This document shows positions 1 to 64,000 of a stretch of 64,000 bases of DNA, in pieces. The translations under genes were made by a program, and so were the position numbers. The stretch's first letter is position 1. Every line of letters begins with the position of its first letter. The notes under the pieces were generated by a model. The model had not been told where the DNA came from, made no database searches, and saw only the letters and a list, made by a program, of their open reading frames with translations. The stretch is from NCBI RefSeq assembly GCF_014284155.1, contig NZ_JACOFZ010000004.1, forward strand, positions 248,001-312,000, read 5' to 3'. This DNA comes from Affinundibacterium nitidum (GTDB lineage Bacteria > Pseudomonadota > Gammaproteobacteria > Burkholderiales > Burkholderiaceae_D).

Positions 1-867
1 CCAGTGTTGGTTTCTGGTACTGATGGCGTTGGTACTAAGTTGAAATTGGCCTTCCACTTGAACCGTCACGATACAGTCGGCGTTGATTTGGTGGCGATGA
101 GCGTCAACGATATTTTGGTGCAAGGCGCTGAACCATTGTTTTTCCTCGACTATTTCGCCTGCGGTAAACTCGACGTCGCTACTGCAACTGACGTCATCAA
201 GGGTATTGCATTTGGTTGCGAACAAGCAGGTTGCGCTTTGATCGGTGGCGAAACTGCTGAAATGCCTTCTATGTATCCTGAGGGCGAATACGATTTAGCT
301 GGGTTTGCAGTTGGCGCAGTAGAAAAGTCTAAAATTATCGACGGCAGCAAAATCGTTCCAGGCGATGTCATTCTTGGTTTAGCTTCTTCCGGCATCCATT
401 CCAACGGTTTTTCTTTGGTGCGTAAGATCATCGAGGTTGCGAACCCAGATTTGAACGCAGATTTTCATGGTCGTAGCTTGGCGGATGCTTTGATCGCGCC
501 AACTCGTATCTATGTCAAACCATTGTTGGCTTTGATGGCTAGCATGGAAGTTAAAGGTATGGCGCATATCACAGGTGGTGGATTGGTCGAAAATGTGCCG
601 CGTGTATTGGGCGATAAATTGACAGCAGTGCTTGATAGTACGAGCTGGGAATTACCACCTTTGTTTAAGTGGTTGCAACAGCATGGCGGTGTAGCCGATG
701 CTGAAATGCATCGTGTGTTCAACTGCGGTATTGGTATGGTGGTGATTGTAGCGGCAGATCAAGCAGAGGCAGCGATGACACAATTGTCAGCGGCTGGCGA
801 AACTGTATATAAAATCGGTGCGATTCGTGCACGTGAAGGTAACGAACATCAAACGATTGTTGTGTAA
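1..867 (+). CDS. purM: Phosphoribosylformylglycinamidine cyclo-ligase (AIR synthase), 5' truncated by window edge
   Basis: PurM closes the imidazole ring in step five of de novo purine synthesis, using ATP to turn FGAM into AIR in the cytoplasm. The reading frame is already open at base 1, and the first visible residues ([17 protein letters not shown]) match an internal part of PurM, the glycine-rich GTDGVGTK nucleotide-binding region. About 55-60 N-terminal residues therefore lie outside the window. Further family signatures follow: [50 protein letters not shown]-like ([10 protein letters not shown]) and [15 protein letters not shown]. The visible 288 codons plus the missing part fit the usual length of about 345 residues. 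An intrinsic terminator follows 22 bases after the stop, so this is the last gene of its transcript. Confidence 0.97.
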
Positions 868-888
868 CTCTGCACGATGATGATCACA

Positions 889-922
889 AAAAAGCAGACC
901 ATGTAGGTCTGCTTTTTTTATT
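889..922 (+). terminator. Intrinsic terminator after purM
   Basis: A perfect 12-base stem (889-900 with 906-917) with a 5-base loop runs into a T-rich tract. The A-rich left side means it could also serve the minus-strand gene ending at 965. Confidence 0.85.
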
Positions 923-964
923 GGCGACTTTCGATTTGAACTCGAGCCGTAATATGGACTTTAT

Positions 965-1489
965 TTATTGCGCCAACGATTCCCATAAGTTGTCCCAGTC
1001 TTCGCCCTTGAAGGTGCCGTCGCGGCGCAAAATCAACTCACCTTTACTATTGATGACGAAGTGAACTGGTCCTGTCGAGACATTACCAAATCCGTCTAAG
1101 CTATTGAGGTTGCCTTTCCATAACAAAGGAAATTGTTGATTTTTTGGGGTGCTCAAGGCAACGATTTTGGCATAGGTCTCAAAGTCGCTTTTTGTTTTAT
1201 CGATATTGACACCAACCAGAACAAATTTTTTGGCTGCGTTGTCGCGATAAAATTCGCGCATCAATTTCAAGTCGCGTTCGCACACTGTGCAAGCAGCGCC
1301 ATAGAAACTAACTAGAACAGTCTTTCCAGCATAAGTCTTGAGATCGAAATTCGCTCCATTGCTGTCAGTGCCAATCAACTTGATTTGGTTTGATTGGGTC
1401 ACAGCCTTACTTTGTGCAGAGTGGGCAGGTGTTTGAGCCAGAAGGGCAGAGATGCCAATGGCAAGTGCAACAAAGAAATGTTTTTTCAT
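965..1489 (-). CDS. Exported TlpA/ResA-like thioredoxin-fold protein
   Basis: A periplasmic thiol-disulfide oxidoreductase of the TlpA/peroxiredoxin-like superfamily. The proposed start gives 174 residues with a clear signal peptide (MKKHFFVALAIG followed by a hydrophobic core and PAHSA before the mature part). The open frame continues 50 codons upstream, but that extension is basic and unlike an export signal, so I prefer the internal ATG at 1489. A CxxC active site, C67-T-V-C70, sits in the context FYGAACTVC just after a beta strand (KTVLVSFYG), as in TlpA and ResA. The C-terminal part (PVHFVINSKGELILRRDG) is the typical last strand-turn of the fold. The partner protein is unknown. Family members reduce cytochrome c or copper-site apoproteins, but nothing nearby fixes the substrate. 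Confidence 0.8.
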   Translation of the reverse strand: MKKHFFVALAIGISALLAQTPAHSAQSKAVTQSNQIKLIGTDSNGANFDLKTYAGKTVLVSFYGAACTVCERDLKLMREFYRDNAAKKFVLVGVNIDKTKSDFETYAKIVALSTPKNQQFPLLWKGNLNSLDGFGNVSTGPVHFVINSKGELILRRDGTFKGEDWDNLWESLAQ

Positions 1490-1661
1490 GAAAATGAGAA
1501 ATGGTGAAGTGAGCCGTAAGTGTAATGCATTTGGCATTTGTCGGTATGCATGCCGGATTCTTACATCATTTTGTTCAAAAAAACGAAAAAATGAAGTCAA
1601 TCTGTTTATTCTAAGACGGAAAATGGCGCTCGCCATCAAGCGATGACCAGACTTTTGATTC

Positions 1662-3101
1662 TTAATGTTTCAGTAGACGAATATTTCGCCAAGCACGCTC
1701 ACGTGTCTCGATCGCATTGCTCAATACGGAACTGCGTTCGATTGGCGGTGACGCAAGTCCACTGGTGCTGCATGTACCTGTTTGCGAATAATTGATGGCA
1801 TTGGCCAATAATCGTTCATTGCTGCTACCGAGTGGATTTTCCAAGTCGTCACTACTTGCACAGGTCGGCGCGAAACCATTGACATATCCTCCGTTGCCTT
1901 GATCGTTCACACCTGAGAACTCGATGGCGAAATAGGCCGTGCCACAGTTGTCAGCTTGGATAAAACCATACGGTTTCCCGCAGGTTGTGCCGCCAATGGT
2001 AATGACCTGCACAAACGGCGATAGTCCGTTAATAATGGACTCACTTGCTGAGCAGGTACGCGACGAAGTCAATACGAAAACGCGACTCAAATTTAATTGC
2101 GGTAAAGCCTGGCCATTTCGGGCTTTGTTCGTGTAAAGGTCGCGGCTTTGTGAAGTCTTTTCGGGGTGCTTGTCGTTGAACTGTAGTTGTTCAAATACGC
2201 GCCCCTGGACCTTGCTACCTGCGATCATGGAAGCAACTTCATTCGCAATGTATAAGTAGCCGCCTCCGTTGTAGCGCAAATCAATGACTAAATCATCGAT
2301 ACCGCTTTGCTTGAATTCTTGCATCGTATTGATTAAAGGAGCTTCTGCGGTTGCAATATGGTCTGTGAATACAAGGTAACCTAATTTGCGGTTCGAGCTT
2401 GTCGTGATGATTGAATTTTGCAGTACGGGGTAACTCGTAATAGAAGTCGAGACAAGTTCAACCGAGCGCGTGCTCATTGCCCCGTTATCTTTGACTTGTA
2501 GTATGGTCTTCACGCCAGCTTTGTCTGGATACAATGCCGCGATTTGTGTATCCCGTGAGAGTGTCTCAATTGCAGCACCGTTAATACCGATGATTCGGGT
2601 TCCACGTTGTAGGTTTTGTGTTGCAGCTGGTGAATTGGGCTGAACATAGGTGACACGCAAGCTGCCATTTTGATTGACCAATTCGTAGCCAAAGCCGATT
2701 TCTGCCCCAGAATCAAAATAGTTATTGATTTCTTCTGTGCTACCGGTAAAGCTGAAGCGGTCTTTAGATTTGACCAGTAGGGCATCGAAGTATGCCTGTG
2801 GACTGCTGTAGCTCGTTGCTGGGACCTCGACAATTTCTCTGTACCAGAGATAGACATCGTTTAAATGGGCGCGAACCCAAGCCTTTTCACCTGTCGGTGT
2901 ACACACATTTGCCAGTTGATCAGGATTGCCAATGCTGCCGTTATTTGTGCTCCCACCATTCACAACGCTACAAAGTGCACTGTTGTTATTGCAAGAATTA
3001 ATTGAGGCGGGTGTACTACCACCACCGCCGCCGCAGCTGGTCAAAGCCAGCAATCCTGTCAATGCAAGGGAGTAAGCGAAGGCTTTTTGAGGATTCAACA
3101 T
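1662..3101 (-). CDS. S41-family (C-terminal-processing type) serine peptidase, lipoprotein
   Basis: A 479-residue exported peptidase anchored as a lipoprotein. The N-terminus has a hydrophobic segment ending in the lipobox A-L-T-S-C23, then a low-complexity G/S/N linker. A PDZ-like region lies at about 135-205 (VQPNSPAATQNLQRGTRIIGINGA has the PDZ carboxylate-loop pattern). The S41 core follows, with DLRYNGGG at about 274-281, the SASE catalytic serine motif (S351) and a lysine in TTCGKPYG (K376). The 25-residue spacing suits the Ser/Lys dyad of tail-specific proteases. Several Cys residues (C350, C374, C386, C414) could form disulfides in the envelope. It probably degrades periplasmic or extracellular proteins. 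It stands alone, divergent from tag across 237 bases. Confidence 0.85.
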   Translation of the reverse strand: MLNPQKAFAYSLALTGLLALTSCGGGGGSTPASINSCNNNSALCSVVNGGSTNNGSIGNPDQLANVCTPTGEKAWVRAHLNDVYLWYREIVEVPATSYSSPQAYFDALLVKSKDRFSFTGSTEEINNYFDSGAEIGFGYELVNQNGSLRVTYVQPNSPAATQNLQRGTRIIGINGAAIETLSRDTQIAALYPDKAGVKTILQVKDNGAMSTRSVELVSTSITSYPVLQNSIITTSSNRKLGYLVFTDHIATAEAPLINTMQEFKQSGIDDLVIDLRYNGGGYLYIANEVASMIAGSKVQGRVFEQLQFNDKHPEKTSQSRDLYTNKARNGQALPQLNLSRVFVLTSSRTCSASESIINGLSPFVQVITIGGTTCGKPYGFIQADNCGTAYFAIEFSGVNDQGNGGYVNGFAPTCASSDDLENPLGSSNERLLANAINYSQTGTCSTSGLASPPIERSSVLSNAIETRERAWRNIRLLKH

Positions 3102-3338
3102 GATAACTTGTGCTCCGCAAAGTGGAATTGTTAATGACAGATGTGTATTGAACTAGTGTCTGACAAGTATAATCGAAGTAATTATAAACTTGTGTGATTC
3201 GCAATGCTAAACGTCGCGGGTCAAACAAAGGCTTTTGAAGTTAAGTCAATATGCATTGACGTTCAGTAGCTGTTGATCTGTTTATGTTTCAGAAGACTTA
3301 GGCTAACTTCTTGGAATGTAGTAGAACCTGGGGAAAAT

Positions 3339-3914
3339 ATGTCAGTCAGACGATGTACTTGGGCGAATCCCGCCAATCCGTTGTATCTCGAATACCACGA
3401 CCACGAGTGGGGAGTTCCTTGCCACGATGAGCGTCAATTGTTTGAAATGTTGAATTTAGAAGGCGCACAGGCTGGTCTAAGTTGGGAAACGGTACTTAAT
3501 AAACGCGAAAACTATCGCTTAGCTTTCGATCGATTCGACCCCCAAAAAATTATTCGATATGATGAGAAAAAAGTCGAGAGTTTGATGCAAAACGCAGGCA
3601 TCATTCGCAACCGGTTAAAGATCAATGCGGTGATTGTCAATGCGCGTGCCTACTTGGAACTGTGCAAAGACGTTGGCAGTCTCGATGCCTATCTCTGGGG
3701 GCATGTCGATGGTAAACCTCTTGTGAATTTGGATGGGCGTATCGTGACTAGTCCCTTATCAGATCAAATTTCCAAAGACCTTAAAAAACGTGGGTTTAAA
3801 TTTGTTGGATCGACGATTATCTATGCTTATATGCAGGCAATTGGGATGGTCAATGATCATTCGCGCGAGTGTGATTGGCATCCAAATAATCGTCAAAGCA
3901 AAGCGAAGAAATGA
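3339..3914 (+). CDS. tag: DNA-3-methyladenine glycosylase I
   Basis: TAG excises 3-methyladenine from alkylated DNA at the start of base excision repair. The chosen ATG at 3339 follows a purine-rich GGGG site, and the protein of 191 residues starts MSVRRCTWANPANPLYLEYHDHEWGVP-like, matching the family N-terminus. The zinc-snap ligands are visible: C6 and H20 near the N-terminus and H/C in VNDHSREC near the C-terminus. The substrate-pocket signature LEGAQAGLSWETVL carries the conserved Glu and Trp, and KKRGFKFVG is the helix-hairpin region. The next gene begins inside this stop codon (ATGA overlap), so the two are translationally coupled. Confidence 0.95.
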   Translation: MSVRRCTWANPANPLYLEYHDHEWGVPCHDERQLFEMLNLEGAQAGLSWETVLNKRENYRLAFDRFDPQKIIRYDEKKVESLMQNAGIIRNRLKINAVIVNARAYLELCKDVGSLDAYLWGHVDGKPLVNLDGRIVTSPLSDQISKDLKKRGFKFVGSTIIYAYMQAIGMVNDHSRECDWHPNNRQSKAKK

Positions 3915-4714
3915 GCGTGAGTAAATCAAAGAAAATCACTAAGGCAAAAGTAGATATCGTTGAGCATCCCGATGTCTTTGTTTCGGAGTTTCGTGGCGTC
4001 CGTTCTTTGCATCTGGCAAGTGAAATCAATTCCGATACCTCAACCGCACCTATTCAAGGTTCGATGCGTTTAGCTGTGCCTGATCAAATTGAACTTGAAT
4101 ACGTACAGCAGATGAATGTATGGATGCTGTTCAACATGGTGCCGCAACATATTGTGCAACTAGGCTTGGGTGCGGCCTCGCTCACTAAGTTTTGCTATCG
4201 AAATTTTCCTCAGTCGAAAGTGACTGCCGTCGATTTAAATCCTAAAGTCATTGCGATGTGTCGCGAGCAGTTCAAACTGCCCGACGATGATGAACGTCTA
4301 CAGGTATTGGAAATGGATGCCTTTGACTTTGTGAAGCAATCACAGCGCCACGGAAGTCTCGATGTTATTCAAGTAGATTTATACGACGCTGAGGCCGAGG
4401 GACCGGTGCTAGATAGCCCTGAGTTTTATCAGGCATGTGCGGATTGCCTCAACGAAACGGGTATGTTGACAGTCAATTTGTTCGCGAATGATTTGCAACG
4501 TCAGAAAAATATCGAAGCAATGCAAGCCTGCTTTGATGTCGTGGTGTGGTTGCCCGAGGTGCACGATGCTAACGTGGTGGCAATCGCATTCAAGATGGCG
4601 CCGGAAGTGGACTTCGATGTCTTATATCAACGGGCGGCTATTTTGCGAGTGAACTACAAGCTGCAAGCGCCAATTTGGGTGAATGGCTTAAAAGAGTGGA
4701 TGCTGCGTGATTAG
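3911..4714 (+). CDS. Spermidine-synthase-like class I SAM-fold protein
   Basis: A 267-residue protein with the Rossmann core of spermidine synthases and related aminopropyl- or methyltransferases. HIVQLGLGAASLTKFCY is the glycine-rich motif I, VTAVDLNPKVIAMCREQF carries the acidic residue that binds the ribose of AdoMet or dcAdoMet, and LEMDAFDFV and IQVDLYDAEAEGPVLDSPEFY correspond to the DA(x)DF and D-x-Y-D motifs of SpeE. It is shorter than SpeE and lacks an obvious N-terminal beta domain. Substrate cannot be assigned. The four-base overlap with tag implies co-translation, a pairing whose functional meaning is unclear. Confidence 0.75.
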   Translation: MSVSKSKKITKAKVDIVEHPDVFVSEFRGVRSLHLASEINSDTSTAPIQGSMRLAVPDQIELEYVQQMNVWMLFNMVPQHIVQLGLGAASLTKFCYRNFPQSKVTAVDLNPKVIAMCREQFKLPDDDERLQVLEMDAFDFVKQSQRHGSLDVIQVDLYDAEAEGPVLDSPEFYQACADCLNETGMLTVNLFANDLQRQKNIEAMQACFDVVVWLPEVHDANVVAIAFKMAPEVDFDVLYQRAAILRVNYKLQAPIWVNGLKEWMLRD

Positions 4715-4811
4715 GCGTAAACGAGGCGGGGAACTTCTTTGAAAAGACTTAGTCTGAGTACCTTGTACATGTAGAAATAAGTAAGAAAAACCAATTACCT
4801 AGGGATGAACG

Positions 4812-5948
4812 ATGAATATGAATAAAAAAACGTGGATCGTCAGTGCGGGCCTCTTGGCCATTCAGTTGGCTTTTGCTGGCAGTGTTTGGGCTCAAAAGGC
4901 GGAGACCAAAGATGCTGCGATCCCGCCCGCGGTGCAGGCGACGTTGAATCAAATTTCTGCGCAGTCAATGCGTGGACACATGGGTTTTTTGGCATCTGAT
5001 TTGCTGGAAGGTCGTAATACCCCATCTCGTGGACTGGATTTGGCAGCTGAGTATATCGCTGCACAATTTAAAGTCGCTGGCTTAGAGCCCGCAGGTGACA
5101 ATGGTTACTTTCAAATGGCAGACTGGGACGAGCTCGCGAAGAATCTCCCACGTCGTCCAGGAACGCCACCGCCACCGGCAAAAGCCGAAGGGGTGCCACA
5201 TGACATGGTTAAAAATGTGGTCGGTGTGTTGCGTGGTTCTGATCCAGTTTTGAAAGACACTTATGTGTTGGTTACAGCTCACTACGACCACATTGGTATG
5301 AAACCGAGCGGTGATGGTGATCGCATTTTTAATGGTGCAAACGACGATGCGAGCGGTACCGTTTCAGTTATCGAATTAGCGAAAGCCTTCGCGAGCATGA
5401 AAGAGCGTCCAAAACGTTCTATTGTTTTCATGACATTTTTTGGCGAAGAAAAAGGCTTGGTCGGTTCCCGTTACTATGGAGCGCATCCTATTTTTCCTAT
5501 TGAGAAAACTGTCGCAGGCATTAATATCGAACAAGTTGGACGCACGGACGACTCCGAAGGCGCACAAGTTGCATCCGTTGGTGTTACCGGTTTTGATTTT
5601 TCTGAAGTGGGTGCCATTATTAAAGCGGCTGGTGTGAAAACTGGCATCAATGTTTGGAAACATCCAGTCAATAGTGATCGTTATTTTGGCGCAAGCGATA
5701 ATCAAGCCTTGGCGGATCAAGGTATCCCTGCTCACACGATCAGTGTGGCATATGGTTTTCCTGACTACCATGGTGTCGGTGACGAAGCGAACAAGATTGA
5801 TTATGAAAATATGGCCAAAGTCGATCGCGCGGTGGCGCTCGCAGTGGCAACGATCGCTAACGATACGAATGCGCCAAAATGGGATGAGGGAAATCCCAAA
5901 GCAGCAAAATATTTGAAAGCTTGGAAAGAGCGTCAAGGCGCTAAATAA
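4812..5948 (+). CDS. Exported M28-family zinc aminopeptidase/peptidase
   Basis: A secreted metallopeptidase of 378 residues. A signal peptide (about residues 1-28, ending VWAQ) follows a good AGGGA ribosome site. The M28 dizinc core is seen in order: H157 in VTAHYDH, the bridging aspartate in GANDDASG (178-179), the Glu pair in FFGEEKG (E212/E213), an acidic ligand in NIEQVGR (E240) and the final His in DYHGVGD (H320). The usual Asp/Glu before the glycine of NxxxxG appears as E240. Family members remove N-terminal residues from peptides in the periplasm or medium. An intrinsic terminator 17 bases downstream makes it monocistronic. It is one of several exported peptidases in the first 20 kb. 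Confidence 0.9.
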   Translation: MNMNKKTWIVSAGLLAIQLAFAGSVWAQKAETKDAAIPPAVQATLNQISAQSMRGHMGFLASDLLEGRNTPSRGLDLAAEYIAAQFKVAGLEPAGDNGYFQMADWDELAKNLPRRPGTPPPPAKAEGVPHDMVKNVVGVLRGSDPVLKDTYVLVTAHYDHIGMKPSGDGDRIFNGANDDASGTVSVIELAKAFASMKERPKRSIVFMTFFGEEKGLVGSRYYGAHPIFPIEKTVAGINIEQVGRTDDSEGAQVASVGVTGFDFSEVGAIIKAAGVKTGINVWKHPVNSDRYFGASDNQALADQGIPAHTISVAYGFPDYHGVGDEANKIDYENMAKVDRAVALAVATIANDTNAPKWDEGNPKAAKYLKAWKERQGAK

Positions 5949-5964
5949 GTTTTCATCTTGATTG

Positions 5965-5996
5965 AAGGCGCAGAATAGTTCTGCGCCTTTTTCTTT
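5965..5996 (+). terminator. Intrinsic terminator after the M28 peptidase
   Basis: A perfect 11-base stem (5965-5975 with 5979-5989), three-base loop, then a T-rich run. Confidence 0.88.
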
Positions 5997-6041
5997 GGGT
6001 CTTTGTTTTTCAATCGACCGTTTTCGTTTTAGTGGAATGTC

Positions 6042-7745
6042 ATGTTTAATTTCAACTCATCAGTAAGACCAACACGCTTACTCGCGTACGCTTTGATAGC
6101 GTCTGTCTTGGGCTTTCAGTCAACATCAAGCTTCGCTGCGGATAAATCGCCATGGCCACAAACGCGGTTTGAACAAAATAATTATCAGACGACGAGCACC
6201 GTAGCTGATGTTGATATCTTCATGTCGGCCTTGATGAAGAAAGATAAATCCTTGCAGGTGTACTTGCCGAAAAATGCGCCACGTACGACCGAGACCGGGC
6301 AACCGCTGAACGCATGGCGCTTAGCGGCGACGGGTAAAGATCCGCTTCGTGTGTATATCAACGCGGGTATCCATGCCGGAGAGGTTGAAGGTAAAGATGC
6401 GATGCAATTGATTATGCGTGAGCTATTGCAAGGGAAGTACCCCGAGATTCGTCAAGCGATTGAGATCGTGACTTTGCCGACCTATAACGCAGATGGCGCC
6501 GATGCGCAAGACCCCGCCAATCGCCGTCATCAACCCAATCCGGAAGGTGGTGTTGGACCGCGTGAAAATGCATTTGGCATTGATTTGAATCGCGACATGA
6601 TGAAAGCGGCTGCGGCCAATACTCGTTGGATGTTGGCGATGTACCAAGATTTTCAGCCCGCTGCAGTGTTTGATTTGCATACTACCAACGGCAGTTATCA
6701 TGGCTTCCATATCACCTATGAGCCAGCGTGGGCAACGGGGGGAGACGCCAGCCTACAAAGCTTGAATCGCACGATGTTGACTGATGTGCGCTCGACGATG
6801 GCTGCGCGTGGTATGCCGACTTATGACTACGGAAATTTTCGCTACAACAAAGATAAACAAATTGATGGTTGGGAATCGGCTTTTTCTACGCCTAATCTGG
6901 TCAGTAATTATCCAACGTTGCAGTACGCCTTAGGTGTTTTGGTCGAAACCTATGTGTACCGCACATATCCGCAAAGAATTGAAGATAATCGTTTATATGT
7001 GGTGGAATTATTGCGCTGGCTGGCGAAGCACAAAGACGCGGTCAAACAAGAACAATTCGCAGCGCGTGAACGTTGGTCTGCCCAATGGAAAGCTCAAACA
7101 GCGCGCTTGCCTTTGCGTACTGAAATGACGCTCGCTGAAAACTATGTATTCGATGTGGTTGACCCTATTAAAGACGCGAATGGCCAGATCATCGGTGAAA
7201 AATCAAGAACCAAAATGGAATTGCCGGCCTATGTTGCGTTTAAAGCCGTCGATGAAATCGCCATACCCCAAGGCTATTTGGTTGATCCCGCCTATGCTGA
7301 AAAATTGCGTCCGATACTCGAGGCGCATGGTCTGAAAGTGTATCCCGGTTCGGCGAGACCGAAAGACCAAAGCTTGATGTATTTCCACGAGAGTGATCGA
7401 CAAGTTGCAAAAGACACTTTTCAGGGAATTTTTACAGTGCAAATTAAGGGTGCTTGGAAAGATCAACTTCCAGAAAAACGCGCGGGCTATACTTGGACCA
7501 AAGACACTCTAGACCGCGCTTTATATGTTCCCTTGAATCAGCCCTTAGGGCGACTGGGCTTTTATTTGCTCGATCCACGTAGCGCGGATGGTTTGGTATT
7601 TTGGGGCTACCTGCATGCCTATTATGCGAGAGGTAAGGGCATGTGGGGGGAGCCACCACGACAACCTATTTTGGCTGTGGGCGGTATCACGAATGGGGTA
7701 GAAAAAGCTGCCGAGAGTCGTAAGCCTGAACGTGTGCAAGAGTAA
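6042..7745 (+). CDS. Exported M14-family zinc metallopeptidase
   Basis: A 567-residue secreted carboxypeptidase-like enzyme. A signal peptide covers about residues 1-33 (hydrophobic core YALIASVLGF, ending SFAAD). The M14 zinc site is complete: H111 and E114 in GIHAGEVEGKDA, then N183-R184 in DLNRD (substrate carboxylate clamp) and H213 in FDLHTTNG. E302 in VLVETYVY is in the right place for the catalytic glutamate. About 250 residues follow the catalytic domain, beyond the size of a minimal carboxypeptidase, and I do not recognise a named domain there. It has the same orientation as the upstream M28 peptidase but is separated from it by a terminator. Confidence 0.88.
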   Translation: MFNFNSSVRPTRLLAYALIASVLGFQSTSSFAADKSPWPQTRFEQNNYQTTSTVADVDIFMSALMKKDKSLQVYLPKNAPRTTETGQPLNAWRLAATGKDPLRVYINAGIHAGEVEGKDAMQLIMRELLQGKYPEIRQAIEIVTLPTYNADGADAQDPANRRHQPNPEGGVGPRENAFGIDLNRDMMKAAAANTRWMLAMYQDFQPAAVFDLHTTNGSYHGFHITYEPAWATGGDASLQSLNRTMLTDVRSTMAARGMPTYDYGNFRYNKDKQIDGWESAFSTPNLVSNYPTLQYALGVLVETYVYRTYPQRIEDNRLYVVELLRWLAKHKDAVKQEQFAARERWSAQWKAQTARLPLRTEMTLAENYVFDVVDPIKDANGQIIGEKSRTKMELPAYVAFKAVDEIAIPQGYLVDPAYAEKLRPILEAHGLKVYPGSARPKDQSLMYFHESDRQVAKDTFQGIFTVQIKGAWKDQLPEKRAGYTWTKDTLDRALYVPLNQPLGRLGFYLLDPRSADGLVFWGYLHAYYARGKGMWGEPPRQPILAVGGITNGVEKAAESRKPERVQE

Positions 7746-7916
7746 TCCTTCAAACTGAAACAAGGAAAGTTCTCGTACATCGATTTGCAAGAGCAATTTT
7801 ATTGAACTTGGTTTTTTGCTAAAAACGCCCAGATGAATGCGATAGAGAAGCGACACTTTCCTATTTTTTGTCGTGAGAAATTCTGGCCTCGTCAGGAAAT
7901 GCGCTAAAGTGCAAGG

Positions 7917-9707
7917 GTGTCTGATCGCTCCTTATCTCCTTGCATGAAGCCTCTTGAAGAAATTCAGTTAGACTCCAACCCCAGTGATGCTGATATTGCG
8001 CAGCTACGTTCTGGTTTGCATCTATACAATCGACAAGCAGTCGGCACACGCGATCTGCAAGCCTTGCAGTTCGTGCTTAAAAACAAAGAAGGAGAAGTTG
8101 TTGGTGGCCTTCTGGCAGATACCATTTGGCAATGGTTGGTGATCCATACACTGTGGATCAGCGATGAATGCCGTGGTCTCGGATATGGTGTGCAGCTTTT
8201 AGTCAAAGCTGAGCAGACGGCAATTGAGCGTGGATGTCTATTCTCTGCCTTAGAAACCTTTAGCTTTCAATCTCCTCGCTTCTATTATCGTCAGGGCTAT
8301 CGCGCCTACGGACAGCTTGACCACTTCCCCAAAGGTCATACACGGTTCTCTTTATGGAAGCCCTTGCAGTCACCGATACCATTTGCGCATGCGCAATTCG
8401 ACCGCGATAGTCAAGCCATCGAGCAGATTGGTCCTCAGAATAACATCGACATTGAGCAAAGCTTTTTCGCCTTACTTTATCAAACTAGCCTCGATATGTT
8501 GGAGCGGCACGACTTGGATAGTTTGTTGCAAACTATTGTCGAGCAAGCAGCGACGATTTTGGATGCACCGCTGACTGAAATTATGTTGGTCGACAAAGAC
8601 GAGCTCGTGGTGCGAGCATTCACAAAAAATCTCAGTCATCTCCAGGGAGATCGTGTTCGTCGTGGTGATGCTCTGGTTAGTTGGCGAGCTCATGATACAG
8701 GAATGCCCGCTATCATCGATGACTATTCCAAATGGGCCGGTCGCCGTGTGGTGTATGGTGACGCTGAACTATATGCGGTGGGTGATTTTCCTATTATGGC
8801 AGGGGACCGTTGTCTTGGAGTGCTAGGTTTAGGCAGAGTTCGTGAAGGCCATGTGTTTTCTCCGCTTGATATAGAACGCGGTATGCGTTTCTCTCGCTTG
8901 GCAGCGATGGTGATTGATCATGCTCAACTTCATGAAATTGCGCAGAAAGAAATCGCCTCGCGAAAATTAATCGAGGACGAGTTACGTCAACGCAATCATC
9001 AATTGGCAGAGCAAAACACAGAGCTCGACGCCTATGCACATAGTGTTGCGCATGATCTCAAAAATCCTTTAACCACCATACTTGGCTCACTTCGACTAGC
9101 ACGCGCGCGTTTGCATGAATTACCACAAAGCCAGCTACAAATTATGTTGGCAATGGCAGATCGAAATGCCGTAAAGATGCAAGAAATCATTGAAGCACTG
9201 CTTCTCATGGGGAGCGTGCGGAAAGAGTCTGATCTTAAATTGCAGAAGCTCGAGATGGGAGGCATTGTAAAAGAGGTGTTGCAGCGGCTCGAAGCACAAA
9301 TTCATGAGTCTGGTGCCCGTATTCATTACACAGATCATTGGTTGCCCGTGATGGGTATTAATGCTTGGGTCGAACAAGTGCTCATGAATTATGTGAGTAA
9401 CGCTCTGAAGTACGGAGGCGAGCCGCCTCATATCGATATCTTTTGCGAAATGAAATCGAACGGCACGGTGCGATACATTGTGGCTGATCGCGGGCCAGGG
9501 GTGAAACCCGAGGATGTGCCGGACTTGTTCGAAGCGTTTGAGCGCTTGGGTAACGACAGTAAAGAAGGGCATGGTGTAGGATTGTCTCTGGTTAAGCGTA
9601 TTGTCAACAAATTGGGTGGGGATGTGGCTTACCAAGCTAGACCCGATGGTGGAAGTGAATTCAGTTTTGAACTGCTCTCGGCAAGTTCCATTTCTGGCTT
9701 GAAATAG
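7917..9707 (+). CDS. GNAT acetyltransferase - GAF - histidine kinase fusion
   Basis: A 596-residue cytoplasmic multidomain protein. Residues about 20-150 form a GNAT N-acetyltransferase domain, with the acetyl-CoA loop pattern in SDECRGLGYGVQLL and the C-terminal FYYRQGYRAYGQL strand. Residues about 185-335 are GAF-like (TSLDMLERHDLDSLLQTIVE onward). A coiled linker leads to the HisKA dimerisation helix with H379 in AHDLKNPLT, and then an HATPase_c domain with the N box NYVSNALKYGG, G1 DRGPGV and G2 GHGVGLSLVKR. No transmembrane segment is seen, so it should be soluble. The GTG at 7917 is used here; an ATG at 7944 is equally plausible because neither has a convincing ribosome site. No response regulator lies beside it. 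Signal and target are unknown. Confidence 0.85.
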   Translation: MSDRSLSPCMKPLEEIQLDSNPSDADIAQLRSGLHLYNRQAVGTRDLQALQFVLKNKEGEVVGGLLADTIWQWLVIHTLWISDECRGLGYGVQLLVKAEQTAIERGCLFSALETFSFQSPRFYYRQGYRAYGQLDHFPKGHTRFSLWKPLQSPIPFAHAQFDRDSQAIEQIGPQNNIDIEQSFFALLYQTSLDMLERHDLDSLLQTIVEQAATILDAPLTEIMLVDKDELVVRAFTKNLSHLQGDRVRRGDALVSWRAHDTGMPAIIDDYSKWAGRRVVYGDAELYAVGDFPIMAGDRCLGVLGLGRVREGHVFSPLDIERGMRFSRLAAMVIDHAQLHEIAQKEIASRKLIEDELRQRNHQLAEQNTELDAYAHSVAHDLKNPLTTILGSLRLARARLHELPQSQLQIMLAMADRNAVKMQEIIEALLLMGSVRKESDLKLQKLEMGGIVKEVLQRLEAQIHESGARIHYTDHWLPVMGINAWVEQVLMNYVSNALKYGGEPPHIDIFCEMKSNGTVRYIVADRGPGVKPEDVPDLFEAFERLGNDSKEGHGVGLSLVKRIVNKLGGDVAYQARPDGGSEFSFELLSASSISGLK

Positions 9708-9835
9708 GCAGGCTTTGGTGTTTGATTTGATAGTAAATAGAATAAGTATTGTGACTGTGCAAGTGTGAAAATATGAGCGAAATAGTTGTTCGAATAGCGG
9801 CAATTACAGTGTTTCGCGGTATAATTCTGCCACTT

Positions 9836-10066
9836 GATCGGGAGAGAGCTGCGCAAAAGAGTGATTTTGCAGACAGCCGCCGAAGGGGCTAATACCCAAC
9901 AAACTCTCAGGCAAAAGGACCGATCAGCGGGGTGGTGTGAAAACTCCCCTACTCTGGAGAGCGGTAGCAGTGCAAAGTAGAATCGCACTGAACTACCCAC
10001 CGAAGGTGCGACGAGAATCGTTGAAACATGAATCTCGTAATCTCTCAGGTACCAGGACAGAGGGGT
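9836..10066 (+). promoter_or_regulatory. Tandem glycine riboswitch controlling gcvT
   Basis: Two glycine aptamers lie head to tail in the leader of gcvT. Aptamer 1 is closed by GATCGG/CCGATC (9836-9841 with 9920-9925) and contains the hallmark blocks CGCCGAAGGGGC and CTCTCAGGCAAAAGGACC. Aptamer 2 follows after a short linker, with its outer stem formed by CTCCCCT-type bases near 9944-9950 and CAGAGGGG at 10058-10065, and contains ACCGAAGGTGCGAC and TCTCAGGTACCAGGACAG. In this family glycine binding turns on glycine cleavage genes. A TATAAT at 9820-9825 just upstream could be the -10 element, though I see no good -35. The remaining bases up to gcvT hold an expression platform I did not resolve. 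Confidence 0.95.
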
Positions 10067-10243
10067 AACGATTGTATGGTCACCTCTATAATCCGATTAT
10101 AGGGCGCATTGTTTGGTTGAACGCCTGGCATCGCATCCGCAAAATCGAATTCTAGAGATAACCAATTACATACGAAGAAGTCAAAAAATCGTATGTTTTT
10201 TTTCGTCCCTTTTTCTGTCCAAACTTGGTACTGAGGCACTCAC

Positions 10244-11368
10244 ATGACGCAAGCAACTCTTAAAGTAACTCCCTTGAACGCAGCACACCGTGCAGCCGGC
10301 GCGAAGATGGTTGATTTCGGCGGTTGGGATATGCCCGTGAACTACGGCTCCCAAATCGAAGAACACCATGCCGTGCGTAGTGACGTCGGTATGTTTGACG
10401 TTTCCCATATGTGCGTAGTTGACCTCAAAGGCGAGAACGTACGTAGCTTCTTGCGCGGTCTGGTTGCTAATAATGTCGACAAATTGCAAGTACCAGGCAA
10501 AGCCTTGTACTCAGCGATGCTAAAACCTGAAGGAACAGTGATCGACGATTTGATCATCTACTTCATGAACGAAACTTGGTTCCGTCTGGTGGTGAATGCC
10601 GGTACAGCGGAAAAAGACGTGGCGTGGATGAATGCGCACAACACAGCAACGAACGCTGGTATCACCATCACACAACGTCGTGACGGTGCAAATTCTTACG
10701 GCTTGATCGCTGTTCAAGGCCCCAATGCTCGTGCGAAGGCATGGGAAGTTTTGCCAGAGACTAAAGCGGCGAGTGCTGACATCAAACCATTTAACGCAGT
10801 GATCGTTGAAAACACTTCCTTCGGCGAAGTGATGGTCGCACGCACTGGCTACACCGGTGAAGATGGCTTCGAAATCGCTGTCTCTGCAGAACGTATCACC
10901 GACTTGTGGAATGCCTTGGCAGCTGCAGGCGTAAAACCAGCAGGCTTGGGCGCACGCGATACTTTGCGTTTGGAAGCGGGCATGAACTTGTACGGTCAAG
11001 ATATGGACGAAACAGTCAATCCATTGAATGCTGGTTTGGCATGGACGATCGACTTGGTTGCTGAACGTGATTTCGTCGGTAAGAAAGCTTTGCAAGAGCA
11101 AGGCCAAACACAACAATTTCTTGGCTTGATCTTGCGTGAAAAAGGCGGCATCTTGCGAGCTCACCAAAAAGTGGTGACACCGCAAGGCGAAGGCGAAATT
11201 ACGAGCGGTACTTTCAGTCCAACGATGCAAGAAGCAATCGCCTTGGCACGTTTGCCTATGGGCGTGGCGATTGGTGACACGGTGCACGTACAGATTCGTG
11301 ACAAACAATTGGCAGCAACAGTAGTGAAGCTTCCGTTTGTGCGTAATGGTAAGGTATTGGTTGCTTAA
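10244..11368 (+). CDS. gcvT: Glycine cleavage system T protein (aminomethyltransferase)
   Basis: GcvT takes the aminomethyl group from lipoyl-GcvH and transfers its carbon to tetrahydrofolate, releasing ammonia. The 374-residue product has family signatures: [21 protein letters not shown] at the N-terminus, the DVSHM motif, [45 protein letters not shown] and the C-terminal barrel [13 protein letters not shown]. The ATG at 10244 follows a TGAGG site 8 bases upstream. It is the first gene of the gcvT-gcvH-gcvP set and sits directly under the glycine riboswitch. Confidence 0.97.
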
Positions 11369-11415
11369 TTATTTTTTCGTCGCCGAGGCGCAGAGTACGC
11401 AGAAGTTTTAGTCTT

Positions 11416-11490
11416 GTCATTCCCGCGAAGGCGGGAACCCAGCGGCGTAACAAACTAAAGATACTGGGATCCTGCCTTCGCAGGAACGAC
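11416..11490. repeat. REP-like palindromic repeat between gcvT and gcvH
   Basis: Two 26-base arms (11416-11441 and 11465-11490) are inverted copies with four mismatches, separated by 23 bases. Each arm is itself a small hairpin (CCCGCGAAGGCGGG and CCTGCCTTCGCAGG). This is the form of the dispersed intergenic palindromes common in Burkholderiales. It lies in the 261-base gap between gcvT and gcvH and could act as an RNA-stability or attenuation element within the operon. Confidence 0.75.
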
Positions 11491-11629
11491 GTGAAATAAA
11501 GTGCTCGGCGAACGCAGTACTTCTGTGGTCCCGAAGGTAGTTTCAGGTTTTAAGTATTGATTTTTAAGTTTTCGTTTTCGATTTTTAGTTTTTTAGAGTT
11601 AAACAATTCAAATTTTTTTGGAGAACAAC

Positions 11630-12007
11630 ATGACAATTCCAGCAGATCGTAAATACACAGAATCCCACGAATGGGTACGCGTTGAAGCAGACGGTACAGT
11701 ATCCGTTGGCATCACAGACTTCGCACAAGACGCATTGGGCGATATCGTTTTCGTGGACTTGCCAAAAGTGGGCGCAAGCTTGGCTGCTGGTAAAGATTGC
11801 TGCGTAATCGAATCTGTTAAAGCCGCTGGCGACGTGTACGCACCGGTTGCTGGTGAAGTTGTTGCGGTGAATGATGCAGTCGTGGACGAGCCTGCATCTA
11901 TCAATACGGGCGCATTCGATGCGTGGTTGTTCAAGTTGAAGCCAGCGAATGCAGCAGATGTTGATGCGTTGTTGAGCGCAGAAGCATATCAAAAAAATAT
12001 CGGCTAA
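11630..12007 (+). CDS. gcvH: Glycine cleavage system H protein (lipoyl carrier)
   Basis: GcvH shuttles the aminomethyl intermediate between GcvP, GcvT and the lipoamide dehydrogenase on a lipoyl arm. The start at 11630 follows GGAGAA and gives 125 residues beginning MTIPADRKYTESHEW. The lipoylated lysine is K64 in the ESVKAAGD motif. A TTG four codons upstream is in frame but would overlap the ribosome site, so I rejected it. The gene is separated from gcvT by a repeat and from gcvP by 214 bases in which I see no gene. Confidence 0.97.
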   Translation: MTIPADRKYTESHEWVRVEADGTVSVGITDFAQDALGDIVFVDLPKVGASLAAGKDCCVIESVKAAGDVYAPVAGEVVAVNDAVVDEPASINTGAFDAWLFKLKPANAADVDALLSAEAYQKNIG

Positions 12008-12221
12008 TTTTTTTTGTGTCCGCATAAACCCAATTCTCGGGCGCATTCCGGCGTTGCAAATGCGCGCAATATTGACATATTGCTGTGCATATTTTCTGCA
12101 ACTTGCCTTGTACTGCATCCTGATAATTGAGTTTCTACGGGCACAAAGTTGTCTCGGATAGATTGATATATCCGAAACTTGCCAGAATCTGTTCTAACCC
12201 GTTTTTATCCCCCAAATTACC

Positions 12222-15101
12222 ATGACACGTACTAGCCTTTCCCAACTTGAGGCACATGATGCCTTTATCGCCCGTCATATCGGCCCGTCTGAAGCAGAAC
12301 AAGCTGCTATGCTCAAAGTGTTGGGCTATGCGGATCGTACAGCCTTGATCGATGCGATTGTTCCAGCGAACATCCGTCGTAAAAACGTTTTGCCATTGGC
12401 AGACTTCACAGAAGCGAAATCTGAAACTGAAGCATTGGCAACATTGAAAGCATTGGCGAGCAAAAACAAAGTGCTCAAGTCTTTCATCGGCCAAGGCTAT
12501 TACAACACGCACACGCCAGGCGTGATTTTACGTAATATTTTTGAAAACCCAGCGTGGTACACGGCTTACACGCCATACCAACCAGAAATTTCTCAAGGTC
12601 GCTTGGAAGCGATTTTGAACTTCCAACAAGTCATCATGGATATGACTGGCATGGATATCGCGAATGCGTCTATGCTCGACGAAGGTACAGCCGCTGCCGA
12701 AGCGATGACCTTGATTCAACGTGTTGGTAAATCGAACTCTAACGTGTTCTATGTAGCGCATGACGTCTTGCCACAAACACGTGAAATCATCGAAACACGT
12801 GCCAAACCTTTGGGCGTAGAAGTACGCACATTGACAGGCAATGAAGCCATCGAAAATGACTGCTTCGGCGTACTCTTGCAATACCCAAGTGTTGATGGCG
12901 AAATCCGCGATTACCGCGAATTTACAGCCGCTGTCCATGCTAAAGGCGCGATGGTGATCGCTGCTGCAGATTTGTTGGCATTGACCTTGATCGAAGCGCC
13001 AGGCACATGGGGTGTTGACGTCGTCGTCGGAAACAGCCAACGCTTCGGTGTGCCGCTCGGTTTTGGTGGTCCACACGCTGGTTATATGGGCACGAAAGAT
13101 GCATTCAAACGTTCTATGCCAGGCCGTTTGGTCGGTGTGACTGTTGATGCGCAAGGTAAACAAGCTTACCGTTTGGCATTGCAAACTCGCGAACAACATA
13201 TCCGCCGCGAAAAAGCGACATCTAACATTTGTACAGCGCAAGTATTGTTGGCAGTGATTGCTTCGATGTACGCGGTCTACCATGGTCCAGCAGGCTTGAA
13301 ACAAATCGCCCAACGCACACACCGTTTGACTGGCACTTTGGCCGCTGGTTTGAAACAAATGGGCGTAGCGATCGCAAATACTTCTTTCTTCGATACATTG
13401 ACAATCAATGTTGCTGATGCTGCAGCAGTTCACGCAGCAGCGCAAGCAGCGGGCTATAACTTGCGTCAGATCAGCGCGACACAAGTTGGCGTGTCTTTGG
13501 ACGAAACCACAACACGTGCAGACGTTGAAGCTTTGTGGACTATCCTCGGCCAAGGTAAAGCAGCTCCAGCGTTTGACGTGACTGAAGCAAGTGTGGCAGA
13601 TGCCTTCCCAGCAGCATTGGCACGTACAACAAGCTACTTGACGCACCCAACGTTTAACCGTTACCACGCAGAACACGAAATGCTGCGTTACTTGCGTAGC
13701 TTGGCAGATAAAGACTTGGCATTAGATCGCACGATGATCCCGCTCGGATCATGCACGATGAAGTTGAATGCCACTTCCGAAATGATTCCAGTGACATGGC
13801 CAGAGTTTTCTAACATCCATCCATTCGCGCCAAACGATCAAACGGTTGGTTATCGCGAAATGATCGATCAGTTAGAGGCGATGTTGTGCGCAGCGACAGG
13901 CTATGATGCCGTGTCCTTGCAACCTAACGCCGGTTCCCAAGGTGAATACGCAGGTTTGTTGATCATTCAGGCTTATCACCAATCACGTGGTGATGCACAT
14001 CGTAATATCTGCTTGATCCCATCTTCAGCACACGGTACTAACCCAGCGTCTGCTTCTATGGTGGGCATGGAAGTTGTTGTGGTTGCGTGCGATGAAAACG
14101 GTAACGTGGATTTGGCTGATTTGAAAGCCAAAGCAGAAAAACACAGCGCCAATTTGGCAGCAGCGATGGTAACTTATCCATCTACTCACGGTGTGTTTGA
14201 AGAAGGTATTCAAACTTTGTGCGAAATCGTTCATGCACACGGTGGCCAAGTGTATGTCGACGGCGCGAACATGAATGCATTGGTTGGCGTAGCGGCTCCA
14301 GGCAAATTCGGTGGCGACGTCAGTCACTTGAACTTGCACAAAACATTCTGTATCCCTCACGGTGGTGGCGGCCCAGGTGTTGGTCCAGTAGCGGTTGGCG
14401 CGCACTTGGCAAAATTCTTGCCGAACCAACGCTCTAACGGTTATGTCCGTAGCGAAGCAGGTATCTCTGCGGTCAGTGCTGCACCTTTCGGTTCCGCTTC
14501 CATTTTGCCAATCTCATGGATGTATATCGCCATGATGGGTGCAGAAGGTTTGAAAGCCGCGACAGAAACAGCCATCTTGGCAGCGAACTACATCGCGAAA
14601 CGTTTGGCACCACATTATCCAGTGCTATACACAGGCCACGACGGCTTGGTTGCGCATGAATGTATTTTGGATTTGCGTCCATTGACAGATGCAACAGGCA
14701 TCTCCAATGAAGACGTGGCCAAACGTTTGATCGACTTCGGTTTCCACGCTCCAACCATGAGCTTCCCAGTGCCAGGCACTTTGATGATCGAACCAACAGA
14801 AAGCGAATCCCAAGCTGAGTTGGATCGCTTCATCGACGCCATGATCGCGATCCGTGAAGAAATCGCTAAAGTCGCTAGCGGTGAATTCGACGCCAAAGAC
14901 AATCCACTCAAAAACGCACCACATACTGCAGAAGTATTGGTTGCCAACGAATGGAATCACGCCTATGGCCGCGAAGTGGCAGCTTATCCAGTACCAGCAT
15001 TGCGTAAGCAAAAATACTGGGCACCAGTAGGCCGTGCGGACAACGTCTATGGCGATCGTAACTTGTTCTGCGCTTGTGTTCCAATGAGTGATTACGAGTA
15101 A
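12222..15101 (+). CDS. gcvP: Glycine dehydrogenase (decarboxylating), P protein
   Basis: GcvP is the PLP enzyme that decarboxylates glycine and passes the aminomethyl group to GcvH. At 959 residues it is the single-chain homodimeric type. The N-terminal half contains [13 protein letters not shown] and [15 protein letters not shown]. The PLP lysine is K707 in [17 protein letters not shown], followed by the glycine-rich loop. The N-terminal half also contains [14 protein letters not shown], and the C-terminal half [13 protein letters not shown] and DGANMNA. Codon use is strongly biased, as in a highly expressed gene, which produces several long antisense open frames that are not genes. An intrinsic terminator lies about 30 bases after the stop. 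Confidence 0.98.
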
Positions 15102-15133
15102 TTACTTGCTGAAGTTTTAGTTTGGTAGAAGAG

Positions 15134-15162
15134 CGGGCATGCGTGAGTATGCCCGTTTTTTT
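15134..15162 (+). terminator. Intrinsic terminator of the gcv operon
   Basis: CGGGCAT (15134-15140) pairs with ATGCCCG (15149-15155) across an 8-base loop, followed by seven T. The rest of the stretch to 15394 shows nothing I can name. Confidence 0.88.
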
Positions 15163-15394
15163 ATGTTTGAGTTTTGTCGTTGATTCTGAATAAGTCGGAC
15201 GGGAAAGTGAGTGCAGAAGCGCAGTTTCTAATCAGTATCGTAGATCTCAAAACTCGTGAATGTATTTATTGACATGCCGATAATGCAAGGTAGAATCCCG
15301 TTTTCGACGTTACGTTTCTTGCGGAATTTTAATACTACTGAAAATGATGTCGATACTTGGAAAGCGAGTATTCATGAGGCATTGGGGAGAGTTT

Positions 15395-15466
15395 ATGAAA
15401 AGTGTTATGCGTCACCTTAGTTTATTTGGCGACATGGTGTCGCATAAATCGAGTTATACCTCATGA
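15395..15466 (+). CDS. Possible 23-residue leader peptide coupled to the next gene
   Basis: A short frame (MKSVMRHLSLFGDMVSHKSS and three more residues) has a good GGGGAG ribosome site 5 bases before its ATG. Its TGA stop overlaps the ATG of the downstream 147-residue gene (ATGA). The downstream gene has no ribosome site of its own, so translation of this peptide may load ribosomes onto it. The peptide has no recognisable motif. It could instead be the real start of a longer protein if a frameshift exists here, but the two frames look independent. Confidence 0.4.
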   Translation: MKSVMRHLSLFGDMVSHKSSYTS

Positions 15467-15906
15467 AGAAGATAGCTTTTCTCCTTGTTCTGATGCTTGT
15501 AGGTTTTGCGACGCACCTCTATTACGTGTTTCGCCCTATTGAGGGAATTGACGTTAGTGAGACGGCGGTTTCTCTGCAAAGTACCACTGAGAAGTATGAA
15601 TATCACAGACATTTAAGATTGCTACTTAGTGATCAAGATCCAGAGGATCTAAGGTACTTAATTAACGTACGTTGTGATGGCGAAGGAGCCTACGAACATG
15701 GGAAAACGTTGGTTCAAGCCCTTATCAAGTTGGGCGATACAGCTTTTAGTGGAATGACTTCCAAACTGAACAAGACCGAAACACAGACCTTGTTAACATT
15801 CATGACTGCAGGACACGAGTATGGTAACTTCTCGGCGTTTCCTGAATTGGAAGAATTTAAGCGCCGGTTTCCTTTAACTTTTAAGTCATTGAGTGGGAAG
15901 GTATAA
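15463..15906 (+). CDS. Hypothetical exported or membrane-anchored protein
   Basis: I do not recognise this 147-residue product. Residues 5-22 form a single hydrophobic helix (FLLVLMLVGFATHLYYVF) after MKKIA, so it is either an uncleaved N-terminal anchor or a signal peptide. The rest is soluble and mixed (a YHRHLRLLLSDQDPEDLRYL segment and a HEYGNFSAFPELEEF segment). No ribosome site precedes it, and its ATG overlaps the stop of the short upstream frame. It lies in a gene-poor stretch with a more A/T-rich base composition than the gcv genes, suggesting accessory DNA. Confidence 0.6.
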   Translation: MKKIAFLLVLMLVGFATHLYYVFRPIEGIDVSETAVSLQSTTEKYEYHRHLRLLLSDQDPEDLRYLINVRCDGEGAYEHGKTLVQALIKLGDTAFSGMTSKLNKTETQTLLTFMTAGHEYGNFSAFPELEEFKRRFPLTFKSLSGKV

Positions 15907-16004
15907 CATGGTATTCGAGGATGAAGCCGTGATATTGTTTCGCTTTAAAATTTTCCGCTTCGAGCGGCTCATCTCAATTCGACGTTAAATATCAGATATT
16001 TGAA

Positions 16005-16250
16005 ATGTCATACTCAGCACATCACCGTCAATGTTTAGACTCGACTTTGTCTATAGAGCACCGAATTTCACATGTCCGATCTTGCGCGGTTCATATGTCC
16101 CAGAAATATCATGTAAGTCGATCTGAAATTTTAGAAAAAATTAATATCGCAGATAAATATGATCAAGACAAATACCCAACGGCAGCCGAATTAGAAAATG
16201 CAATTGCGAAGCTGGATTTAATTAAGGAGCGGGGTTTTGATAATGTTTAA
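16005..16250 (+). CDS. Small hypothetical protein, 81 residues
   Basis: An unrecognised soluble protein, predicted to be mostly helical: a His/Cys-containing N-terminal half (LSIEHRISHVRSCAVHMSQK) and a charged C-terminal helix (AAELENAIAKLDLIKERGF). No clear ribosome site precedes the ATG, so the start is uncertain. No homologous family comes to mind. It is kept because its amino-acid composition looks protein-like and no better frame competes over most of its length. Confidence 0.4.
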   Translation: MSYSAHHRQCLDSTLSIEHRISHVRSCAVHMSQKYHVSRSEILEKINIADKYDQDKYPTAAELENAIAKLDLIKERGFDNV

Positions 16251-16347
16251 CTCAACGCTCGGCTCGGACACTACGCATTTGGGAATCTCGATGTCCGGCA
16301 TTTTTTCAACCATTCGCTCTTCGGTTTCGGCGCATAATGCGCAGCCC

Positions 16348-16384
16348 GCGTAGGTACGATTGAAGCGCAGCGTAATCGTACGCA
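16348..16384 (+). repeat. 37-base dispersed palindromic repeat, copy 1
   Basis: This segment is the inverse complement of 16684-16720 with two mismatches. Each copy is internally palindromic (GCGTAGGTACGATT near one end, AATCGTACGCA near the other), so it can fold as a hairpin. The form, a GTAGGTACGATT...AATCGTACG palindrome, is typical of dispersed intergenic repeats. No gene I trust covers 16251-16735. Confidence 0.7.
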
Positions 16385-16683
16385 AGTCATCGCAAACATT
16401 CACAACTCTTTTATCGGAAAAAAATGAACGGCGCGCATTTGTGCCAGCGTGACTTGGCGTTCTACGGCCAATCTGTTGCAGCGACATTAATGGGAAAATT
16501 TGATTCGTGATGATCTTGATTTTAAGGGCATGTCGATGATGTTCATAGAAATTCTCTAGAACATGGATTGATGAAATGCGTATGTGAGGGGTCTTATTCC
16601 TTTTTTTTAGAAATGAAGACCGGAACTTATCTTCCGGACTGCTGCGGTGATTTCGAAAGTCGTGTTGGCGGTGGTGGTCGACA

Positions 16684-16720
16684 TGCGTACGATTACGCTT
16701 CGCTTTAATCGTACCTACGC
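16684..16720 (-). repeat. 37-base dispersed palindromic repeat, copy 2 (inverted)
   Basis: Inverted partner of 16348-16384 with 35 of 37 bases matching. The two copies flank about 300 bases that hold no gene I can support, so the unit could be a small non-autonomous mobile element or simply two independent insertions. Confidence 0.7.
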
Positions 16721-16735
16721 TGGCAAGTATTTAGA

Positions 16736-17176
16736 TCATTCGATTTTTTTTGCTATTGAATCCTTTAATAGTTTTCGTTGACTTAAATAGCAACCGCATT
16801 TCTTGCACTTTGTCGGAAAAGGATGAATTCCATTTTCATATTCCGTGTTAGAACCAAAACTGACAAATTTACTCATTTGAGTGTCATTACATTTTGGACA
16901 TTTGTAACGACTCATTGAGTAAATGATATAGCCACAAGCAATGAACGAGAAAAAAGCATGTGTCCAACCCAAGATCTTGCTACCTTCTTCATAGAATACG
17001 AAATACAAAATAAAGATCAAGATTGAAACATACAATCTAATCCAACTTCGTCGGAATGCATTGGCATGTAATATTTGTTCGTTGAAGTTGACGTCATTTT
17101 CAAAATCTACGGTTTTAGATCTGATTGACCAGGCATTGAAATGATCGATTGACTTGGCAATTACATTAAATATCAT
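16736..17176 (-). CDS. Hypothetical membrane protein with C-terminal zinc-ribbon-like cysteines
   Basis: An unrecognised 146-residue protein. Two hydrophobic segments lie at about residues 47-62 (LYVSILIFILYFVFY) and 71-88 (AFFSFIACGYIIYS), so the N- and C-terminal parts should face the same side. The C-terminal tail has two Cys pairs, CPKC and CKKC(GC), about 35 residues apart, the arrangement of a treble-clef or zinc-ribbon fold. It is A/T-rich relative to the core genes and lies alone on the minus strand of the gene-poor stretch. Confidence 0.6.
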   Translation of the reverse strand: MIFNVIAKSIDHFNAWSIRSKTVDFENDVNFNEQILHANAFRRSWIRLYVSILIFILYFVFYEEGSKILGWTHAFFSFIACGYIIYSMSRYKCPKCNDTQMSKFVSFGSNTEYENGIHPFPTKCKKCGCYLSQRKLLKDSIAKKIE

Positions 17177-18015
17177 TTTCCCCGATCTTTTTTTTCGTCA
17201 AATTAGTTTGTTTGTTTAACGCATTAAGTCTTCGATATGCCTAACTTAGAACCCATATCAGCTTTAGCTTGGCTTCATAAATATTGGATTCCGATTGTCT
17301 AGACGGAGGCCTAACTTTAGGTCGCGATCTGCATTTGTATTTAGACGACAGCGTTGGTGAACAAGCTTTTCGTTTTCACTGTTCGTTATCGTATCAGGAC
17401 ATCGAGCTTTGTTGGCCATTTTATTCTTGAGTGCTAAGTTTCGAAACTTGACCTTCCCTCGACGTCGTTTGCAAATAAGGTTTTAAAATCGGCATTAAAA
17501 TATACGGTTGCGAAAAGCCACGACAACACCATCCCCTCCAACCATCCTCACTCCATTACTACCAAATAATCACCTAATCAAAAATTTCCTCCCGCGATTC
17601 ACCAAATAAAACTACATTAATCCCCATGATTCCCATGGGAAATTCGCCTATTTGCGACGAATTTTGGAATTTTGTTTGGGTTTTGAATTTCTCCTCCGAG
17701 CAAAATTTCACAATTTTTTACCTTTCCAAAATTTACTCTGTTTTTGCACGAGATTGCCCTCGCTCTGGCGCTCTTTGTGAATATATCGTTGATATTTCTT
17801 AAATATATTTATAAGATGAATTCGCCTTAACGTTAGTCAGATTTCTTCTGAGGGAGGGGAAAGCTGGCTGATGTTACTGCAGTGTTCGCTGTCTGGGTTC
17901 GACGAGATAAAACGTTTGGTTCTTATACATTCATGAGCACGGCAAAGGGCAATCGAGCAGGGAGGTGTAGGTTAAACCTAGCTCATCTATCCATAAATAC
18001 AATAGGAGTTTTCAA
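17177..18015. other. Gene-poor intergenic region upstream of the collagenase
   Basis: About 840 bases with no credible reading frame on either strand. The visible structure is limited to a 12-base perfect palindrome (TTCCCATGGGAA at 17630-17641) and A/T-rich stretches around 17640-17830. The end carries the leader of the collagenase gene with its AGGAG ribosome site at 18004-18008. Confidence 0.6.
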
Positions 18016-20301
18016 ATGTCGATGAAGAGAAATTCGATGATCGTGGCAGCTTTACTCGCCGCCAATGTCACGGGAATAGCGGTCGCGGGCAGTGCCGTCA
18101 AATTAGCCCATACCGAGGGGGCTGAGCATGATCATCAACCCCTGAAACAAGCGCCTCGCCCACACGCACGTACTACTTTACCGCCCAGTGCCGAACAGGT
18201 GAAATTCAATCTGCCGCAGAGTAAGAAAGATGTGCAGGCTCTATATGCTTCTAGCAAGAATTCTGCTGCGGCAAAATCTACACCCCTGATGGCGCCAGCG
18301 CCAACTGCCGCATGTAAAGACATGAGCACCTTAGCGAGCTATAGCGGTGCGGCCTTGGCGAATTATTTGGTTTCTTTGCCAGATCCAGAGTGCACTTATG
18401 GTTTGTTTTCTTTGACATCGGCACAAGGCGCGGGCATCTATTCCGCCACTAACTTGAATGCGGTAGCATCACGTTTTACGCAAGAGGCGAGCAGCTATAA
18501 CGCGAGCAACATCGCTTTGGTGAACTTGACCTTGTATTTGCGCGCCGGTTACTACTTAGCTTCTGGTGGGACGATTGCAGCACCAGCACCGACCGTTGTC
18601 ACGAATCTGCGCGCACCGATTAAGCAATTGATCGACGGTACCGCCTTGTATGCATCGAATGCGGCATGGGGAAATACGGCGAGTGAAGTGTTTAAATTGG
18701 TGACCAATTTAAATGACGAAGCGTACTACCTGCCTAGCGTCAAGAATGTCTTTATTCGTTACACCAACACGCCGTCGAACCCTACCGCAGCGAATGGTCT
18801 GCTACAGTCTTCTGCTGCGGGCGCATTTACTGGTGCGTTGACGGTGATGTTCTATGCGCACGATAGAGCAAATGCCGCATCGATTATTCAAGATGCTTCT
18901 TATCCAACCGCCTTGAACAATTTTGTGGTCAATAATAAGGCAGCTTTACTCAATACCAGCACCGCCTATCAATTGAGTGATGCAGAAAATGAAGCTTTCC
19001 GTTTCATGAAGTATGCGTCGCTGTTGAATGCGGTCAAGCCTATGGTCAAAAATCAGTTGGCGACATCGACAATGACGGGCCCTGATAGTGATCTGTGGTT
19101 GAACGCAGCGAGTGCCGTCGATTACTACGATAGCGCAAACTGTGCTGAGTATGGCACTTGTGGTTATCAAACCAAATTGGCAGATGCAGTATTGAAGACC
19201 AGCTACACCTGCAGCCCAACGATCAAGATTCGTGCTCAGGATATGACAACGCAACAATTGCAAGACTCTTGCAGCATCCTTGGTGCTGAAGAAGCCTACT
19301 TCCACAAAATGCTGTTGACGAATAACACGCCGCTTCCTAACGACAATAACAAGTCTTTGGAGTTGGTCGTGTTTGATGACTACACCAATTACAGCAAATA
19401 TGCAGGAGCCATTTACGGCATCGGCACTGATAACGGAGGTATGTACTTAGAAGGTGATCCAGCTGATGTGAACAATCAAGCACGTTTTATTGCACATGAA
19501 GCGTCCTGGTTGCGTCCGGCATTCTCTGTATGGAATTTAGAACATGAGTATGTGCATTACCTCGATGGTCGTTTCGATATGGCGGGCGACTTTTCTGCAG
19601 GGACGGCAAAACCAACGATTTGGTGGATTGAAGGTGTCGCCGAATATTTGTCCCACAAGAACAATTATCAAGAAGCGATCGATGCTGCAAAAACGGGTAA
19701 CTATAAGCTGAGCACTATTTTTGGAAATACCTACTCTATGTCTGACTATGTGACTCGTGCTTATCGTTGGGGTTATATGGCAGTGCGCTTTATGAACGAA
19801 AAGCATCGTAGCGATATCGATGCGATGGTGGCGAAATTCCGTGCAGGTGACTACAACGGTTATCAAACTCTGGTCAATAACATTGGCACACGTTACGACA
19901 CGGAGTTTGCAAATTGGGTGCAGACCGCTACGGTTGCAGGTGAGCCTCCATTACCATCGACACCAGTCGTCAGTTTGCCAGCGTGCTCATCGACTTCGCA
20001 ACTAGGTAAAAACTGCTCAATCAAAAACTTCAGTTCGACCAGTCAAGCATACGCTTACATTATGTTGCCAGCAGGTGCAAAAAATCTGAAGTTGTTCACG
20101 AATGGTGGCACTGGTGATGTTGATTTGTATGTGAAAAAAGGCGCCTACCCAACGACGACTTCTTACGATGCAGCTTCATTGAAAGCAGGTAATGATGAAA
20201 GTGTATTGTTGGCAACGCCGACGACAGGTCAGTGGTACTACATTACGCTGCGCGCTAAACAAGCATTTAGTGGCGTGACCTTGAGCGCGACTTATGAATA
20301 G
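18016..20301 (+). CDS. Secreted M9-family (microbial) collagenase with C-terminal PPC domain
   Basis: A 761-residue exported zinc metalloprotease of the Vibrio/Clostridium collagenase family, which cleaves triple-helical collagen or gelatin. A signal peptide covers about residues 1-25 (MIVAALLAANVTGIAVAG), followed by a pro-like linker. The zinc site is HEYVH at 510-514, with the third ligand E539 in WWIEGVAEYLSH, the conserved WxEG(T/V)AE block of M9 enzymes. Residues about 660-761 form a pre-peptidase C-terminal (PPC) beta domain (GTGDVDLYVKKGAYP, ESVLLATPTTGQWYYITL), normally removed after secretion or used for substrate binding. Its start is supported by AGGAG. It is flanked by a long non-coding region and a terminator, so it is a single-gene unit. 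Confidence 0.9.
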   Translation: MSMKRNSMIVAALLAANVTGIAVAGSAVKLAHTEGAEHDHQPLKQAPRPHARTTLPPSAEQVKFNLPQSKKDVQALYASSKNSAAAKSTPLMAPAPTAACKDMSTLASYSGAALANYLVSLPDPECTYGLFSLTSAQGAGIYSATNLNAVASRFTQEASSYNASNIALVNLTLYLRAGYYLASGGTIAAPAPTVVTNLRAPIKQLIDGTALYASNAAWGNTASEVFKLVTNLNDEAYYLPSVKNVFIRYTNTPSNPTAANGLLQSSAAGAFTGALTVMFYAHDRANAASIIQDASYPTALNNFVVNNKAALLNTSTAYQLSDAENEAFRFMKYASLLNAVKPMVKNQLATSTMTGPDSDLWLNAASAVDYYDSANCAEYGTCGYQTKLADAVLKTSYTCSPTIKIRAQDMTTQQLQDSCSILGAEEAYFHKMLLTNNTPLPNDNNKSLELVVFDDYTNYSKYAGAIYGIGTDNGGMYLEGDPADVNNQARFIAHEASWLRPAFSVWNLEHEYVHYLDGRFDMAGDFSAGTAKPTIWWIEGVAEYLSHKNNYQEAIDAAKTGNYKLSTIFGNTYSMSDYVTRAYRWGYMAVRFMNEKHRSDIDAMVAKFRAGDYNGYQTLVNNIGTRYDTEFANWVQTATVAGEPPLPSTPVVSLPACSSTSQLGKNCSIKNFSSTSQAYAYIMLPAGAKNLKLFTNGGTGDVDLYVKKGAYPTTTSYDAASLKAGNDESVLLATPTTGQWYYITLRAKQAFSGVTLSATYE

Positions 20302-20363
20302 TAACGAATAGGTCAGGGTGAACCTGATTCAATCTGCGGTCTCCCACTGGGATTGGATTTGAC

Positions 20364-20397
20364 AGCCGGTAGCTTACAAAAAGCTGCCGGCTTTTTT
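20364..20397 (+). terminator. Intrinsic terminator after the collagenase
   Basis: AGCCGGTAGCTT (20364-20375) pairs with AAGCTGCCGGCT (20381-20392) with one mismatch, followed by TTTTT. Confidence 0.88.
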
Positions 20398-20556
20398 CGT
20401 GTTTAGTTTGAAAACATGAATGACGTCTTGGAGAAAAAGTGCTGAAAATTTGCGCAAAACTATTGCCACGTGGAAAAATTTAACTTAGAATGCGTACTTT
20501 CCGCATGGAAATTGTTTCTTGTGGGCATTTGTTCAACTTTTTCCTTTAATAGTGAT

Positions 20557-20892
20557 ATGAAAAAATTTTTGTTAGCGTTGAGTTTATTGAGTGCAGTAGG
20601 CGTAGCAAATGCCGCAGAGGTAGCGCCAGTAGTTGAAAAGCAAACATGTGAAAAAGCCGTTTATCCAAAATCGGCATTAATGAATGAAGAAACTGGCACG
20701 GTCATGTTGTCTGTTTTGGTTGGCCCAGACGGCAGCGTTGTGGATTCCAAAGTAGATCAATCCAGTGGTTCTAAAACGTTGGATAAAGCAGCAGTTAAAA
20801 TCTATTCTTCTTGCAAATTTAAGCCATCCTTGAAAGATGGTAAGCCACAACAAGCTTGGGCAAAATTAGAGCATATCTGGAGCCTTTCCTAA
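20557..20892 (+). CDS. Small exported TonB C-terminal-domain protein
   Basis: A 111-residue product starting MKKFLLALSLLSAVGVANAAE, a classical cleavable signal peptide, followed by one TonB C-terminal domain (CEKAVYPKSALMNEETGTVM, VGPDGSVVDSKV and the C-terminal helix-strand). It has no transmembrane anchor and no Pro-rich spanning region, so it is not a conventional energy-transducing TonB. It is more likely a free periplasmic domain. Two Cys residues, one near the mature N-terminus and one in YSSCKF, may pair. The frame extends 29 codons upstream, but that part lacks signal-peptide character, so the internal ATG is preferred. Confidence 0.75.
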   Translation: MKKFLLALSLLSAVGVANAAEVAPVVEKQTCEKAVYPKSALMNEETGTVMLSVLVGPDGSVVDSKVDQSSGSKTLDKAAVKIYSSCKFKPSLKDGKPQQAWAKLEHIWSLS

Positions 20893-20915
20893 TTGTAGGT
20901 TCAGCTTCCAGTAAT

Positions 20916-20947
20916 AAAAAAACCGCAGACTTGATCTGCGGTTTTTT
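20916..20947 (+). terminator. Bidirectional intrinsic terminator
   Basis: ACCGCAGA (20922-20929) pairs with TCTGCGGT (20935-20942), with A-rich bases on the left and T-rich on the right. It separates the TonB-like gene from the convergent DUF962 gene. Confidence 0.85.
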
Positions 20948-20971
20948 ATTGGAGAGTCGCTTTTTGGTGAT

Positions 20972-21445
20972 TCAATAACGAATATTGAGTCTGCGATACA
21001 AAAAACTCAGTACAAACAATGGTCCTATCAAGAGATAGCGTAGGTCTTCGAAGAAAGAGGGTTTTTTGCCTTCGATTTTATGGCCAATGAATTGGAAAAT
21101 CCACGCCACTATAAATACGGCACCTGCACTTGGTAGCACATAAGCAGGCGGAATACTCTGCAGAATCGCGAGCATGATGCTGGCCATGACGGCCATGCCA
21201 ATGGCGAAAGTAAATGAGAGCGTAAAGTAATAAATTAAAGCGAGCAGGGCTCCGCCTAAGGCTGCCCAAGGGTGTATTGCCCAAATCAGTCCGAGTACTG
21301 TCCACATAATGGTTGGTACGCAAATAAAATGGATTTTTTCATTAGTGGGATTGCGATGGCTCTCGGCATAGTGATTCAAGAGCCGATCGACTTCGCGTTC
21401 GCTAGTTGTCGAATTGATATTGCTAGAGTCTTGTACGGTAGTCAT
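20972..21445 (-). CDS. DUF962 / Mpo1-like membrane protein
   Basis: A 157-residue integral membrane protein of the DUF962 family, related to yeast Mpo1, a dioxygenase that shortens 2-hydroxy fatty acids. The family hallmark is visible: NHYAESHRNPTNEKIHFICVP near the N-terminus, with His residues that would bind iron, and a second His in FQFIGHKIEGKKPSFFEDL. Three or four hydrophobic helices lie between (TIMWTVLGLIWAI, AALGGALLALIYYFTL, FAIGMAVMASIMLAIL and AGAVFIVAWIFQF). The C-terminus LLIGPLFVLSFLYRRL is also typical. An AGGAG site precedes the ATG. Enzymatic activity of the bacterial members is inferred only. Confidence 0.85.
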   Translation of the reverse strand: MTTVQDSSNINSTTSEREVDRLLNHYAESHRNPTNEKIHFICVPTIMWTVLGLIWAIHPWAALGGALLALIYYFTLSFTFAIGMAVMASIMLAILQSIPPAYVLPSAGAVFIVAWIFQFIGHKIEGKKPSFFEDLRYLLIGPLFVLSFLYRRLNIRY

Positions 21446-21546
21446 GCTGTCTCCTAATTCTATTTTTGTAGAAACAGCTTACGACAATTTGGCCAACTCA
21501 GAAAGTCTAGTTGTGCAGTTTAGAGTCGATCTACCAACGACCTGGG

Positions 21547-22842
21547 CTATTTAACCTCTTGATATAAAGGTTTTTTCATTTTTATCGGACGGACATCGAG
21601 TCGTATTCCCGAAACGGTAAAGTTATCCATCCCAGATTGGCTACTGTAGTAGCCCAGGCTTTCCGGTGTTTTCTGGAAATGGAATTCGAAGCCCAGAGAA
21701 TTGCTATTACTTCGCGCATCAAAAGCTAAGCCTTTAAGTGAGCGAGCGGGGCTCTCGATTAGATTGCTGATTAACTCCACAACAGCCGTATTCGCTAAGA
21801 TATCACTGTACATACGCGGTTGCTGATCAGCTTCTTCACTTTGGGTTGTCTTGATCAACTCTTTGTCTGCCGATGGTGTGATTGCTTTAGTAATTAAATC
21901 AAGTTTGTCGCCATGACTGAGATAACTAATGCGTGCGTTCTGAAGTTGAAAACCGGTTTTCGTTGATTTCTTTTGTTGCTGATTTAAGTCTAATACGATC
22001 ACGCCTTTGTAGCCAACGACTTCCAGATTGCGCTGCTGGAAAATGAACATCGCCGTATTTTCATCGACCCCTAGACCGAGGGGGATCTGTTGGCTTTGCA
22101 TGACGGGCAGCATACGGGCAAAACGTCCGCGAATGATGAGATGTTGATCAACAAAAATATGTGGCCCGATAAAACCTAAACCTTGATCGATTTCACGGCC
22201 AACGTGAATCTCATTTTGCAAGGTATGCAAAACCGATTTTGCGTTTGAAAACATAGTCTCACTCATGATTGCTGCTCCAGCACTGGTGCCAGCGATCAGC
22301 CCCCCACGGCGATATAGATCCCAAATGGCTTCCAGCAATGGTGTCCGTGTTCCGTCTTCATCAAATAAGACCTTAGTGATTCTGCTTTGATCTCCGCCGG
22401 AAAAATACACAGCGCTAGTATTCTTTAACTGGTCTAGCCACTGTGTATCGCGGTTGACCTTGGTATAAGTCGGCTTACCATCTTTGTCTAGATACTTGAT
22501 CGATAATGGCAGTAGGTAGGCATCGGCACCATATTGCTTGAGTATCTTAACCAAATTCTGGCCAGTGCGATCTGGATTGGCTGAGGCCGCAGGAATAATT
22601 GCAATTTTTGCCCCTTGGCCACCTGCTTCCTGCACAATTCTTTGCCATACCACACTGTTGTCGTAACGAAGTGCTCCGCCAATGATCGCCAAGCTTCCTT
22701 TTACCTGCATGCCGGTTTCAGCCCTCGCATTCATGCTGACGCCGAGCATAAGCAAACAAATAATGAGAGACGAAAACATATGCGGGAAACCTGCCAGCAT
22801 TGGCAAGCCTACGGATACACGAAATTGAGAGGAAGACGACAT
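21547..22842 (-). CDS. cphB: Secreted cyanophycinase (peptidase S51 family)
   Basis: Cyanophycinase cuts the storage polymer cyanophycin into beta-Asp-Arg dipeptides. The S51 core has a GTSAGAA nucleophile elbow with S187, an SGGDQ motif at 148-152, the GLGFIGPHIFVDQH block and GLGVDENTA. The N-terminus carries a hydrophobic export segment (MFSSLIICLLMLGVSMNARA), so the enzyme should act in the periplasm or outside the cell. The ATG at 22842 adds 21 residues before this segment; the ATG at 22779 is an alternative start that gives a more canonical signal peptide. A beta-rich C-terminal part of about 110 residues follows the catalytic domain. It lies downstream of a TonB-dependent receptor but behind an intrinsic terminator, so it may have its own promoter or depend on readthrough. 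Confidence 0.88.
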   Translation of the reverse strand: MSSSSQFRVSVGLPMLAGFPHMFSSLIICLLMLGVSMNARAETGMQVKGSLAIIGGALRYDNSVVWQRIVQEAGGQGAKIAIIPAASANPDRTGQNLVKILKQYGADAYLLPLSIKYLDKDGKPTYTKVNRDTQWLDQLKNTSAVYFSGGDQSRITKVLFDEDGTRTPLLEAIWDLYRRGGLIAGTSAGAAIMSETMFSNAKSVLHTLQNEIHVGREIDQGLGFIGPHIFVDQHLIIRGRFARMLPVMQSQQIPLGLGVDENTAMFIFQQRNLEVVGYKGVIVLDLNQQQKKSTKTGFQLQNARISYLSHGDKLDLITKAITPSADKELIKTTQSEEADQQPRMYSDILANTAVVELISNLIESPARSLKGLAFDARSNSNSLGFEFHFQKTPESLGYYSSQSGMDNFTVSGIRLDVRPIKMKKPLYQEVK

Positions 22843-22894
22843 GGCGATACTCGATGGAGAAAGTGGATCGGTCTAAACGTGTAAAAATGAGATC

Positions 22895-22927
22895 AAAAAA
22901 AAGGGTAGCACACATTCGATGCTACCC
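22895..22927 (-). terminator. Intrinsic terminator between the TonB-dependent receptor and cyanophycinase
   Basis: Read on the minus strand, GGGTAGCA (22927-22920) pairs with TGCTACCC (22910-22903), followed by eight T. The remaining part of the gap up to 23158 shows no gene. Confidence 0.8.
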
Positions 22928-23158
22928 TCAATGCGGGAGAAATACCGCACAAGAAAACAAAGTGAAACCAAAGTCTGCATTCGCGCTTACAAGGTAAAAC
23001 CGGAGGAAAGGTGGTGTCATCCTCAAAACGCTTATGCCGACTACAACGGTGCTACAAAAATTACTCTTTAATGCTCGTTCTTGAAGTGCCGGATCGTCGT
23101 TGGACTGACCCGGCAAACTTCTATACTGATTTCAAGGATGTGAATCTATGCCCCTCGA

Positions 23159-25861
23159 TTATTTGAAGGCATAGTTCAAACGAACGTAGAAAGCACGTCC
23201 ACGTGGATCTACATACGTTGAGTCAAAGCCAGCGAAGTAAGTCAAAGTTTGGTTCGAGAATGGTGGCTTAGTGTTCGCCAAATTCAAGATGCCGCCGCTG
23301 ATTTTGATGTCTTTAAAGCCGTAGTATGCTGCTTGCAAATCCCACAGGCTGTATGACGCTACCGTTGGACGTTTACCATTCGGATCAAGTTGTTGATCTT
23401 CGTGGTGCAATTGGAAGGTATTCGCCAAAGTGAAGCCCCATGTGCCAATATCCCAATCTGCGCTCAAGCGATGACGCCATTTTGGTGTCACGTATTCGAA
23501 GCCCCATTTGCCGAGGTTATCAAATACTTTTGAGCCTTCAGCAAATTGCTGTTCACTCTTCGTCATCAAGGTACCGGCCAAACGTGTAGTGACTTTGCCA
23601 TAGCCTTCAAACTTAGTACGGTAGGCGAGGTTGATGTCGATACCGCTCTTCGTCTCTTTACCTTGGTTCTGTGCTGTCAAAGCCCAGTTAACAATATAAC
23701 CGTCGCTGTCACGTGTGATGAAGTTCTCGACGTAAGCTGGGTCTGTATCGATCAAAGTTTCTGGTGCAAACTTGATGACGTCAGTCTTACGTACGCTCCA
23801 GAAATCGACGCCCGCAGAGAAAGCTGTTGCTGGTTCCCACACGAAACCGAAGGAGAATTGTTTAGACTTCTCTGGCTTCAGGTTTGGATTACCTGCTTCA
23901 GTAGTTGGGATTTGATCGCTAAAGCATTGAGAATCGTACTTTGTACAGCCGATCGTATCGAAGTACAAACCACCGGTTGAAGTTTCCACTTTAGATGGAT
24001 CCAAATCCTTCATTGTTGGCGCACGGAAGCCTGTGCCGAAAGATGCTCGGAACAATACTTCTTTAGTTGGCTGATAGCGCAGTGCAACTTTTGGATTAGT
24101 GGAGCTGCCAATGTTGCCGCCGTAAGAATCGTGACGCAAAGCCAGTTGTGAGCTCAATTCTTTTGTCAACGGAACTTCGAACTCGGCAAAAATCGCCTTC
24201 ACATCACGTGATTCAGACACGCGGCGGGATTTAGAAGTGGAGTAAATCGTGCCGGACAAAATTTCATCGGAAGAATTGTCTTCCAATTTTTCGCGACGGA
24301 ACTCGATACCTGTTGCCATGCCAACTGGACCCGCATCTGTCTGTGCGATTTCACGAGTAAAGCGTGCGTCAAAGATATCGCTAGTTGACTTACCTTTACG
24401 ACCATCGATGTTTCGTTCAGCACCGTCTAACAATGCTTGACCTTCAGCAGATTGTGCACCGAATGGATTGATTTTACCTGTGCGGAAAGCAGCCAACAGC
24501 TTGACGCGATCGTAGTAACCGTTAGTCAAGGTTTGTGTGTTGTCAGAGACGGAGTGCGCAAAAGCTGTGTTGTAGTCCCAACCTGCGATCGTACCTTCGC
24601 TACCTAACAAGAGACGAGATTGATTTGACTCTTGACCATTAGTACGTGCGCCACCAGGAACCATACGCATACGAACGTTGAAGGCTTTGCCATCGGTCGG
24701 TACTTTGACGCCAGCGGAGTTGACATAAAACGCTGGATAGAATGGACCACCAGCAGGGTAGGTCCAAGCGCTGCTGCTTGTGCCGTTATTGCCGTTGACG
24801 CCAGTTGGTGATAAGCGATATTTAGCGTCATTTTTTGATGCGGTGAATTCTGCGAAAATCGTATGATCTGCATCGATCGCGAAAGTTGCGCGGCTGATTA
24901 AGTTTGTTTTCGCTGACTCTGGATAGATGTCAGCTGCTGCTTGATAGTCAAAGCGGCAGGCGCCATTGATATTGATACTTGCTGGTGGAGCGCAATCTGG
25001 CGCACTTGGGTTACCCAAATACTTTTTGCCAGAAACAGAATACATACCAGCTGGGAAAGTATTGGCTGATGTAAAGTTGTCTGGATAGCCGCGCGCTTCT
25101 AATGGACGCCAAGCGCTGACAGCGAAATCACGTTGTGCTGTGCGCAGTTGATCGTTTTTCTTGTGTTGTAAGCTAGCGAAGAAATTGTAGCCATCACTAG
25201 TCAAGTTACCGAAACCTGCTAGCAAGCTGACCGTTTTGTCGCCACCGCCGCCTTCGTCTGTGCGCATGCCACCAAGACTTGCTTCGAAACCAGTGAAGTC
25301 TTTGCGCGTGATAAAGTTGATGACACCACCAACTGCATCTGCACCGTACACCGCGGATGCGCCATCTTTCAATACTTCAACACGATCAATGGCAGACAAT
25401 GGAATGGAGTTCAGATCCGTACCTTCGCCACCGAAAGCAAATGCAGCCATACGGCGACCATTCAACAATACCAAGGTGGAAGAAACACCGAGGCCGCGCA
25501 AGTTTGCACCAGACAAACCACTGGAACCTGGTTTGTCACTGATACTTGCTGATTCTTGTGTGTAACCACTGTTTGCGCTCAATGTGTTCAGTAATTGCTC
25601 AGCGGTGGTAGCGCCGGTCTTAGCGATTTCAATGCGGCTGATAACTTGCACTGGAAGCGCCGTTTCGGCGTTGATACGCTTGATTGAAGAACCCGTGATT
25701 TCAATTTTTTGCACAGCAGGTTCAGCAGCTTTGTCTTGTGCGTAAGCCGCATTTGCAGAAATACTCAGCATTGCCATCACGCCCAGTGCGGACCATGTTG
25801 CTGATGTGATTTTCTTCGGCACAGATGGGAAGCGCTGTGTGCCTGGTTTGTAATTACTCAT
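23159..25861 (-). CDS. TonB-dependent outer-membrane receptor, probable peptide/polymer-product uptake
   Basis: A 900-residue outer-membrane channel driven by TonB. The start at 25861 follows a strong GAGGAG site; the open frame extends 23 codons further upstream but without a ribosome site. After a long signal peptide (ending NAAYAQ) comes a TonB-box-like region (VQKIEITGSSIKR), the plug domain (PVQVISRIEIAKTGATTAEQ, NLRGLGVSSTLVLLNGRRMA, IDRVEVLKDGASAVYGADAV, GVINFITRKD) and a 22-strand-type barrel ending in the aromatic C-terminus YVRLNYAFK. Plug sequences of this form are shared with receptors for peptides and carbohydrates rather than siderophores. Its neighbours (RpiR regulator upstream, cyanophycinase downstream) suggest import of cyanophycin fragments, which is an inference. 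Confidence 0.85.
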   Translation of the reverse strand: MSNYKPGTQRFPSVPKKITSATWSALGVMAMLSISANAAYAQDKAAEPAVQKIEITGSSIKRINAETALPVQVISRIEIAKTGATTAEQLLNTLSANSGYTQESASISDKPGSSGLSGANLRGLGVSSTLVLLNGRRMAAFAFGGEGTDLNSIPLSAIDRVEVLKDGASAVYGADAVGGVINFITRKDFTGFEASLGGMRTDEGGGGDKTVSLLAGFGNLTSDGYNFFASLQHKKNDQLRTAQRDFAVSAWRPLEARGYPDNFTSANTFPAGMYSVSGKKYLGNPSAPDCAPPASININGACRFDYQAAADIYPESAKTNLISRATFAIDADHTIFAEFTASKNDAKYRLSPTGVNGNNGTSSSAWTYPAGGPFYPAFYVNSAGVKVPTDGKAFNVRMRMVPGGARTNGQESNQSRLLLGSEGTIAGWDYNTAFAHSVSDNTQTLTNGYYDRVKLLAAFRTGKINPFGAQSAEGQALLDGAERNIDGRKGKSTSDIFDARFTREIAQTDAGPVGMATGIEFRREKLEDNSSDEILSGTIYSTSKSRRVSESRDVKAIFAEFEVPLTKELSSQLALRHDSYGGNIGSSTNPKVALRYQPTKEVLFRASFGTGFRAPTMKDLDPSKVETSTGGLYFDTIGCTKYDSQCFSDQIPTTEAGNPNLKPEKSKQFSFGFVWEPATAFSAGVDFWSVRKTDVIKFAPETLIDTDPAYVENFITRDSDGYIVNWALTAQNQGKETKSGIDINLAYRTKFEGYGKVTTRLAGTLMTKSEQQFAEGSKVFDNLGKWGFEYVTPKWRHRLSADWDIGTWGFTLANTFQLHHEDQQLDPNGKRPTVASYSLWDLQAAYYGFKDIKISGGILNLANTKPPFSNQTLTYFAGFDSTYVDPRGRAFYVRLNYAFK

Positions 25862-25983
25862 CTTTATTGACTCCTCAGGTTTAAAATAATGCTGCAAAAA
25901 TTTTGCGAAAAAGAGATCCCGTTCAAGCACTTTTTAAAGCGCTTGTTCTTAAAAAACTATGATTGGGTGAGGGTTCTAAGGAC

Positions 25984-26961
25984 TTACTTTTTCGGCTTGC
26001 GACTTTCCAGTTGCGAGGTTCTTGAGGTGTTATCGTTATTGTGTAAATAGCCTGAGAGCGCTTCAGTCAAACGGATCGCTTTCTCGACATTTTTCTTGTT
26101 CGACACCATGATGCTACTCACAAGGGACTCAATCACAGCAATCGCTGCAGTTGAACTACTTGGAAGAACAGCATGAGTGCTTGGTGCTAATAATAAATAA
26201 TCGCCCAACTGCGCCAATGGCGAAGCGGCTGAATCGGTGATGGCGACGATGCAAGTGGAATGGTGGCGAGCAAATTGCGTCAAACGGATCACATCCAATG
26301 CATAACGTGGAAATGAAATTACGACTAATACATCCTTATCGGTAATATTAGCCAAGTTACCTGCAGCGACTTCAGTACCACCGTAACCAACGACCTCCAC
26401 CACGCGGTTGCAGTAAGGTTGCAAGTGCAATGCCAGCATCCCAGCAATATGAGCACTTAGACCGAAACCCATGATGTATACCGTGCCAGCTTTGCACAAT
26501 CGGCTCACGACTTGTTGCATTTGATCTTCTTCAAGACCGTTGCTAGCAGCGTTGATGTTGGCGGTTGCAGATTGCAGACTGGCATGGCTAGGTGATGAGC
26601 TCGGTTTCTTGCCCTCGATCGTATTGCGTAGTTTTTCTACAGGTGAAAATATAGCTTGTACAGTTTCAGCAATCTTGTTTTTCAATGCTGCGTAGTTAGA
26701 AAAGCCTAGGTCGCGCGCAAAACGGCTGATGGTGGCTGTTGAGACGTCGCATTGTTCAGCCATGTCTTCAATACCTAATGCTGTGACTTTTACTTGATTA
26801 CGCAACAAATAGTCAGCAATTCTTTTGTAGGAAGCTGAGCCATCTTGCAGTTGCGCCAGCAAAGCATTGCCGAGACTGGATTTGGCAAACACCAAATCAG
26901 GTGAGCTGCTGCCGCTGCTCAATTCGGAACCTACTTCACCGGATGTCGTATTTTTTTTCAT
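25984..26961 (-). CDS. RpiR-family transcriptional regulator (HTH + SIS)
   Basis: A 325-residue regulator. Residues about 45-105 form the RpiR helix-turn-helix domain (YKRIADYLLRNQ, DMAEQCDVSTATISRFARDL, GFSNYAALKNKI). Residues about 135-270 form a SIS ligand-binding domain (VYIMGFGLSAHIAGMLALHL, VVISFPRYALDVIRLTQFA, CIVAITDSAASPLAQLGDYL). SIS domains usually sense phosphosugars, but RpiR members also respond to other metabolites. It is the last gene before the divergent promoter region facing the zinc hydrolase and permease, with the receptor 122 bases downstream in the same direction, so it probably controls both arms and itself. A candidate operator is annotated at 27041-27085. Confidence 0.88.
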   Translation of the reverse strand: MKKNTTSGEVGSELSSGSSSPDLVFAKSSLGNALLAQLQDGSASYKRIADYLLRNQVKVTALGIEDMAEQCDVSTATISRFARDLGFSNYAALKNKIAETVQAIFSPVEKLRNTIEGKKPSSSPSHASLQSATANINAASNGLEEDQMQQVVSRLCKAGTVYIMGFGLSAHIAGMLALHLQPYCNRVVEVVGYGGTEVAAGNLANITDKDVLVVISFPRYALDVIRLTQFARHHSTCIVAITDSAASPLAQLGDYLLLAPSTHAVLPSSSTAAIAVIESLVSSIMVSNKKNVEKAIRLTEALSGYLHNNDNTSRTSQLESRKPKK

Positions 26962-27040
26962 TGGATTTTAATTTGAAAAAAATTTGTAAAAAGTCGATGG
27001 TTGAACTTTAGAACGAAACAAAATAAATTTCAATAGTTAT

Positions 27041-27085
27041 TGTCAGATTTTTTTCATAAAGATAGAATGTGTAAAAAATCAGACA
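27041..27085. promoter_or_regulatory. Candidate RpiR operator (inverted repeat)
   Basis: TGTCAGATTTTTT (27041-27053) and AAAAAATCAGACA (27073-27085) are inverted copies with one mismatch, separated by 19 bases. They lie in the 380-base divergent region between the RpiR gene and the zinc-hydrolase gene. A further related half-site, TGAAAAAAATTTG, lies at about 26974-26986. RpiR proteins bind inverted repeats, so this is the best operator candidate, but binding is inferred. No other gene or RNA is seen in this gap. Confidence 0.45.
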
Positions 27086-27341
27086 TAAAGTTTTTCATTT
27101 AATAAGACCACATTGATTCAAAAAGTGGGTGTTGGTTGTGGTGTCGTCGTGAATTTGCCTTATTTATCAAGATTTTGTGCTTAGTCTTAAGCTAAACACC
27201 GAATAGAATGGTACGAGTGGCACGAACACAAACCAATGATGTGGCAGCGGGGCGCCTAAGGAGCCTCACCAAGAAAAGAACAGAGCTAAGATGAATTGGC
27301 TCGAAAGCGCTCCAACCAATTAGATTAAGAGAGTATGACGT

Positions 27342-28469
27342 ATGCGTAGCGAAATCCATGTTTTGTCGAGTAGAAGTGCGGGTAGTCGAAAAGAACTCAC
27401 AAGCCTTCATTTTGGTTTAAATCAAAATCGCAAAAAGGTTTATATACAGTCCTCATTACATGCAGACGAAATTCCAGGCATGTTGGTCAGCTTCTACCTC
27501 AAGCAAAGGCTAGAAAAATTAGAGTCACAAGGGGCGATCGAAGGCACGGTGGTGTTGGTTCCCGTGGCGAACCCGATTGGGCTGAGCCAAGACATTCAAG
27601 GTACTGCGTTTGGTCGCTTTGATTTGGCGAGCGGCCTCAACTTCAACCGTGGATACCAACATTTGACACCAGAGATTCTCAACAGAATTGGTGAACAGTT
27701 GAGCCTCGATGTTGAATTCAATCGCCAACTGATCCGTCGCACTGCAGCCGAAATTCTCGACGAACTTCAGACAATTGATGAAACCGCTCATTTGAAAAAG
27801 ACCCTGCAACGTTTAGCGATCGATGCGGACATCGTGCTTGACCTACATTGCGACAATCAAGCAGTCATGCATTTGTACACGGGTGCTCCTCTGGCAGAAC
27901 GCGGATTACCACTCGCAGCGTTTCTGCAGGCCCACGCGTTATTAGTTTCGAAACTACCCGGCGACGATCCGTTTGATGATTCTTGTTCGCGCCATTGGTG
28001 GGAGCTACAAGACCATTTTGGTGAAACGAAGACGATTCCCCTCGCTTGCCAGTCATTGACTGTTGAACTCAGAGGTGAAACTGATGTTAGCCATGAGACC
28101 GCCAAGCAAGATGCCGACGCCATCATCGCTTACTTACAACACGAAGGACATATTCAGACAGATCCAAACAAGCGTTTCGTTACGCCACCTGCGATCTGTG
28201 TCGCCACTCCACTCGAGGGCGTAGAACCTATTGTTGCCCCGTATGGTGGGATTGTGGTGTTCACGAAAGAGCTCGGCAGTATGGTTCAAGCTGGAGATAG
28301 TATTGCGGATTTAATTGATCCTATTAGTGGTCAACTAACGCCTTTGCGAGCGAGTGTATCTGGCGTCCTCTTTGCGCGAGTGGCACGACGCTATGTTCAT
28401 GCTGGAGCGCGTATTGCCAAAATTGCCGGCCAGGTCGCCTATCGGACAGGCAATTTACTTTCTGCATAG
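27342..28469 (+). CDS. Aspartoacylase/succinylglutamate desuccinylase-family zinc hydrolase, candidate beta-Asp-Arg dipeptidase (CphZ/AotO-like)
   Basis: A 375-residue cytoplasmic zinc hydrolase of the AstE/AspA branch of the M14 fold. The zinc ligands are H40 and E43 (SLHADE) and H169 (DLH), the substrate-carboxylate clamp is NFNRG at 100-104, and E242 in VELRGE fits the catalytic glutamate. A C-terminal beta domain of about 95 residues (APYGGIVVFTKELGSMVQAG, ...) resembles a biotinyl-lipoyl-like fold. From memory, relatives of this family named CphZ (AotO in Pseudomonas aeruginosa) hydrolyse beta-Asp-Arg from cyanophycin. The neighbouring cyanophycinase makes that substrate plausible here. 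Specificity cannot be proven from sequence. It precedes the permease by 25 bases, forming a two-gene operon. Confidence 0.8.
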   Translation: MRSEIHVLSSRSAGSRKELTSLHFGLNQNRKKVYIQSSLHADEIPGMLVSFYLKQRLEKLESQGAIEGTVVLVPVANPIGLSQDIQGTAFGRFDLASGLNFNRGYQHLTPEILNRIGEQLSLDVEFNRQLIRRTAAEILDELQTIDETAHLKKTLQRLAIDADIVLDLHCDNQAVMHLYTGAPLAERGLPLAAFLQAHALLVSKLPGDDPFDDSCSRHWWELQDHFGETKTIPLACQSLTVELRGETDVSHETAKQDADAIIAYLQHEGHIQTDPNKRFVTPPAICVATPLEGVEPIVAPYGGIVVFTKELGSMVQAGDSIADLIDPISGQLTPLRASVSGVLFARVARRYVHAGARIAKIAGQVAYRTGNLLSA

Positions 28470-28494
28470 TCAGAACACATAACAGGAGACGACT

Positions 28495-29886
28495 ATGTTT
28501 AAGAAAATTAGAATGCCCAATACCTTTGTGTTGCTGTTTAGTTTGATGGCCTTGATCGCATTAGCCACTTGGTTTGTACCTGGTGGTAAGTACGCAACCC
28601 AGATCATCAATGGCAAAACGGTGGTTGATCCCGCTTCATTTCAAATTGTGGCGAGCCATCCGCAAGGTTTTGTTGATTTGATGATGTCGCCAATTAAAGG
28701 GTTTGTTGAGGCGGCGCAGATTATTGGTTTCGTGTTGATTGTTGGTGGAGCTTTTGCCGTATTGCAGAAGACAGAAGCGATCGACTCGATGATTAAAGCT
28801 GTCGCCAAAGCGCACACGCATTCCCGAGTAGTTCGGGCCATGATCATTCCAGTCTTTGTGACTTTATTTTCATTAGGTGGCGCTAGTTTTGGTATGGCCG
28901 AGGAAGCGATACCATTTGTCATGATTTTTATTCCGTTAGCGCTAGCTTTAGGTTATGACTCCATTACCGGCGTCGCGATTCCGTTTGTTGGCTCGCAAGT
29001 CGGATTTGCAGCAGCATTTTTGAATCCCTTTAACGTCGGTATTGCGCAGGGAATTGCAGGCGTGCCCGTTTTTTCCGGAATCGGCTTTCGCATTGTCGTG
29101 TGGGCGCTAGCGACTACGTTGACGATCGCATTTCTGATGTGGTACGCGGCGCGTATTAAGGCGCAGCCGCAGCTGAGTCCAACTTATGCATTGGATCAGG
29201 AAAAACGTCAACAACTAGGAAGTGACGGGTTAGCCGATTTTCAAGGGATGACCGGCACCCACAAAGCAGTTCTGTTCATGTTTGTGGGCACGCTAGCCGT
29301 AATGGTGATCGGAGTTGTGAAGTATGAGTGGTTTGTAAATGAAATTGCTGCCTTATTCTTGGTGATGGCGATTTCAGTTGGTGTTGTCGGACGATTGAAC
29401 GCAGATCGCTTTGTTGAAGCTTTCATGCACGGGGCAAAAGATTTGATCACGACCGCAATGGTGATAGCTTTAGCTCGTGCGACAATGATCTTAGCGCGTG
29501 ATGCACAGATCATTGACACTATGCTGTATCACCTAATGCCTTTGGTGCAGTCAGAAAACTCCGTATTTGCAGCGCATAAAATGTTTGTGATCCAGTCTGT
29601 CATCAATTTCTTTATTCATTCTGGAAGCGGCCAAGCCGCCTTGACTATGCCGATCATGGCGCCTTTGGCTGACCTTGTTGGTGTCTCTCGGCAAACAGCA
29701 GTATTGGCTTTTCAGTTTGGTGAATTTACTACACCAATGATTCCTACCTCAGGAATTACTGTCGGTGTCCTTGCCTTGGCACGAATTCCTTGGGCAACTT
29801 GGGCGAAATGGATGATCCCATTGCAGCTGATTTACTTTGTGCTGGCGCTCATCATGTTGGCCGTGGCTTGTCAAATTACTTGGTGA
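28495..29886 (+). CDS. YfcC/DcuC-type 12-TM permease, probable dipeptide or basic amino-acid importer
   Basis: A 463-residue inner-membrane carrier of the DcuC/YfcC superfamily, recognisable by MPNTFVLLFSLMALIALATW with VPGGKY, the GFVEAAQIIGFVLIVGGAFA helix, GMAEEAIPFVMIFIPLALA, GSQVGFAAAFLNPFNVGIAQ and the C-terminal repeat SGSGQAALTMPIMAPLADL with FTTPMIPTSG. About twelve hydrophobic helices are visible. An AGGAG site lies before the ATG, only 25 bases after the zinc-hydrolase stop. Family members move C4-dicarboxylates, arginine/ornithine or similar substrates. In this context it may carry beta-Asp-Arg, Arg or Asp across the inner membrane, as an inference. Confidence 0.8.
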   Translation: MFKKIRMPNTFVLLFSLMALIALATWFVPGGKYATQIINGKTVVDPASFQIVASHPQGFVDLMMSPIKGFVEAAQIIGFVLIVGGAFAVLQKTEAIDSMIKAVAKAHTHSRVVRAMIIPVFVTLFSLGGASFGMAEEAIPFVMIFIPLALALGYDSITGVAIPFVGSQVGFAAAFLNPFNVGIAQGIAGVPVFSGIGFRIVVWALATTLTIAFLMWYAARIKAQPQLSPTYALDQEKRQQLGSDGLADFQGMTGTHKAVLFMFVGTLAVMVIGVVKYEWFVNEIAALFLVMAISVGVVGRLNADRFVEAFMHGAKDLITTAMVIALARATMILARDAQIIDTMLYHLMPLVQSENSVFAAHKMFVIQSVINFFIHSGSGQAALTMPIMAPLADLVGVSRQTAVLAFQFGEFTTPMIPTSGITVGVLALARIPWATWAKWMIPLQLIYFVLALIMLAVACQITW

Positions 29887-29890
29887 AAGA

Positions 29891-29928
29891 AAAAGCCCTG
29901 TGTTGATGAATTCGCACAGGGCTTTTTG
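29891..29928 (+). terminator. Intrinsic terminator after the permease
   Basis: A perfect 12-base stem, AAAAGCCCTGTG (29891-29902) with CACAGGGCTTTT (29915-29926), then T-rich bases. Confidence 0.9.
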
Positions 29929-29971
29929 TTGATTGAAACCGATCGTAAAACGGATCGTGAAATGGATTAGC

Positions 29972-30514
29972 TTATTCTATGCTATTGATTTGCGGGCTTT
30001 GCTTAAAGTCACTAATTTTGTAACCAAGTTTTTCCGCCGTCTTCATTGCTTGTTGCCATTGTTCTGGTTCAAGTTTCATATTGCGTGACAAGACCCACCC
30101 GTATTTTCGTGATGGCTCTCCGACCAAAACCCATTGGTAGTTGGGGTCTAAATCGAGAATCCAATAGTTGCCGTAGAAGGGGCGAAAAAAACTCACACGT
30201 AATTTTGCGTTATTGCTGCCGTCAACAATTTTCGCAATACCTTCTGCAGTTTCAATTTTTCCGTCTTGTTTGCGGCAACGGTTTATCACTCGAATGGCGC
30301 CCTCGTCCTTCCGATATTCGGCACGTGTATCTGCTACACACATCGATTGAAATCGATTGGGAATGACGGCGATCTCGTACCATTTTCCGAGATAGCGCTC
30401 CACATCGACTTTATCCACCGTCGGCATTGCCGCGTAATCTTCATTGCATGCGGACAGCAGTGAAACACCAAGCAGAGTAGCGATTACAGAAATTTTTTTG
30501 AGCATATTGGGCAT
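29972..30514 (-). CDS. blc: Outer-membrane lipoprotein lipocalin
   Basis: A bacterial lipocalin, a small beta-barrel that binds lipids or other hydrophobic ligands at the outer membrane. The lipobox LLSAC ends at C23. The lipocalin signature GKWYEIAVIPNRFQ is at about 43-56. The second and third conserved blocks are present as NYWILDLDPNYQWVLVGEPS and the helix EQWQQAMKTAEKLGY. At 180 residues it has the usual length of Blc (about 177). The ATG at 30505 is an alternative start three codons in. It stands alone, convergent with the permease across a terminator. Confidence 0.9.
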   Translation of the reverse strand: MPNMLKKISVIATLLGVSLLSACNEDYAAMPTVDKVDVERYLGKWYEIAVIPNRFQSMCVADTRAEYRKDEGAIRVINRCRKQDGKIETAEGIAKIVDGSNNAKLRVSFFRPFYGNYWILDLDPNYQWVLVGEPSRKYGWVLSRNMKLEPEQWQQAMKTAEKLGYKISDFKQSPQINSIE

Positions 30515-30651
30515 CGTATGTTGGATATCAGGTAATTTGATTTCGCAGCATCAGCAAAACGATTGAAGTGCGAGGCTCATAATTTATCACAAGCTGTAGT
30601 TTGCGTTTGAGATACGGCAATTACTCATCAATTGACGCCAAAATTCTTCTT

Positions 30652-30684
30652 AGTAATAAAAAAAGGCTGACCTGAGGCCAGCCT
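30652..30684 (-). terminator. Intrinsic terminator after the cyclophilin gene
   Basis: Read on the minus strand, AGGCTGGCC (30684-30676) pairs with GGTCAGCCT (30672-30664) with one G-U pair, followed by a long T run. The rest of 30515-30764 shows no gene. Confidence 0.8.
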
Positions 30685-30764
30685 AAAGAGGGAGAAACAC
30701 AATTTGAAGTCAAACTTCAAGGTATTCCAAGAGAGACAATGCTCTCAAATCAACAGAGTCAGTT

Positions 30765-31589
30765 TTACTGTGTCTGTATCATGGAATTAATTACAACGGC
30801 AGTGTTGGGTACATCGGTGAGCCCGCCTCGAGTGCTTGTGGGTACAGCCTTAATTTTGTCGACAACATCCAGACCTGATACCACTTTACCAAACACAGCG
30901 TAGCCTCCCGCATTCGTATCGAGGGTGAGGTTATCGACAACGTTGATGAAAAATTGCGAGGTTGCGGAATCTGCTGCAGCGGTTCTCGCCATTGCTATCG
31001 ATCCGCGTAAATTGCTTAGACCATTGTTGGCCTCTAGTTTGATCGGTGCCTGTGTTGTCGCTTGATTTAAGTCTGCAGTAAAACCACCACCTTGAATGAC
31101 GAAGTTACTGATGACACGATGGAAGATCTTATTCACGTAAAAGCCAGATTCCGTGTAATTCAAGAAGTTGTCAACGGTAATAGGAGCTGCCGCTGGATTG
31201 AGTTCAATAACGACTGTACCAAGCGAGGTCGTCATGCTTACTTGTGGTTGCTTTGTAAGCGGAATTGTCAAATTATTTGCATAGAGAGAGTTTCCACCTG
31301 CATCGGTAATCACCAATGCTTGAGTGCCAACCCCGATTATTTTGCAGCTAAATGATTTTTGACTTGCAGTGCCGCCAGCTAATTCGCTTATCTTCAAGCA
31401 TGCCTTGTTTGACATGTTGAAGCCAGCATTAAGGTTTTCGCCTTTTACGGTAATAACAGTGGTTTTGCGATACACAAGTTGGTCGGTGCTGACGCTAGTA
31501 ATTTTAGCCTTATTGATTGGTTGGGAAAGGTCTCCGCCACAGGCAGTCAATACAGATGCAGCAAATAAGGTAAGAAAAACAGATTTCAA
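30765..31589 (-). CDS. Cyclophilin-type peptidyl-prolyl isomerase, lipoprotein with an extra N-terminal domain
   Basis: A 274-residue envelope PPIase. The signal peptide ends in the lipobox SVLTAC (C17). Residues about 30-110 form a beta-rich domain with an IPT/TIG-like start (KAKITSVSTDQLVYRKTTVI, VTVKGENLNAGF) and two Cys that could pair. The cyclophilin domain follows (FHRVISNFVIQGGGF with the catalytic Arg, MARTAAADSATSQFFINV, GYAVFGKVVSGLDVVDKI). It should assist folding of outer-membrane or periplasmic proteins. The N-terminal domain is not part of standard PpiA or PpiB. Single gene with its own terminator. Confidence 0.88.
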   Translation of the reverse strand: MKSVFLTLFAASVLTACGGDLSQPINKAKITSVSTDQLVYRKTTVITVKGENLNAGFNMSNKACLKISELAGGTASQKSFSCKIIGVGTQALVITDAGGNSLYANNLTIPLTKQPQVSMTTSLGTVVIELNPAAAPITVDNFLNYTESGFYVNKIFHRVISNFVIQGGGFTADLNQATTQAPIKLEANNGLSNLRGSIAMARTAAADSATSQFFINVVDNLTLDTNAGGYAVFGKVVSGLDVVDKIKAVPTSTRGGLTDVPNTAVVINSMIQTQ

Positions 31590-31723
31590 AATGCACTCCG
31601 GTGAAACGTTTGAAGAAGACCAGAGTATATGGAGAGATAGAGAAATAAAAAATTGCTTTACTGTCAGAACTTTGTCGAAATTTGTACGACTTTGTTACAG
31701 GGAAAATGGCTTTTCAAGAATGG

Positions 31724-32551
31724 TTATTTCTTTGACTGCTTAGCTTTTTGAAGTCTAGACTCCGCAGCATAATACTTATCGAGTGAAACGCTGATCTGTT
31801 GAATTAATCGGTCGTTTTGACCTTTGAGTTGCGCGAAACGAATTCCGTCTTTGAGAACTGGTTTTGGTAAAACACTAAAACGCGGCTTTATACCAGATGT
31901 ATCCTGCTCATCAATTTTAATGGTGTTAACTTGGCGTTCAACATCAATCGCATCCGTAAATGGGCTTGCTATGATCATGGCGTCGACGCGATGAGTCAGA
32001 ACTTTTTGCAGTCGAGGGCCATAGGCATCGATATCATCATCGGTCTTGAATAAAGTATTTTTTTGTGCATCAAATTCGCCACCATATTTTGAGCCGCGTA
32101 CGACGCCTATCGTTTTTCCTCTAAGGTCGAGAAGCTTGGAATAGTCAAACTTTTTGTCGGTGCGAGTGACGAGCCAAAGATAGTTGTAGACGGCTGGTTC
32201 TGAGAAAGTGAAAATCTGTTCACGTTCCGCTGTAATACTAAGACCAAAAATTAATCCGCCATCAGTACTTGCGATCTTTACTGCGCGATTCCATGGATAC
32301 ATCTGTAAATCGAATTTGATATGAAGATCTTTCTCAATGAACTCAAAAATCTTAGTGAACCGCTCTGGCATCGGTACAAATTCACCTTTTTCGTTTTTAT
32401 TTTCACCAAAGAGAAGTGGCACCCTTGTTTGTGCATGCACGACATTAGAGATGTTCAGAATGATCAATAGCAGGCAGGCGGCCATCCATTGCAAAGGAAA
32501 AAATAGCGTTTTGCTGTGAAAGAAATCGCGGACGGGGGCGAACGATAGCAT
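31724..32551 (-). CDS. Periplasmic solute-binding protein, family 3
   Basis: A 275-residue exported protein of the SBP_bac_3 family (amino-acid or polar-solute binding). A long signal segment (MAACLLLIILNISNVVHAQ) ends near residue 41. Conserved blocks include PWNRAVKIASTDGGLIFGLS, REQIFTFSEPAVYNYLWLV and LLDLRGKTIGVVRGSKYGGE. No ABC permease or ATPase is next to it. Orphan family-3 binding proteins can be sensors or use a distant transporter, so its partner is unknown. Confidence 0.8.
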   Translation of the reverse strand: MLSFAPVRDFFHSKTLFFPLQWMAACLLLIILNISNVVHAQTRVPLLFGENKNEKGEFVPMPERFTKIFEFIEKDLHIKFDLQMYPWNRAVKIASTDGGLIFGLSITAEREQIFTFSEPAVYNYLWLVTRTDKKFDYSKLLDLRGKTIGVVRGSKYGGEFDAQKNTLFKTDDDIDAYGPRLQKVLTHRVDAMIIASPFTDAIDVERQVNTIKIDEQDTSGIKPRFSVLPKPVLKDGIRFAQLKGQNDRLIQQISVSLDKYYAAESRLQKAKQSKK

Positions 32552-32709
32552 GGGAAGCCAGATGATATAGGTGATGGATTAAAAAGATTTCCGTATTGCA
32601 ATTATACGGAATATTCCGGTGTTAGGCTTGCCCGTCAACAAGCCTGCGATCATATGACTTGTCTCGATTGCAATAAACTCGTGGTTGTAGATGTTTTTGC
32701 CACAATGCC

Positions 32710-34020
32710 TTATCTGAGCAGTCCATCGAAGAGATGAATCTTCACCCATGTCCCTGCAGCGACATCCGCTTGTTCATCCGGCAGAACGATCATGCAATTC
32801 GCCTCAGCCATCGATCGTAGTACACCAGAGCCTTGTGATCCCGTCACTTGAACTTGTAATTGACCATCGTCGTCGATGTTTGCAATCCCACGTTGGTATT
32901 CAGTTCGACCTTGGCGTTTACGTATGGCACGCAAACTTCGCGCGGGGACAAGGAGTAAAGTTTGGGCCTGAGCACTTTGCATGTGAAGCAAAGCATCGCG
33001 TACGAAATACAGAAAACTTACCATGACAGCGACAGGGTTACCCGGAAGACCAAATAAATAGGCTGACTTTTCGTGATGGGAAATTCTACCGAAAGCCATA
33101 GGTCTACCAGGGCGCATACCGATGGTCCAGAATGCGACTTCTCCCATTCTTGCCATGACTTCTTTGGTATAGTCTGCTGCGCCAACAGATACTCCACCGG
33201 AAGTGATCACAGCATCGGCCGCCTGACATGCTTGCCTTAATGTCGTTTCTAGTGCGTCGGGATGGTCGGGCGCAACGCCGAGATCAATCATCTCAATGCC
33301 AAGGTTCTTGAGCAGTGCAAAAACAGTGTAACGATTGCTATCGTAAATGCTTCCCTCTGTCAGTGCCTCACCGAGCGAGCGAACCTCATCACCCGTGGAA
33401 AAGTAGGCGACGCGAAGGCGTCGATAGACTGAGACCTTAGCGATCCCGAGGGATGCAATCAGCCCAAGTTCCGCTGCACCCAATCGCTTGCCCTTGCAAA
33501 TGGCAATTTGTCCTGAAACTAAATCCTCGCCAGCGAATCGACGATTATCCCCTAGGCGGAGTTTGCTACCATCGAAACTGATTTCTTGCTGTGATTTGAT
33601 ATCGATCGCAGAGCATGTTGTCATCTCTTGTGGAACCACTGTATCGCATCCCGTTGGCATGACAGCGCCAGTCATGATCTTTACACATTCACCGAGATTG
33701 ACGTGGCCATGAAAAGGGCGACCAGCAAAAGATTCGCCAATGATCGTGAGTTTTAGCGGAGTGCTTACTTTGAGTTGTTCGCTATTAAAAGCAAAACCGT
33801 CCATCGCTGAATTATCATGCGGTGGCACGTTGAAGGGGGAGATGATGTCCTCTGCCAGTACGCGCCCCAATGAATCAAAGATACCTACATTGTCGACTTC
33901 GGTGATCGGGGTAATAAACTTTTCAATGATGTTTTTCGTATCTTGAACCGAGAGCGTTGGCGCGCGAAATTGTTCGTGTTGGTCAAGAATTGTGCTCAAA
34001 CTTGGATGAAAGGATTGCAT
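32710..34020 (-). CDS. moeA: Molybdopterin molybdenumtransferase
   Basis: MoeA inserts molybdate into adenylylated molybdopterin, the last step of molybdenum cofactor assembly, in the cytoplasm. At 436 residues it has the usual four-domain length. Seen in order: FNVPPHDNSAMDGFAF, MTGAVMPTGCDTVVPQE, FSTGDEVRSLGEAL, VITSGGVSVGAADYTKEVM and FGLPGNPVAVMVSF. The gene is the third of a moaA-mobA-moeA run, 9 bases after mobA, so the three are very probably one operon transcribed toward lower coordinates. Confidence 0.96.
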   Translation of the reverse strand: MQSFHPSLSTILDQHEQFRAPTLSVQDTKNIIEKFITPITEVDNVGIFDSLGRVLAEDIISPFNVPPHDNSAMDGFAFNSEQLKVSTPLKLTIIGESFAGRPFHGHVNLGECVKIMTGAVMPTGCDTVVPQEMTTCSAIDIKSQQEISFDGSKLRLGDNRRFAGEDLVSGQIAICKGKRLGAAELGLIASLGIAKVSVYRRLRVAYFSTGDEVRSLGEALTEGSIYDSNRYTVFALLKNLGIEMIDLGVAPDHPDALETTLRQACQAADAVITSGGVSVGAADYTKEVMARMGEVAFWTIGMRPGRPMAFGRISHHEKSAYLFGLPGNPVAVMVSFLYFVRDALLHMQSAQAQTLLLVPARSLRAIRKRQGRTEYQRGIANIDDDGQLQVQVTGSQGSGVLRSMAEANCMIVLPDEQADVAAGTWVKIHLFDGLLR

Positions 34021-34029
34021 AGCAAAAGC

Positions 34030-34647
34030 TTAGGGTTGAATAGATGGTGAATAGAAATTGAGTTCCGCCCGAGTATTGATATTTCGAAATTCTTGATGGT
34101 CTTCGAATTTCACTTCGCTCACGCGAAGTTGGCCGAGCCAGTCACTGATTTTTCTGCCCCCATGCTCTAGAAAATCGCGCAAGTGATGATGAAGATCACG
34201 CTCGACAAGACAAAAAACAGGCTGCAGCTGTTTAAGCAATTGCCCTTGAACGAGTTCTTCAGTGAAGGGGACTGCGATTTGTGTACCTTGCTTGACCATA
34301 GTGGTCGCGAGTTTGTTGGCCAAGTCAATGGGTAAAAATGGTGAGTCACAGGGAGCACTCAAAAGATATTTTGTCTGGCAATGCTGCAGCCCACTTTCAA
34401 GTCCTGCGAGCGGTCCAGCATAATTGGCGATGCTGTCAGGGAAAACCGCCAACTCGAACTCACGATAACGCTCTAAGTCTTGATTGGCATTGATGATCAA
34501 GTTGCCGACCTGCGGCTTCAATCTCGCGATAACATGCTCGACCATGGTTTTGCCCTGCATGGTTTGTAGACCTTTGTTGACGTGCCCCATGCGCATGCCG
34601 CGGCCACCAGCGAGAATTAGTCCTGTAATTTCTGTGCGATGAATCAT
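34030..34647 (-). CDS. mobA: Molybdenum cofactor guanylyltransferase
   Basis: MobA adds GMP to molybdenum cofactor to make the MGD form used by DMSO-reductase-type enzymes. The 205-residue product begins with the nucleotidyltransferase signature ITGLILAGGRGMRMGHVNKGL, then the metal-binding block SAPCDSPFLP and a short C-terminal part with a MobA-like HHHLRDFLEHGGRKISDWL. It lies 22 bases after moaA and 9 before moeA. Confidence 0.94.
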   Translation of the reverse strand: MIHRTEITGLILAGGRGMRMGHVNKGLQTMQGKTMVEHVIARLKPQVGNLIINANQDLERYREFELAVFPDSIANYAGPLAGLESGLQHCQTKYLLSAPCDSPFLPIDLANKLATTMVKQGTQIAVPFTEELVQGQLLKQLQPVFCLVERDLHHHLRDFLEHGGRKISDWLGQLRVSEVKFEDHQEFRNINTRAELNFYSPSIQP

Positions 34648-34669
34648 AATTTTCTAAGGTACTTCTCGC

Positions 34670-35812
34670 TCAACCACCAATGTATGACATCTCGATTTTC
34701 TTCCGATGTGAGGCTCGACGTTCTATATCGCGCAGTTCTGAATAACGATCCCCTCGGTCTTCCCAAATACCACGAATGATATTGGCTACTATCTCATCCG
34801 CGTTCACTGTGTTTGCTGTTGATCGCAGATGCTCGCGCAAATCATGGCCTTCGCTAGCGAATAAGCAGGTGTAGAGCATACCTTGGGTTGACAGGCGGGC
34901 GCGATTGCAGTCGCGACAGAAGGCGTGGCTGACACTAGAGATGAAACCTAGTTCGGCACTACCATCTTGATGTTGAAAGCGCTGAGCTGTTTCACCTAGC
35001 TGTTGAGCGGGTAAGGGCACTAGAGGAAATCCAGCGGCATCAAGAAGCGTAATAATGTCATCAGTGCGCATTACATCGTGTGCCTGCCAAGCGTTGGAGT
35101 CGCCAACGTCCATAAATTCGATGAATCTTAAAGTATGCCCTGTATTTTTGAAGTACTTGACCATGGGAATAATCTCGTGGTCATTGACTCCTCTTTTGAC
35201 CACCATGTTGATTTTAATCTGATCAAATCCGGCATTGCTCGCAGCTTGTATGCCATCTAGGACATCGCCGACCGGAAAATCTACATCATTCATGCTCTTG
35301 AATATGGGGTCATCTAAAGCATCGAGCGACACAGTGAGACGCTTGAGCCCAGCTGCGCGCAACGCCGACGCCTTCTTGCGTAGCAGCGAGCCATTTGTCG
35401 TCAGCGTTAGGTCAAGCGCATGACCTTCTGGCGTGCGAATATCCGCCAACATTGCTATCAAGTCTTCAATATTTTTGCGAAGCAAAGGCTCTCCGCCCGT
35501 GAGGCGAATTTTTCTAACTCCATGCAGAACAAAAATTTTTGCAAGGCGTGTAATTTCTTCGAAGCTAAGTAGCTCGTTCTGTGAGAGATAAGGGTAATCT
35601 TTGGTGAAAATTTCTTTGGGCATGCAGTATGTGCAGCGAAAATTGCACCGATCAGTGACTGATATCCGAAGGTCGTGCAGAGAACGATTGAATCGATCAC
35701 TTAAATTGCCGGCACTTGGTAAAAGCTGAGCGGGAACAGGCCAGTGCTTAATGCCATCACTGTGCAACTTCGCACTTGGCATCACTTTAATTGGAATAAA
35801 CTTTTCTGACAT
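34670..35812 (-). CDS. moaA: GTP 3',8-cyclase (molybdenum cofactor step 1), radical SAM
   Basis: MoaA uses two Fe-S clusters to convert GTP to 3',8-cyclo-GTP. The radical-SAM motif is C-x3-C-x2-C in DRCNFRCTYCMPKE. The second cluster motif is FCRDCNRARLSTQGMLYTC. The essential C-terminal Gly-Gly is present (IGG). At 380 residues it is a little longer than E. coli MoaA because of an N-terminal extension of about 45 residues before FNRSLHDLRISVTDRC. It heads the moaA-mobA-moeA operon. The upstream gap holds a terminator of the rne transcript. Confidence 0.96.
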   Translation of the reverse strand: MSEKFIPIKVMPSAKLHSDGIKHWPVPAQLLPSAGNLSDRFNRSLHDLRISVTDRCNFRCTYCMPKEIFTKDYPYLSQNELLSFEEITRLAKIFVLHGVRKIRLTGGEPLLRKNIEDLIAMLADIRTPEGHALDLTLTTNGSLLRKKASALRAAGLKRLTVSLDALDDPIFKSMNDVDFPVGDVLDGIQAASNAGFDQIKINMVVKRGVNDHEIIPMVKYFKNTGHTLRFIEFMDVGDSNAWQAHDVMRTDDIITLLDAAGFPLVPLPAQQLGETAQRFQHQDGSAELGFISSVSHAFCRDCNRARLSTQGMLYTCLFASEGHDLREHLRSTANTVNADEIVANIIRGIWEDRGDRYSELRDIERRASHRKKIEMSYIGG

Positions 35813-35927
35813 GCGGTTTCAATAATCGAACAAAACGTATAGTCGACACAATAGCATGCTTGTGCTTAAACTGTTTACCTCACCTTGACTCGGGTCAAGC
35901 CCCGAGAGGAAATGCAATTCTAGAACG

Positions 35928-35963
35928 AAAAAAAACCTGATCAATGGATGATCAGGTTTTTTT
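35928..35963. terminator. Intrinsic terminator between rne and moaA
   Basis: AACCTGATCA (35934-35943) pairs with TGATCAGGTT (35949-35958), with A's on the left and T's on the right. On the minus strand it ends the rne transcript before moaA. Confidence 0.88.
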
Positions 35964-36011
35964 CAAACGCAAATTAGTTTCTCCCACGGCACAGGCCGTG
36001 GAGATATAGCA

Positions 36012-38987
36012 TTAACGTTTGGTTTCTACCAATACAAGGGGCTCGCTTGAGACCGGTGCTGCAGGTTTGCGTTCACGTACTACGCGTGGTGTAGCTGCGA
36101 TTTGCGTTGTTGCTTCTTGTGCTGCTTTGAGTTTGCTAGGGTCTGTGCTGGCCAAAACGAGGCCAGCTTTTGCTAACACATCGCTAAGATCCTCAACAAC
36201 TGGCGCTGTAACTACTGCTGCTGGCGCAGTCACCGTTACTGATGGAGTAACTGTCGATGAGGCGGCGACTTCTTCAGTTTTTTCGATAACTGCCTCGGGT
36301 GTTTGAACCGCTTCTGCAGTAGCTACCAAGACAGGTGATGCAACAGCTTCACTTAAAAGATCTGCTTGTACAGGTGCTGTCGGTTCTTCTGCTGCAATGA
36401 TAGGCGCAGCAGAAACTTCGGGCGCGGCAACTTCGACTGGCGCTGCAGCTACAGGTGTTTCTACCTGCTGAATAACTGCAGGAGGTTCAGCGCTCGCAAC
36501 TGGTGTCGTCGCTACAGCATCTGTCGCAACTTGCGTTGTGCCGACCATTGTTGCTGCGACTTCCACTGGCGCGGCTTGTTCTGCTGCTGGAGCGCTGGCT
36601 TGCGGTGCTAAATCGAGACTAGATTGAACTGGTTTCGCATCAGCGTTTTCGGCTACAGGTGCCGTGTTGTTGAGTAAATCAACTACGGGAATAAACGCTG
36701 GTGCCGCTTCAACTGCGACTTCACCATTGTTTTCTGTCGTTACCGCTGCCTCGCCGTTCTCTGCTGCATGACGATCGCGGCGGTTGCGGTTGCGACCACC
36801 ACGGCGGCGGCGGCGACCTTCTTCCGCCTGTGGCTCATTGCCTTCGACTTCTGGTGAAGCATTTACGTTTTCAGCACTTTCTGGTGCCTTCACTTTGGCA
36901 TTCGTTGGTGCTGCACTCACAATCGCTGCATTTTGGTTAATGTCTTCAGGTTTTACTTCTGCAGTATTTTCCTTGCGACCATCACGCTGACGTTGTTGGC
37001 GTTCACGACGTGGCTCTTGCGCGTCTTTTTCTTCGCGTGGAGGACGTTGCTGCTTACCCTGGCGTTGCTGTTGGTTGGACTCAGCCGTAGGTGCTTTTGC
37101 CTCTTTTTCAGGGCGATTGCCGTTGTTATTGGCACTGCGCTCTTCGCGTTCGCCTTCTGCGCCATTCGCATTGCGACCATTGCGGCCGTTACGTCCACGA
37201 TTGCGTTGACGATTGCGATCACCCTTGTCTCGACCAAGTTTAGGTTTTTCTTCAACAGCCGGTGCTGGAGCGGCTGCACTGCCAAACAGGGAGCTAAAGA
37301 ACTTCGAAATACCGGCAAACAAACCACCTGTTTCTTTCGGCGCTTCAACAACTGGCGCTGGTTTGCGTTCGACGATAGGCGCTGTGTCTGGCGTAATGCT
37401 CTTCACCACAGCTTCTTGACGTGGCTTAACATCGTCTTTTTGACGCTTGTTGTAGCCAATATCGGTATCAGCTTGTTCTGCCATTGCATAGCTGACATGT
37501 GCTTCTTCCAAACGAGGATCATCATGTTTCAAACGATCGAGTTTGTAATGCGGCGTTTCCAAATGTTTGTTCGGAATCAGAATAGCAGTAACACGATGAC
37601 GTGTTTCGATTTTCAAGATCTCGCCACGCTTTTCGTTCAACAAGAAGGCTGCGACATCGACTGGCACTTGAACGTGGATCGCTGCTGAATTTTCTTTCAT
37701 CGCTTCTTCTTGGATAATACGCAAGACTTGCAATGCAGATGATTCTGTATCACGGATATGGCCCGTGCCATTACAACGTGGGCAGGTCACATGACTGCCT
37801 TCAGACAGGGAAGGGCGCAAGCGTTGGCGTGACAATTCCATCAAGCCAAAGCGAGAAATCTTACCCATTTGAACACGAGCACGGTCGAAACGCAGGGCGT
37901 CTTTCAATCGTGTTTCGACTTCGCGTTGGTTCTTGGCGTTTTCCATGTCGATAAAATCGATCACGATCAAACCGCCCAAATCGCGCAGACGCAATTGGCG
38001 TGCGACTTCTTCTGCTGCTTCGCAGTTGGTATTAAACGCCGTTGTTTCGATATCGCCGCCGCGTGTCGCACGAGCGGAGTTTACGTCAACGGATACTAAT
38101 GCTTCAGTGTGATCGATAACGATTGCGCCGCCAGATGGCAACGGTACGGTACGTGAGTACGCCGTTTCGATTTGATGTTCGATTTGGAAGCGAGAGAACA
38201 ACGGCACGTCATCGCTATAACGCTTTACACGGTGCACCATATCGGGCATCACGTGGCTCATAAACTGTTGAGCTTGTTCGTAAATGTCATCTGTATCGAT
38301 CAGAATTTCACCGATATCAGGTTGGAAGTAGTCACGAATTGCACGAATCACCAGAGAAGACTCTTGGTAAATTAGGAATGCGCCTTGCGCAGATTTGCCA
38401 GCGCCATCAATCGCGCGCCACAATTGCATCAAGTAGTTTAAGTCCCATTGCAACTCATCAACATTGCGGCCGATACCTGCAGTGCGAGCAATCACGGACA
38501 TGCCAGCTGGCAAGTCGAGTTTGTCCATCGTTTCGCGCAATTCTTGACGATCTTCACCTTCAACACGGCGGGAAACGCCACCACCGCGTGGGTTGTTAGG
38601 CATCAAGACTAAGTAACGGCCAGCTAATGAAATGAAAGAAGTGAGTGCCGCACCTTTGTTGCCGCGCTCTTCTTTTTCTACCTGAACGATGATTTCTTGA
38701 CCTTCGCGCAAAGCATCTTTGATCGATGAATTGCGAACGTCGATACCTTCTTTAAAGTAAGTACGAGCGACTTCTTTAAATGGGAGGAAGCCATGACGTT
38801 CTTCGCCGTAGTTGACGAAACAGGCTTCTAAGGAAGGTTCGATCCTGGTGATAACACCTTTATAGATATTGGATTTACGGAGTTCGCGTCCGGTTGTTTC
38901 AATATCGATGTCAATCAGCTTTTGCCCATTGACAATGGCTACGCGCAGTTCTTCTTGCTGCGTAGCATTAAACAGCATACGTTTCAT
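36012..38987 (-). CDS. rne: Ribonuclease E
   Basis: RNase E is the endonuclease at the core of the RNA degradosome; it also processes rRNA and tRNA. The ATG at 38987 (MKRMLFNATQQEELRVAI) is chosen over one four codons earlier because the earlier ATG overlaps a GGAG ribosome site that serves the later one. In order: RNase H-like/S1 region (KGVITRIEPSLEACFVNYGE), RNase E/G catalytic core (VSVDVNSARATRG, FIDMENAKNQREVE), the zinc-link CPRCNGTG, then a long disordered C-terminal half rich in Arg/Asn (GRNGRNGRNAN, RRRRGGRNRNRRD) and Ala/Pro/Val. At 991 residues it is the long, degradosome-scaffold type. The low-complexity tail produces antisense open frames that are not genes. Confidence 0.95.
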   Translation of the reverse strand: MKRMLFNATQQEELRVAIVNGQKLIDIDIETTGRELRKSNIYKGVITRIEPSLEACFVNYGEERHGFLPFKEVARTYFKEGIDVRNSSIKDALREGQEIIVQVEKEERGNKGAALTSFISLAGRYLVLMPNNPRGGGVSRRVEGEDRQELRETMDKLDLPAGMSVIARTAGIGRNVDELQWDLNYLMQLWRAIDGAGKSAQGAFLIYQESSLVIRAIRDYFQPDIGEILIDTDDIYEQAQQFMSHVMPDMVHRVKRYSDDVPLFSRFQIEHQIETAYSRTVPLPSGGAIVIDHTEALVSVDVNSARATRGGDIETTAFNTNCEAAEEVARQLRLRDLGGLIVIDFIDMENAKNQREVETRLKDALRFDRARVQMGKISRFGLMELSRQRLRPSLSEGSHVTCPRCNGTGHIRDTESSALQVLRIIQEEAMKENSAAIHVQVPVDVAAFLLNEKRGEILKIETRHRVTAILIPNKHLETPHYKLDRLKHDDPRLEEAHVSYAMAEQADTDIGYNKRQKDDVKPRQEAVVKSITPDTAPIVERKPAPVVEAPKETGGLFAGISKFFSSLFGSAAAPAPAVEEKPKLGRDKGDRNRQRNRGRNGRNGRNANGAEGEREERSANNNGNRPEKEAKAPTAESNQQQRQGKQQRPPREEKDAQEPRRERQQRQRDGRKENTAEVKPEDINQNAAIVSAAPTNAKVKAPESAENVNASPEVEGNEPQAEEGRRRRRGGRNRNRRDRHAAENGEAAVTTENNGEVAVEAAPAFIPVVDLLNNTAPVAENADAKPVQSSLDLAPQASAPAAEQAAPVEVAATMVGTTQVATDAVATTPVASAEPPAVIQQVETPVAAAPVEVAAPEVSAAPIIAAEEPTAPVQADLLSEAVASPVLVATAEAVQTPEAVIEKTEEVAASSTVTPSVTVTAPAAVVTAPVVEDLSDVLAKAGLVLASTDPSKLKAAQEATTQIAATPRVVRERKPAAPVSSEPLVLVETKR

Positions 38988-39632
38988 ATTTTTCTCCATG
39001 GCATAAAGCCACTTTTAACCATGATCACCGAAGCGAAGATGGCAGCTCACATTGGATGTATGCGGGAGCGGAGAGTTTGAGGGGGCGGGAAATGCCACTG
39101 ACACGAAACGAATTAAATATCGCAACAACAAAGTCTCAAGTAAATCAGACCACTGGTGCGAAGCACTCTAATTGTTATTCATGCGCTTGGCGCGGATAGC
39201 TTTACCTGACAGTCGAGTGCACATGTCTCCAAGGTTTTTAGATCCACACGGGCGCTATTCGGTAAACAGCGAAATGCGTGGCAAACAAAACTCAGGCGAT
39301 GAGCAACTTACTAAAACGAAGCAAATTCTACGGTTTAGTGTCGAATCAAACATCACACATTCAATAACGGTGTGTATTCAACAAAATCGACTCGGTATTC
39401 CTAAAACTATCAACCGGCAAGCAAACAGATTTGAGTCAACCTGTTTCTCTTGCCAGACTTATCCTTATATTTCAAACTAACTGATCCAAATCGTTTTGTT
39501 GAAGCCCGATTGCCACAATTGGTTGCAACCTTGACCTTCAAAACGATGTGCATACACATCTTTTCCATCGAATTTGCAAAATGGCGAGGCCGATAGACAC
39601 GCCCCTGTGTAGAATAGTCGTCTTTCTTACAC
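38988..39632. other. Long divergent region between rne and rluC
   Basis: 645 bases with no gene I can support. The rne side probably holds the long 5' untranslated leader through which RNase E controls its own mRNA in other proteobacteria; I did not fold it. On the rluC side a TAGAAT at about 39610-39615 resembles a -10 element but has no good -35. Confidence 0.5.
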
Positions 39633-39677
39633 ATGCTTGAGCGTAAATTCTCAAGCTTTGGTGATTATATATTCAAA

Positions 39678-40673
39678 ATGAAGGACTTAGCGATAAATAT
39701 GGGGGGATTACTTCAAAAACCATCCAAAACGGAAGATGGGCAAATTTTTGCACAGGTGCAACTCCTTACCATTACTGAAGAAGACGCCGGTCAACGTATT
39801 GATAATTTTTTGTTGCGTATTTGCAAGGGAGTGCCAAAAAGTCATATTTATCGGGTTCTGCGCTCCGGTGAAGTGCGCGTGAACAAAGGTCGAATCGACC
39901 AACTGTATCGACTCAAGGAAAACGACGTGGTACGCGTACCACCGATTCGAATTGCTGAAAAGGCAACTAGCCATGTGCCTGGTGCGGAATTCGCTATTAT
40001 TTTTGAAGATAGCCATTTATTGATTATTGATAAGCCAGCGGGTGTTGCAGTACATGGCGGCTCTGGTGTTAGCTTTGGTGTGATTGAACAACTTCGTGCT
40101 TCCCGCCCTGACGCAAAGTTTTTGGAGTTGGTCCATCGTTTGGACCGCGAAACTTCAGGTCTATTGTTGTTAGCAAAGAAACGTTCCGCCTTGGTGAATT
40201 TGCATGAGCAAATGCGTGATGGGCAAACGGATAAACGCTATTTAACAATGATCGCAGGTGAATGGAAGAATCAACGGCAACATATTAAATTACCTTTGCA
40301 TAAGTACACGACCGCTGATGGCGAACGTCGTGTGAGGGTGCAAGCGGATGGCATGGAATCCCATACAGTCTTTAGTCTGAAAAAGAAATTTAAAGAATTT
40401 GCGTTGCTGGAAGCCGAGTTAAAAACTGGGCGTACACATCAAATTCGAGTTCATTTATCTGCCAGTGGCTTTCCTATCTTAGGCGATGATAAGTACGGTG
40501 ATTTCGCTTTGAACCGCGAACTACTGAAGGCGAATGACAGTCGGGGAGCATTGAAGCGCATGTTCTTGCATGCTCATCAGATTACGTTTACTCATCCAGA
40601 GTCAGGAAAGACGATGACGCTGAATGCGCCTTTACCGAAAGAGTGTGAGAAATTTTTGACGTCTTTGCACTAA
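39678..40673 (+). CDS. rluC: 23S rRNA pseudouridine synthase (955/2504/2580)
   Basis: RluC makes three pseudouridines in 23S rRNA. An N-terminal S4 RNA-binding domain (ITEEDAGQRIDNFLLRI, VPKSHIYRVLRSGEVRVNKG) is followed by the catalytic domain with the active Asp in VHRLDRETSGLLLLAKK and the RTHQIRVHLSASGFPILGDD block. The start is uncertain: ATG codons at 39633, 39678 and 39699 are all in frame and none has a clear ribosome site; 39678 is a compromise. Position opposite rne and before a HAD phosphatase is the usual arrangement in Burkholderiales. Confidence 0.94.
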   Translation: MKDLAINMGGLLQKPSKTEDGQIFAQVQLLTITEEDAGQRIDNFLLRICKGVPKSHIYRVLRSGEVRVNKGRIDQLYRLKENDVVRVPPIRIAEKATSHVPGAEFAIIFEDSHLLIIDKPAGVAVHGGSGVSFGVIEQLRASRPDAKFLELVHRLDRETSGLLLLAKKRSALVNLHEQMRDGQTDKRYLTMIAGEWKNQRQHIKLPLHKYTTADGERRVRVQADGMESHTVFSLKKKFKEFALLEAELKTGRTHQIRVHLSASGFPILGDDKYGDFALNRELLKANDSRGALKRMFLHAHQITFTHPESGKTMTLNAPLPKECEKFLTSLH

Positions 40674-40773
40674 AGCAAATTTTTTCCTCCTCAGGTAGAA
40701 TGTTGGCAACAATTAATCCATGCCTGAGAAGTGCTCAAAAGGTGCAGACCAGCGCGCAACAAAAAGAATAATC

Positions 40774-41433
40774 ATGCCGAAAAAGCGTTTTGATTTTATC
40801 GTCTTTGACTGGGACGGAACCTTGATGGATAGCACCGCAACTATTGTGCGTAGTATCCAAGGCGCCGCAAAAGACCTGGGCTTGCCAGTTCCTAAAGATG
40901 CCGAGGCAGCCCATGTAATTGGCCTAGGGCTTAATGAAGCAATTTTTCGCGTGTTCCCCAATCTTGATGAAAAACTGTTGCCGCGCATGATAGAACGATA
41001 TCGCTATCATTACTTTATGCGTGATCACGAATTGCCATTGTTTCCTGGTGTGCGTGAGATGCTAACTGAGTTAACGCACGAAGGCTATTTCTTGGCGGTG
41101 GCGACTGGAAAAAGTCGCGTTGGCCTCAATCGCGCGATGAATAGCTCGCAGTTATTGTCGGTGTTCGACGCCACTCGTTGTGCCGATGAAACCTTTTCTA
41201 AACCCCATCCCGCGATGTTGCAAGAGCTGACGCGTGAACTTGGTCAAGAAATGCATCGCACATTGATGATTGGTGATACTACCCATGATTTGCAAATGGC
41301 AGTCAATGCAGGTGCTGCTGGTCTCGCAGTGGAGTATGGGGCGCACGATGCGCAGATGTTGCAAGAATTAGCTCCGGTGTTTTCTGCCAGAAATGTGCCT
41401 GAGTTGCATCAATGGTTAATGGAAAATGCTTAA
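40774..41433 (+). CDS. HAD-IA family hydrolase (phosphoglycolate-phosphatase-like)
   Basis: A 219-residue HAD phosphatase with all four motifs: VFDWDGTLMD (motif I, nucleophile Asp), VATGKSR (motif II), KPHPAM (motif III Lys) and MIGDTTHDLQMA (motif IV). A cap domain of the class I type lies between motifs I and II. The start is the ATG of MPKKRFDF; an upstream in-frame ATG (18 codons earlier) adds a basic tail with no support. The substrate is unknown. It is followed by the Rieske gene 59 bases later, in the rluC-HAD-Rieske order common in this group. Confidence 0.88.
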   Translation: MPKKRFDFIVFDWDGTLMDSTATIVRSIQGAAKDLGLPVPKDAEAAHVIGLGLNEAIFRVFPNLDEKLLPRMIERYRYHYFMRDHELPLFPGVREMLTELTHEGYFLAVATGKSRVGLNRAMNSSQLLSVFDATRCADETFSKPHPAMLQELTRELGQEMHRTLMIGDTTHDLQMAVNAGAAGLAVEYGAHDAQMLQELAPVFSARNVPELHQWLMENA

Positions 41434-41492
41434 ACGGATCCAACTGTAGTTAGCAAACAAGCGATTGTTAGATCAGATTGAAGGTAGGCGAG

Positions 41493-41864
41493 ATGGATAA
41501 GTTTTTTATTTGCGAATCAACAGAGGTTGAGGAGGGTGGGAAAGGTTTCCGCTTCCCTGTGTTGGCGGGCGGTGACGAAGCGACTGGTTTTGTCGTGCGT
41601 TACGACGGCGCGGCTCACGCTTATTTGAATCGATGTGCCCATGTGCCAGTCGAACTTGATTGGACACCAGGCGAGTTTTTTGAAGGCAGTGGCTTGTACA
41701 TTATGTGTGCTACTCATGGCGCGATTTATGTGCCAGAAACAGGGCATTGTACGGGTGGTCCATGTCGTGGTGGGCGCTTGCGTAAAATTGCCTTGACTGA
41801 AGAGGATGGTAAGATTTTTTGGACCCCAGACGATTACTTACAAGTCTCTACCAAAACATCTTAG
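41493..41864 (+). CDS. Rieske-type 2Fe-2S protein
   Basis: A 123-residue soluble Rieske ferredoxin. The cluster motif is C-x-H (RCAHVP) then C-x2-H (MCATHG), separated by about 20 residues. TGHCTGGPCRGGRLRKI is the conserved C-terminal block. The ATG at 41493 (MDKFFICES) is preferred over an upstream TTG. It is not attached to an oxygenase, so it probably donates electrons to an unknown partner. It probably shares a transcript with the HAD gene. Confidence 0.85.
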   Translation: MDKFFICESTEVEEGGKGFRFPVLAGGDEATGFVVRYDGAAHAYLNRCAHVPVELDWTPGEFFEGSGLYIMCATHGAIYVPETGHCTGGPCRGGRLRKIALTEEDGKIFWTPDDYLQVSTKTS

Positions 41865-41925
41865 GATGAAGATCTGCATTCGTTTTCTTTAATCTGCAAA
41901 ACGATTTACATAGTTAAAATTTTCT

Positions 41926-41953
41926 TTGAACTCCCAATCTTCTCACCTATAGT
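41926..41953 (+). promoter_or_regulatory. Sigma70-type promoter ahead of a candidate small RNA
   Basis: TTGAAC (41926-41931) and TATAGT (41948-41953) are 16 bases apart. The -10 lies in one arm of an 8-base inverted repeat (TATAGTGA at 41948-41955 with TCACTATA at 41982-41989). Confidence 0.5.
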
Positions 41954-41959
41954 GAAGAC

Positions 41960-42175
41960 GTAACTGGTTCAAAAGAGGAGGTCACTATACATACAATATT
42001 TTTGTATTGCAGACGAATGGAATTTGAGCTCCGGTGTTCAACTTTTACCGGTTATGTGTGAAGTGTCTGTGTAAGTCATTAAGTCAAATTCGATCGAGTG
42101 AGCATGCCTCGATATCGAAGCTTCTAATAAGCTTCAAATGCAATAAAAACGATGGTTCATACCATCGTTTTTTCA
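41960..42175 (+). ncRNA. Candidate structured small RNA or attenuated leader
   Basis: About 215 bases that look like one transcript: a sigma70-like promoter just upstream, four small hairpins in succession (ATACAA/TTGTAT at 41991-42007; CCGGT/ACCGG at 42031-42051; ATCGAG/CTCGAT at 42093-42113; GAAGCTT/AAGCTTC at 42117-42135) and a perfect 10-base terminator stem (42147-42156 with 42161-42170) followed by T's. Near its 5' end lies AAAGAGGAGG, a strong ribosome-like or anti-anti-Shine-Dalgarno stretch with no start codon at the right distance. I do not recognise a known RNA family. It could alternatively be the attenuated leader of the downstream ccoI genes. The rest of the gap up to 42336 holds no gene. 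Confidence 0.5.
42147..42175 (+). terminator. Intrinsic terminator of the candidate small RNA
   Basis: AAACGATGGT (42147-42156) pairs with ACCATCGTTT (42161-42170) over a 4-base loop, then T's. No protein gene ends just before it. Confidence 0.85.
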
Positions 42176-42255
42176 TTTTTGCTCGTCCTTACTTTAAGAT
42201 CCTCCCGGGGAAATTCCAGCAGGCTTGCACGTTAACTTCATTTTCTCTTGGAAAC

Positions 42256-42269
42256 TTGCGACAAATCAA
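42256..42269 (+). promoter_or_regulatory. Possible FNR/ANR-type site upstream of ccoI
   Basis: TTGCGACAAATCAA resembles the consensus TTGAT-N4-ATCAA with two mismatches in the left half and a perfect right half. It lies about 70 bases before the ccoI genes, which are oxygen-controlled in many proteobacteria. This is weak evidence on its own. Confidence 0.3.
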
Positions 42270-42336
42270 GCAAATTTCCTCTTACTCATTTATCATCGAC
42301 CTATTGATCAAGTCGACTATTTGAAGTTGCGAACTT

Positions 42337-42597
42337 ATGTATTTGTCTATGCCCACTCTCGTTGAGTCCCGTTTTGGAAACTTGTGGCGCTCCCTTAGAG
42401 GGGAGCGTTGCCAATGTTTTCATTGCGGTGAACAGATGCGCGTGAAGAATGCATTGTCCTTATGTGTGCGAGATGTTTCACAACCTATGTGTTGCCATGG
42501 GTGTTTGGCCATTTTACAAACGATTATTCAAAACGATTTGTTAGATGAGTATCTTGCGAATAAGTCGACGGTAAATCCAGTGGTGAATAATGACTGA
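42337..42597 (+). CDS. Detached N-terminal metal-binding domain of CcoI/FixI
   Basis: An 86-residue protein with the Cys pattern of the metal-binding domain that normally forms the N-terminus of CcoI: CQCFHCGEQM, then QPMCCHGCLAILQTII. In homologues this domain is fused directly to the HMA and P-type ATPase parts. Here it ends with TGA at 42595-42597 and the ATPase gene begins 8 bases earlier in another frame (ATGACTGA overlap). The two could be co-translated from one mRNA or be a real frameshift. An ATG at 42349 is an alternative start. Confidence 0.8.
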   Translation: MYLSMPTLVESRFGNLWRSLRGERCQCFHCGEQMRVKNALSLCVRDVSQPMCCHGCLAILQTIIQNDLLDEYLANKSTVNPVVNND

Positions 42598-44887
42598 GGC
42601 ATTGGCGGCGACAACTTCGGCGGCACATTTGTCTCAGACGGCCTCAAATGAACTTGTCACAGAAAAACTGAGTATCGCTGGTATCCGTTGCGCTGCCTGC
42701 GTGCAATTGATCGAGTATAGCGTCGCTCAGTTGCCTGGGGTCGATCGTTTCAAGATCAATCCCCTGACGCAAAAAGCGGATTTGCGCTGGCATCAAGAGC
42801 AAATTGATCTTAAACGCGTGATTCAAACTATTGTGCGTTTAGGGTATGCAGCGTTCCCAGCGAATCAATCACTCACTGAGTACCAACAGAAGGCCAAAAA
42901 GAAGGCTTTGTGGCGCTTATTCATCGCTGGCTTTGCGATGATGCAGATCATGATGTACGCTTTCCCCAGCTACTTAGTACCAGTTCCGAGTGTTGATGGT
43001 GATTTGACGCCTGACCTCGACCGCTTGTTGAAATTGGCGAGCTTGGTGATAAGTCTTCCGGTAATTATGTTTTCTGCGATGCCTTTTTTTGAAGGAGCCC
43101 TTCGAGATTTGCGCCATCGACACATTGGCATGGACGTGCCGGTTTCCTTGGGCATTTTGTTGACTTTTTTCGCCAGTGTTTGGGCCACGTTTTTTGGCGG
43201 CGCAGTCTATTTCGATTCGGCGATTATGTTTGTGTTTCTGTTATTGGGAGCACGTTTCATCGAAGATATGGTGAAAAGTCGGACTAACGCCGCATTACAA
43301 ATATTGACTCAACTACCGCGTAGTCTCGTACATAAGATCATCGCTTTCCCCGAAGATAGAAATACGATTCAGGTTGATCCTAGTACCTTGCAGATTGGTG
43401 ATGTCGTACTGGTTCCTGCTGGTGAGCAAATGCCTTGCGATGGTGTGGTCTTGGACGGACACAGTGAATGTGATGAGGCGTTGATGACGGGCGAGTCTCA
43501 ACCTGTGTTGAAGCAAGTGAATGATAAGGTAATTGCCGGATCGATTAACCAACACAGTGCTCTGATCGTGCAGGCAGAAAAAGTTGGGCAAGAAACCCAA
43601 TTGGCTCACTTGATCGGCATGATGGAACACGCCACCTTGGAGAAGCCGCGCTTGGTACAAATCGCCGATAAGCATGCAAGTCGCTTCTTAATCGCGATTA
43701 TTTTGATCGCAATGACGAGCGGTATTGTCTGGAGTTTTATTGAACCCGATCGTGCATTCTTGATTGCCATTAGTGTGATTGTGGTGACCTGTCCTTGTGC
43801 TTTATCTTTGGCGACGCCAGGGGTGATGTCTGCGGCGATAGGCCAAATGGCGAAAGCGGGTATGTTGGTCACCAAAGGTGCTGCGATTGAATCATTAGCG
43901 AAGGCAACGCATTTTGTTTTCGATAAAACAGGCACGCTTAGTTATGGTCGCCTTAAAGTTTTGGACGCAATATGGATCCGCGATCAAGTAAAAGGTTTTG
44001 ATGCAGTGCAAGCATTGGGTTTGAGGATGTCCGGATTATCTTCTCATCCCGTATCAATAGCTGTGCACGATTACTGTGTGGAGCGCTTAAATTCTGCGCA
44101 ACAAAAAAACGCTTCTTCAATCGATTTGAGTTTGGCCAAAGAGTACCCTGGTCTCGGAGTTGAGGTGCATTTTGATGAGCATTTGCTTCGCTTTGGACGT
44201 CTCGAATTCGCTTTGGAATTATCTGGGAGCGCTTGGCCAGTGCCGATGCAGTATTCTGATAAAACAATTTCAGCATTGGCCGATCAGTCTGGATTGATCG
44301 CCGTGTTTGTGTTGCAAGATTGTTTGCGTGATGATGCGATTGAGGTCGTTCAAACACTTCAGGGTTCAGGCAAGCAAGTCATGCTCCTATCTGGCGATCG
44401 TATCGACGTGGTGCGGGCGAGCGCTGAGGCGTGTGGAATTACGGCGTATTTTGCCGGACTAAAGCCCGATCAAAAATTTGAGATGGTCAAGAATTTGCAA
44501 GCTCAAGGGGCGGTAGTGGTGATGGTCGGCGATGGTATGAATGATGGCCCGGCGTTATCGTTAGCAAATGTATCCGTGGCGATGGGACAAGGTGCCCCGA
44601 TATCGCAATCTCGCAGTGATTGTCTGTTGATGTCGAATCGCTTGTCTGATCTTAGTTTTGCGCTGAAAGTTTCTCAGTTGTCCTATCGCCTAATTCAAGA
44701 AAATCTGGCTTGGGCGATGCTCTATAATCTGATTGCGATTCCGGCGGCGGTAGTAGGTTGGTTGGAGCCATGGCATGCCGCCTTAGGAATGTCTTTGAGC
44801 TCTTTACTAGTCGTGTTTAATGGACTTCGGGTTTTGCGTTTGCAGCCGGCAGCGATGTTGTTTCAAACAACAGGTGAAGGAAAGTAA
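42590..44887 (+). CDS. ccoI: Copper-translocating P1B-type ATPase for cbb3 oxidase assembly (CcoI/FixI)
   Basis: A 765-residue inner-membrane P-type ATPase that supplies copper for the cbb3 cytochrome oxidase. A heavy-metal-associated domain carries GIRCAACVQ at about residues 31-39. About eight transmembrane helices follow, with the metal-transport motif CPCALSLATP, the phosphorylation motif DKTGTL and the hinge VGDGMNDGPALSLANV. The short cytoplasmic metal-binding domain usual at the N-terminus lies in a separate upstream reading frame. The start is the first ATG overlapping that gene's stop. ccoS follows immediately. Confidence 0.92.
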   Translation: MTEALAATTSAAHLSQTASNELVTEKLSIAGIRCAACVQLIEYSVAQLPGVDRFKINPLTQKADLRWHQEQIDLKRVIQTIVRLGYAAFPANQSLTEYQQKAKKKALWRLFIAGFAMMQIMMYAFPSYLVPVPSVDGDLTPDLDRLLKLASLVISLPVIMFSAMPFFEGALRDLRHRHIGMDVPVSLGILLTFFASVWATFFGGAVYFDSAIMFVFLLLGARFIEDMVKSRTNAALQILTQLPRSLVHKIIAFPEDRNTIQVDPSTLQIGDVVLVPAGEQMPCDGVVLDGHSECDEALMTGESQPVLKQVNDKVIAGSINQHSALIVQAEKVGQETQLAHLIGMMEHATLEKPRLVQIADKHASRFLIAIILIAMTSGIVWSFIEPDRAFLIAISVIVVTCPCALSLATPGVMSAAIGQMAKAGMLVTKGAAIESLAKATHFVFDKTGTLSYGRLKVLDAIWIRDQVKGFDAVQALGLRMSGLSSHPVSIAVHDYCVERLNSAQQKNASSIDLSLAKEYPGLGVEVHFDEHLLRFGRLEFALELSGSAWPVPMQYSDKTISALADQSGLIAVFVLQDCLRDDAIEVVQTLQGSGKQVMLLSGDRIDVVRASAEACGITAYFAGLKPDQKFEMVKNLQAQGAVVVMVGDGMNDGPALSLANVSVAMGQGAPISQSRSDCLLMSNRLSDLSFALKVSQLSYRLIQENLAWAMLYNLIAIPAAVVGWLEPWHAALGMSLSSLLVVFNGLRVLRLQPAAMLFQTTGEGK

Positions 44888-44890
44888 AGT

Positions 44891-45034
44891 ATGGATATTT
44901 TATATTTATTGGTGCCGCTCAGTATTTTGTTGGTATTTGCAATTGGTGGGGTATTCTGGTGGGCGCTAAACCATCGTCAATTTGATGAGTTGGATCAAGT
45001 TGGTCAAAGTATCATTGACGATAAAGATAGTTAA
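44891..45034 (+). CDS. ccoS: cbb3-type cytochrome oxidase assembly protein CcoS
   Basis: A 47-residue membrane protein: MDILYLLVPLSILLVFAIGG, then VFWWALNHRQFDELDQV. One transmembrane helix followed by an acidic cytoplasmic tail with the conserved W-A-x-x-x-x-Q-F-D-D/E-L pattern is typical of CcoS, which helps deliver copper to cbb3 oxidase. It begins 3 bases after ccoI. The next gene converges after 10 bases, so ccoNOQP do not follow. Confidence 0.88.
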   Translation: MDILYLLVPLSILLVFAIGGVFWWALNHRQFDELDQVGQSIIDDKDS

Positions 45035-45044
45035 ATTCGTGCGC

Positions 45045-46109
45045 TCAATTTTCGCTTGCAATAAGCGTTTGTGCTAAATGATGAATATCTTCAGGCAGAT
45101 AGGACGCGAGCGTGAATTGGCTTCGTTGTTCGAATTTACTAAAATTTCGAATAACACCTTTTTGATAGGCTGGGTCATAGTGTTTTTGTAGAAGCAGCTG
45201 AACCAAATCTTTCAGATTCCCTTGATCGATTAAATTTACCCACTCCTTAATTGCTTCCTTTCCATACAATTGACTTAAAAAGCCTAGTTGTGTTTTCAAC
45301 GCTGAATGATCTTCAATAAAGTGTGCGTAATCTTCACATAGAAAATCAATGCGGTGTTGCATGTCTAGTTGAACTTCGATGCAAGATCCTTGACGCAAAC
45401 AGTCCATCATTGAATCGGGAATTCGCAGATTCCCCACTTTTTTGCTCTCAGCTTCGACGTACACAGGAAGTTGTGGATCGAATGATTTGAGCTTAGACCA
45501 GATCAACGTTTCAAAATGCTTTTGGCTTGGTTGATCTTGAAGAGGAAGATTGCCAAGTACGGAGCCACGGTGTTGTGCGAACTGTTCAAGGTCTAATACT
45601 TGGCTCCCTTGCTTCTCTAGAGCTAGAAGTAAACGACTCTTGCAGCTTCCCGTTGAGCCACAAATGACTTTCCACTCTAAACTAGAGACTATCTTCGGCA
45701 AGTCTTGATTGACGTAGCGGCGATACTCCTTATAGCCGCCTTCGAGTTGGTACGCTGGCCACCCTATCTTCGCAAAAATGTGGGCCATGGAACCACTGCG
45801 ATTTCCACCTCGCCAGCAATAGATCAAGGGGCGCCAGTTTTTAGGCATCTCGAGAAAATGTGACTCAAGGTGTATTGCAATATTTTTGGCTACAAGCGCG
45901 GCACCTATCTTCTTCGCTTCAAAAGCACCGACTTGTTTATAGCAAGTCCCAATGCGAATGCGTTCTTCGTTGTCGAGCACGGGGCAGTTAATTGCGCCAG
46001 GAATATGGTCCTCAGCAAATTCTGCCGGGCTGCGTGCATCAATAATGCAATCGAAAGAGTCGAGTTCGTTTAATACTTGTTCGAAGTTGATGGGGGCAGG
46101 GTGCTTCAT
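45045..46109 (-). CDS. mnmH: tRNA 2-selenouridine synthase (rhodanese-type)
   Basis: MnmH (SelU/YbbB) converts 2-thiouridine to 2-selenouridine, via a geranylated intermediate, at the wobble position of certain tRNAs. The 354-residue product has an N-terminal rhodanese domain with the active C98 in YCWRGGNRSGS, and a P-loop domain. The P-loop reads GSTGSCKS (151-158): the glycine before the lysine is Cys156, a departure from GxxxxGK[ST]. The ATG at 46109 overlaps the tesA stop (ATGA), so translation is coupled to tesA. An in-frame ATG ten codons upstream would extend into tesA and is less likely. Confidence 0.9.
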   Translation of the reverse strand: MKHPAPINFEQVLNELDSFDCIIDARSPAEFAEDHIPGAINCPVLDNEERIRIGTCYKQVGAFEAKKIGAALVAKNIAIHLESHFLEMPKNWRPLIYCWRGGNRSGSMAHIFAKIGWPAYQLEGGYKEYRRYVNQDLPKIVSSLEWKVICGSTGSCKSRLLLALEKQGSQVLDLEQFAQHRGSVLGNLPLQDQPSQKHFETLIWSKLKSFDPQLPVYVEAESKKVGNLRIPDSMMDCLRQGSCIEVQLDMQHRIDFLCEDYAHFIEDHSALKTQLGFLSQLYGKEAIKEWVNLIDQGNLKDLVQLLLQKHYDPAYQKGVIRNFSKFEQRSQFTLASYLPEDIHHLAQTLIASEN

Positions 46110-46762
46110 TTTTTTAGCATTTTTTCGAGCGGACCCCAAACATTATCTAGCATTTGTGGGTGTGCTTCGGCCTTTAAATGAATGCGATCTGCTTGAAATA
46201 ACTCCGCTTTTTCGGCCACGCCTTCTAGGAAAAACGGCACCAGAGCGACCTTCATTTCCTTAGCTAGTTTTCCATAGAGACCAAAAAATTGATCGCTATA
46301 GGTTTTGCCGTAATTAGGTGGGATCTTCATAGCAACTAGGAGTGGTTGTGCTTTACTCGCCTTAACCGCAGCGATCATCGCTCGGAAATTCGCTTCAGAG
46401 GCTTTGAGATCAAATCCTCGCAGGGCATCATTGCCACCGAGCTCGATAATCACGATGTGTGGCTTTTGTTTATTTAACAGTTCGGGCAGACGGCTCAGGC
46501 CTCCACTGCTGGTTTCACCACTAATACTTGCATTAAACACGGTGAACCCCATCTTCTTCTCTGCGAGCCGCTTTTCAAGTAGTGCAACCCAGCCGCTGCC
46601 GCGAGTTAGTCCATATTCCGCAGACAAGCTATCGCCAAGCACGAGAATAGTTTTTGGTGCAGAATGTGCAGCTTGAACATTAAACAGCATACCCAGCAAT
46701 AAAATACTGGAAAGTAGGCTTTTAAAAAGCCCGACCGACGTACGAGATATTTTTGCGAACAT
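46106..46762 (-). CDS. tesA: Arylesterase / lysophospholipase (acyl-CoA thioesterase I), GDSL family
   Basis: A 218-residue exported SGNH hydrolase. The signal peptide (MFAKISRTSVGLFKSLLSSI, hydrophobic, ending AAHSA) precedes the GDSL block LGDSLSAEYG, the GGND block and the catalytic DRIHLKAEAHP. The open frame extends about 95 codons upstream, but that part overlaps the divergent ybbA gene and is not coding. Only 19 bases separate its start from that of ybbA, so the promoters of both must overlap the genes. mnmH is coupled to it by an ATGA overlap. Confidence 0.93.
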   Translation of the reverse strand: MFAKISRTSVGLFKSLLSSILLLGMLFNVQAAHSAPKTILVLGDSLSAEYGLTRGSGWVALLEKRLAEKKMGFTVFNASISGETSSGGLSRLPELLNKQKPHIVIIELGGNDALRGFDLKASEANFRAMIAAVKASKAQPLLVAMKIPPNYGKTYSDQFFGLYGKLAKEMKVALVPFFLEGVAEKAELFQADRIHLKAEAHPQMLDNVWGPLEKMLKK

Positions 46763-46781
46763 AGTCACGAAAGAAAAAACG

Positions 46782-47462
46782 ATGAGTGAAACCAATAAGC
46801 CAGCAATCGTTGTCACGAAACTTAATAAGCGTGTGGCCGACGCCACTGGCGAGCTAACTATCTTGCATGATATCGAATTTAGCGCAAATGCGGGTGAGAC
46901 TTTAGCGATTGTCGGTGCTTCAGGTTCGGGCAAGTCGACTTTATTGGGTATCCTAGCTGGCCTAGATACACCAACCTCTGGGACAGTGAAGCTTGGTGGC
47001 GTTGATATTTTTGCTTTAGATGAAGATGGGCGAGCTTTACTTCGCAAGAATCAACTCGGGTTTGTATTTCAGTCGTTTCAATTGCTAATGCACTTAAATG
47101 CATTAGAGAATGTGATGTTGCCCCTAGAATTGAGAGGCGATAAAGATGCGAAGGCAAAAGCAGAGGCGATGTTAGCCAAAGTTGGTCTATCAGCTCGTTT
47201 GAAGCACTATCCCAAATATTTGTCTGGCGGGGAGCAACAACGCGTTGCTTTGGCGCGTGCCTTTGTGACAGAGCCACCCTTGTTATTTGCGGATGAGCCT
47301 ACTGGTAGCCTTGATGCAGCCACAGGAGAAGCTGTAATTCAGTTAATGTTTGAGCTCAATCGTGAACGCGGCTCGACCTTGGTCCTCGTCACCCATGATC
47401 TAACAATCGCTGCACGTTGTGGCAGAACCTTGAAAATCGCTGCGGGCCATCTTCAAGAGTAG
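46782..47462 (+). CDS. ybbA: LolD/YbbA-type ABC transporter ATP-binding protein
   Basis: A 226-residue ATPase of the lipoprotein-exporter/YbbA class. Walker A is GASGSGKST, the Q-loop lies at FVFQSFQLL, the signature is [15 protein letters not shown], Walker B is LLFADEPTG and the H-loop is VTHD. In E. coli this gene is divergent from tesA and followed by the permease ybbP. Here a terminator follows and no permease gene is present, so its partner is missing locally. Confidence 0.9.
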
Positions 47463-47480
47463 AGTGTGATCAAAACAAAA

Positions 47481-47512
47481 AACGGCAGCTTCTCTAGCTG
47501 CCGTTTCTTTTT
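47481..47512. terminator. Convergent intrinsic terminator (ybbA / beta-barrel gene)
   Basis: AACGGCAGCT (47481-47490) pairs with AGCTGCCGTT (47496-47505), then T-rich bases on the plus strand and A-rich bases before it. Confidence 0.85.
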
Positions 47513-47526
47513 GTGCGAGCTACTTT

Positions 47527-48306
47527 TTAGAAACGGTAGCTTGCGACGGAGAAGATTGTTACTGAAGATCTCTGAGTCGCAAATGGGTTCTTGTTGACGT
47601 CATTCATGAAATGACGCGCACTGACTCCTGTTGAAAGTGACCAATTATTATTGATGGTCCAATTCCAAGTGGCTCCGAGACGAACGTCAGGGCGCATCGA
47701 AAACCGATCATTCGATCCAGCGAGATTTGCATTCAGACTTTTGTCTAGCTGATTCCAAGGATTTGTTGTGATGTTACCCCAGTTGACACTAAACATCGTG
47801 GTAACAGCGTGTTTCCGATTGAAGAACTTCTTCGCTTTCGCACCTACGCTAAAGAGCCGCCCATTCTCGTTGCCATTGATATTTGAAACTGAGGCATTGA
47901 GGCTGTAATCCGCTGCAATTTTATAGTTGAGGAACGCGCTGGTCTTAATTTGTTTGAAGCTTTTGTCATCAGGTCGGCCTTCAAGTCGTTTTTCGAAAGA
48001 GAAGGGGTCGAAAAATTGATCAACTTCGAGTTTAAAACCGTATTGAATTTTATCGTTCTTCGAGAAGTTCAAACTAGAGAGAGCGCTATTTTTGAACATC
48101 AATCCACGACTTTTGGTATCGATCTTGCTGTTCGTATTCTCAAATGGCAAAGCCATACTTTGTGAATTCGTCAAATCTAAGCTGGCTAGTCGGTTTGATT
48201 TGAATTGCTCAAGCGGAGATTGTAAGGAGAACTGTGTCTTTCCCAAATCTTGGCCATGCGCTGCTCCAGCAATCAATAAAACCGAAACCAAGGCAAATTT
48301 TTTCAT
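47527..48306 (-). CDS. Hypothetical outer-membrane beta-barrel protein
   Basis: A 259-residue exported protein with the signal peptide MKKFALVSVLLIAGAAHGQ. The mature part is a series of alternating polar/hydrophobic strands (IQYGFKLEVDQFF, SAFLNYKIAADYSLNASVS, VTTMFSVNWGNI, SMRPDVRLGATWNWTINNNW, LSTGVSARHFM) ending in the aromatic C-terminus SVASYRF, the signal for outer-membrane insertion. I do not recognise a named family. It is the last gene of the close-packed run thyA-folA-DUF4337-this gene, with a 13-base gap. Confidence 0.65.
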   Translation of the reverse strand: MKKFALVSVLLIAGAAHGQDLGKTQFSLQSPLEQFKSNRLASLDLTNSQSMALPFENTNSKIDTKSRGLMFKNSALSSLNFSKNDKIQYGFKLEVDQFFDPFSFEKRLEGRPDDKSFKQIKTSAFLNYKIAADYSLNASVSNINGNENGRLFSVGAKAKKFFNRKHAVTTMFSVNWGNITTNPWNQLDKSLNANLAGSNDRFSMRPDVRLGATWNWTINNNWSLSTGVSARHFMNDVNKNPFATQRSSVTIFSVASYRF

Positions 48307-48319
48307 TTTCTGAACTCAA

Positions 48320-48889
48320 TCAAAGATGAAACCAGGCAAATCCTGAAATAACAATACCACCAGCCGCAACGGCATAGGATCCATACTGTAACCAATTTTT
48401 CTTAGTTAATAAAGCGATCGCAGCAAGGGATATAGCAATTTGTACAGCGGTCATGGCCTGTGCCCAACGGTGGTGCTGGTGCAGGGCATTTTCAGACTGC
48501 TCTTCTAAATGTAAAACCTCTTTTTCGAAACCTTCGGCTTCTTTCTTAATATCTTCTTTTTCTTTCTTGTAACGTTCTACATCCGCTTTATATTTTTCAA
48601 CATCCGTACCCGGCAGCGAGATCGCAAGTTCCGCAAGATTTTGTTTGCTGGACTTCGCTTGGTAATAATTCCATTTGTTAGCCGCTTCTGTTTTCTTGAT
48701 AGCAGCACTATTCTTCAACATTGCCGCTTCGTTTTGTGTCGCGCCACCTTCATAGCCGATTAAAGCACCCACGGTTGCCATAATCGCGGTCATGACTGCA
48801 ATTCGGCTAGAAAATTGATCGTTGCCGTGTGCCGCATGTTCCAACTCGTGATCGTGTGGGCCATGTACGTGAAAACCGTGTCCAGACAT
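48320..48889 (-). CDS. DUF4337 membrane protein
   Basis: A 189-residue protein of the DUF4337 type. His-rich N-terminus (HGFHVHGPHDHELEHAAHG), one transmembrane helix (AVMTAIMATVGALIGY), the family block AANKWNYYQAKSSKQNLAEL, a long charged coiled-coil-like helix (about 100-140) and two C-terminal membrane helices (AVQIAISLAAIALLT and YAVAAGGIVISGFAWF). The His-rich start might bind metal. Function is unknown. It lies 9 bases after folA and 13 before the beta-barrel gene. Confidence 0.8.
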   Translation of the reverse strand: MSGHGFHVHGPHDHELEHAAHGNDQFSSRIAVMTAIMATVGALIGYEGGATQNEAAMLKNSAAIKKTEAANKWNYYQAKSSKQNLAELAISLPGTDVEKYKADVERYKKEKEDIKKEAEGFEKEVLHLEEQSENALHQHHRWAQAMTAVQIAISLAAIALLTKKNWLQYGSYAVAAGGIVISGFAWFHL

Positions 48890-48898
48890 TTTTGTTTC

Positions 48899-49378
48899 CT
48901 ATTTCTTTGAATAAATTACGATATCATACGCCAAGTTGTTGCTTGAAATGAAACTTTGGCGTGAAGTTTCTCCCCATATTTTGGGATCAATCTCTGGAAA
49001 AAAAGCGTCGCAGTCGTATTCTCCTTGAATCTCTGTGACCACCAAACGTTCGGCTAACTGCATAGCTTGTTGATAAATTTGGGCACCGCCGATGACAAAG
49101 GCTTGCTCTTCATTGAGTAGCGCGAAGGCTTGTTCAATCGAATTGACTGTTTCTACCCCCGTTTGGTTCCATTCGCTGTTACGCGAAACGACGATATTGC
49201 GACGCTTGGGTAACGGGCGCCCAATTGAGTCATAGGTTTTGCGTCCCATAATAATGGGGTGACCCGAGGTCGTATTCTTAAAGTGCGCCAAATCCTCTGG
49301 TAGGTGCCACGGCAACTGGTTATTGATGCCGATCCCACGTTTCTTGTCAGTGGCGACAATAATGCTGAGTCTTGCCAT
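48899..49378 (-). CDS. folA: Dihydrofolate reductase
   Basis: DHFR reduces dihydrofolate made by thymidylate synthase back to tetrahydrofolate. 159 residues, family length. Seen: SIIVATDKKRGIGINNQLPWHLPEDL with the W-x-L-P-x-D/E active-site region, GHPIIMGRKTYDSIGRPLP (NADPH site) and FVIGGAQIYQQAM. It starts 12 bases after thyA, so the two folate-cycle enzymes are in one operon. Confidence 0.96.
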   Translation of the reverse strand: MARLSIIVATDKKRGIGINNQLPWHLPEDLAHFKNTTSGHPIIMGRKTYDSIGRPLPKRRNIVVSRNSEWNQTGVETVNSIEQAFALLNEEQAFVIGGAQIYQQAMQLAERLVVTEIQGEYDCDAFFPEIDPKIWGETSRQSFISSNNLAYDIVIYSKK

Positions 49379-49390
49379 TTGTAATTACCT

Positions 49391-50185
49391 CTACACCGCG
49401 ACCGGCGCTTTAATGTGAGGATGAAATTCATAATTGAGAATGTCGAAATCCTCAAAGCGATAATCGAAAATGCTCTCTGGATGGCGTTTGATCGCTAACT
49501 GAGGCAAGGCAAACGGTGCTCGTTTTAATTGCTCATCGACTTGCTCTAGATGATTGCTGTACAAGTGGCAATCGCCCCCGGTCCAAACAAACTCACCTAC
49601 CTCGAGCCCTGTTTGTTGTGCCACCATGTGGGTGAGGAGTGCATAAGAAGCAATGTTGAACGGCACACCGAGGAAAATATCCGCGCTTCGTTGGTAGAGT
49701 TGGCATGACAACTTTCCACCCGCGACGTAAAACTGGAAAAATGCGTGGCAAGGAGGGAGCTTCATGTGGGGGATATCCGCCACATTCCAAGCTGAAACGA
49801 TCAATCGACGAGAATCCGGATTGGTCTTGATCTGATCAATTAATTGTGCAATTTGATCGACGTGACCACCATCAGGCAGTGGCCAACTGCGCCATTGAGA
49901 TCCATAGACCGGACCGAGATTACCATTCTCATCTGCCCACTCATCCCAAATTGAAACGCCATTATCTTTCAGATATTTGGTATTGGTCGAGCCTGCCAAA
50001 AACCAGATTAATTCATGAATAATCGATTTTAGGTGCAGCTTCTTTGTCGTGACCAAAGGGAAACCTTTTTGTAGGTCGAAGCGCATTTGATAGCCAAAGA
50101 CTGACAAAGTGCCAGTGCCTGTGCGATCTGTTTTAACATGCCCGTTTTCTTTAACGTGGCGCATGAAGTCGAGGTATTGTTGCAT
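49391..50185 (-). CDS. thyA: Thymidylate synthase
   Basis: ThyA methylates dUMP to dTMP using methylene-tetrahydrofolate and yields dihydrofolate. The 264-residue product has the same length as the E. coli enzyme: [20 protein letters not shown] at the N-terminus, the catalytic Cys146 in [31 protein letters not shown] (dUMP phosphate and base contacts) and the C-terminal APVAV. It heads the thyA-folA-DUF4337-beta-barrel run. Confidence 0.97.
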
Positions 50186-50297
50186 GCGAATGTCTATCGT
50201 AAGTTGAGATCAAATAATCTGATCGGACAGCCATCAACTGCTGTTGTTGCTCTAAAGCCAACAGCAGGATGCGAGAAAAATTAAAAGATGAAGTATA

Positions 50298-51905
50298 TCA
50301 GTCGCCGATTATTTGTTCGTTGACATCTTGATTACCCGGCGCAATTAATGGCAGGCTAATTTCGAAACGAGCGCCTTGGTTGGGCTCGCTCGTAACCCGG
50401 ATTTCACCACCAAGTACATTGGTGATAATGTTGAATGTGATGCTAAGACCCAAGCCGCTACCGCCTTTACCAAATTTTGTCGTAAAAAATGGCTCAAAGA
50501 TGCGCTTGATAATCGCAGGGGGAATACCTTTTCCTGAGTCTTCAAAGACGATCAATACATGGTCACCCTGTTTTCGAGCTAAGCAACGCATATAACCTTG
50601 AGCATATCCATCGAGGCCATGCACAACCGCATTGTTAACTAAATTACTAAATACCTGGCCAAGTGGGCCAGGATAACTATCGAGTTCAATTGAGTCTGGA
50701 ATATCGAGTTCGAGAGTGAATGGCGTTTTACGTAGGCTTGAATGCAAGAGTGCAGCGAGCTCTTGGAATACAACCAACAGCGAAAACTTACGACGTTGGG
50801 CACTAGATTGGTCGACCGCAACTTGCTTGAAGTCACCCACGAGCTGTGCAGCTTGCTGCAAACCTCGCATTAAGAGTTTGCTTGATTCATTTGCCGCTGC
50901 AACATAATGACTAAGGTCAGAGCGTCGCATCGTTCCCTCATTCATTGACTTCTCGATTTGGCGTGTTTCGTCGCTCAAAGTACTTGCCACTAATAGGCAG
51001 TTGCCAAGCGGGGTATTTAATTCATGAGCCACGCCTGCAACCATAGATCCAAGGGCAGCCATTCTCTCAATACGCGCCAATTCATTTTGTGCACTGTTAA
51101 CGCTAGCCAAAGCAGCTTCAAGGTGATGGTTTGCACTCTCTAGCTCTTGCGTACGGAGACGCACCTTTGATTCTAAGGTTCCGGAATATTCGAGGAGCTG
51201 CTGATTCTTTACTTCGAGTTCGTTGAATGAACGTTGTAGTGCTTGCCTTGTCGCTTCCAAACTTAAAGCTAAGTGGCCGATTTCATCTTTACGATCGAAA
51301 GAAATTGCCTCATTCAATTCTCCATTCGCTAGTAAGTCGGATTTTTCAATGAGCAATTTAATCGGTTTTACCAAACGCCAGTGCAGAACCATCAATATGC
51401 AGAAAATCGATAGCACAAAGGAAATGCCGGTGATCGCTAAGGCACGTGTAAAGTTACCTTCAATTTCACTTTGCATGATATCGTCAGCAAGCGTAAGTTC
51501 TACTTCGCCGATGACTTGATCGCCATGGGTGATTTGGCGTGTTAAGGATCGCTTTGAAGCTTTTTGAGTCGCTTTGCGCTCATCGACAGTAATAAAAACT
51601 TTCCTGTCTGGTAAGGTTATTACCCTAATTTCAGATGCTCTTGGATCAGAGTAAACAACTTCGCTTGAGGATTTCGCAATCTCTGGCGTAATTTGCCATA
51701 CAGGTTCGCTGAGAATGACAGACAGAATTTCAGTGAGACGCTTGTGATCGTCAACTGTCTTCTTTTCGCTATCTCTGGTGATGGCCTGTTTCTGGTAGGG
51801 CACCAATACCATGGCGGTTACGCCAAGACCAAGAAACACAGCGAGGATCACCGCAAAACGTAAGGTGACACGACTTAGAATGTTTGAGATAAAGGCTGGA
51901 AACAT
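50298..51905 (-). CDS. Membrane sensor histidine kinase (orphan)
   Basis: A 535-residue two-component sensor. Start chosen at MFPAFISNILSRVTLRFAV because it places a first transmembrane helix (FAVILAVFLGLGVTAMVLV) directly at the N-terminus; the open frame continues 74 codons upstream without membrane character. A periplasmic domain of about 130 residues, a second helix (ALAITGISFVLSIFCILMVL), a HAMP-like linker and a coiled-coil follow. The HisKA helix has H294 in VAHELNTPLGN. The ATPase domain has NLVNNAVVHGLDG, FEDSGKGIPP and GKGGSGLGLSITFNI. No response regulator lies beside it, so its target is unknown. Confidence 0.87.
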   Translation of the reverse strand: MFPAFISNILSRVTLRFAVILAVFLGLGVTAMVLVPYQKQAITRDSEKKTVDDHKRLTEILSVILSEPVWQITPEIAKSSSEVVYSDPRASEIRVITLPDRKVFITVDERKATQKASKRSLTRQITHGDQVIGEVELTLADDIMQSEIEGNFTRALAITGISFVLSIFCILMVLHWRLVKPIKLLIEKSDLLANGELNEAISFDRKDEIGHLALSLEATRQALQRSFNELEVKNQQLLEYSGTLESKVRLRTQELESANHHLEAALASVNSAQNELARIERMAALGSMVAGVAHELNTPLGNCLLVASTLSDETRQIEKSMNEGTMRRSDLSHYVAAANESSKLLMRGLQQAAQLVGDFKQVAVDQSSAQRRKFSLLVVFQELAALLHSSLRKTPFTLELDIPDSIELDSYPGPLGQVFSNLVNNAVVHGLDGYAQGYMRCLARKQGDHVLIVFEDSGKGIPPAIIKRIFEPFFTTKFGKGGSGLGLSITFNIITNVLGGEIRVTSEPNQGARFEISLPLIAPGNQDVNEQIIGD

Positions 51906-52171
51906 TAGCTCAACCTTTGCACAAATTTGATCAACAGCATACGTCGTTCCTTGTGAGCCATTTTCTTCCAAAATGGATAGAGGCAGGCGCGTTGTGACAG
52001 AAAAGCCGAGGTGTTTCTTTGTGGAGAATAATGAAGTTCTCTGCAGATGGTAGAAGGTTTTGCTTAAATGCACAAGTCGCAGCTGCATACGCTCGCATAA
52101 AGCGAACCAAAAACACACACTGAACAATGGATGTTTGTAGTTCTTTGAACGAGTAGGGCTTGTATGCTTGC

Positions 52172-52510
52172 TTAGTGGTTTTCGCGAGCGTGGTTAATAG
52201 TGTATTTGGGGATCTCAATGGTAATGTCTTCTTGCCCCAATTTGACTTGGCATGATAAGCGGGAGGTCGCCTCTAAACCCCAAGCGGCGTCGAGCAAATC
52301 TTCTTCATCATCGCTCGATTCATTGAGTGAATTGAAACCTTTGCGTACGACGACATGGCAGGTCGTGCAGGCGCAAGACATTTCGCATGCATGTTCAATT
52401 TCGACATCATGTTCGACCATAGCTTCACACAAGGATTTGCCAGTCTCTACTTCGAGGGTTTTGCCTTCAGGGCAGAGTTGTGCATGGGGCAGAATGAAAA
52501 TCTTAGGCAT
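52172..52510 (-). CDS. fdx: ISC-type [2Fe-2S] ferredoxin
   Basis: The ferredoxin of the ISC system donates electrons for Fe-S cluster assembly on IscU. 112 residues. The cluster ligands are in C-x5-C-x2-C (CEMSCACTTC) with the fourth Cys in LSCQVKL. It starts 11 bases after hscA and is the last gene of the cluster; I do not see iscX after it. Confidence 0.95.
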   Translation of the reverse strand: MPKIFILPHAQLCPEGKTLEVETGKSLCEAMVEHDVEIEHACEMSCACTTCHVVVRKGFNSLNESSDDEEDLLDAAWGLEATSRLSCQVKLGQEDITIEIPKYTINHARENH

Positions 52511-52521
52511 GATGTTTTTCT

Positions 52522-54384
52522 TTAAATGTCGTTAAGGTTTTTGCCAGAGAGTGCTGTGCGTACACTTTGATCCATGCGACGAGCGGCAAATTCTTCTGTA
52601 GCATCAGCGAGTGCTGTTATCGCGGCCTTGATCAATTGGTGATCTTGCCCTTGTTTGGCACCATTGAGCTGTCCAATATGGCCTTCGATATGGGCTAGCT
52701 CTTGTTCATTCAACAAATGTTTATCAGTGGAGAGGGCGGAGGCAATCGCCAGTAACAAACGATCTGCCTCTACTTGCTCTTCGCGCAATGCTCGGGTTTG
52801 CATATCAAGTTCAGATGAACTGAAAGAATCCTGAAGCATACGAGCGATATCATCATCAGCTAAACCATAAGATGGCTTGACAACTATTGAAGATTCGACG
52901 CCTGAACGCATTTCGCGTGCGGAGACCGACAATAAACCGTCAGCGTCGACTTGGTAAGTGATGCGAATGCGAGCAGCGCCTGCAGCCATTGGTGGAATGC
53001 CGCGCAGTTCGAACTTCGCCAGCGAACGACAATCACTGACCAACTCACGTTCACCCTGTACAACATGAATAGCCAGGGCTGTTTGACCGTCTTTGAAAGT
53101 CGTAAATTCTTGTGCACGCGCACAAGGAATGGTCGAATTACGGGGGATAACTTTCTCAGACAACCCACCCATTGTTTCAATGCCGAGTGACAGCGGGATC
53201 ACATCGAGCAGTAGCCAGTCATCTCCTGGTGCGCGATTACCGGCCAACAGATTTGCTTGGATTGCTGCGCCAAGCGCTACTACCTTATCTGGATCGATAT
53301 TCGCTAATGGCGTGGTTTGGAAAAATTCACCAACGGCTTTACGCACGTGTGGCATGCGTGTCGCACCACCGACCAACACAACACCATCAATATCATCAAC
53401 CGTTAACTTGGCGTCGCGTAAGACTTTGCGGCAAGGGGTAATGGTTTTGATGACGAGATTCTCGGTGATCTCAGCAAAGATGTTTTTGGTGATTTGAAGA
53501 TGTACGACATCACCAGTCGACAGTTTGGCGTCGATATAGGTGGAGGGCTGGTTTGATAGAATCTCTTTTGCTTCACGTGCCTTAACCATCAAGGTACTTG
53601 TATCGGCATCATTGAGTAGGGATAAACCAGCTTCTTGCAATATCCAGCAAAATAGTCGGTGATCAAAGTCATCCCCGCCAAGTGCTGAGTCGCCACCGGT
53701 TGAAAGAACTTCAAATACGCCTTTGCTCATTTTTAAAATGGAAATATCAAAAGTTCCGCCGCCCAAATCATAAACTGCGAAAATACCTTCTGATCCGTTA
53801 TCGAGGCCATAGGCAATAGCCGCCGCAGTTGGTTCATTCAACAAGCGTAAAACATTGAGGCCGGCGAGTTTCGCCGCATCTTTGGTTGCTTGGCGTTGAG
53901 CGTCATCGAAATAGGCTGGGACAGTAATGACTGCACCGACAAGCTCGTCACCCAAAGCATCTTCTGCTTGTTGACGTAGTGTTGCGAGAATTTGGGCGGA
54001 GACTTCCACGGGGCTTTTGATGCCTGCGATCGTCTTCAATTGAACCATGCCAGGTTCATCATGGAAATCGTAGGGGAGGTTTTCCGCATGGGCGATATCT
54101 TTCAAGCCTCGCCCCATGAAGCGCTTAACTGAAACAATCGTGTTTTTGGGATCTCGCGTCTGTTCTTGCTGTGCTTTGTAACCGATATGCGCGTGACCGT
54201 TTGGCAAATAGCGAACTACCGATGGTAGCAATGAACGTCCATCTTCATCATTTAAAATTTCGGGGATACTATTACGAACCGTCGCCACTAAGGAGTTGGT
54301 TGTGCCGAGATCAATGCCAACCGCCAAACGATGTTGGTGTGGTGCGGTCGACATGCCTGGTTCGGAAATTTGCAGTAAGGCCAT
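52522..54384 (-). CDS. hscA: Fe-S cluster assembly chaperone HscA (Hsp70)
   Basis: HscA helps transfer the cluster from IscU to target apoproteins together with HscB. At 620 residues it has family length. The N-terminus [20 protein letters not shown] is followed by the Hsp70 phosphate-binding motif [13 protein letters not shown], the linker region and ATP motifs ([54 protein letters not shown]) and an Hsp70 substrate domain. The gap before hscB is 136 bases. Confidence 0.96.
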
Positions 54385-54520
54385 AATCTATTCTTGTTAT
54401 TCGACCGTTCAATTACGTTCGATATTGAAAATGTGAATCATCTATTGTGGTAGTCGCAGCGTTCATCTCTCGCGTTGACACTGTTGCTTCTTTGTTTATC
54501 TATTTTCGTTGCTTGAATTT

Positions 54521-55024
54521 TTACTCTTCTAACGCCGCAATATCGTTGAGGAATTTTTCAAGGAATAAACATGCTCGAATTTGCTGTGCGGCAGCGGCAA
54601 AATCGCTTTGCGAAATTGCAGATCCGGCTGCCGCAGTTTGTGTTTTCAGAGCTAGATTCAATTCTTTTTCCAATGCCATCATGGCCTTGGTGTCATTGGC
54701 ATGTCGTGCATCATCGAAGGCTTCACGCCATTCCATTTGCTGCATCAAGAAAGCTGCTGGCATTGCCGTGTTGGATTCCGTTTGAAGATCAACACCATGC
54801 AAATTGCAGATATAGGTCGCTCGCTTGATTGAATCTTTCAACGTTTGATAGGCTTCGTTGGCCTGGGTTGCCCATTGCATTGCCACCCGTTTTTCAGCAT
54901 CACTCGCTTGCACAAATTTATCTGGATGCACGCGTGACTGCACTTCGCGAAAAGCCGTATCGAGTGCGGCGCGATCGAGTTCGTATGACACCGGCAGTTG
55001 AAATAGCTCGAAATGGTTCTGCAT
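54521..55024 (-). CDS. hscB: Co-chaperone HscB (J-domain)
   Basis: HscB brings IscU to HscA. The ATG at 55024 (MQNHFELFQLPVSYELDRAA) gives 167 residues; 16 in-frame upstream codons have no support. The J-domain shows the HPD motif in SRVHPDKFV, and the C-terminal part contains the IscU-binding helix region. It begins 17 bases after iscA and lies in the isc order. Confidence 0.94.
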   Translation of the reverse strand: MQNHFELFQLPVSYELDRAALDTAFREVQSRVHPDKFVQASDAEKRVAMQWATQANEAYQTLKDSIKRATYICNLHGVDLQTESNTAMPAAFLMQQMEWREAFDDARHANDTKAMMALEKELNLALKTQTAAAGSAISQSDFAAAAQQIRACLFLEKFLNDIAALEE

Positions 55025-55041
55025 AAAGTGGGCAAATCTTT

Positions 55042-55365
55042 TTAGATACGGAAACTTTCGCCACAACCGCATTCGTCTTTGACATTGGGGTTGTAGAACT
55101 TGAAGCCTTCGTTCAAGCCTTCACGCGCAAAATCGAGTTCGGTACCATCGATGTAAGGAAGGCTCTTTGGGTCGACAAATACTTTGACGCCATGCGATTC
55201 GAATATTTGATCATCACTACCGACTTCGTCAACGTATTCCAACTTGTAAGCCATGCCAGAACAGCCCGTTGTACGAACACCGAAGCGCAAGCCTATCCCT
55301 TTGCCACGGCGTTCCATATAGCGAATGACATGTTTTGCTGCTTTTTCTGTCAGAGTAATTGCCAT
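55042..55365 (-). CDS. iscA: Iron-sulfur cluster assembly A-type carrier IscA
   Basis: A-type carrier that holds Fe or Fe-S for transfer to targets. 107 residues with the three invariant Cys: [10 protein letters not shown] and DECGCGESF at the C-terminus. It starts 7 bases after iscU. Confidence 0.97.
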
Positions 55366-55372
55366 GATTTAA

Positions 55373-55756
55373 TTAAGCGTTGTGTTTGTTCTTGTAGTCC
55401 AAAACCGCGGCCTTAATAGCGTCTTCGGCCAAGATCGAGCAGTGAATTTTGACTGGTGGTAATGCTAATTCTTCAGCGATTTCTGTATTTTTGATTGCCA
55501 AAGCTTGGTCTAAGGTCTTACCTTTGACCCACTCAGTTACGAGCGAGGAAGAGGCGATCGCAGAGCCACAACCATAAGTCTTAAATTTAGCATCCTGAAT
55601 GACACCATCTTCACCGACTTTGATTTGCAATTTCATGACGTCGCCGCAAGCCGGTGCACCAACCATGCCTGTACCAACGGACTCGTCACCTTTTTCGAAG
55701 GCGCCAACGTTACGTGGATTTTCGTAGTGATCCAATACTTTTTCTGAATATGCCAT
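55373..55756 (-). CDS. iscU: Iron-sulfur cluster scaffold IscU
   Basis: The scaffold on which new Fe-S clusters are built. 127 residues. Ligand motifs: GAPACGDVMKL (first Cys), KTYGCGSAIASSS (second Cys) and VKIHCSILAEDAI (third Cys), plus the HscA-recognition motif LPPVK. It lies 27 bases after iscS. Confidence 0.98.
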   Translation of the reverse strand: MAYSEKVLDHYENPRNVGAFEKGDESVGTGMVGAPACGDVMKLQIKVGEDGVIQDAKFKTYGCGSAIASSSLVTEWVKGKTLDQALAIKNTEIAEELALPPVKIHCSILAEDAIKAAVLDYKNKHNA

Positions 55757-55783
55757 GATAGATCTTTCGTTAACTATATTTGA

Positions 55784-57049
55784 TTAATGAGCAGCCCACT
55801 GAATCGTTGAGATGTCGATGCCATCTTTGTACATATCCCACAGTGGCGACAATTCACGCAGTTTGCCAACTTTTGATTTCAATAACTCGATCGTGAAGTC
55901 AATATCTTCTTCTGTCGTAAAGCGACCGATTGTGAAGCGAATTGAGCTATGTGCTAATTCGTCGCTTCGACCCAATGCGCGCAAAACGTAAGACGGCTCC
56001 AAGCTCGCCGAAGTGCACGCAGAGCCCGATGACACCGCGATGTCTTTGATCGCCATAATCAATGATTCGCCTTCAACGTAGTTGAAACTAACATTTAAAT
56101 TGTGGGGTACGCGATGATCCATGTCACCGTTAATGTAGGTTTCTTCAATTTCACTGAGACCTTTGGCCAAACGGTCACGCATGGCACGCACATGTGCCAG
56201 TTCTGTCGTCATTTCTTCTTTGGCTATACGGAACGCTTCACCCATCCCAGCAATTTGATGGGTCGCCAACGTACCTGAGCGCAGGCCACGTTCATGACCA
56301 CCACCGTGCATTTGAGCTTCAAGACGAACGCGTGGTTTTCGACGAACATACAAAGCACCAACGCCTTTCGGGCCGTAGGATTTGTGGGCGGAGAACGACA
56401 CCAAATCAACTTTGACTTTTTCTAAATCGATTTCAACTTTGCCCGTCGCCTGTGCTGCATCAGAGTGAAAAATGATGCCTTTTTCACGGCACAGTTCGCC
56501 AATTTCTGCGATCGGTTGAATGACACCGATTTCATTATTCACCCACATTACGGAGATCAAAATGGTGTCAGGGCGGATTGCTTCTTTCAATTGTTCGATG
56601 CTAATTAGGCCGTTGTCTTGTGGCTGCAAATATGTCGCTTCGAAACCTTGGCGTTCCAATTCGCGCACGGTATCGAGCACCGCTTTATGCTCAGTCTTGA
56701 CGGTAATGATGTGCTTACCTTTGCCTTTGTAGAAGTGCGCGGCACCCTTGAGAGCGAGGTTGTTACTTTCAGTAGCACCAGAAGTCCAGATGATTTCACG
56801 TGGGTCTGCATTGACCAAGGAAGCGACGTGGCCGCGCGCAGTTTCTACTGCAGCTTCTGCATCCCAGCCATAGGCATGACTACGTGAAGCAGGATTGCCA
56901 AATTGTGCACGCAGGTACGGGATCATGACATCGGCCACACGTGGGTCGACTGGCGTAGTCGCCGAGTAGTCCATGTAAATAGGAAAATGCGGGGCTTTGA
57001 GCGTATCGATCAAGGTTTTTGTCAAAGCGGGTGTGGTTGCAGCAGTCAT
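55784..57049 (-). CDS. iscS: Cysteine desulfurase IscS
   Basis: IscS, a PLP enzyme, takes sulfur from cysteine and delivers it to IscU and to other thio-acceptors. 421 residues, about 17 longer than E. coli IscS at the N-terminus ([20 protein letters not shown]). Seen: [12 protein letters not shown], the PLP lysine motif [11 protein letters not shown] and the sulfur-carrying Cys loop [17 protein letters not shown]. It starts 14 bases after iscR. Confidence 0.97.
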
Positions 57050-57063
57050 TCAATACTCCAAAT

Positions 57064-57546
57064 TTAGGAAATAGTGCGTTCGGCATGTCCATGGCGAACA
57101 ACAACAACAGGTTTTTCTTGGGCTTTTTGTTTTTGTTGGTTCACCAGGTCTTGCAAAGAAACCGAGTCGAGGTAGTCGACCATTTTGGCATTCAGATTGG
57201 CCCACAGATCATGTGTCATACAGTGGATGCCATTGTCGTGATCACTGCCGTGGCAATTGCCTTTGCTACCGCATTGCGTGGCATCAAGCGGCTCGTCCAC
57301 GGCGATGATGATGTCAGCGACGGTAACGTTTTGTGCTTTTCTTGCTAGATGATAACCACCGCCTGGGCCGCGTACCGATTCTACGATTTCATGGCGACGT
57401 AATTTGCCAAATAATTGTTCCAGATACGACAGTGAAATATCTTGGCGTTGGCTGATGCCAGCTAAAGTGACAGGGCCATTCTCTTGACGCAAGGCAAGAT
57501 CGATCATGGCTGTGACAGCAAATCGGCCTTTAGTGGTGAGACGCAT
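57064..57546 (-). CDS. iscR: Rrf2-family regulator IscR
   Basis: IscR senses Fe-S supply with its own cluster and represses the isc operon. 160 residues. Wing-helix DNA-binding part MRLTTKGRFAVTAMIDLALR with the recognition region SLSYLEQLFGKLRRHEIV. The cluster loop has three Cys, CGSKGNC then C ten residues later in HDNGIHCMTHDLW, so the second gap is longer than the C-x5-C-x5-C of E. coli. His in MTHDLW is the expected fourth ligand. It heads the operon and has its own operator-promoter upstream. Confidence 0.95.
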   Translation of the reverse strand: MRLTTKGRFAVTAMIDLALRQENGPVTLAGISQRQDISLSYLEQLFGKLRRHEIVESVRGPGGGYHLARKAQNVTVADIIIAVDEPLDATQCGSKGNCHGSDHDNGIHCMTHDLWANLNAKMVDYLDSVSLQDLVNQQKQKAQEKPVVVVRHGHAERTIS

Positions 57547-57620
57547 GATTCAATACTCCAAACTGGGAATCGAGGCGCTCTGGGCTTTCTTTTGCAAATA
57601 AAGCTTTAATCCCGAGCGAA

Positions 57621-57656
57621 TAACTCAAGTATAGCAAACTTGAGTAATCTTGTCAG
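57621..57656 (-). promoter_or_regulatory. isc promoter with overlapping palindrome (probable IscR operator)
   Basis: On the minus strand CTGACA (57656-57651) and TATACT (57633-57628) are 17 bases apart, a near-consensus sigma70 promoter about 80 bases before iscR. Overlapping the -10 is a perfect inverted repeat ACTCAAG (57623-57629) with CTTGAGT (57639-57645), spaced by 9 bases, matching the palindromic form of an IscR site. Binding by IscR is inferred. Confidence 0.7.
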
Positions 57657-57727
57657 GTAATGGGTATTTCTGAGGTGGGTCATGAGAATGGGACAAGTCG
57701 AGCGACTTGTCCCATGTGCAAGATCGT

Positions 57728-59842
57728 TTAGAAGTCGATTTGCGCCGAGAGTTTATAGGTGCGTGGTGCGCCTGGGAAGAGGTAGCCACCCAAGGATTGA
57801 GTTACATCACGCCAGTAGAATTTATTAAAAGCATTATTGATATCAAAACGTAAAGTCGTGACGATGCCATTGTTTTGCAGGCTGTAACGCGCGCCAAAGT
57901 TGACCACGTTGTAGCCGGGGACAGTGACTTTGTTATCAGGGCTAAATGATTTGCTACCAGAATACTGCCATGAGCCTGTGAGATGGGCTCCGGCTAACAG
58001 CGCTGGTGCGTAATCGGTGTACACGCTGGATTTGAAGGAGGGGACATTTGTCACGCGTTTGCCTTCGATCGTGGCATCGTTGGTGCCGTTTTGGCGTGCA
58101 TTGATTGCTGTCGCGCTGGCGCCAATATTCCATTCTTTGCTGAGTTTAGCTTGCGCTGCCAACTCAAGGCCGCGATGCTCGGCTTCGCCTGCACTGACGT
58201 AAGTGTTTGCGGCGTTGGTGTATTCCAGTGGCTTGGTAATGCGGAAAATAGCAGCAGTCAGATTGATGTCATTACCTATCGCCGCTTTCGCCCCCAATTC
58301 CCATTGTGTAGACTTTTCTGCCTCTAACATTTTATTGGCATTCGTCGTTCCAATCGGCGCCACACCGCCGTGCTCGAGACCTTGACTGAAACTGGCGTAG
58401 GTGCTGAGTTCGGCGCTCGGTTTGAACACTAAGGCAGCGCTCGGTAAGTTATAGCTTTGTTCGAACTGCGGACTGCCTGCTTGAGTGCGATCAACCGAGA
58501 GTCGGCGCAGGCCGGCATGTAAGTCCAACTCTTTACTTAACTTGATAATGTCTTGCACGAATAAAGAGTTTTCTTTGTCAGTGCGACGTAAGCTAACTGG
58601 TCCGGTTCTATTGGTGGACGGTGGAACGGCAGTTGGATGGAATAGATTGCTACTGCCCGCATAGTCATAAACGTAATCGCCATAGTAATCGCGACGATCG
58701 GAGTTGCTCATTCCCGCTGCTAATTGATGTTCAACACCCGCTGTCGCAAATTTTCCTGTCAAGATTGCTTGTGTGCCTCGAAGCTTCTTAGACTCGCCTA
58801 CACTTTGATAGTCATAAACATCATAGTCTCCATTTGCACAGTAGCCTGGGTATAAGTTTTGCGCGCCGCAGCCGTAAGGGAAGGCTGTAAAATCATCGCG
58901 TTTAAATTGATGAAAATTACTGGAAATACTCGCATTCCAGTTGGCGTCGATTTGGTATTCGAAGCGCAGGCCGAAATTTTGATTTGTGGTGTCAACTGGC
59001 TTTGCCCATTTTTGATCATTCAACAACAAGTCCGCGGAGATTCCTCGTGGTAGCTCAGTGCCATTGAAGAGCTGAAAACCTGGAGCAGACAATTGTGATT
59101 TGTGTTGGTGATCGATATCGATTTGGAATAAGGCTTGTGGAGAAATCTTCCAATCTAAAGCGACGGAGGCGAATTGACGTTCACCATCAGCACCTTTGAT
59201 GTAGGAGCGCAATTTTTCACCAGCGGCATTGATGCGGTAGCCGAATTGTTTGTCATCGGTCTTGCCACCGAGATCAACGCTGCCGTACAAAGTGCCGCGC
59301 TCGCTGGCTTCAAGCGTGATGGAGCGTAATGCAGTATTACTTGAACGTTTGGTGACGTAATTGATTACGCCTCCAGGTGTGGTGAAGCCAGATTGTAAGC
59401 CGCTGATGCCTTTGAGGATTTCTAAGCGCTCTTTGTTTTCAAGTGGAATTGAAGAGTCGCCTGGGATGGCAAAGCCATCTTTGCGGTAGCTGGACGCATT
59501 GTCGAGCGCAAAGCCGCGAATCGAAAACTGCTCAGCGTAACCGACTGCATTGTAGGCATCATTAACACTGGCATCGAACTTCATTGCGTCTGTGGTTTGG
59601 CGAATGCGCAGGTCTTGAAGTTGCGTTGATGAGAATGCCGTAATTGAGAGTGGAGTGTCTTGTAGGCTGTTTTCCAAGTAGCCGCCGAGCTTGCTTGTAT
59701 CGACTTTATTGCTACGGCTTCCGCTGACGACCACTTCCTGCAAAATCTGGTCTTTATTTTGTGCTTGGGCTAATTGTGGCAAACTGAAAGCTTGGGCTAA
59801 CGCAATGCTGATAAGGCTGAATTGGAATTTTGTTGTAGACAT
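57728..59842 (-). CDS. TonB-dependent receptor under a TPP riboswitch, probable thiamine uptake
   Basis: A 704-residue outer-membrane receptor. By sequence it is siderophore-receptor type: TonB box region after a signal peptide ending AQAQ (DQILQEVVVSGSRSN), plug motifs DTPLSITAFSSTQL and FSIRGFALDNASSYRKDGFA, GVINYVTKRS, and a 22-strand barrel ending RTYKLSAQIDF. Its leader, however, is a TPP riboswitch, so expression should fall when thiamine pyrophosphate is high. That points to uptake of thiamine or a precursor, a role known for riboswitch-linked TonB-dependent receptors. It is a lone gene between the isc operon and the tRNA genes. Confidence 0.85.
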   Translation of the reverse strand: MSTTKFQFSLISIALAQAFSLPQLAQAQNKDQILQEVVVSGSRSNKVDTSKLGGYLENSLQDTPLSITAFSSTQLQDLRIRQTTDAMKFDASVNDAYNAVGYAEQFSIRGFALDNASSYRKDGFAIPGDSSIPLENKERLEILKGISGLQSGFTTPGGVINYVTKRSSNTALRSITLEASERGTLYGSVDLGGKTDDKQFGYRINAAGEKLRSYIKGADGERQFASVALDWKISPQALFQIDIDHQHKSQLSAPGFQLFNGTELPRGISADLLLNDQKWAKPVDTTNQNFGLRFEYQIDANWNASISSNFHQFKRDDFTAFPYGCGAQNLYPGYCANGDYDVYDYQSVGESKKLRGTQAILTGKFATAGVEHQLAAGMSNSDRRDYYGDYVYDYAGSSNLFHPTAVPPSTNRTGPVSLRRTDKENSLFVQDIIKLSKELDLHAGLRRLSVDRTQAGSPQFEQSYNLPSAALVFKPSAELSTYASFSQGLEHGGVAPIGTTNANKMLEAEKSTQWELGAKAAIGNDINLTAAIFRITKPLEYTNAANTYVSAGEAEHRGLELAAQAKLSKEWNIGASATAINARQNGTNDATIEGKRVTNVPSFKSSVYTDYAPALLAGAHLTGSWQYSGSKSFSPDNKVTVPGYNVVNFGARYSLQNNGIVTTLRFDINNAFNKFYWRDVTQSLGGYLFPGAPRTYKLSAQIDF

Positions 59843-59956
59843 CTGAGACTCTTCTAACTTAGGTTACGTCTAGAAAAACGCAAACGAAAGAAGAGGGTGA
59901 GTCAAGGTGATTAAATTCTTCACCAAACAGACGGGGTGGACTGTAGACTGCGCGCT

Positions 59957-60040
59957 TCCCTTCGCTGGCATTATCCAGATCAGGTTCAAGGGACTATCTC
60001 ACCCGCATCATTATTGACGCAGGACCCCTAGCGAAGGCGA
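59957..60040 (-). promoter_or_regulatory. TPP (THI-box) riboswitch
   Basis: Read on the minus strand, the conserved cores are present: a 5' GGGGTCC-type stem, TGAGA in GCGGGTGAGATAGTC, and CCCTTGAACCTGATCTGG followed by ATAATGCCAGCGAAGGG. The closing P1 stem is CCTTCGCT (60037-60030) with AGCGAAGG (59966-59959). The gene in its direction is the TonB-dependent receptor, whose ATG lies about 115 bases downstream. No other gene lies in 59843-60136. Confidence 0.93.
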
Positions 60041-60104
60041 GACTGTAACATAAAAACGTGATGGATGCCGCATGCTGCTTAGGTTTGCGGGTCTTTGAAA
60101 AGAA

Positions 60105-60132
60105 AAAAGCCTTGTATTTCTACAAGGCTTTT
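60105..60132. terminator. Intrinsic terminator after the tRNA-Asn pair
   Basis: AAAAGCCTTGTA (60105-60116) pairs with TACAAGGCTTTT (60121-60132), perfect, with A's and T's on the two sides. It ends the minus-strand tRNA transcript 5 bases after the first tRNA gene. Confidence 0.88.
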
Positions 60133-60136
60133 TATT

Positions 60137-60212
60137 TGGCTCCCCGACCTGGACTCGAACCAGGGACCTGCGGATTAACAGTCCGTCGCTCTACCGACTG
60201 AGCTATCAGGGA
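60137..60212 (-). tRNA. tRNA-Asn (GUU)
   Basis: 76 bases folding as a standard cloverleaf: acceptor TCCCTGA/TCGGGGA with one G-U pair, D arm GCTC/GAGC, anticodon stem ACGGA/TCCGC (outer A-C mismatch) with loop CTGTTAA (anticodon GTT), T arm CCTGG TTCGAGT CCAGG, and an encoded CCA end. Identical to the second copy. Confidence 0.97.
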
Positions 60213-60276
60213 ATAGAAGACTAGCTTCTTAACTTATACTACGCGACGTTTTGCAACGCGCTTACTTCGAATTCTG

Positions 60277-60352
60277 TGGCTCCCCGACCTGGACTCGAAC
60301 CAGGGACCTGCGGATTAACAGTCCGTCGCTCTACCGACTGAGCTATCAGGGA
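60277..60352 (-). tRNA. tRNA-Asn (GUU), second identical copy
   Basis: Same 76-base sequence and cloverleaf as the neighbouring copy, 64 bases away, and nearest the promoter. The two are probably one transcript cut by RNase P and RNase E. Confidence 0.97.
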
Positions 60353-60364
60353 ACAGAGACAAAA

Positions 60365-60393
60365 ATTATAGTGGGCTTCGCTCTTATTGTCAA
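60365..60393 (-). promoter_or_regulatory. Perfect sigma70 promoter of the tRNA-Asn pair
   Basis: On the minus strand TTGACA (60393-60388) and TATAAT (60370-60365) are exactly 17 bases apart, and the first tRNA base is 13 bases after the -10. Confidence 0.88.
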
Positions 60394-60573
60394 AAGCTTT
60401 TTGTTCTTATTTGAAAAGTACTGGCTTTTTAGACGCCCTTTTTGAGGGTATTTTTCTTGAGATCGGTCATGAATAAAAGAAAGTAATAGTTTTTGTCCAA
60501 CTGCGGCTTGGACAAATCCTGTACTAATTTTTTGGAAAATCGTGTAAGGCGTTATGATGAACCGAAGCCTTTT

Positions 60574-60602
60574 TTGTCTACTGATTGAATATACAGTAAA
60601 AT
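60574..60602 (+). promoter_or_regulatory. uvrB promoter with LexA (SOS) box
   Basis: TTGTCT (60574-60579) and TAAAAT (60597-60602) are 17 bases apart. Between them lies TACTG-N10-CAGTA (60579-60598), exactly the E. coli-type LexA box. Repression by LexA and DNA-damage induction of uvrB are therefore expected. The rest of the region between the tRNA promoter and uvrB shows no gene. Confidence 0.75.
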
Positions 60603-60671
60603 GGAAAGTTATCGTGAGGCGCAAGTATTCGTTTGCAGTCTCTGCCAGATTTTGCCAAAGAGAGTCTATAC

Positions 60672-62765
60672 ATGAGTGCCTTAAGTCCCGTTGAACAAGA
60701 TGAATTAGAAGGAAAGTTTGTCACTTTCCCAGACTCACCTTATCAACTCTGTCAGATTTTTGAGCCTGCCGGTGATCAACCAACGGCGATAGCTCAACTG
60801 GTCGAAGGAATTAACGACGGCTTGTTTTTTCAGACGCTACTGGGGGTAACTGGCTCAGGTAAAACGTACACCATGGCTAACGTTATTGCGCGTACGGGAC
60901 GTCCAGCGATTATTTTTGCACCAAACAAAACTCTCGCCGCACAGTTGTATAGTGAATTTAAAGAATTTTTCCCGCGCAATGCGGTCGAATATTTCGTGAG
61001 CTACTACGATTACTACCAGCCAGAAGCGTATGTGCCGCAGCGCGATCTCTTTATCGAAAAAGATTCGGCAATTAACGAGCATATAGAACAAATGCGTTTG
61101 TCCTGTACGAAGTCTTTGATGGAGCGCCGTGACGTCATTATCGTAGCAACGGTGTCAGCAATATACGGTATTGGTAATCCCAACGAATACCATAAGATGA
61201 TCTTGACCTTGCGTGCTAAGGATAAGTTGAGTCAACGTGATGTGATCGCACGACTAATTCAAATGCAGTACACACGCAATGAGGTTGATTTCGGTCGCGG
61301 TACTTTCCGCGTCCGTGGTGACACCATCGATATTTTTCCCGCGGAACACGCCGAACTCGCCGTGCGTTTGGAAATGTTCGACGATGAGGTGGAAAGTATT
61401 GCCTTGTTTGATCCTTTGACTGGCCGCGTGAAACAAAAAATTCCTCGTTTTACGGTCTATCCAGGTTCGCATTACGTTACGCCAAGGGAGACTGTATTAC
61501 GTGCGATTGAGACCATTAAAGAAGAATTACGCGAACGCTTGGAGTTCTATCGTAGAGAAAATAAGCTGATCGAAGAGCAGCGCATCGAGCAGCGCACACG
61601 ATTTGATTTGGAGATGATGGCGGAAATCGGCTTTACCAAAGGTATTGAGAACTACTCGCGTCATTTAAGTGGTGCAAAACCGGGTGAGCCGCCGCCGACC
61701 TTGGTTGACTATTTGCCGACAGACGCAATTATGTTTTTGGATGAATCGCACGTCCTTACGGGTCAGTTGAGTGCGATGTATAACGGTGATCGATCGCGTA
61801 AAACCAATTTGGTAGATTATGGTTTCCGTCTGCCTTCGGCTCTAGATAATCGTCCTTTGAAATTTGAAGAGTTCGAGAGCAAAATGCGACAAACGGTGTT
61901 TGTGTCGGCAACTCCGGCTGAGTATGAGAAGCAGCATTCAGATCAAACGGTAGAGCAGGTGGTTCGGCCGACCGGCTTGGTTGATCCACGCATTGAGGTA
62001 CGCCCAGCGTTGACGCAAGTCGATGATTTAATGAATGAAATCACCGAGCGCGTGAAACTTAATGAACGCGTTTTGGTTACTACTTTAACTAAACGAATGT
62101 CTGAGCAATTGACTGAGTTTTTGGGTGATAACGGGGTGAAGGTTCGTTATCTACATAGCGATATCGATACCGTTGAGCGCGTTGAGATTCTGCGCGATTT
62201 GCGCCTCGGTGCATTTGATGTTTTGGTTGGGATTAATTTATTGCGTGAAGGCTTGGATTTGCCAGAGGTGTCCTTGGTAGCGATTCTTGATGCTGACAAG
62301 GAGGGCTTTTTGCGATCTGAACGCAGCTTGATTCAGACTATAGGGCGTGCCGCACGTAATTTGAACGGTACAGCGATCTTATATGCCGACAGAATCACCG
62401 ATTCGATGCGTCGTGCAATTGATGAGACAGAGCGGCGCCGCGCCAAACAAATCGACTTTAATACCGCGAATAACATTACACCGACCGGCATCAATAAGAA
62501 GATTAAAGACATTATCGACGGTGTTTATAACCCTCAAGAAGCGCAAGATGAGCGTAAAGTCGCGCAAGAACAAGCGAAGTATGAGGCAATGAGTGAGAAG
62601 CAAATTAGTAAGGAAATTAAGCGTTTGGAAAAACTCATGTTAGATCATGCTAAGAATCTAGAGTTCGAGCAGGCTGCCCGAGTACGAGACCAATTGGCTG
62701 TGTTGAAGGAACAATTATTCGGTGCTGGAGGGCACGATAATGTCTCATCAATCTTAGGGCGTTAA
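60672..62765 (+). CDS. uvrB: UvrABC excision nuclease subunit B
   Basis: UvrB is the damage-verifying helicase-like subunit of nucleotide excision repair. The ATG at 60672 gives 697 residues ([20 protein letters not shown]); a TTG 13 codons earlier is in frame but unlikely. Visible motifs: Walker [13 protein letters not shown], the beta-hairpin region [22 protein letters not shown] and the helicase motifs [16 protein letters not shown] and [11 protein letters not shown]-terminal UVR motif follows ([20 protein letters not shown]). A LexA box precedes it, and it converges with cphA over a shared terminator. Confidence 0.97.
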
Positions 62766-62780
62766 ATTGGAAACTTGAAA

Positions 62781-62809
62781 AAAAAGCCGAGCATGCTCGG
62801 CTTTTTTTT
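62781..62809. terminator. Bidirectional terminator between uvrB and cphA
   Basis: The palindrome GCCGAGCATGCTCGGC (62786-62801) has an A run on the left and a T run on the right, serving both convergent genes. Confidence 0.88.
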
Positions 62810-62821
62810 ACTTCATTTCAC

Positions 62822-64000
62822 TTAAGCTTCCGCAATTCTCTTTGCAATGTGAACCAAAGACTCTTCCACTTGATCGATCAAAATCAAGCACAAGTCGCCT
62901 TCCTTCAGGCTTGCTAGTGCAGTATCAATAGCGATGAATTCGCCGTTGATTTCCCTTACTTCAGTGGTGCGTTTTGCGTCTTGAAGACCAGAGCGAAGTA
63001 AGGCAACCACTTCACCATCAGCGCGACCACGTTGACATTGATCTTGATACAAAATGACCTGGTCAAAGGCATTTCCTAGGATCTCAGTTTGTTGGCGAAT
63101 GTCTTGATCCCTACGGTCGCCAGCACCGCTAATGACCACCGTACGACGATTACCTGGCATGCTATCGACGGCTTGCACCAAGGCGCTAATCGCGTCAGGA
63201 TTGTGGCCGTAGTCAGCAATCAAAGTTGCGCCGCGATAACTGAAGACATTAAAGCGACCAGGCGCATTGTCGCTGTCATTCATGAAGGTCTTCAAGCCTT
63301 GGCGGATTGCGTCCCAACTTAGGTTGATTCCCCATGCTGCTGCAACGGAAGCCATGACGTTTTCGACTTGGAATCCGATTGTGCCATTGCGTGTAATTGG
63401 GATATCTGCCAATGGAATGCGATGAACTAATTTGCCCTCAACAGCAACCAAGTCGCCATCTTCAACAAATACTACACGATGACCCTTGACGCGATGTGCC
63501 GCCATGATCGGCAATTGACTATCGACAGCAAAGAAGGTGACCGCACCTGTGCAGTTTTTGGCCATTCCAGCGACGATAGGGTCGGCGGCATTTAAAACCG
63601 CCACGCCATTTTCGGCCACGTTTTGGACGATTACGCGTTTGAGTACTGCAAGATCTTCTACGGTGGTGATGTAATTCAAACCTAAGTGATCACCTGTGCC
63701 GATATTGGTTACTACTGCTACTTTACAACGGTCATAGGCTAGACCTTCACGTAGAACTCCACCGCGAGCAGTTTCAAACACGGCTGCATCGACGTCGGGA
63801 TGTGACAATACATTTCGCGCGCTACGCGGGCCACTGCAGTCACCGCTATCGATTTGACGTCCTTCAACATAAACGCCATCGGTATTGGTCATACCAACGC
63901 GCAGGCCACTGCTCGCTAGCAAATGTGAGATGAGGCGAACTGTAGTGGTCTTGCCGTTTGTGCCGGTCACCGCAATAATAGGAATGCGGCCATCGTCTCC
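62822..64000 (-). CDS. cphA: Cyanophycin synthetase, C-terminal (Mur-ligase) half, cut by window edge
   Basis: CphA builds cyanophycin from aspartate and arginine with ATP. The frame is open to base 64000, so the N-terminal part (ATP-grasp domains) lies outside the window. The visible 392 codons form the Mur-ligase half, which adds Arg in CphA1: GRIPIIAVTGTNGKTTTVRL (P-loop), ETARGGVLREGLAYDRC, TNIGTGDHLGL, NAPGRFNVF and IADYGHNPDAISALV. CphA1, CphA2 and the betaproteobacterial second paralogue share this half, so the subtype cannot be told. It lies about 40 kb from the secreted cyanophycinase of this window. Confidence 0.92.
   Translation of the reverse strand, partial: GDDGRIPIIAVTGTNGKTTTVRLISHLLASSGLRVGMTNTDGVYVEGRQIDSGDCSGPRSARNVLSHPDVDAAVFETARGGVLREGLAYDRCKVAVVTNIGTGDHLGLNYITTVEDLAVLKRVIVQNVAENGVAVLNAADPIVAGMAKNCTGAVTFFAVDSQLPIMAAHRVKGHRVVFVEDGDLVAVEGKLVHRIPLADIPITRNGTIGFQVENVMASVAAAWGINLSWDAIRQGLKTFMNDSDNAPGRFNVFSYRGATLIADYGHNPDAISALVQAVDSMPGNRRTVVISGAGDRRDQDIRQQTEILGNAFDQVILYQDQCQRGRADGEVVALLRSGLQDAKRTTEVREINGEFIAIDTALASLKEGDLCLILIDQVEESLVHIAKRIAEA

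Follow-up and report, generated by a model that had tools for sequence, protein, structure and literature searches.

A five-gene locus of Affinundibacterium nitidum, situated within a 64,000-nucleotide stretch of DNA that we refer to as the window, is best read as a regulated divergon for the scavenging of cyanophycin and its beta-Asp-Arg dipeptide, and we place the probability of this reading at roughly 0.7. Cyanophycin is a polymer in which cyanobacteria and other bacteria store nitrogen. Computational comparisons establish the protein families and catalytic residues, the kinship of the zinc hydrolase with CphZ, the leader of the cyanophycinase, the gene order, the linkage of CphZ to the permease, and a candidate operator in related loci. 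A preliminary description of this DNA had proposed that the cell digests cyanophycin outside, imports the fragments through a receptor and a permease, and splits them inside under RpiR control. That interpretation gains from the CphZ kinship, the gene order and the candidate operator found in relatives, but it is tempered by the polyphyly of the receptors and by clusters that have no receptor.

Organization and conservation of the locus

The locus lies on contig 43 of a 4.38-Mb genome in 80 contigs. The five open reading frames have the coordinates and strands first given for them, and domain searches bear out each of the five proposed families (Table 1).

Table 1. Genes and candidate regulatory features of the locus, in window coordinates
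Feature	Coordinates	Strand	Details
Cyanophycinase	21547..22842	-	431 aa; TIGR02069 and Peptidase_S51
Terminator-like stem-loop	22901..22929	-	11 pairs and T tail; between receptor and cyanophycinase
TonB-dependent receptor	23159..25861	-	900 aa from ATG 25861; frame open to GTG 25930
RpiR-family regulator	25984..26961	-	325 aa; HTH_6 and SIS
Sigma-70-like promoter match	27040..27068	+	TTGTCA-N17-TAGAAT, 10/12; toward cphZ-yfcC
Operator-like site	27041..27056	.	TGTCAGATTTTTTTCA, 3 mismatches; aligned with TGTAAA-N4-TTTACA of relatives
Second half-site pair TGTAAA...ACA (candidate, from alignments)	27070..27085	.	TGTAAAAAATCAGACA; downstream of the first
CphZ-type zinc hydrolase (putative cyanophycin dipeptide hydrolase)	27342..28469	+	375 aa; AstE_AspA_cat
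YfcC/DcuC-family permease	28495..29886	+	463 aa; PF03606 1.3e-105

Conservation of gene order had been set beforehand as a test of the proposal, and the same order is found in related genera. Of 54 places with E below 1e-66, those in G123 and G044 were left out; the fetched stretches of the family that carry a cyanophycinase number 49. All five genes occur in one order and orientation in 14 of these, while three lack only RpiR, four hold cyanophycinase-CphZ-permease without a receptor, seven cyanophycinase-CphZ, four receptor-cyanophycinase (one weak), three another layout, and 14 the cyanophycinase alone. A second set comprised the best 80 of 562 cyanophycinase relatives from named genomes. 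Among these best 80, 22 loci have all five genes (in Undibacterium, Janthinobacterium, Massilia, Duganella, Rugamonas and Pseudoduganella, with one labelled Herbaspirillum and one MAG), eight lack only RpiR (seven with tandem cyanophycinases, the eighth at a contig end), 29 have a cyanophycinase but none of its four partner genes, and 21 are partial or rearranged; two show the receptor-less cyanophycinase-CphZ-permease arrangement. Contig ends cut some stretches short, and some genomes are represented in both sets.

Judged by the cyanophycinase, and among the best 80 of 562, the named relatives that stand closest at the locus comprise an Oxalobacteraceae MAG (85%) together with three Undibacterium species (53-54%); the exported-type enzyme is absent from four of the eight genomes of the host's own genus. 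Among the proteins of 32 five-gene loci, the permease is the best conserved, with a median identity to the window of 74%, followed by RpiR (58%), CphZ (50%), the cyanophycinase (46.5%) and the receptor (40%).

The exported cyanophycinase

The cyanophycinase scores 156.5 bits against the TIGR02069 equivalog, past its cut-off of 126.6, and its S51 domain (residues ~48-324) holds S187, H234 and E261. The first of these, named early on as the nucleophile, is invariant in the alignments made, as are H234, E261, R238, R240 and R243, and all six align with 3en0. The CphB fold, the Ser-His-Glu residues of CphB and an Arg-rich strip after DQH are present, and we take these residues to have the roles that they have in CphB. 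An export signal had also been claimed, and the protein indeed begins with a hydrophobic leader ending in ARA; leaders occur in relatives as well, with 79 of 105 called cyanophycinases passing the leader test and many of the failures reflecting a start called inside the protein. The terminator-like stem-loop before the cyanophycinase gene implies that it and the receptor gene may not share one transcript, although such stem-loops are consensus matches only and number 15 in the region versus 11.1 expected. In a search of 398 genomes of the phylum (at most four candidates scored in each), an alignment of the exported type found three matches at E<=1e-40, including the host genome and one of its family.

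Several further features of the exported type deserve mention. A conserved C-terminal part (residues ~340-428) is retained among exported cyanophycinases beyond the CphB match, and it gave no clear PDB match in a whole-model comparison. Ten loci carry exported-type genes in tandem; in two of them (L147 and L159) the leader of the first copy contains LQGC, perhaps a lipoprotein signal, and a strict lipobox test was negative. In four loci (L155, L160, L183 and L185) the cyanophycinase adjoins an RpiR gene and the rest of the cluster is missing, a GH92 glycosidase gene coming next in L155 and a relative of it at the same place in L160. Six MAG contigs labelled Planctomycetota, Planctomyces, Kuenenia or cyanobacteria bear an exported-type cyanophycinase (43-45%), which may reflect transfer or misbinning. 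Elsewhere in the host genome (contig 80, L122:9643-11412), a 589-aa protein combines a PPC domain with a partial S51 domain and falls under the cyanophycinase cut-off.

The CphZ-type hydrolase and its linked permease

The substrate class of the zinc hydrolase had likewise been set beforehand as a test, and the enzyme groups with CphZ rather than with another class. CphZ (PDB 8ein/8eip, A. baylyi DSM587) is its closest solved relative, over the whole length and well above other AstE/AspA enzymes; the two have in common the full-length fold (36% identity over the structural alignment), the zinc motif and the catalytic Glu, as well as A41, D42, F101, D171 and C236, which are not common with 3fmc. 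Residues H40, E43, R103, H169 and E242, listed at the outset for comparison, are invariant in the alignments, and where E242 aligns, 8eip (titled E251A) and 8ein carry different residues. No signal peptide was seen in CphZ, as judged by eye. We describe the window hydrolase as a CphZ-type enzyme with a predicted beta-Asp-Arg/Lys specificity. Its setting is unlike that of the A. baylyi CphZ, the gene here being divergent from an exported cyanophycinase and a receptor and paired with a permease.

The permease falls within PF03606 and matches DcuC with 354 bits; against YfcC (NF008611) it reaches 391.6 bits, under the cut-off of 500. Its subfamily (E<=1e-100, at least 70% identity) is found in 24 of 146 genomes, in a single copy each, and CphZ lies within ~170 bp of all 24 copies (coordinates compared by hand). 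The two genes are the tightest pair of the cluster, and this adjacency, together with the conserved gene order, marks the locus as more than a product of chance.

The Pseudomonas aot operon reportedly joins AotO, a CphZ-type enzyme, with an inner-membrane ABC transporter. The window resembles that operon in coupling a CphZ-type enzyme with an inner-membrane transporter, and differs in that the transporter is a single-protein DcuC-family permease. In the Roseateles toxinivorans locus (L199) no YfcC/DcuC-type permease was found; its CphZ is surrounded by an SBP, two permeases and an ATPase, with AraC, two AstA genes and a receptor beyond (neighbours assigned through Pfam or through their clustering with a relative that was itself scanned). 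This ABC version, with AstA beside the cyanophycinase, resembles the aot operon, and the transporter swap in Roseateles and the reported aot operon argue that the window permease carries beta-Asp-Arg. L116, L117 and L119 hold a cluster of another kind, in which CphZ and a TonB receptor accompany a cyanophycinase (36-38%) and a DcuC-family permease (32-33%) that are both distant; L116 also has AstA, AraC, an M20 peptidase and an enolase-superfamily enzyme, and genome G132 has both kinds of cluster.

The RpiR regulator and a candidate operator

Both the HTH_6 and SIS domains are present in the RpiR regulator, whose helix VSTATISRFARD is common to most cluster relatives. The palindrome TGTAAA-N4-TTTACA emerged from 33 RpiR-CphZ intergenic regions, taken from 37 five-gene loci and including the window. 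With at most two mismatches it occurs in 28 of the 33 regions; 200 mononucleotide shuffles gave 0.66 on average and never more than 4, and shuffled palindromes reach at most 6 of the same 33. Because the pattern was derived from these regions, a scan of whole loci is the fairer test: at one mismatch or fewer, 684 kb yielded 20 matches, which fall in 20 different loci among the 33 and always between RpiR and CphZ. The other 48 loci (968 kb) yielded no match; they include nine clusters without RpiR (two from the same genome) and four loci with RpiR and cyanophycinase only. The five-gene loci are related, so these matches are not independent events. An alternative palindrome, ACAAAT without spacer, equalled the TGTAAA-N4 form in frequency in the palindrome search, each turning up in five loci.

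At one mismatch the operator is missing from 13 of the 33 five-gene loci, among them the window, and also from the four loci with only RpiR and cyanophycinase. The window copy taken by itself is not significant, an equally good one arising in 36 of 100 shuffles, and the argument for it is therefore one of conserved position: it is conserved in place among Undibacterium relatives (site positions for the window and L134, L135, L136 and L137 were placed by hand from the alignment). It sits over the sigma-70-like promoter match, the highest-scoring in the 10 kb scanned, where 12 such matches were found versus 13.3 by chance and only position and score favour this one. The proposed RpiR control thus acquires a candidate operator in relatives, but the copy in the window itself is degenerate.

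The TonB-dependent receptor

The receptor has both plug and barrel (PF07715, 6.7e-20; PF00593, 5.3e-40). Its start is most likely ATG 25861 rather than GTG 25930, since GAGGAG stands directly upstream of the former and a signal peptide follows it; the G132 orthologue has a stop codon between the two candidate starts. A single dedicated receptor clade was rejected for the 22 rows from five-gene loci (p-AU 3e-6) in a quick-method tree of 58 receptors, from which 16 of 74 rows were excluded as near-duplicates or far rows and in which the non-cluster receptors were a sample of 21, with six candidates scored per genome. The window receptor is 85-86% identical to those of L134 and L136 and 41-42% to those of L135 and L137, while the permeases of all four loci stay at 80-85% identity to that of the window, which indicates that the receptor slot has been refilled. 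Since the cluster receptors are polyphyletic and the slot has held several lineages, its occupant is at most a candidate for a dedicated cyanophycin receptor and forms the least secure step of the proposed pathway.

The best-surviving alternative to the divergon starts from this point. It holds that the working unit consists of the cyanophycinase, CphZ and the permease, that the dipeptide enters through porins, for which beta-Asp-Arg is small enough, and that the receptor, and perhaps the regulator, stands outside the pathway, the receptor importing something else. The polyphyly of the cluster receptors and the cyanophycinase-CphZ(-permease) loci without a receptor favour this view, as does the finding that the receptors of the 32 other five-gene loci (median 40%) are no nearer to the window receptor than is a paralogue from the host genome (41%). 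Yet the receptor keeps the same position and direction in the 22 five-gene and eight RpiR-less named loci and is also near the cyanophycinase in Roseateles, and the fact that the slot was filled more than once suggests that its occupant is useful; moreover, the operator occurs specifically between RpiR and CphZ. We regard this alternative as unlikely.

A proposed scavenging pathway and the possible source of its substrate

In the divergon that we favour, the cyanophycinase would be exported via Sec and would cut outside-derived cyanophycin or its fragments to beta-Asp-Arg in the periplasm or at the surface. The receptor, where present, would take oligomers or dipeptide across the outer membrane, the YfcC/DcuC-type permease would carry beta-Asp-Arg across the inner membrane, and cytoplasmic CphZ would split it into Asp and Arg. 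RpiR would act between its own gene and CphZ, at an operator resembling TGTAAA-N4-TTTACA that overlaps or neighbours the cphZ promoter; its most likely role is that of a repressor relieved by a metabolite of the pathway. Weighing against this scheme are the polyphyletic receptors and receptor-less loci, the terminator-like stem before the cyanophycinase, the YfcC score below the NCBIfam cut-off, the operator gaps (13 of 33 loci and the four RpiR-cyanophycinase loci), and the solitary cyanophycinase in 29 of the best 80 named loci.

The locus might instead serve general isoaspartyl or cationic dipeptide scavenging, with a main substrate other than cyanophycin, e.g. beta-Asp-Lys or other environmental isopeptides. 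The host has no AstA, and an M20 peptidase and an enolase-superfamily enzyme appear in the related cluster L116, points that would suit such a role. The exported enzyme, however, is above the cyanophycinase equivalog cut-off and has the CphB fold and residues. The accessible text of one source bears on both sides, reporting CphZ to be specific for two cyanophycin dipeptides and beta-Asp-Lys to be accepted as well (PMC10206079). On balance we hold a noncyanophycin main substrate to be improbable, at the level of an outside chance.

The host can probably make cyanophycin, judging from its gene content. A CphA1-like gene extends from window position 62822 to beyond the end, a shorter CphA-like gene that has no match to Mur ligase adjoins it, and the pair (window 62822-64000 and L123:7323-12165) lies ~33 kb from the locus on the same contig; the TIGR02068 match in this genome has E 1.7e-294, i.e. 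cphA1 is not absent. With synthetases encoded by the host, the polymer need not be foreign. The genome also has an IaaA-type asparaginase, no IadA match over the cut-off and no AstA gene. Among 146 family genomes, 113 have TIGR02068 matches and 42 a cyanophycinase over the cut-off. Recycling of the host's own cyanophycin is the least probable reading: the CphA pair is on the same contig, the exported enzyme is the only cyanophycinase in the genome to pass the cut-off, and each of the 40 family genomes that encode an enzyme of this type (128-157 bits; cross-read by hand) has a TIGR02068 match, but the enzyme bears an export leader whereas cyanophycin granules form in the cytoplasm, 73 of the 113 TIGR02068-positive genomes are without this enzyme type, and the locus is not beside the synthetases, whereas at least 17 of 22 high-scoring family cyanophycinases (205-271 bits) adjoin a cphA match.

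Relation to known systems

Like extracellular CphE of Pseudomonas anguilliseptica, the window cyanophycinase is exported, a likeness that concerns the export signal. The closest described arrangement is the cyanophycin utilization locus (Ben Hania et al., via PMC10206079), a cluster of genes thought to scavenge environmental cyanophycin; as far as the accessible text of that source goes, the window resembles it in clustering a cyanophycinase, an isoaspartyl dipeptidase and a transporter. The dipeptidase there is IadA or IaaA and here of the CphZ kind, and the window differs further in its YfcC-type permease, TonB-dependent receptor, RpiR and a host with cyanophycin synthetases; 52 genomes without cphA1 were counted among hosts of the utilization locus, and this absence is not a strict requirement (PMC10206079). 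Aspartoacylase-like beta-Asp-Arg hydrolases are also in print (PMC10206079). In Citromicrobium sp. JLT1363 a TonB-dependent transporter near a cyanophycinase has been suggested to have cyanophycin as substrate, a receptor-cyanophycinase pairing like that of the window, and the accessible part of that account mentions no CphZ, permease or RpiR (PMC3400609).

The arrangement had been put forward as one not known to be a described system. No description of the five-gene layout was found in the open-access literature, with partial coverage of papers on cyanophycin and TonB, nor any paper there on cyanophycin together with RpiR or YfcC; parts of the arrangement, however, are in print, as the accessible texts show (PMC10206079, PMC3400609). 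Within that scope, the novelty lies in the five-gene arrangement, its linked permease and its candidate operator; the enzymes themselves, clusters for scavenging and a single pairing of receptor with cyanophycinase had been described before.

Implications

More tentatively, and with somewhat less than even confidence, we suggest that several Oxalobacteraceae possess a PUL-like system for a poly-amino acid, in which cyanophycin fragments would be actively taken up across the outer membrane by a repeatedly recruited TonB receptor, passed on by a dedicated DcuC/YfcC-family permease, and sensed as products by an RpiR-type regulator at TGTAAA-N4-TTTACA, in hosts that also have synthetases. Since such hosts also make synthetases, their food may include the reserves of lysed relatives as well as those of cyanobacteria. 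If true, the locus would provide a complete, testable route for cyanophycin feeding by Oxalobacteraceae-type beta-proteobacteria, the DcuC/YfcC-family permease would become a candidate isopeptide carrier, and the cluster would offer a receptor candidate for a polymer fragment along with a regulator that has a defined candidate operator.
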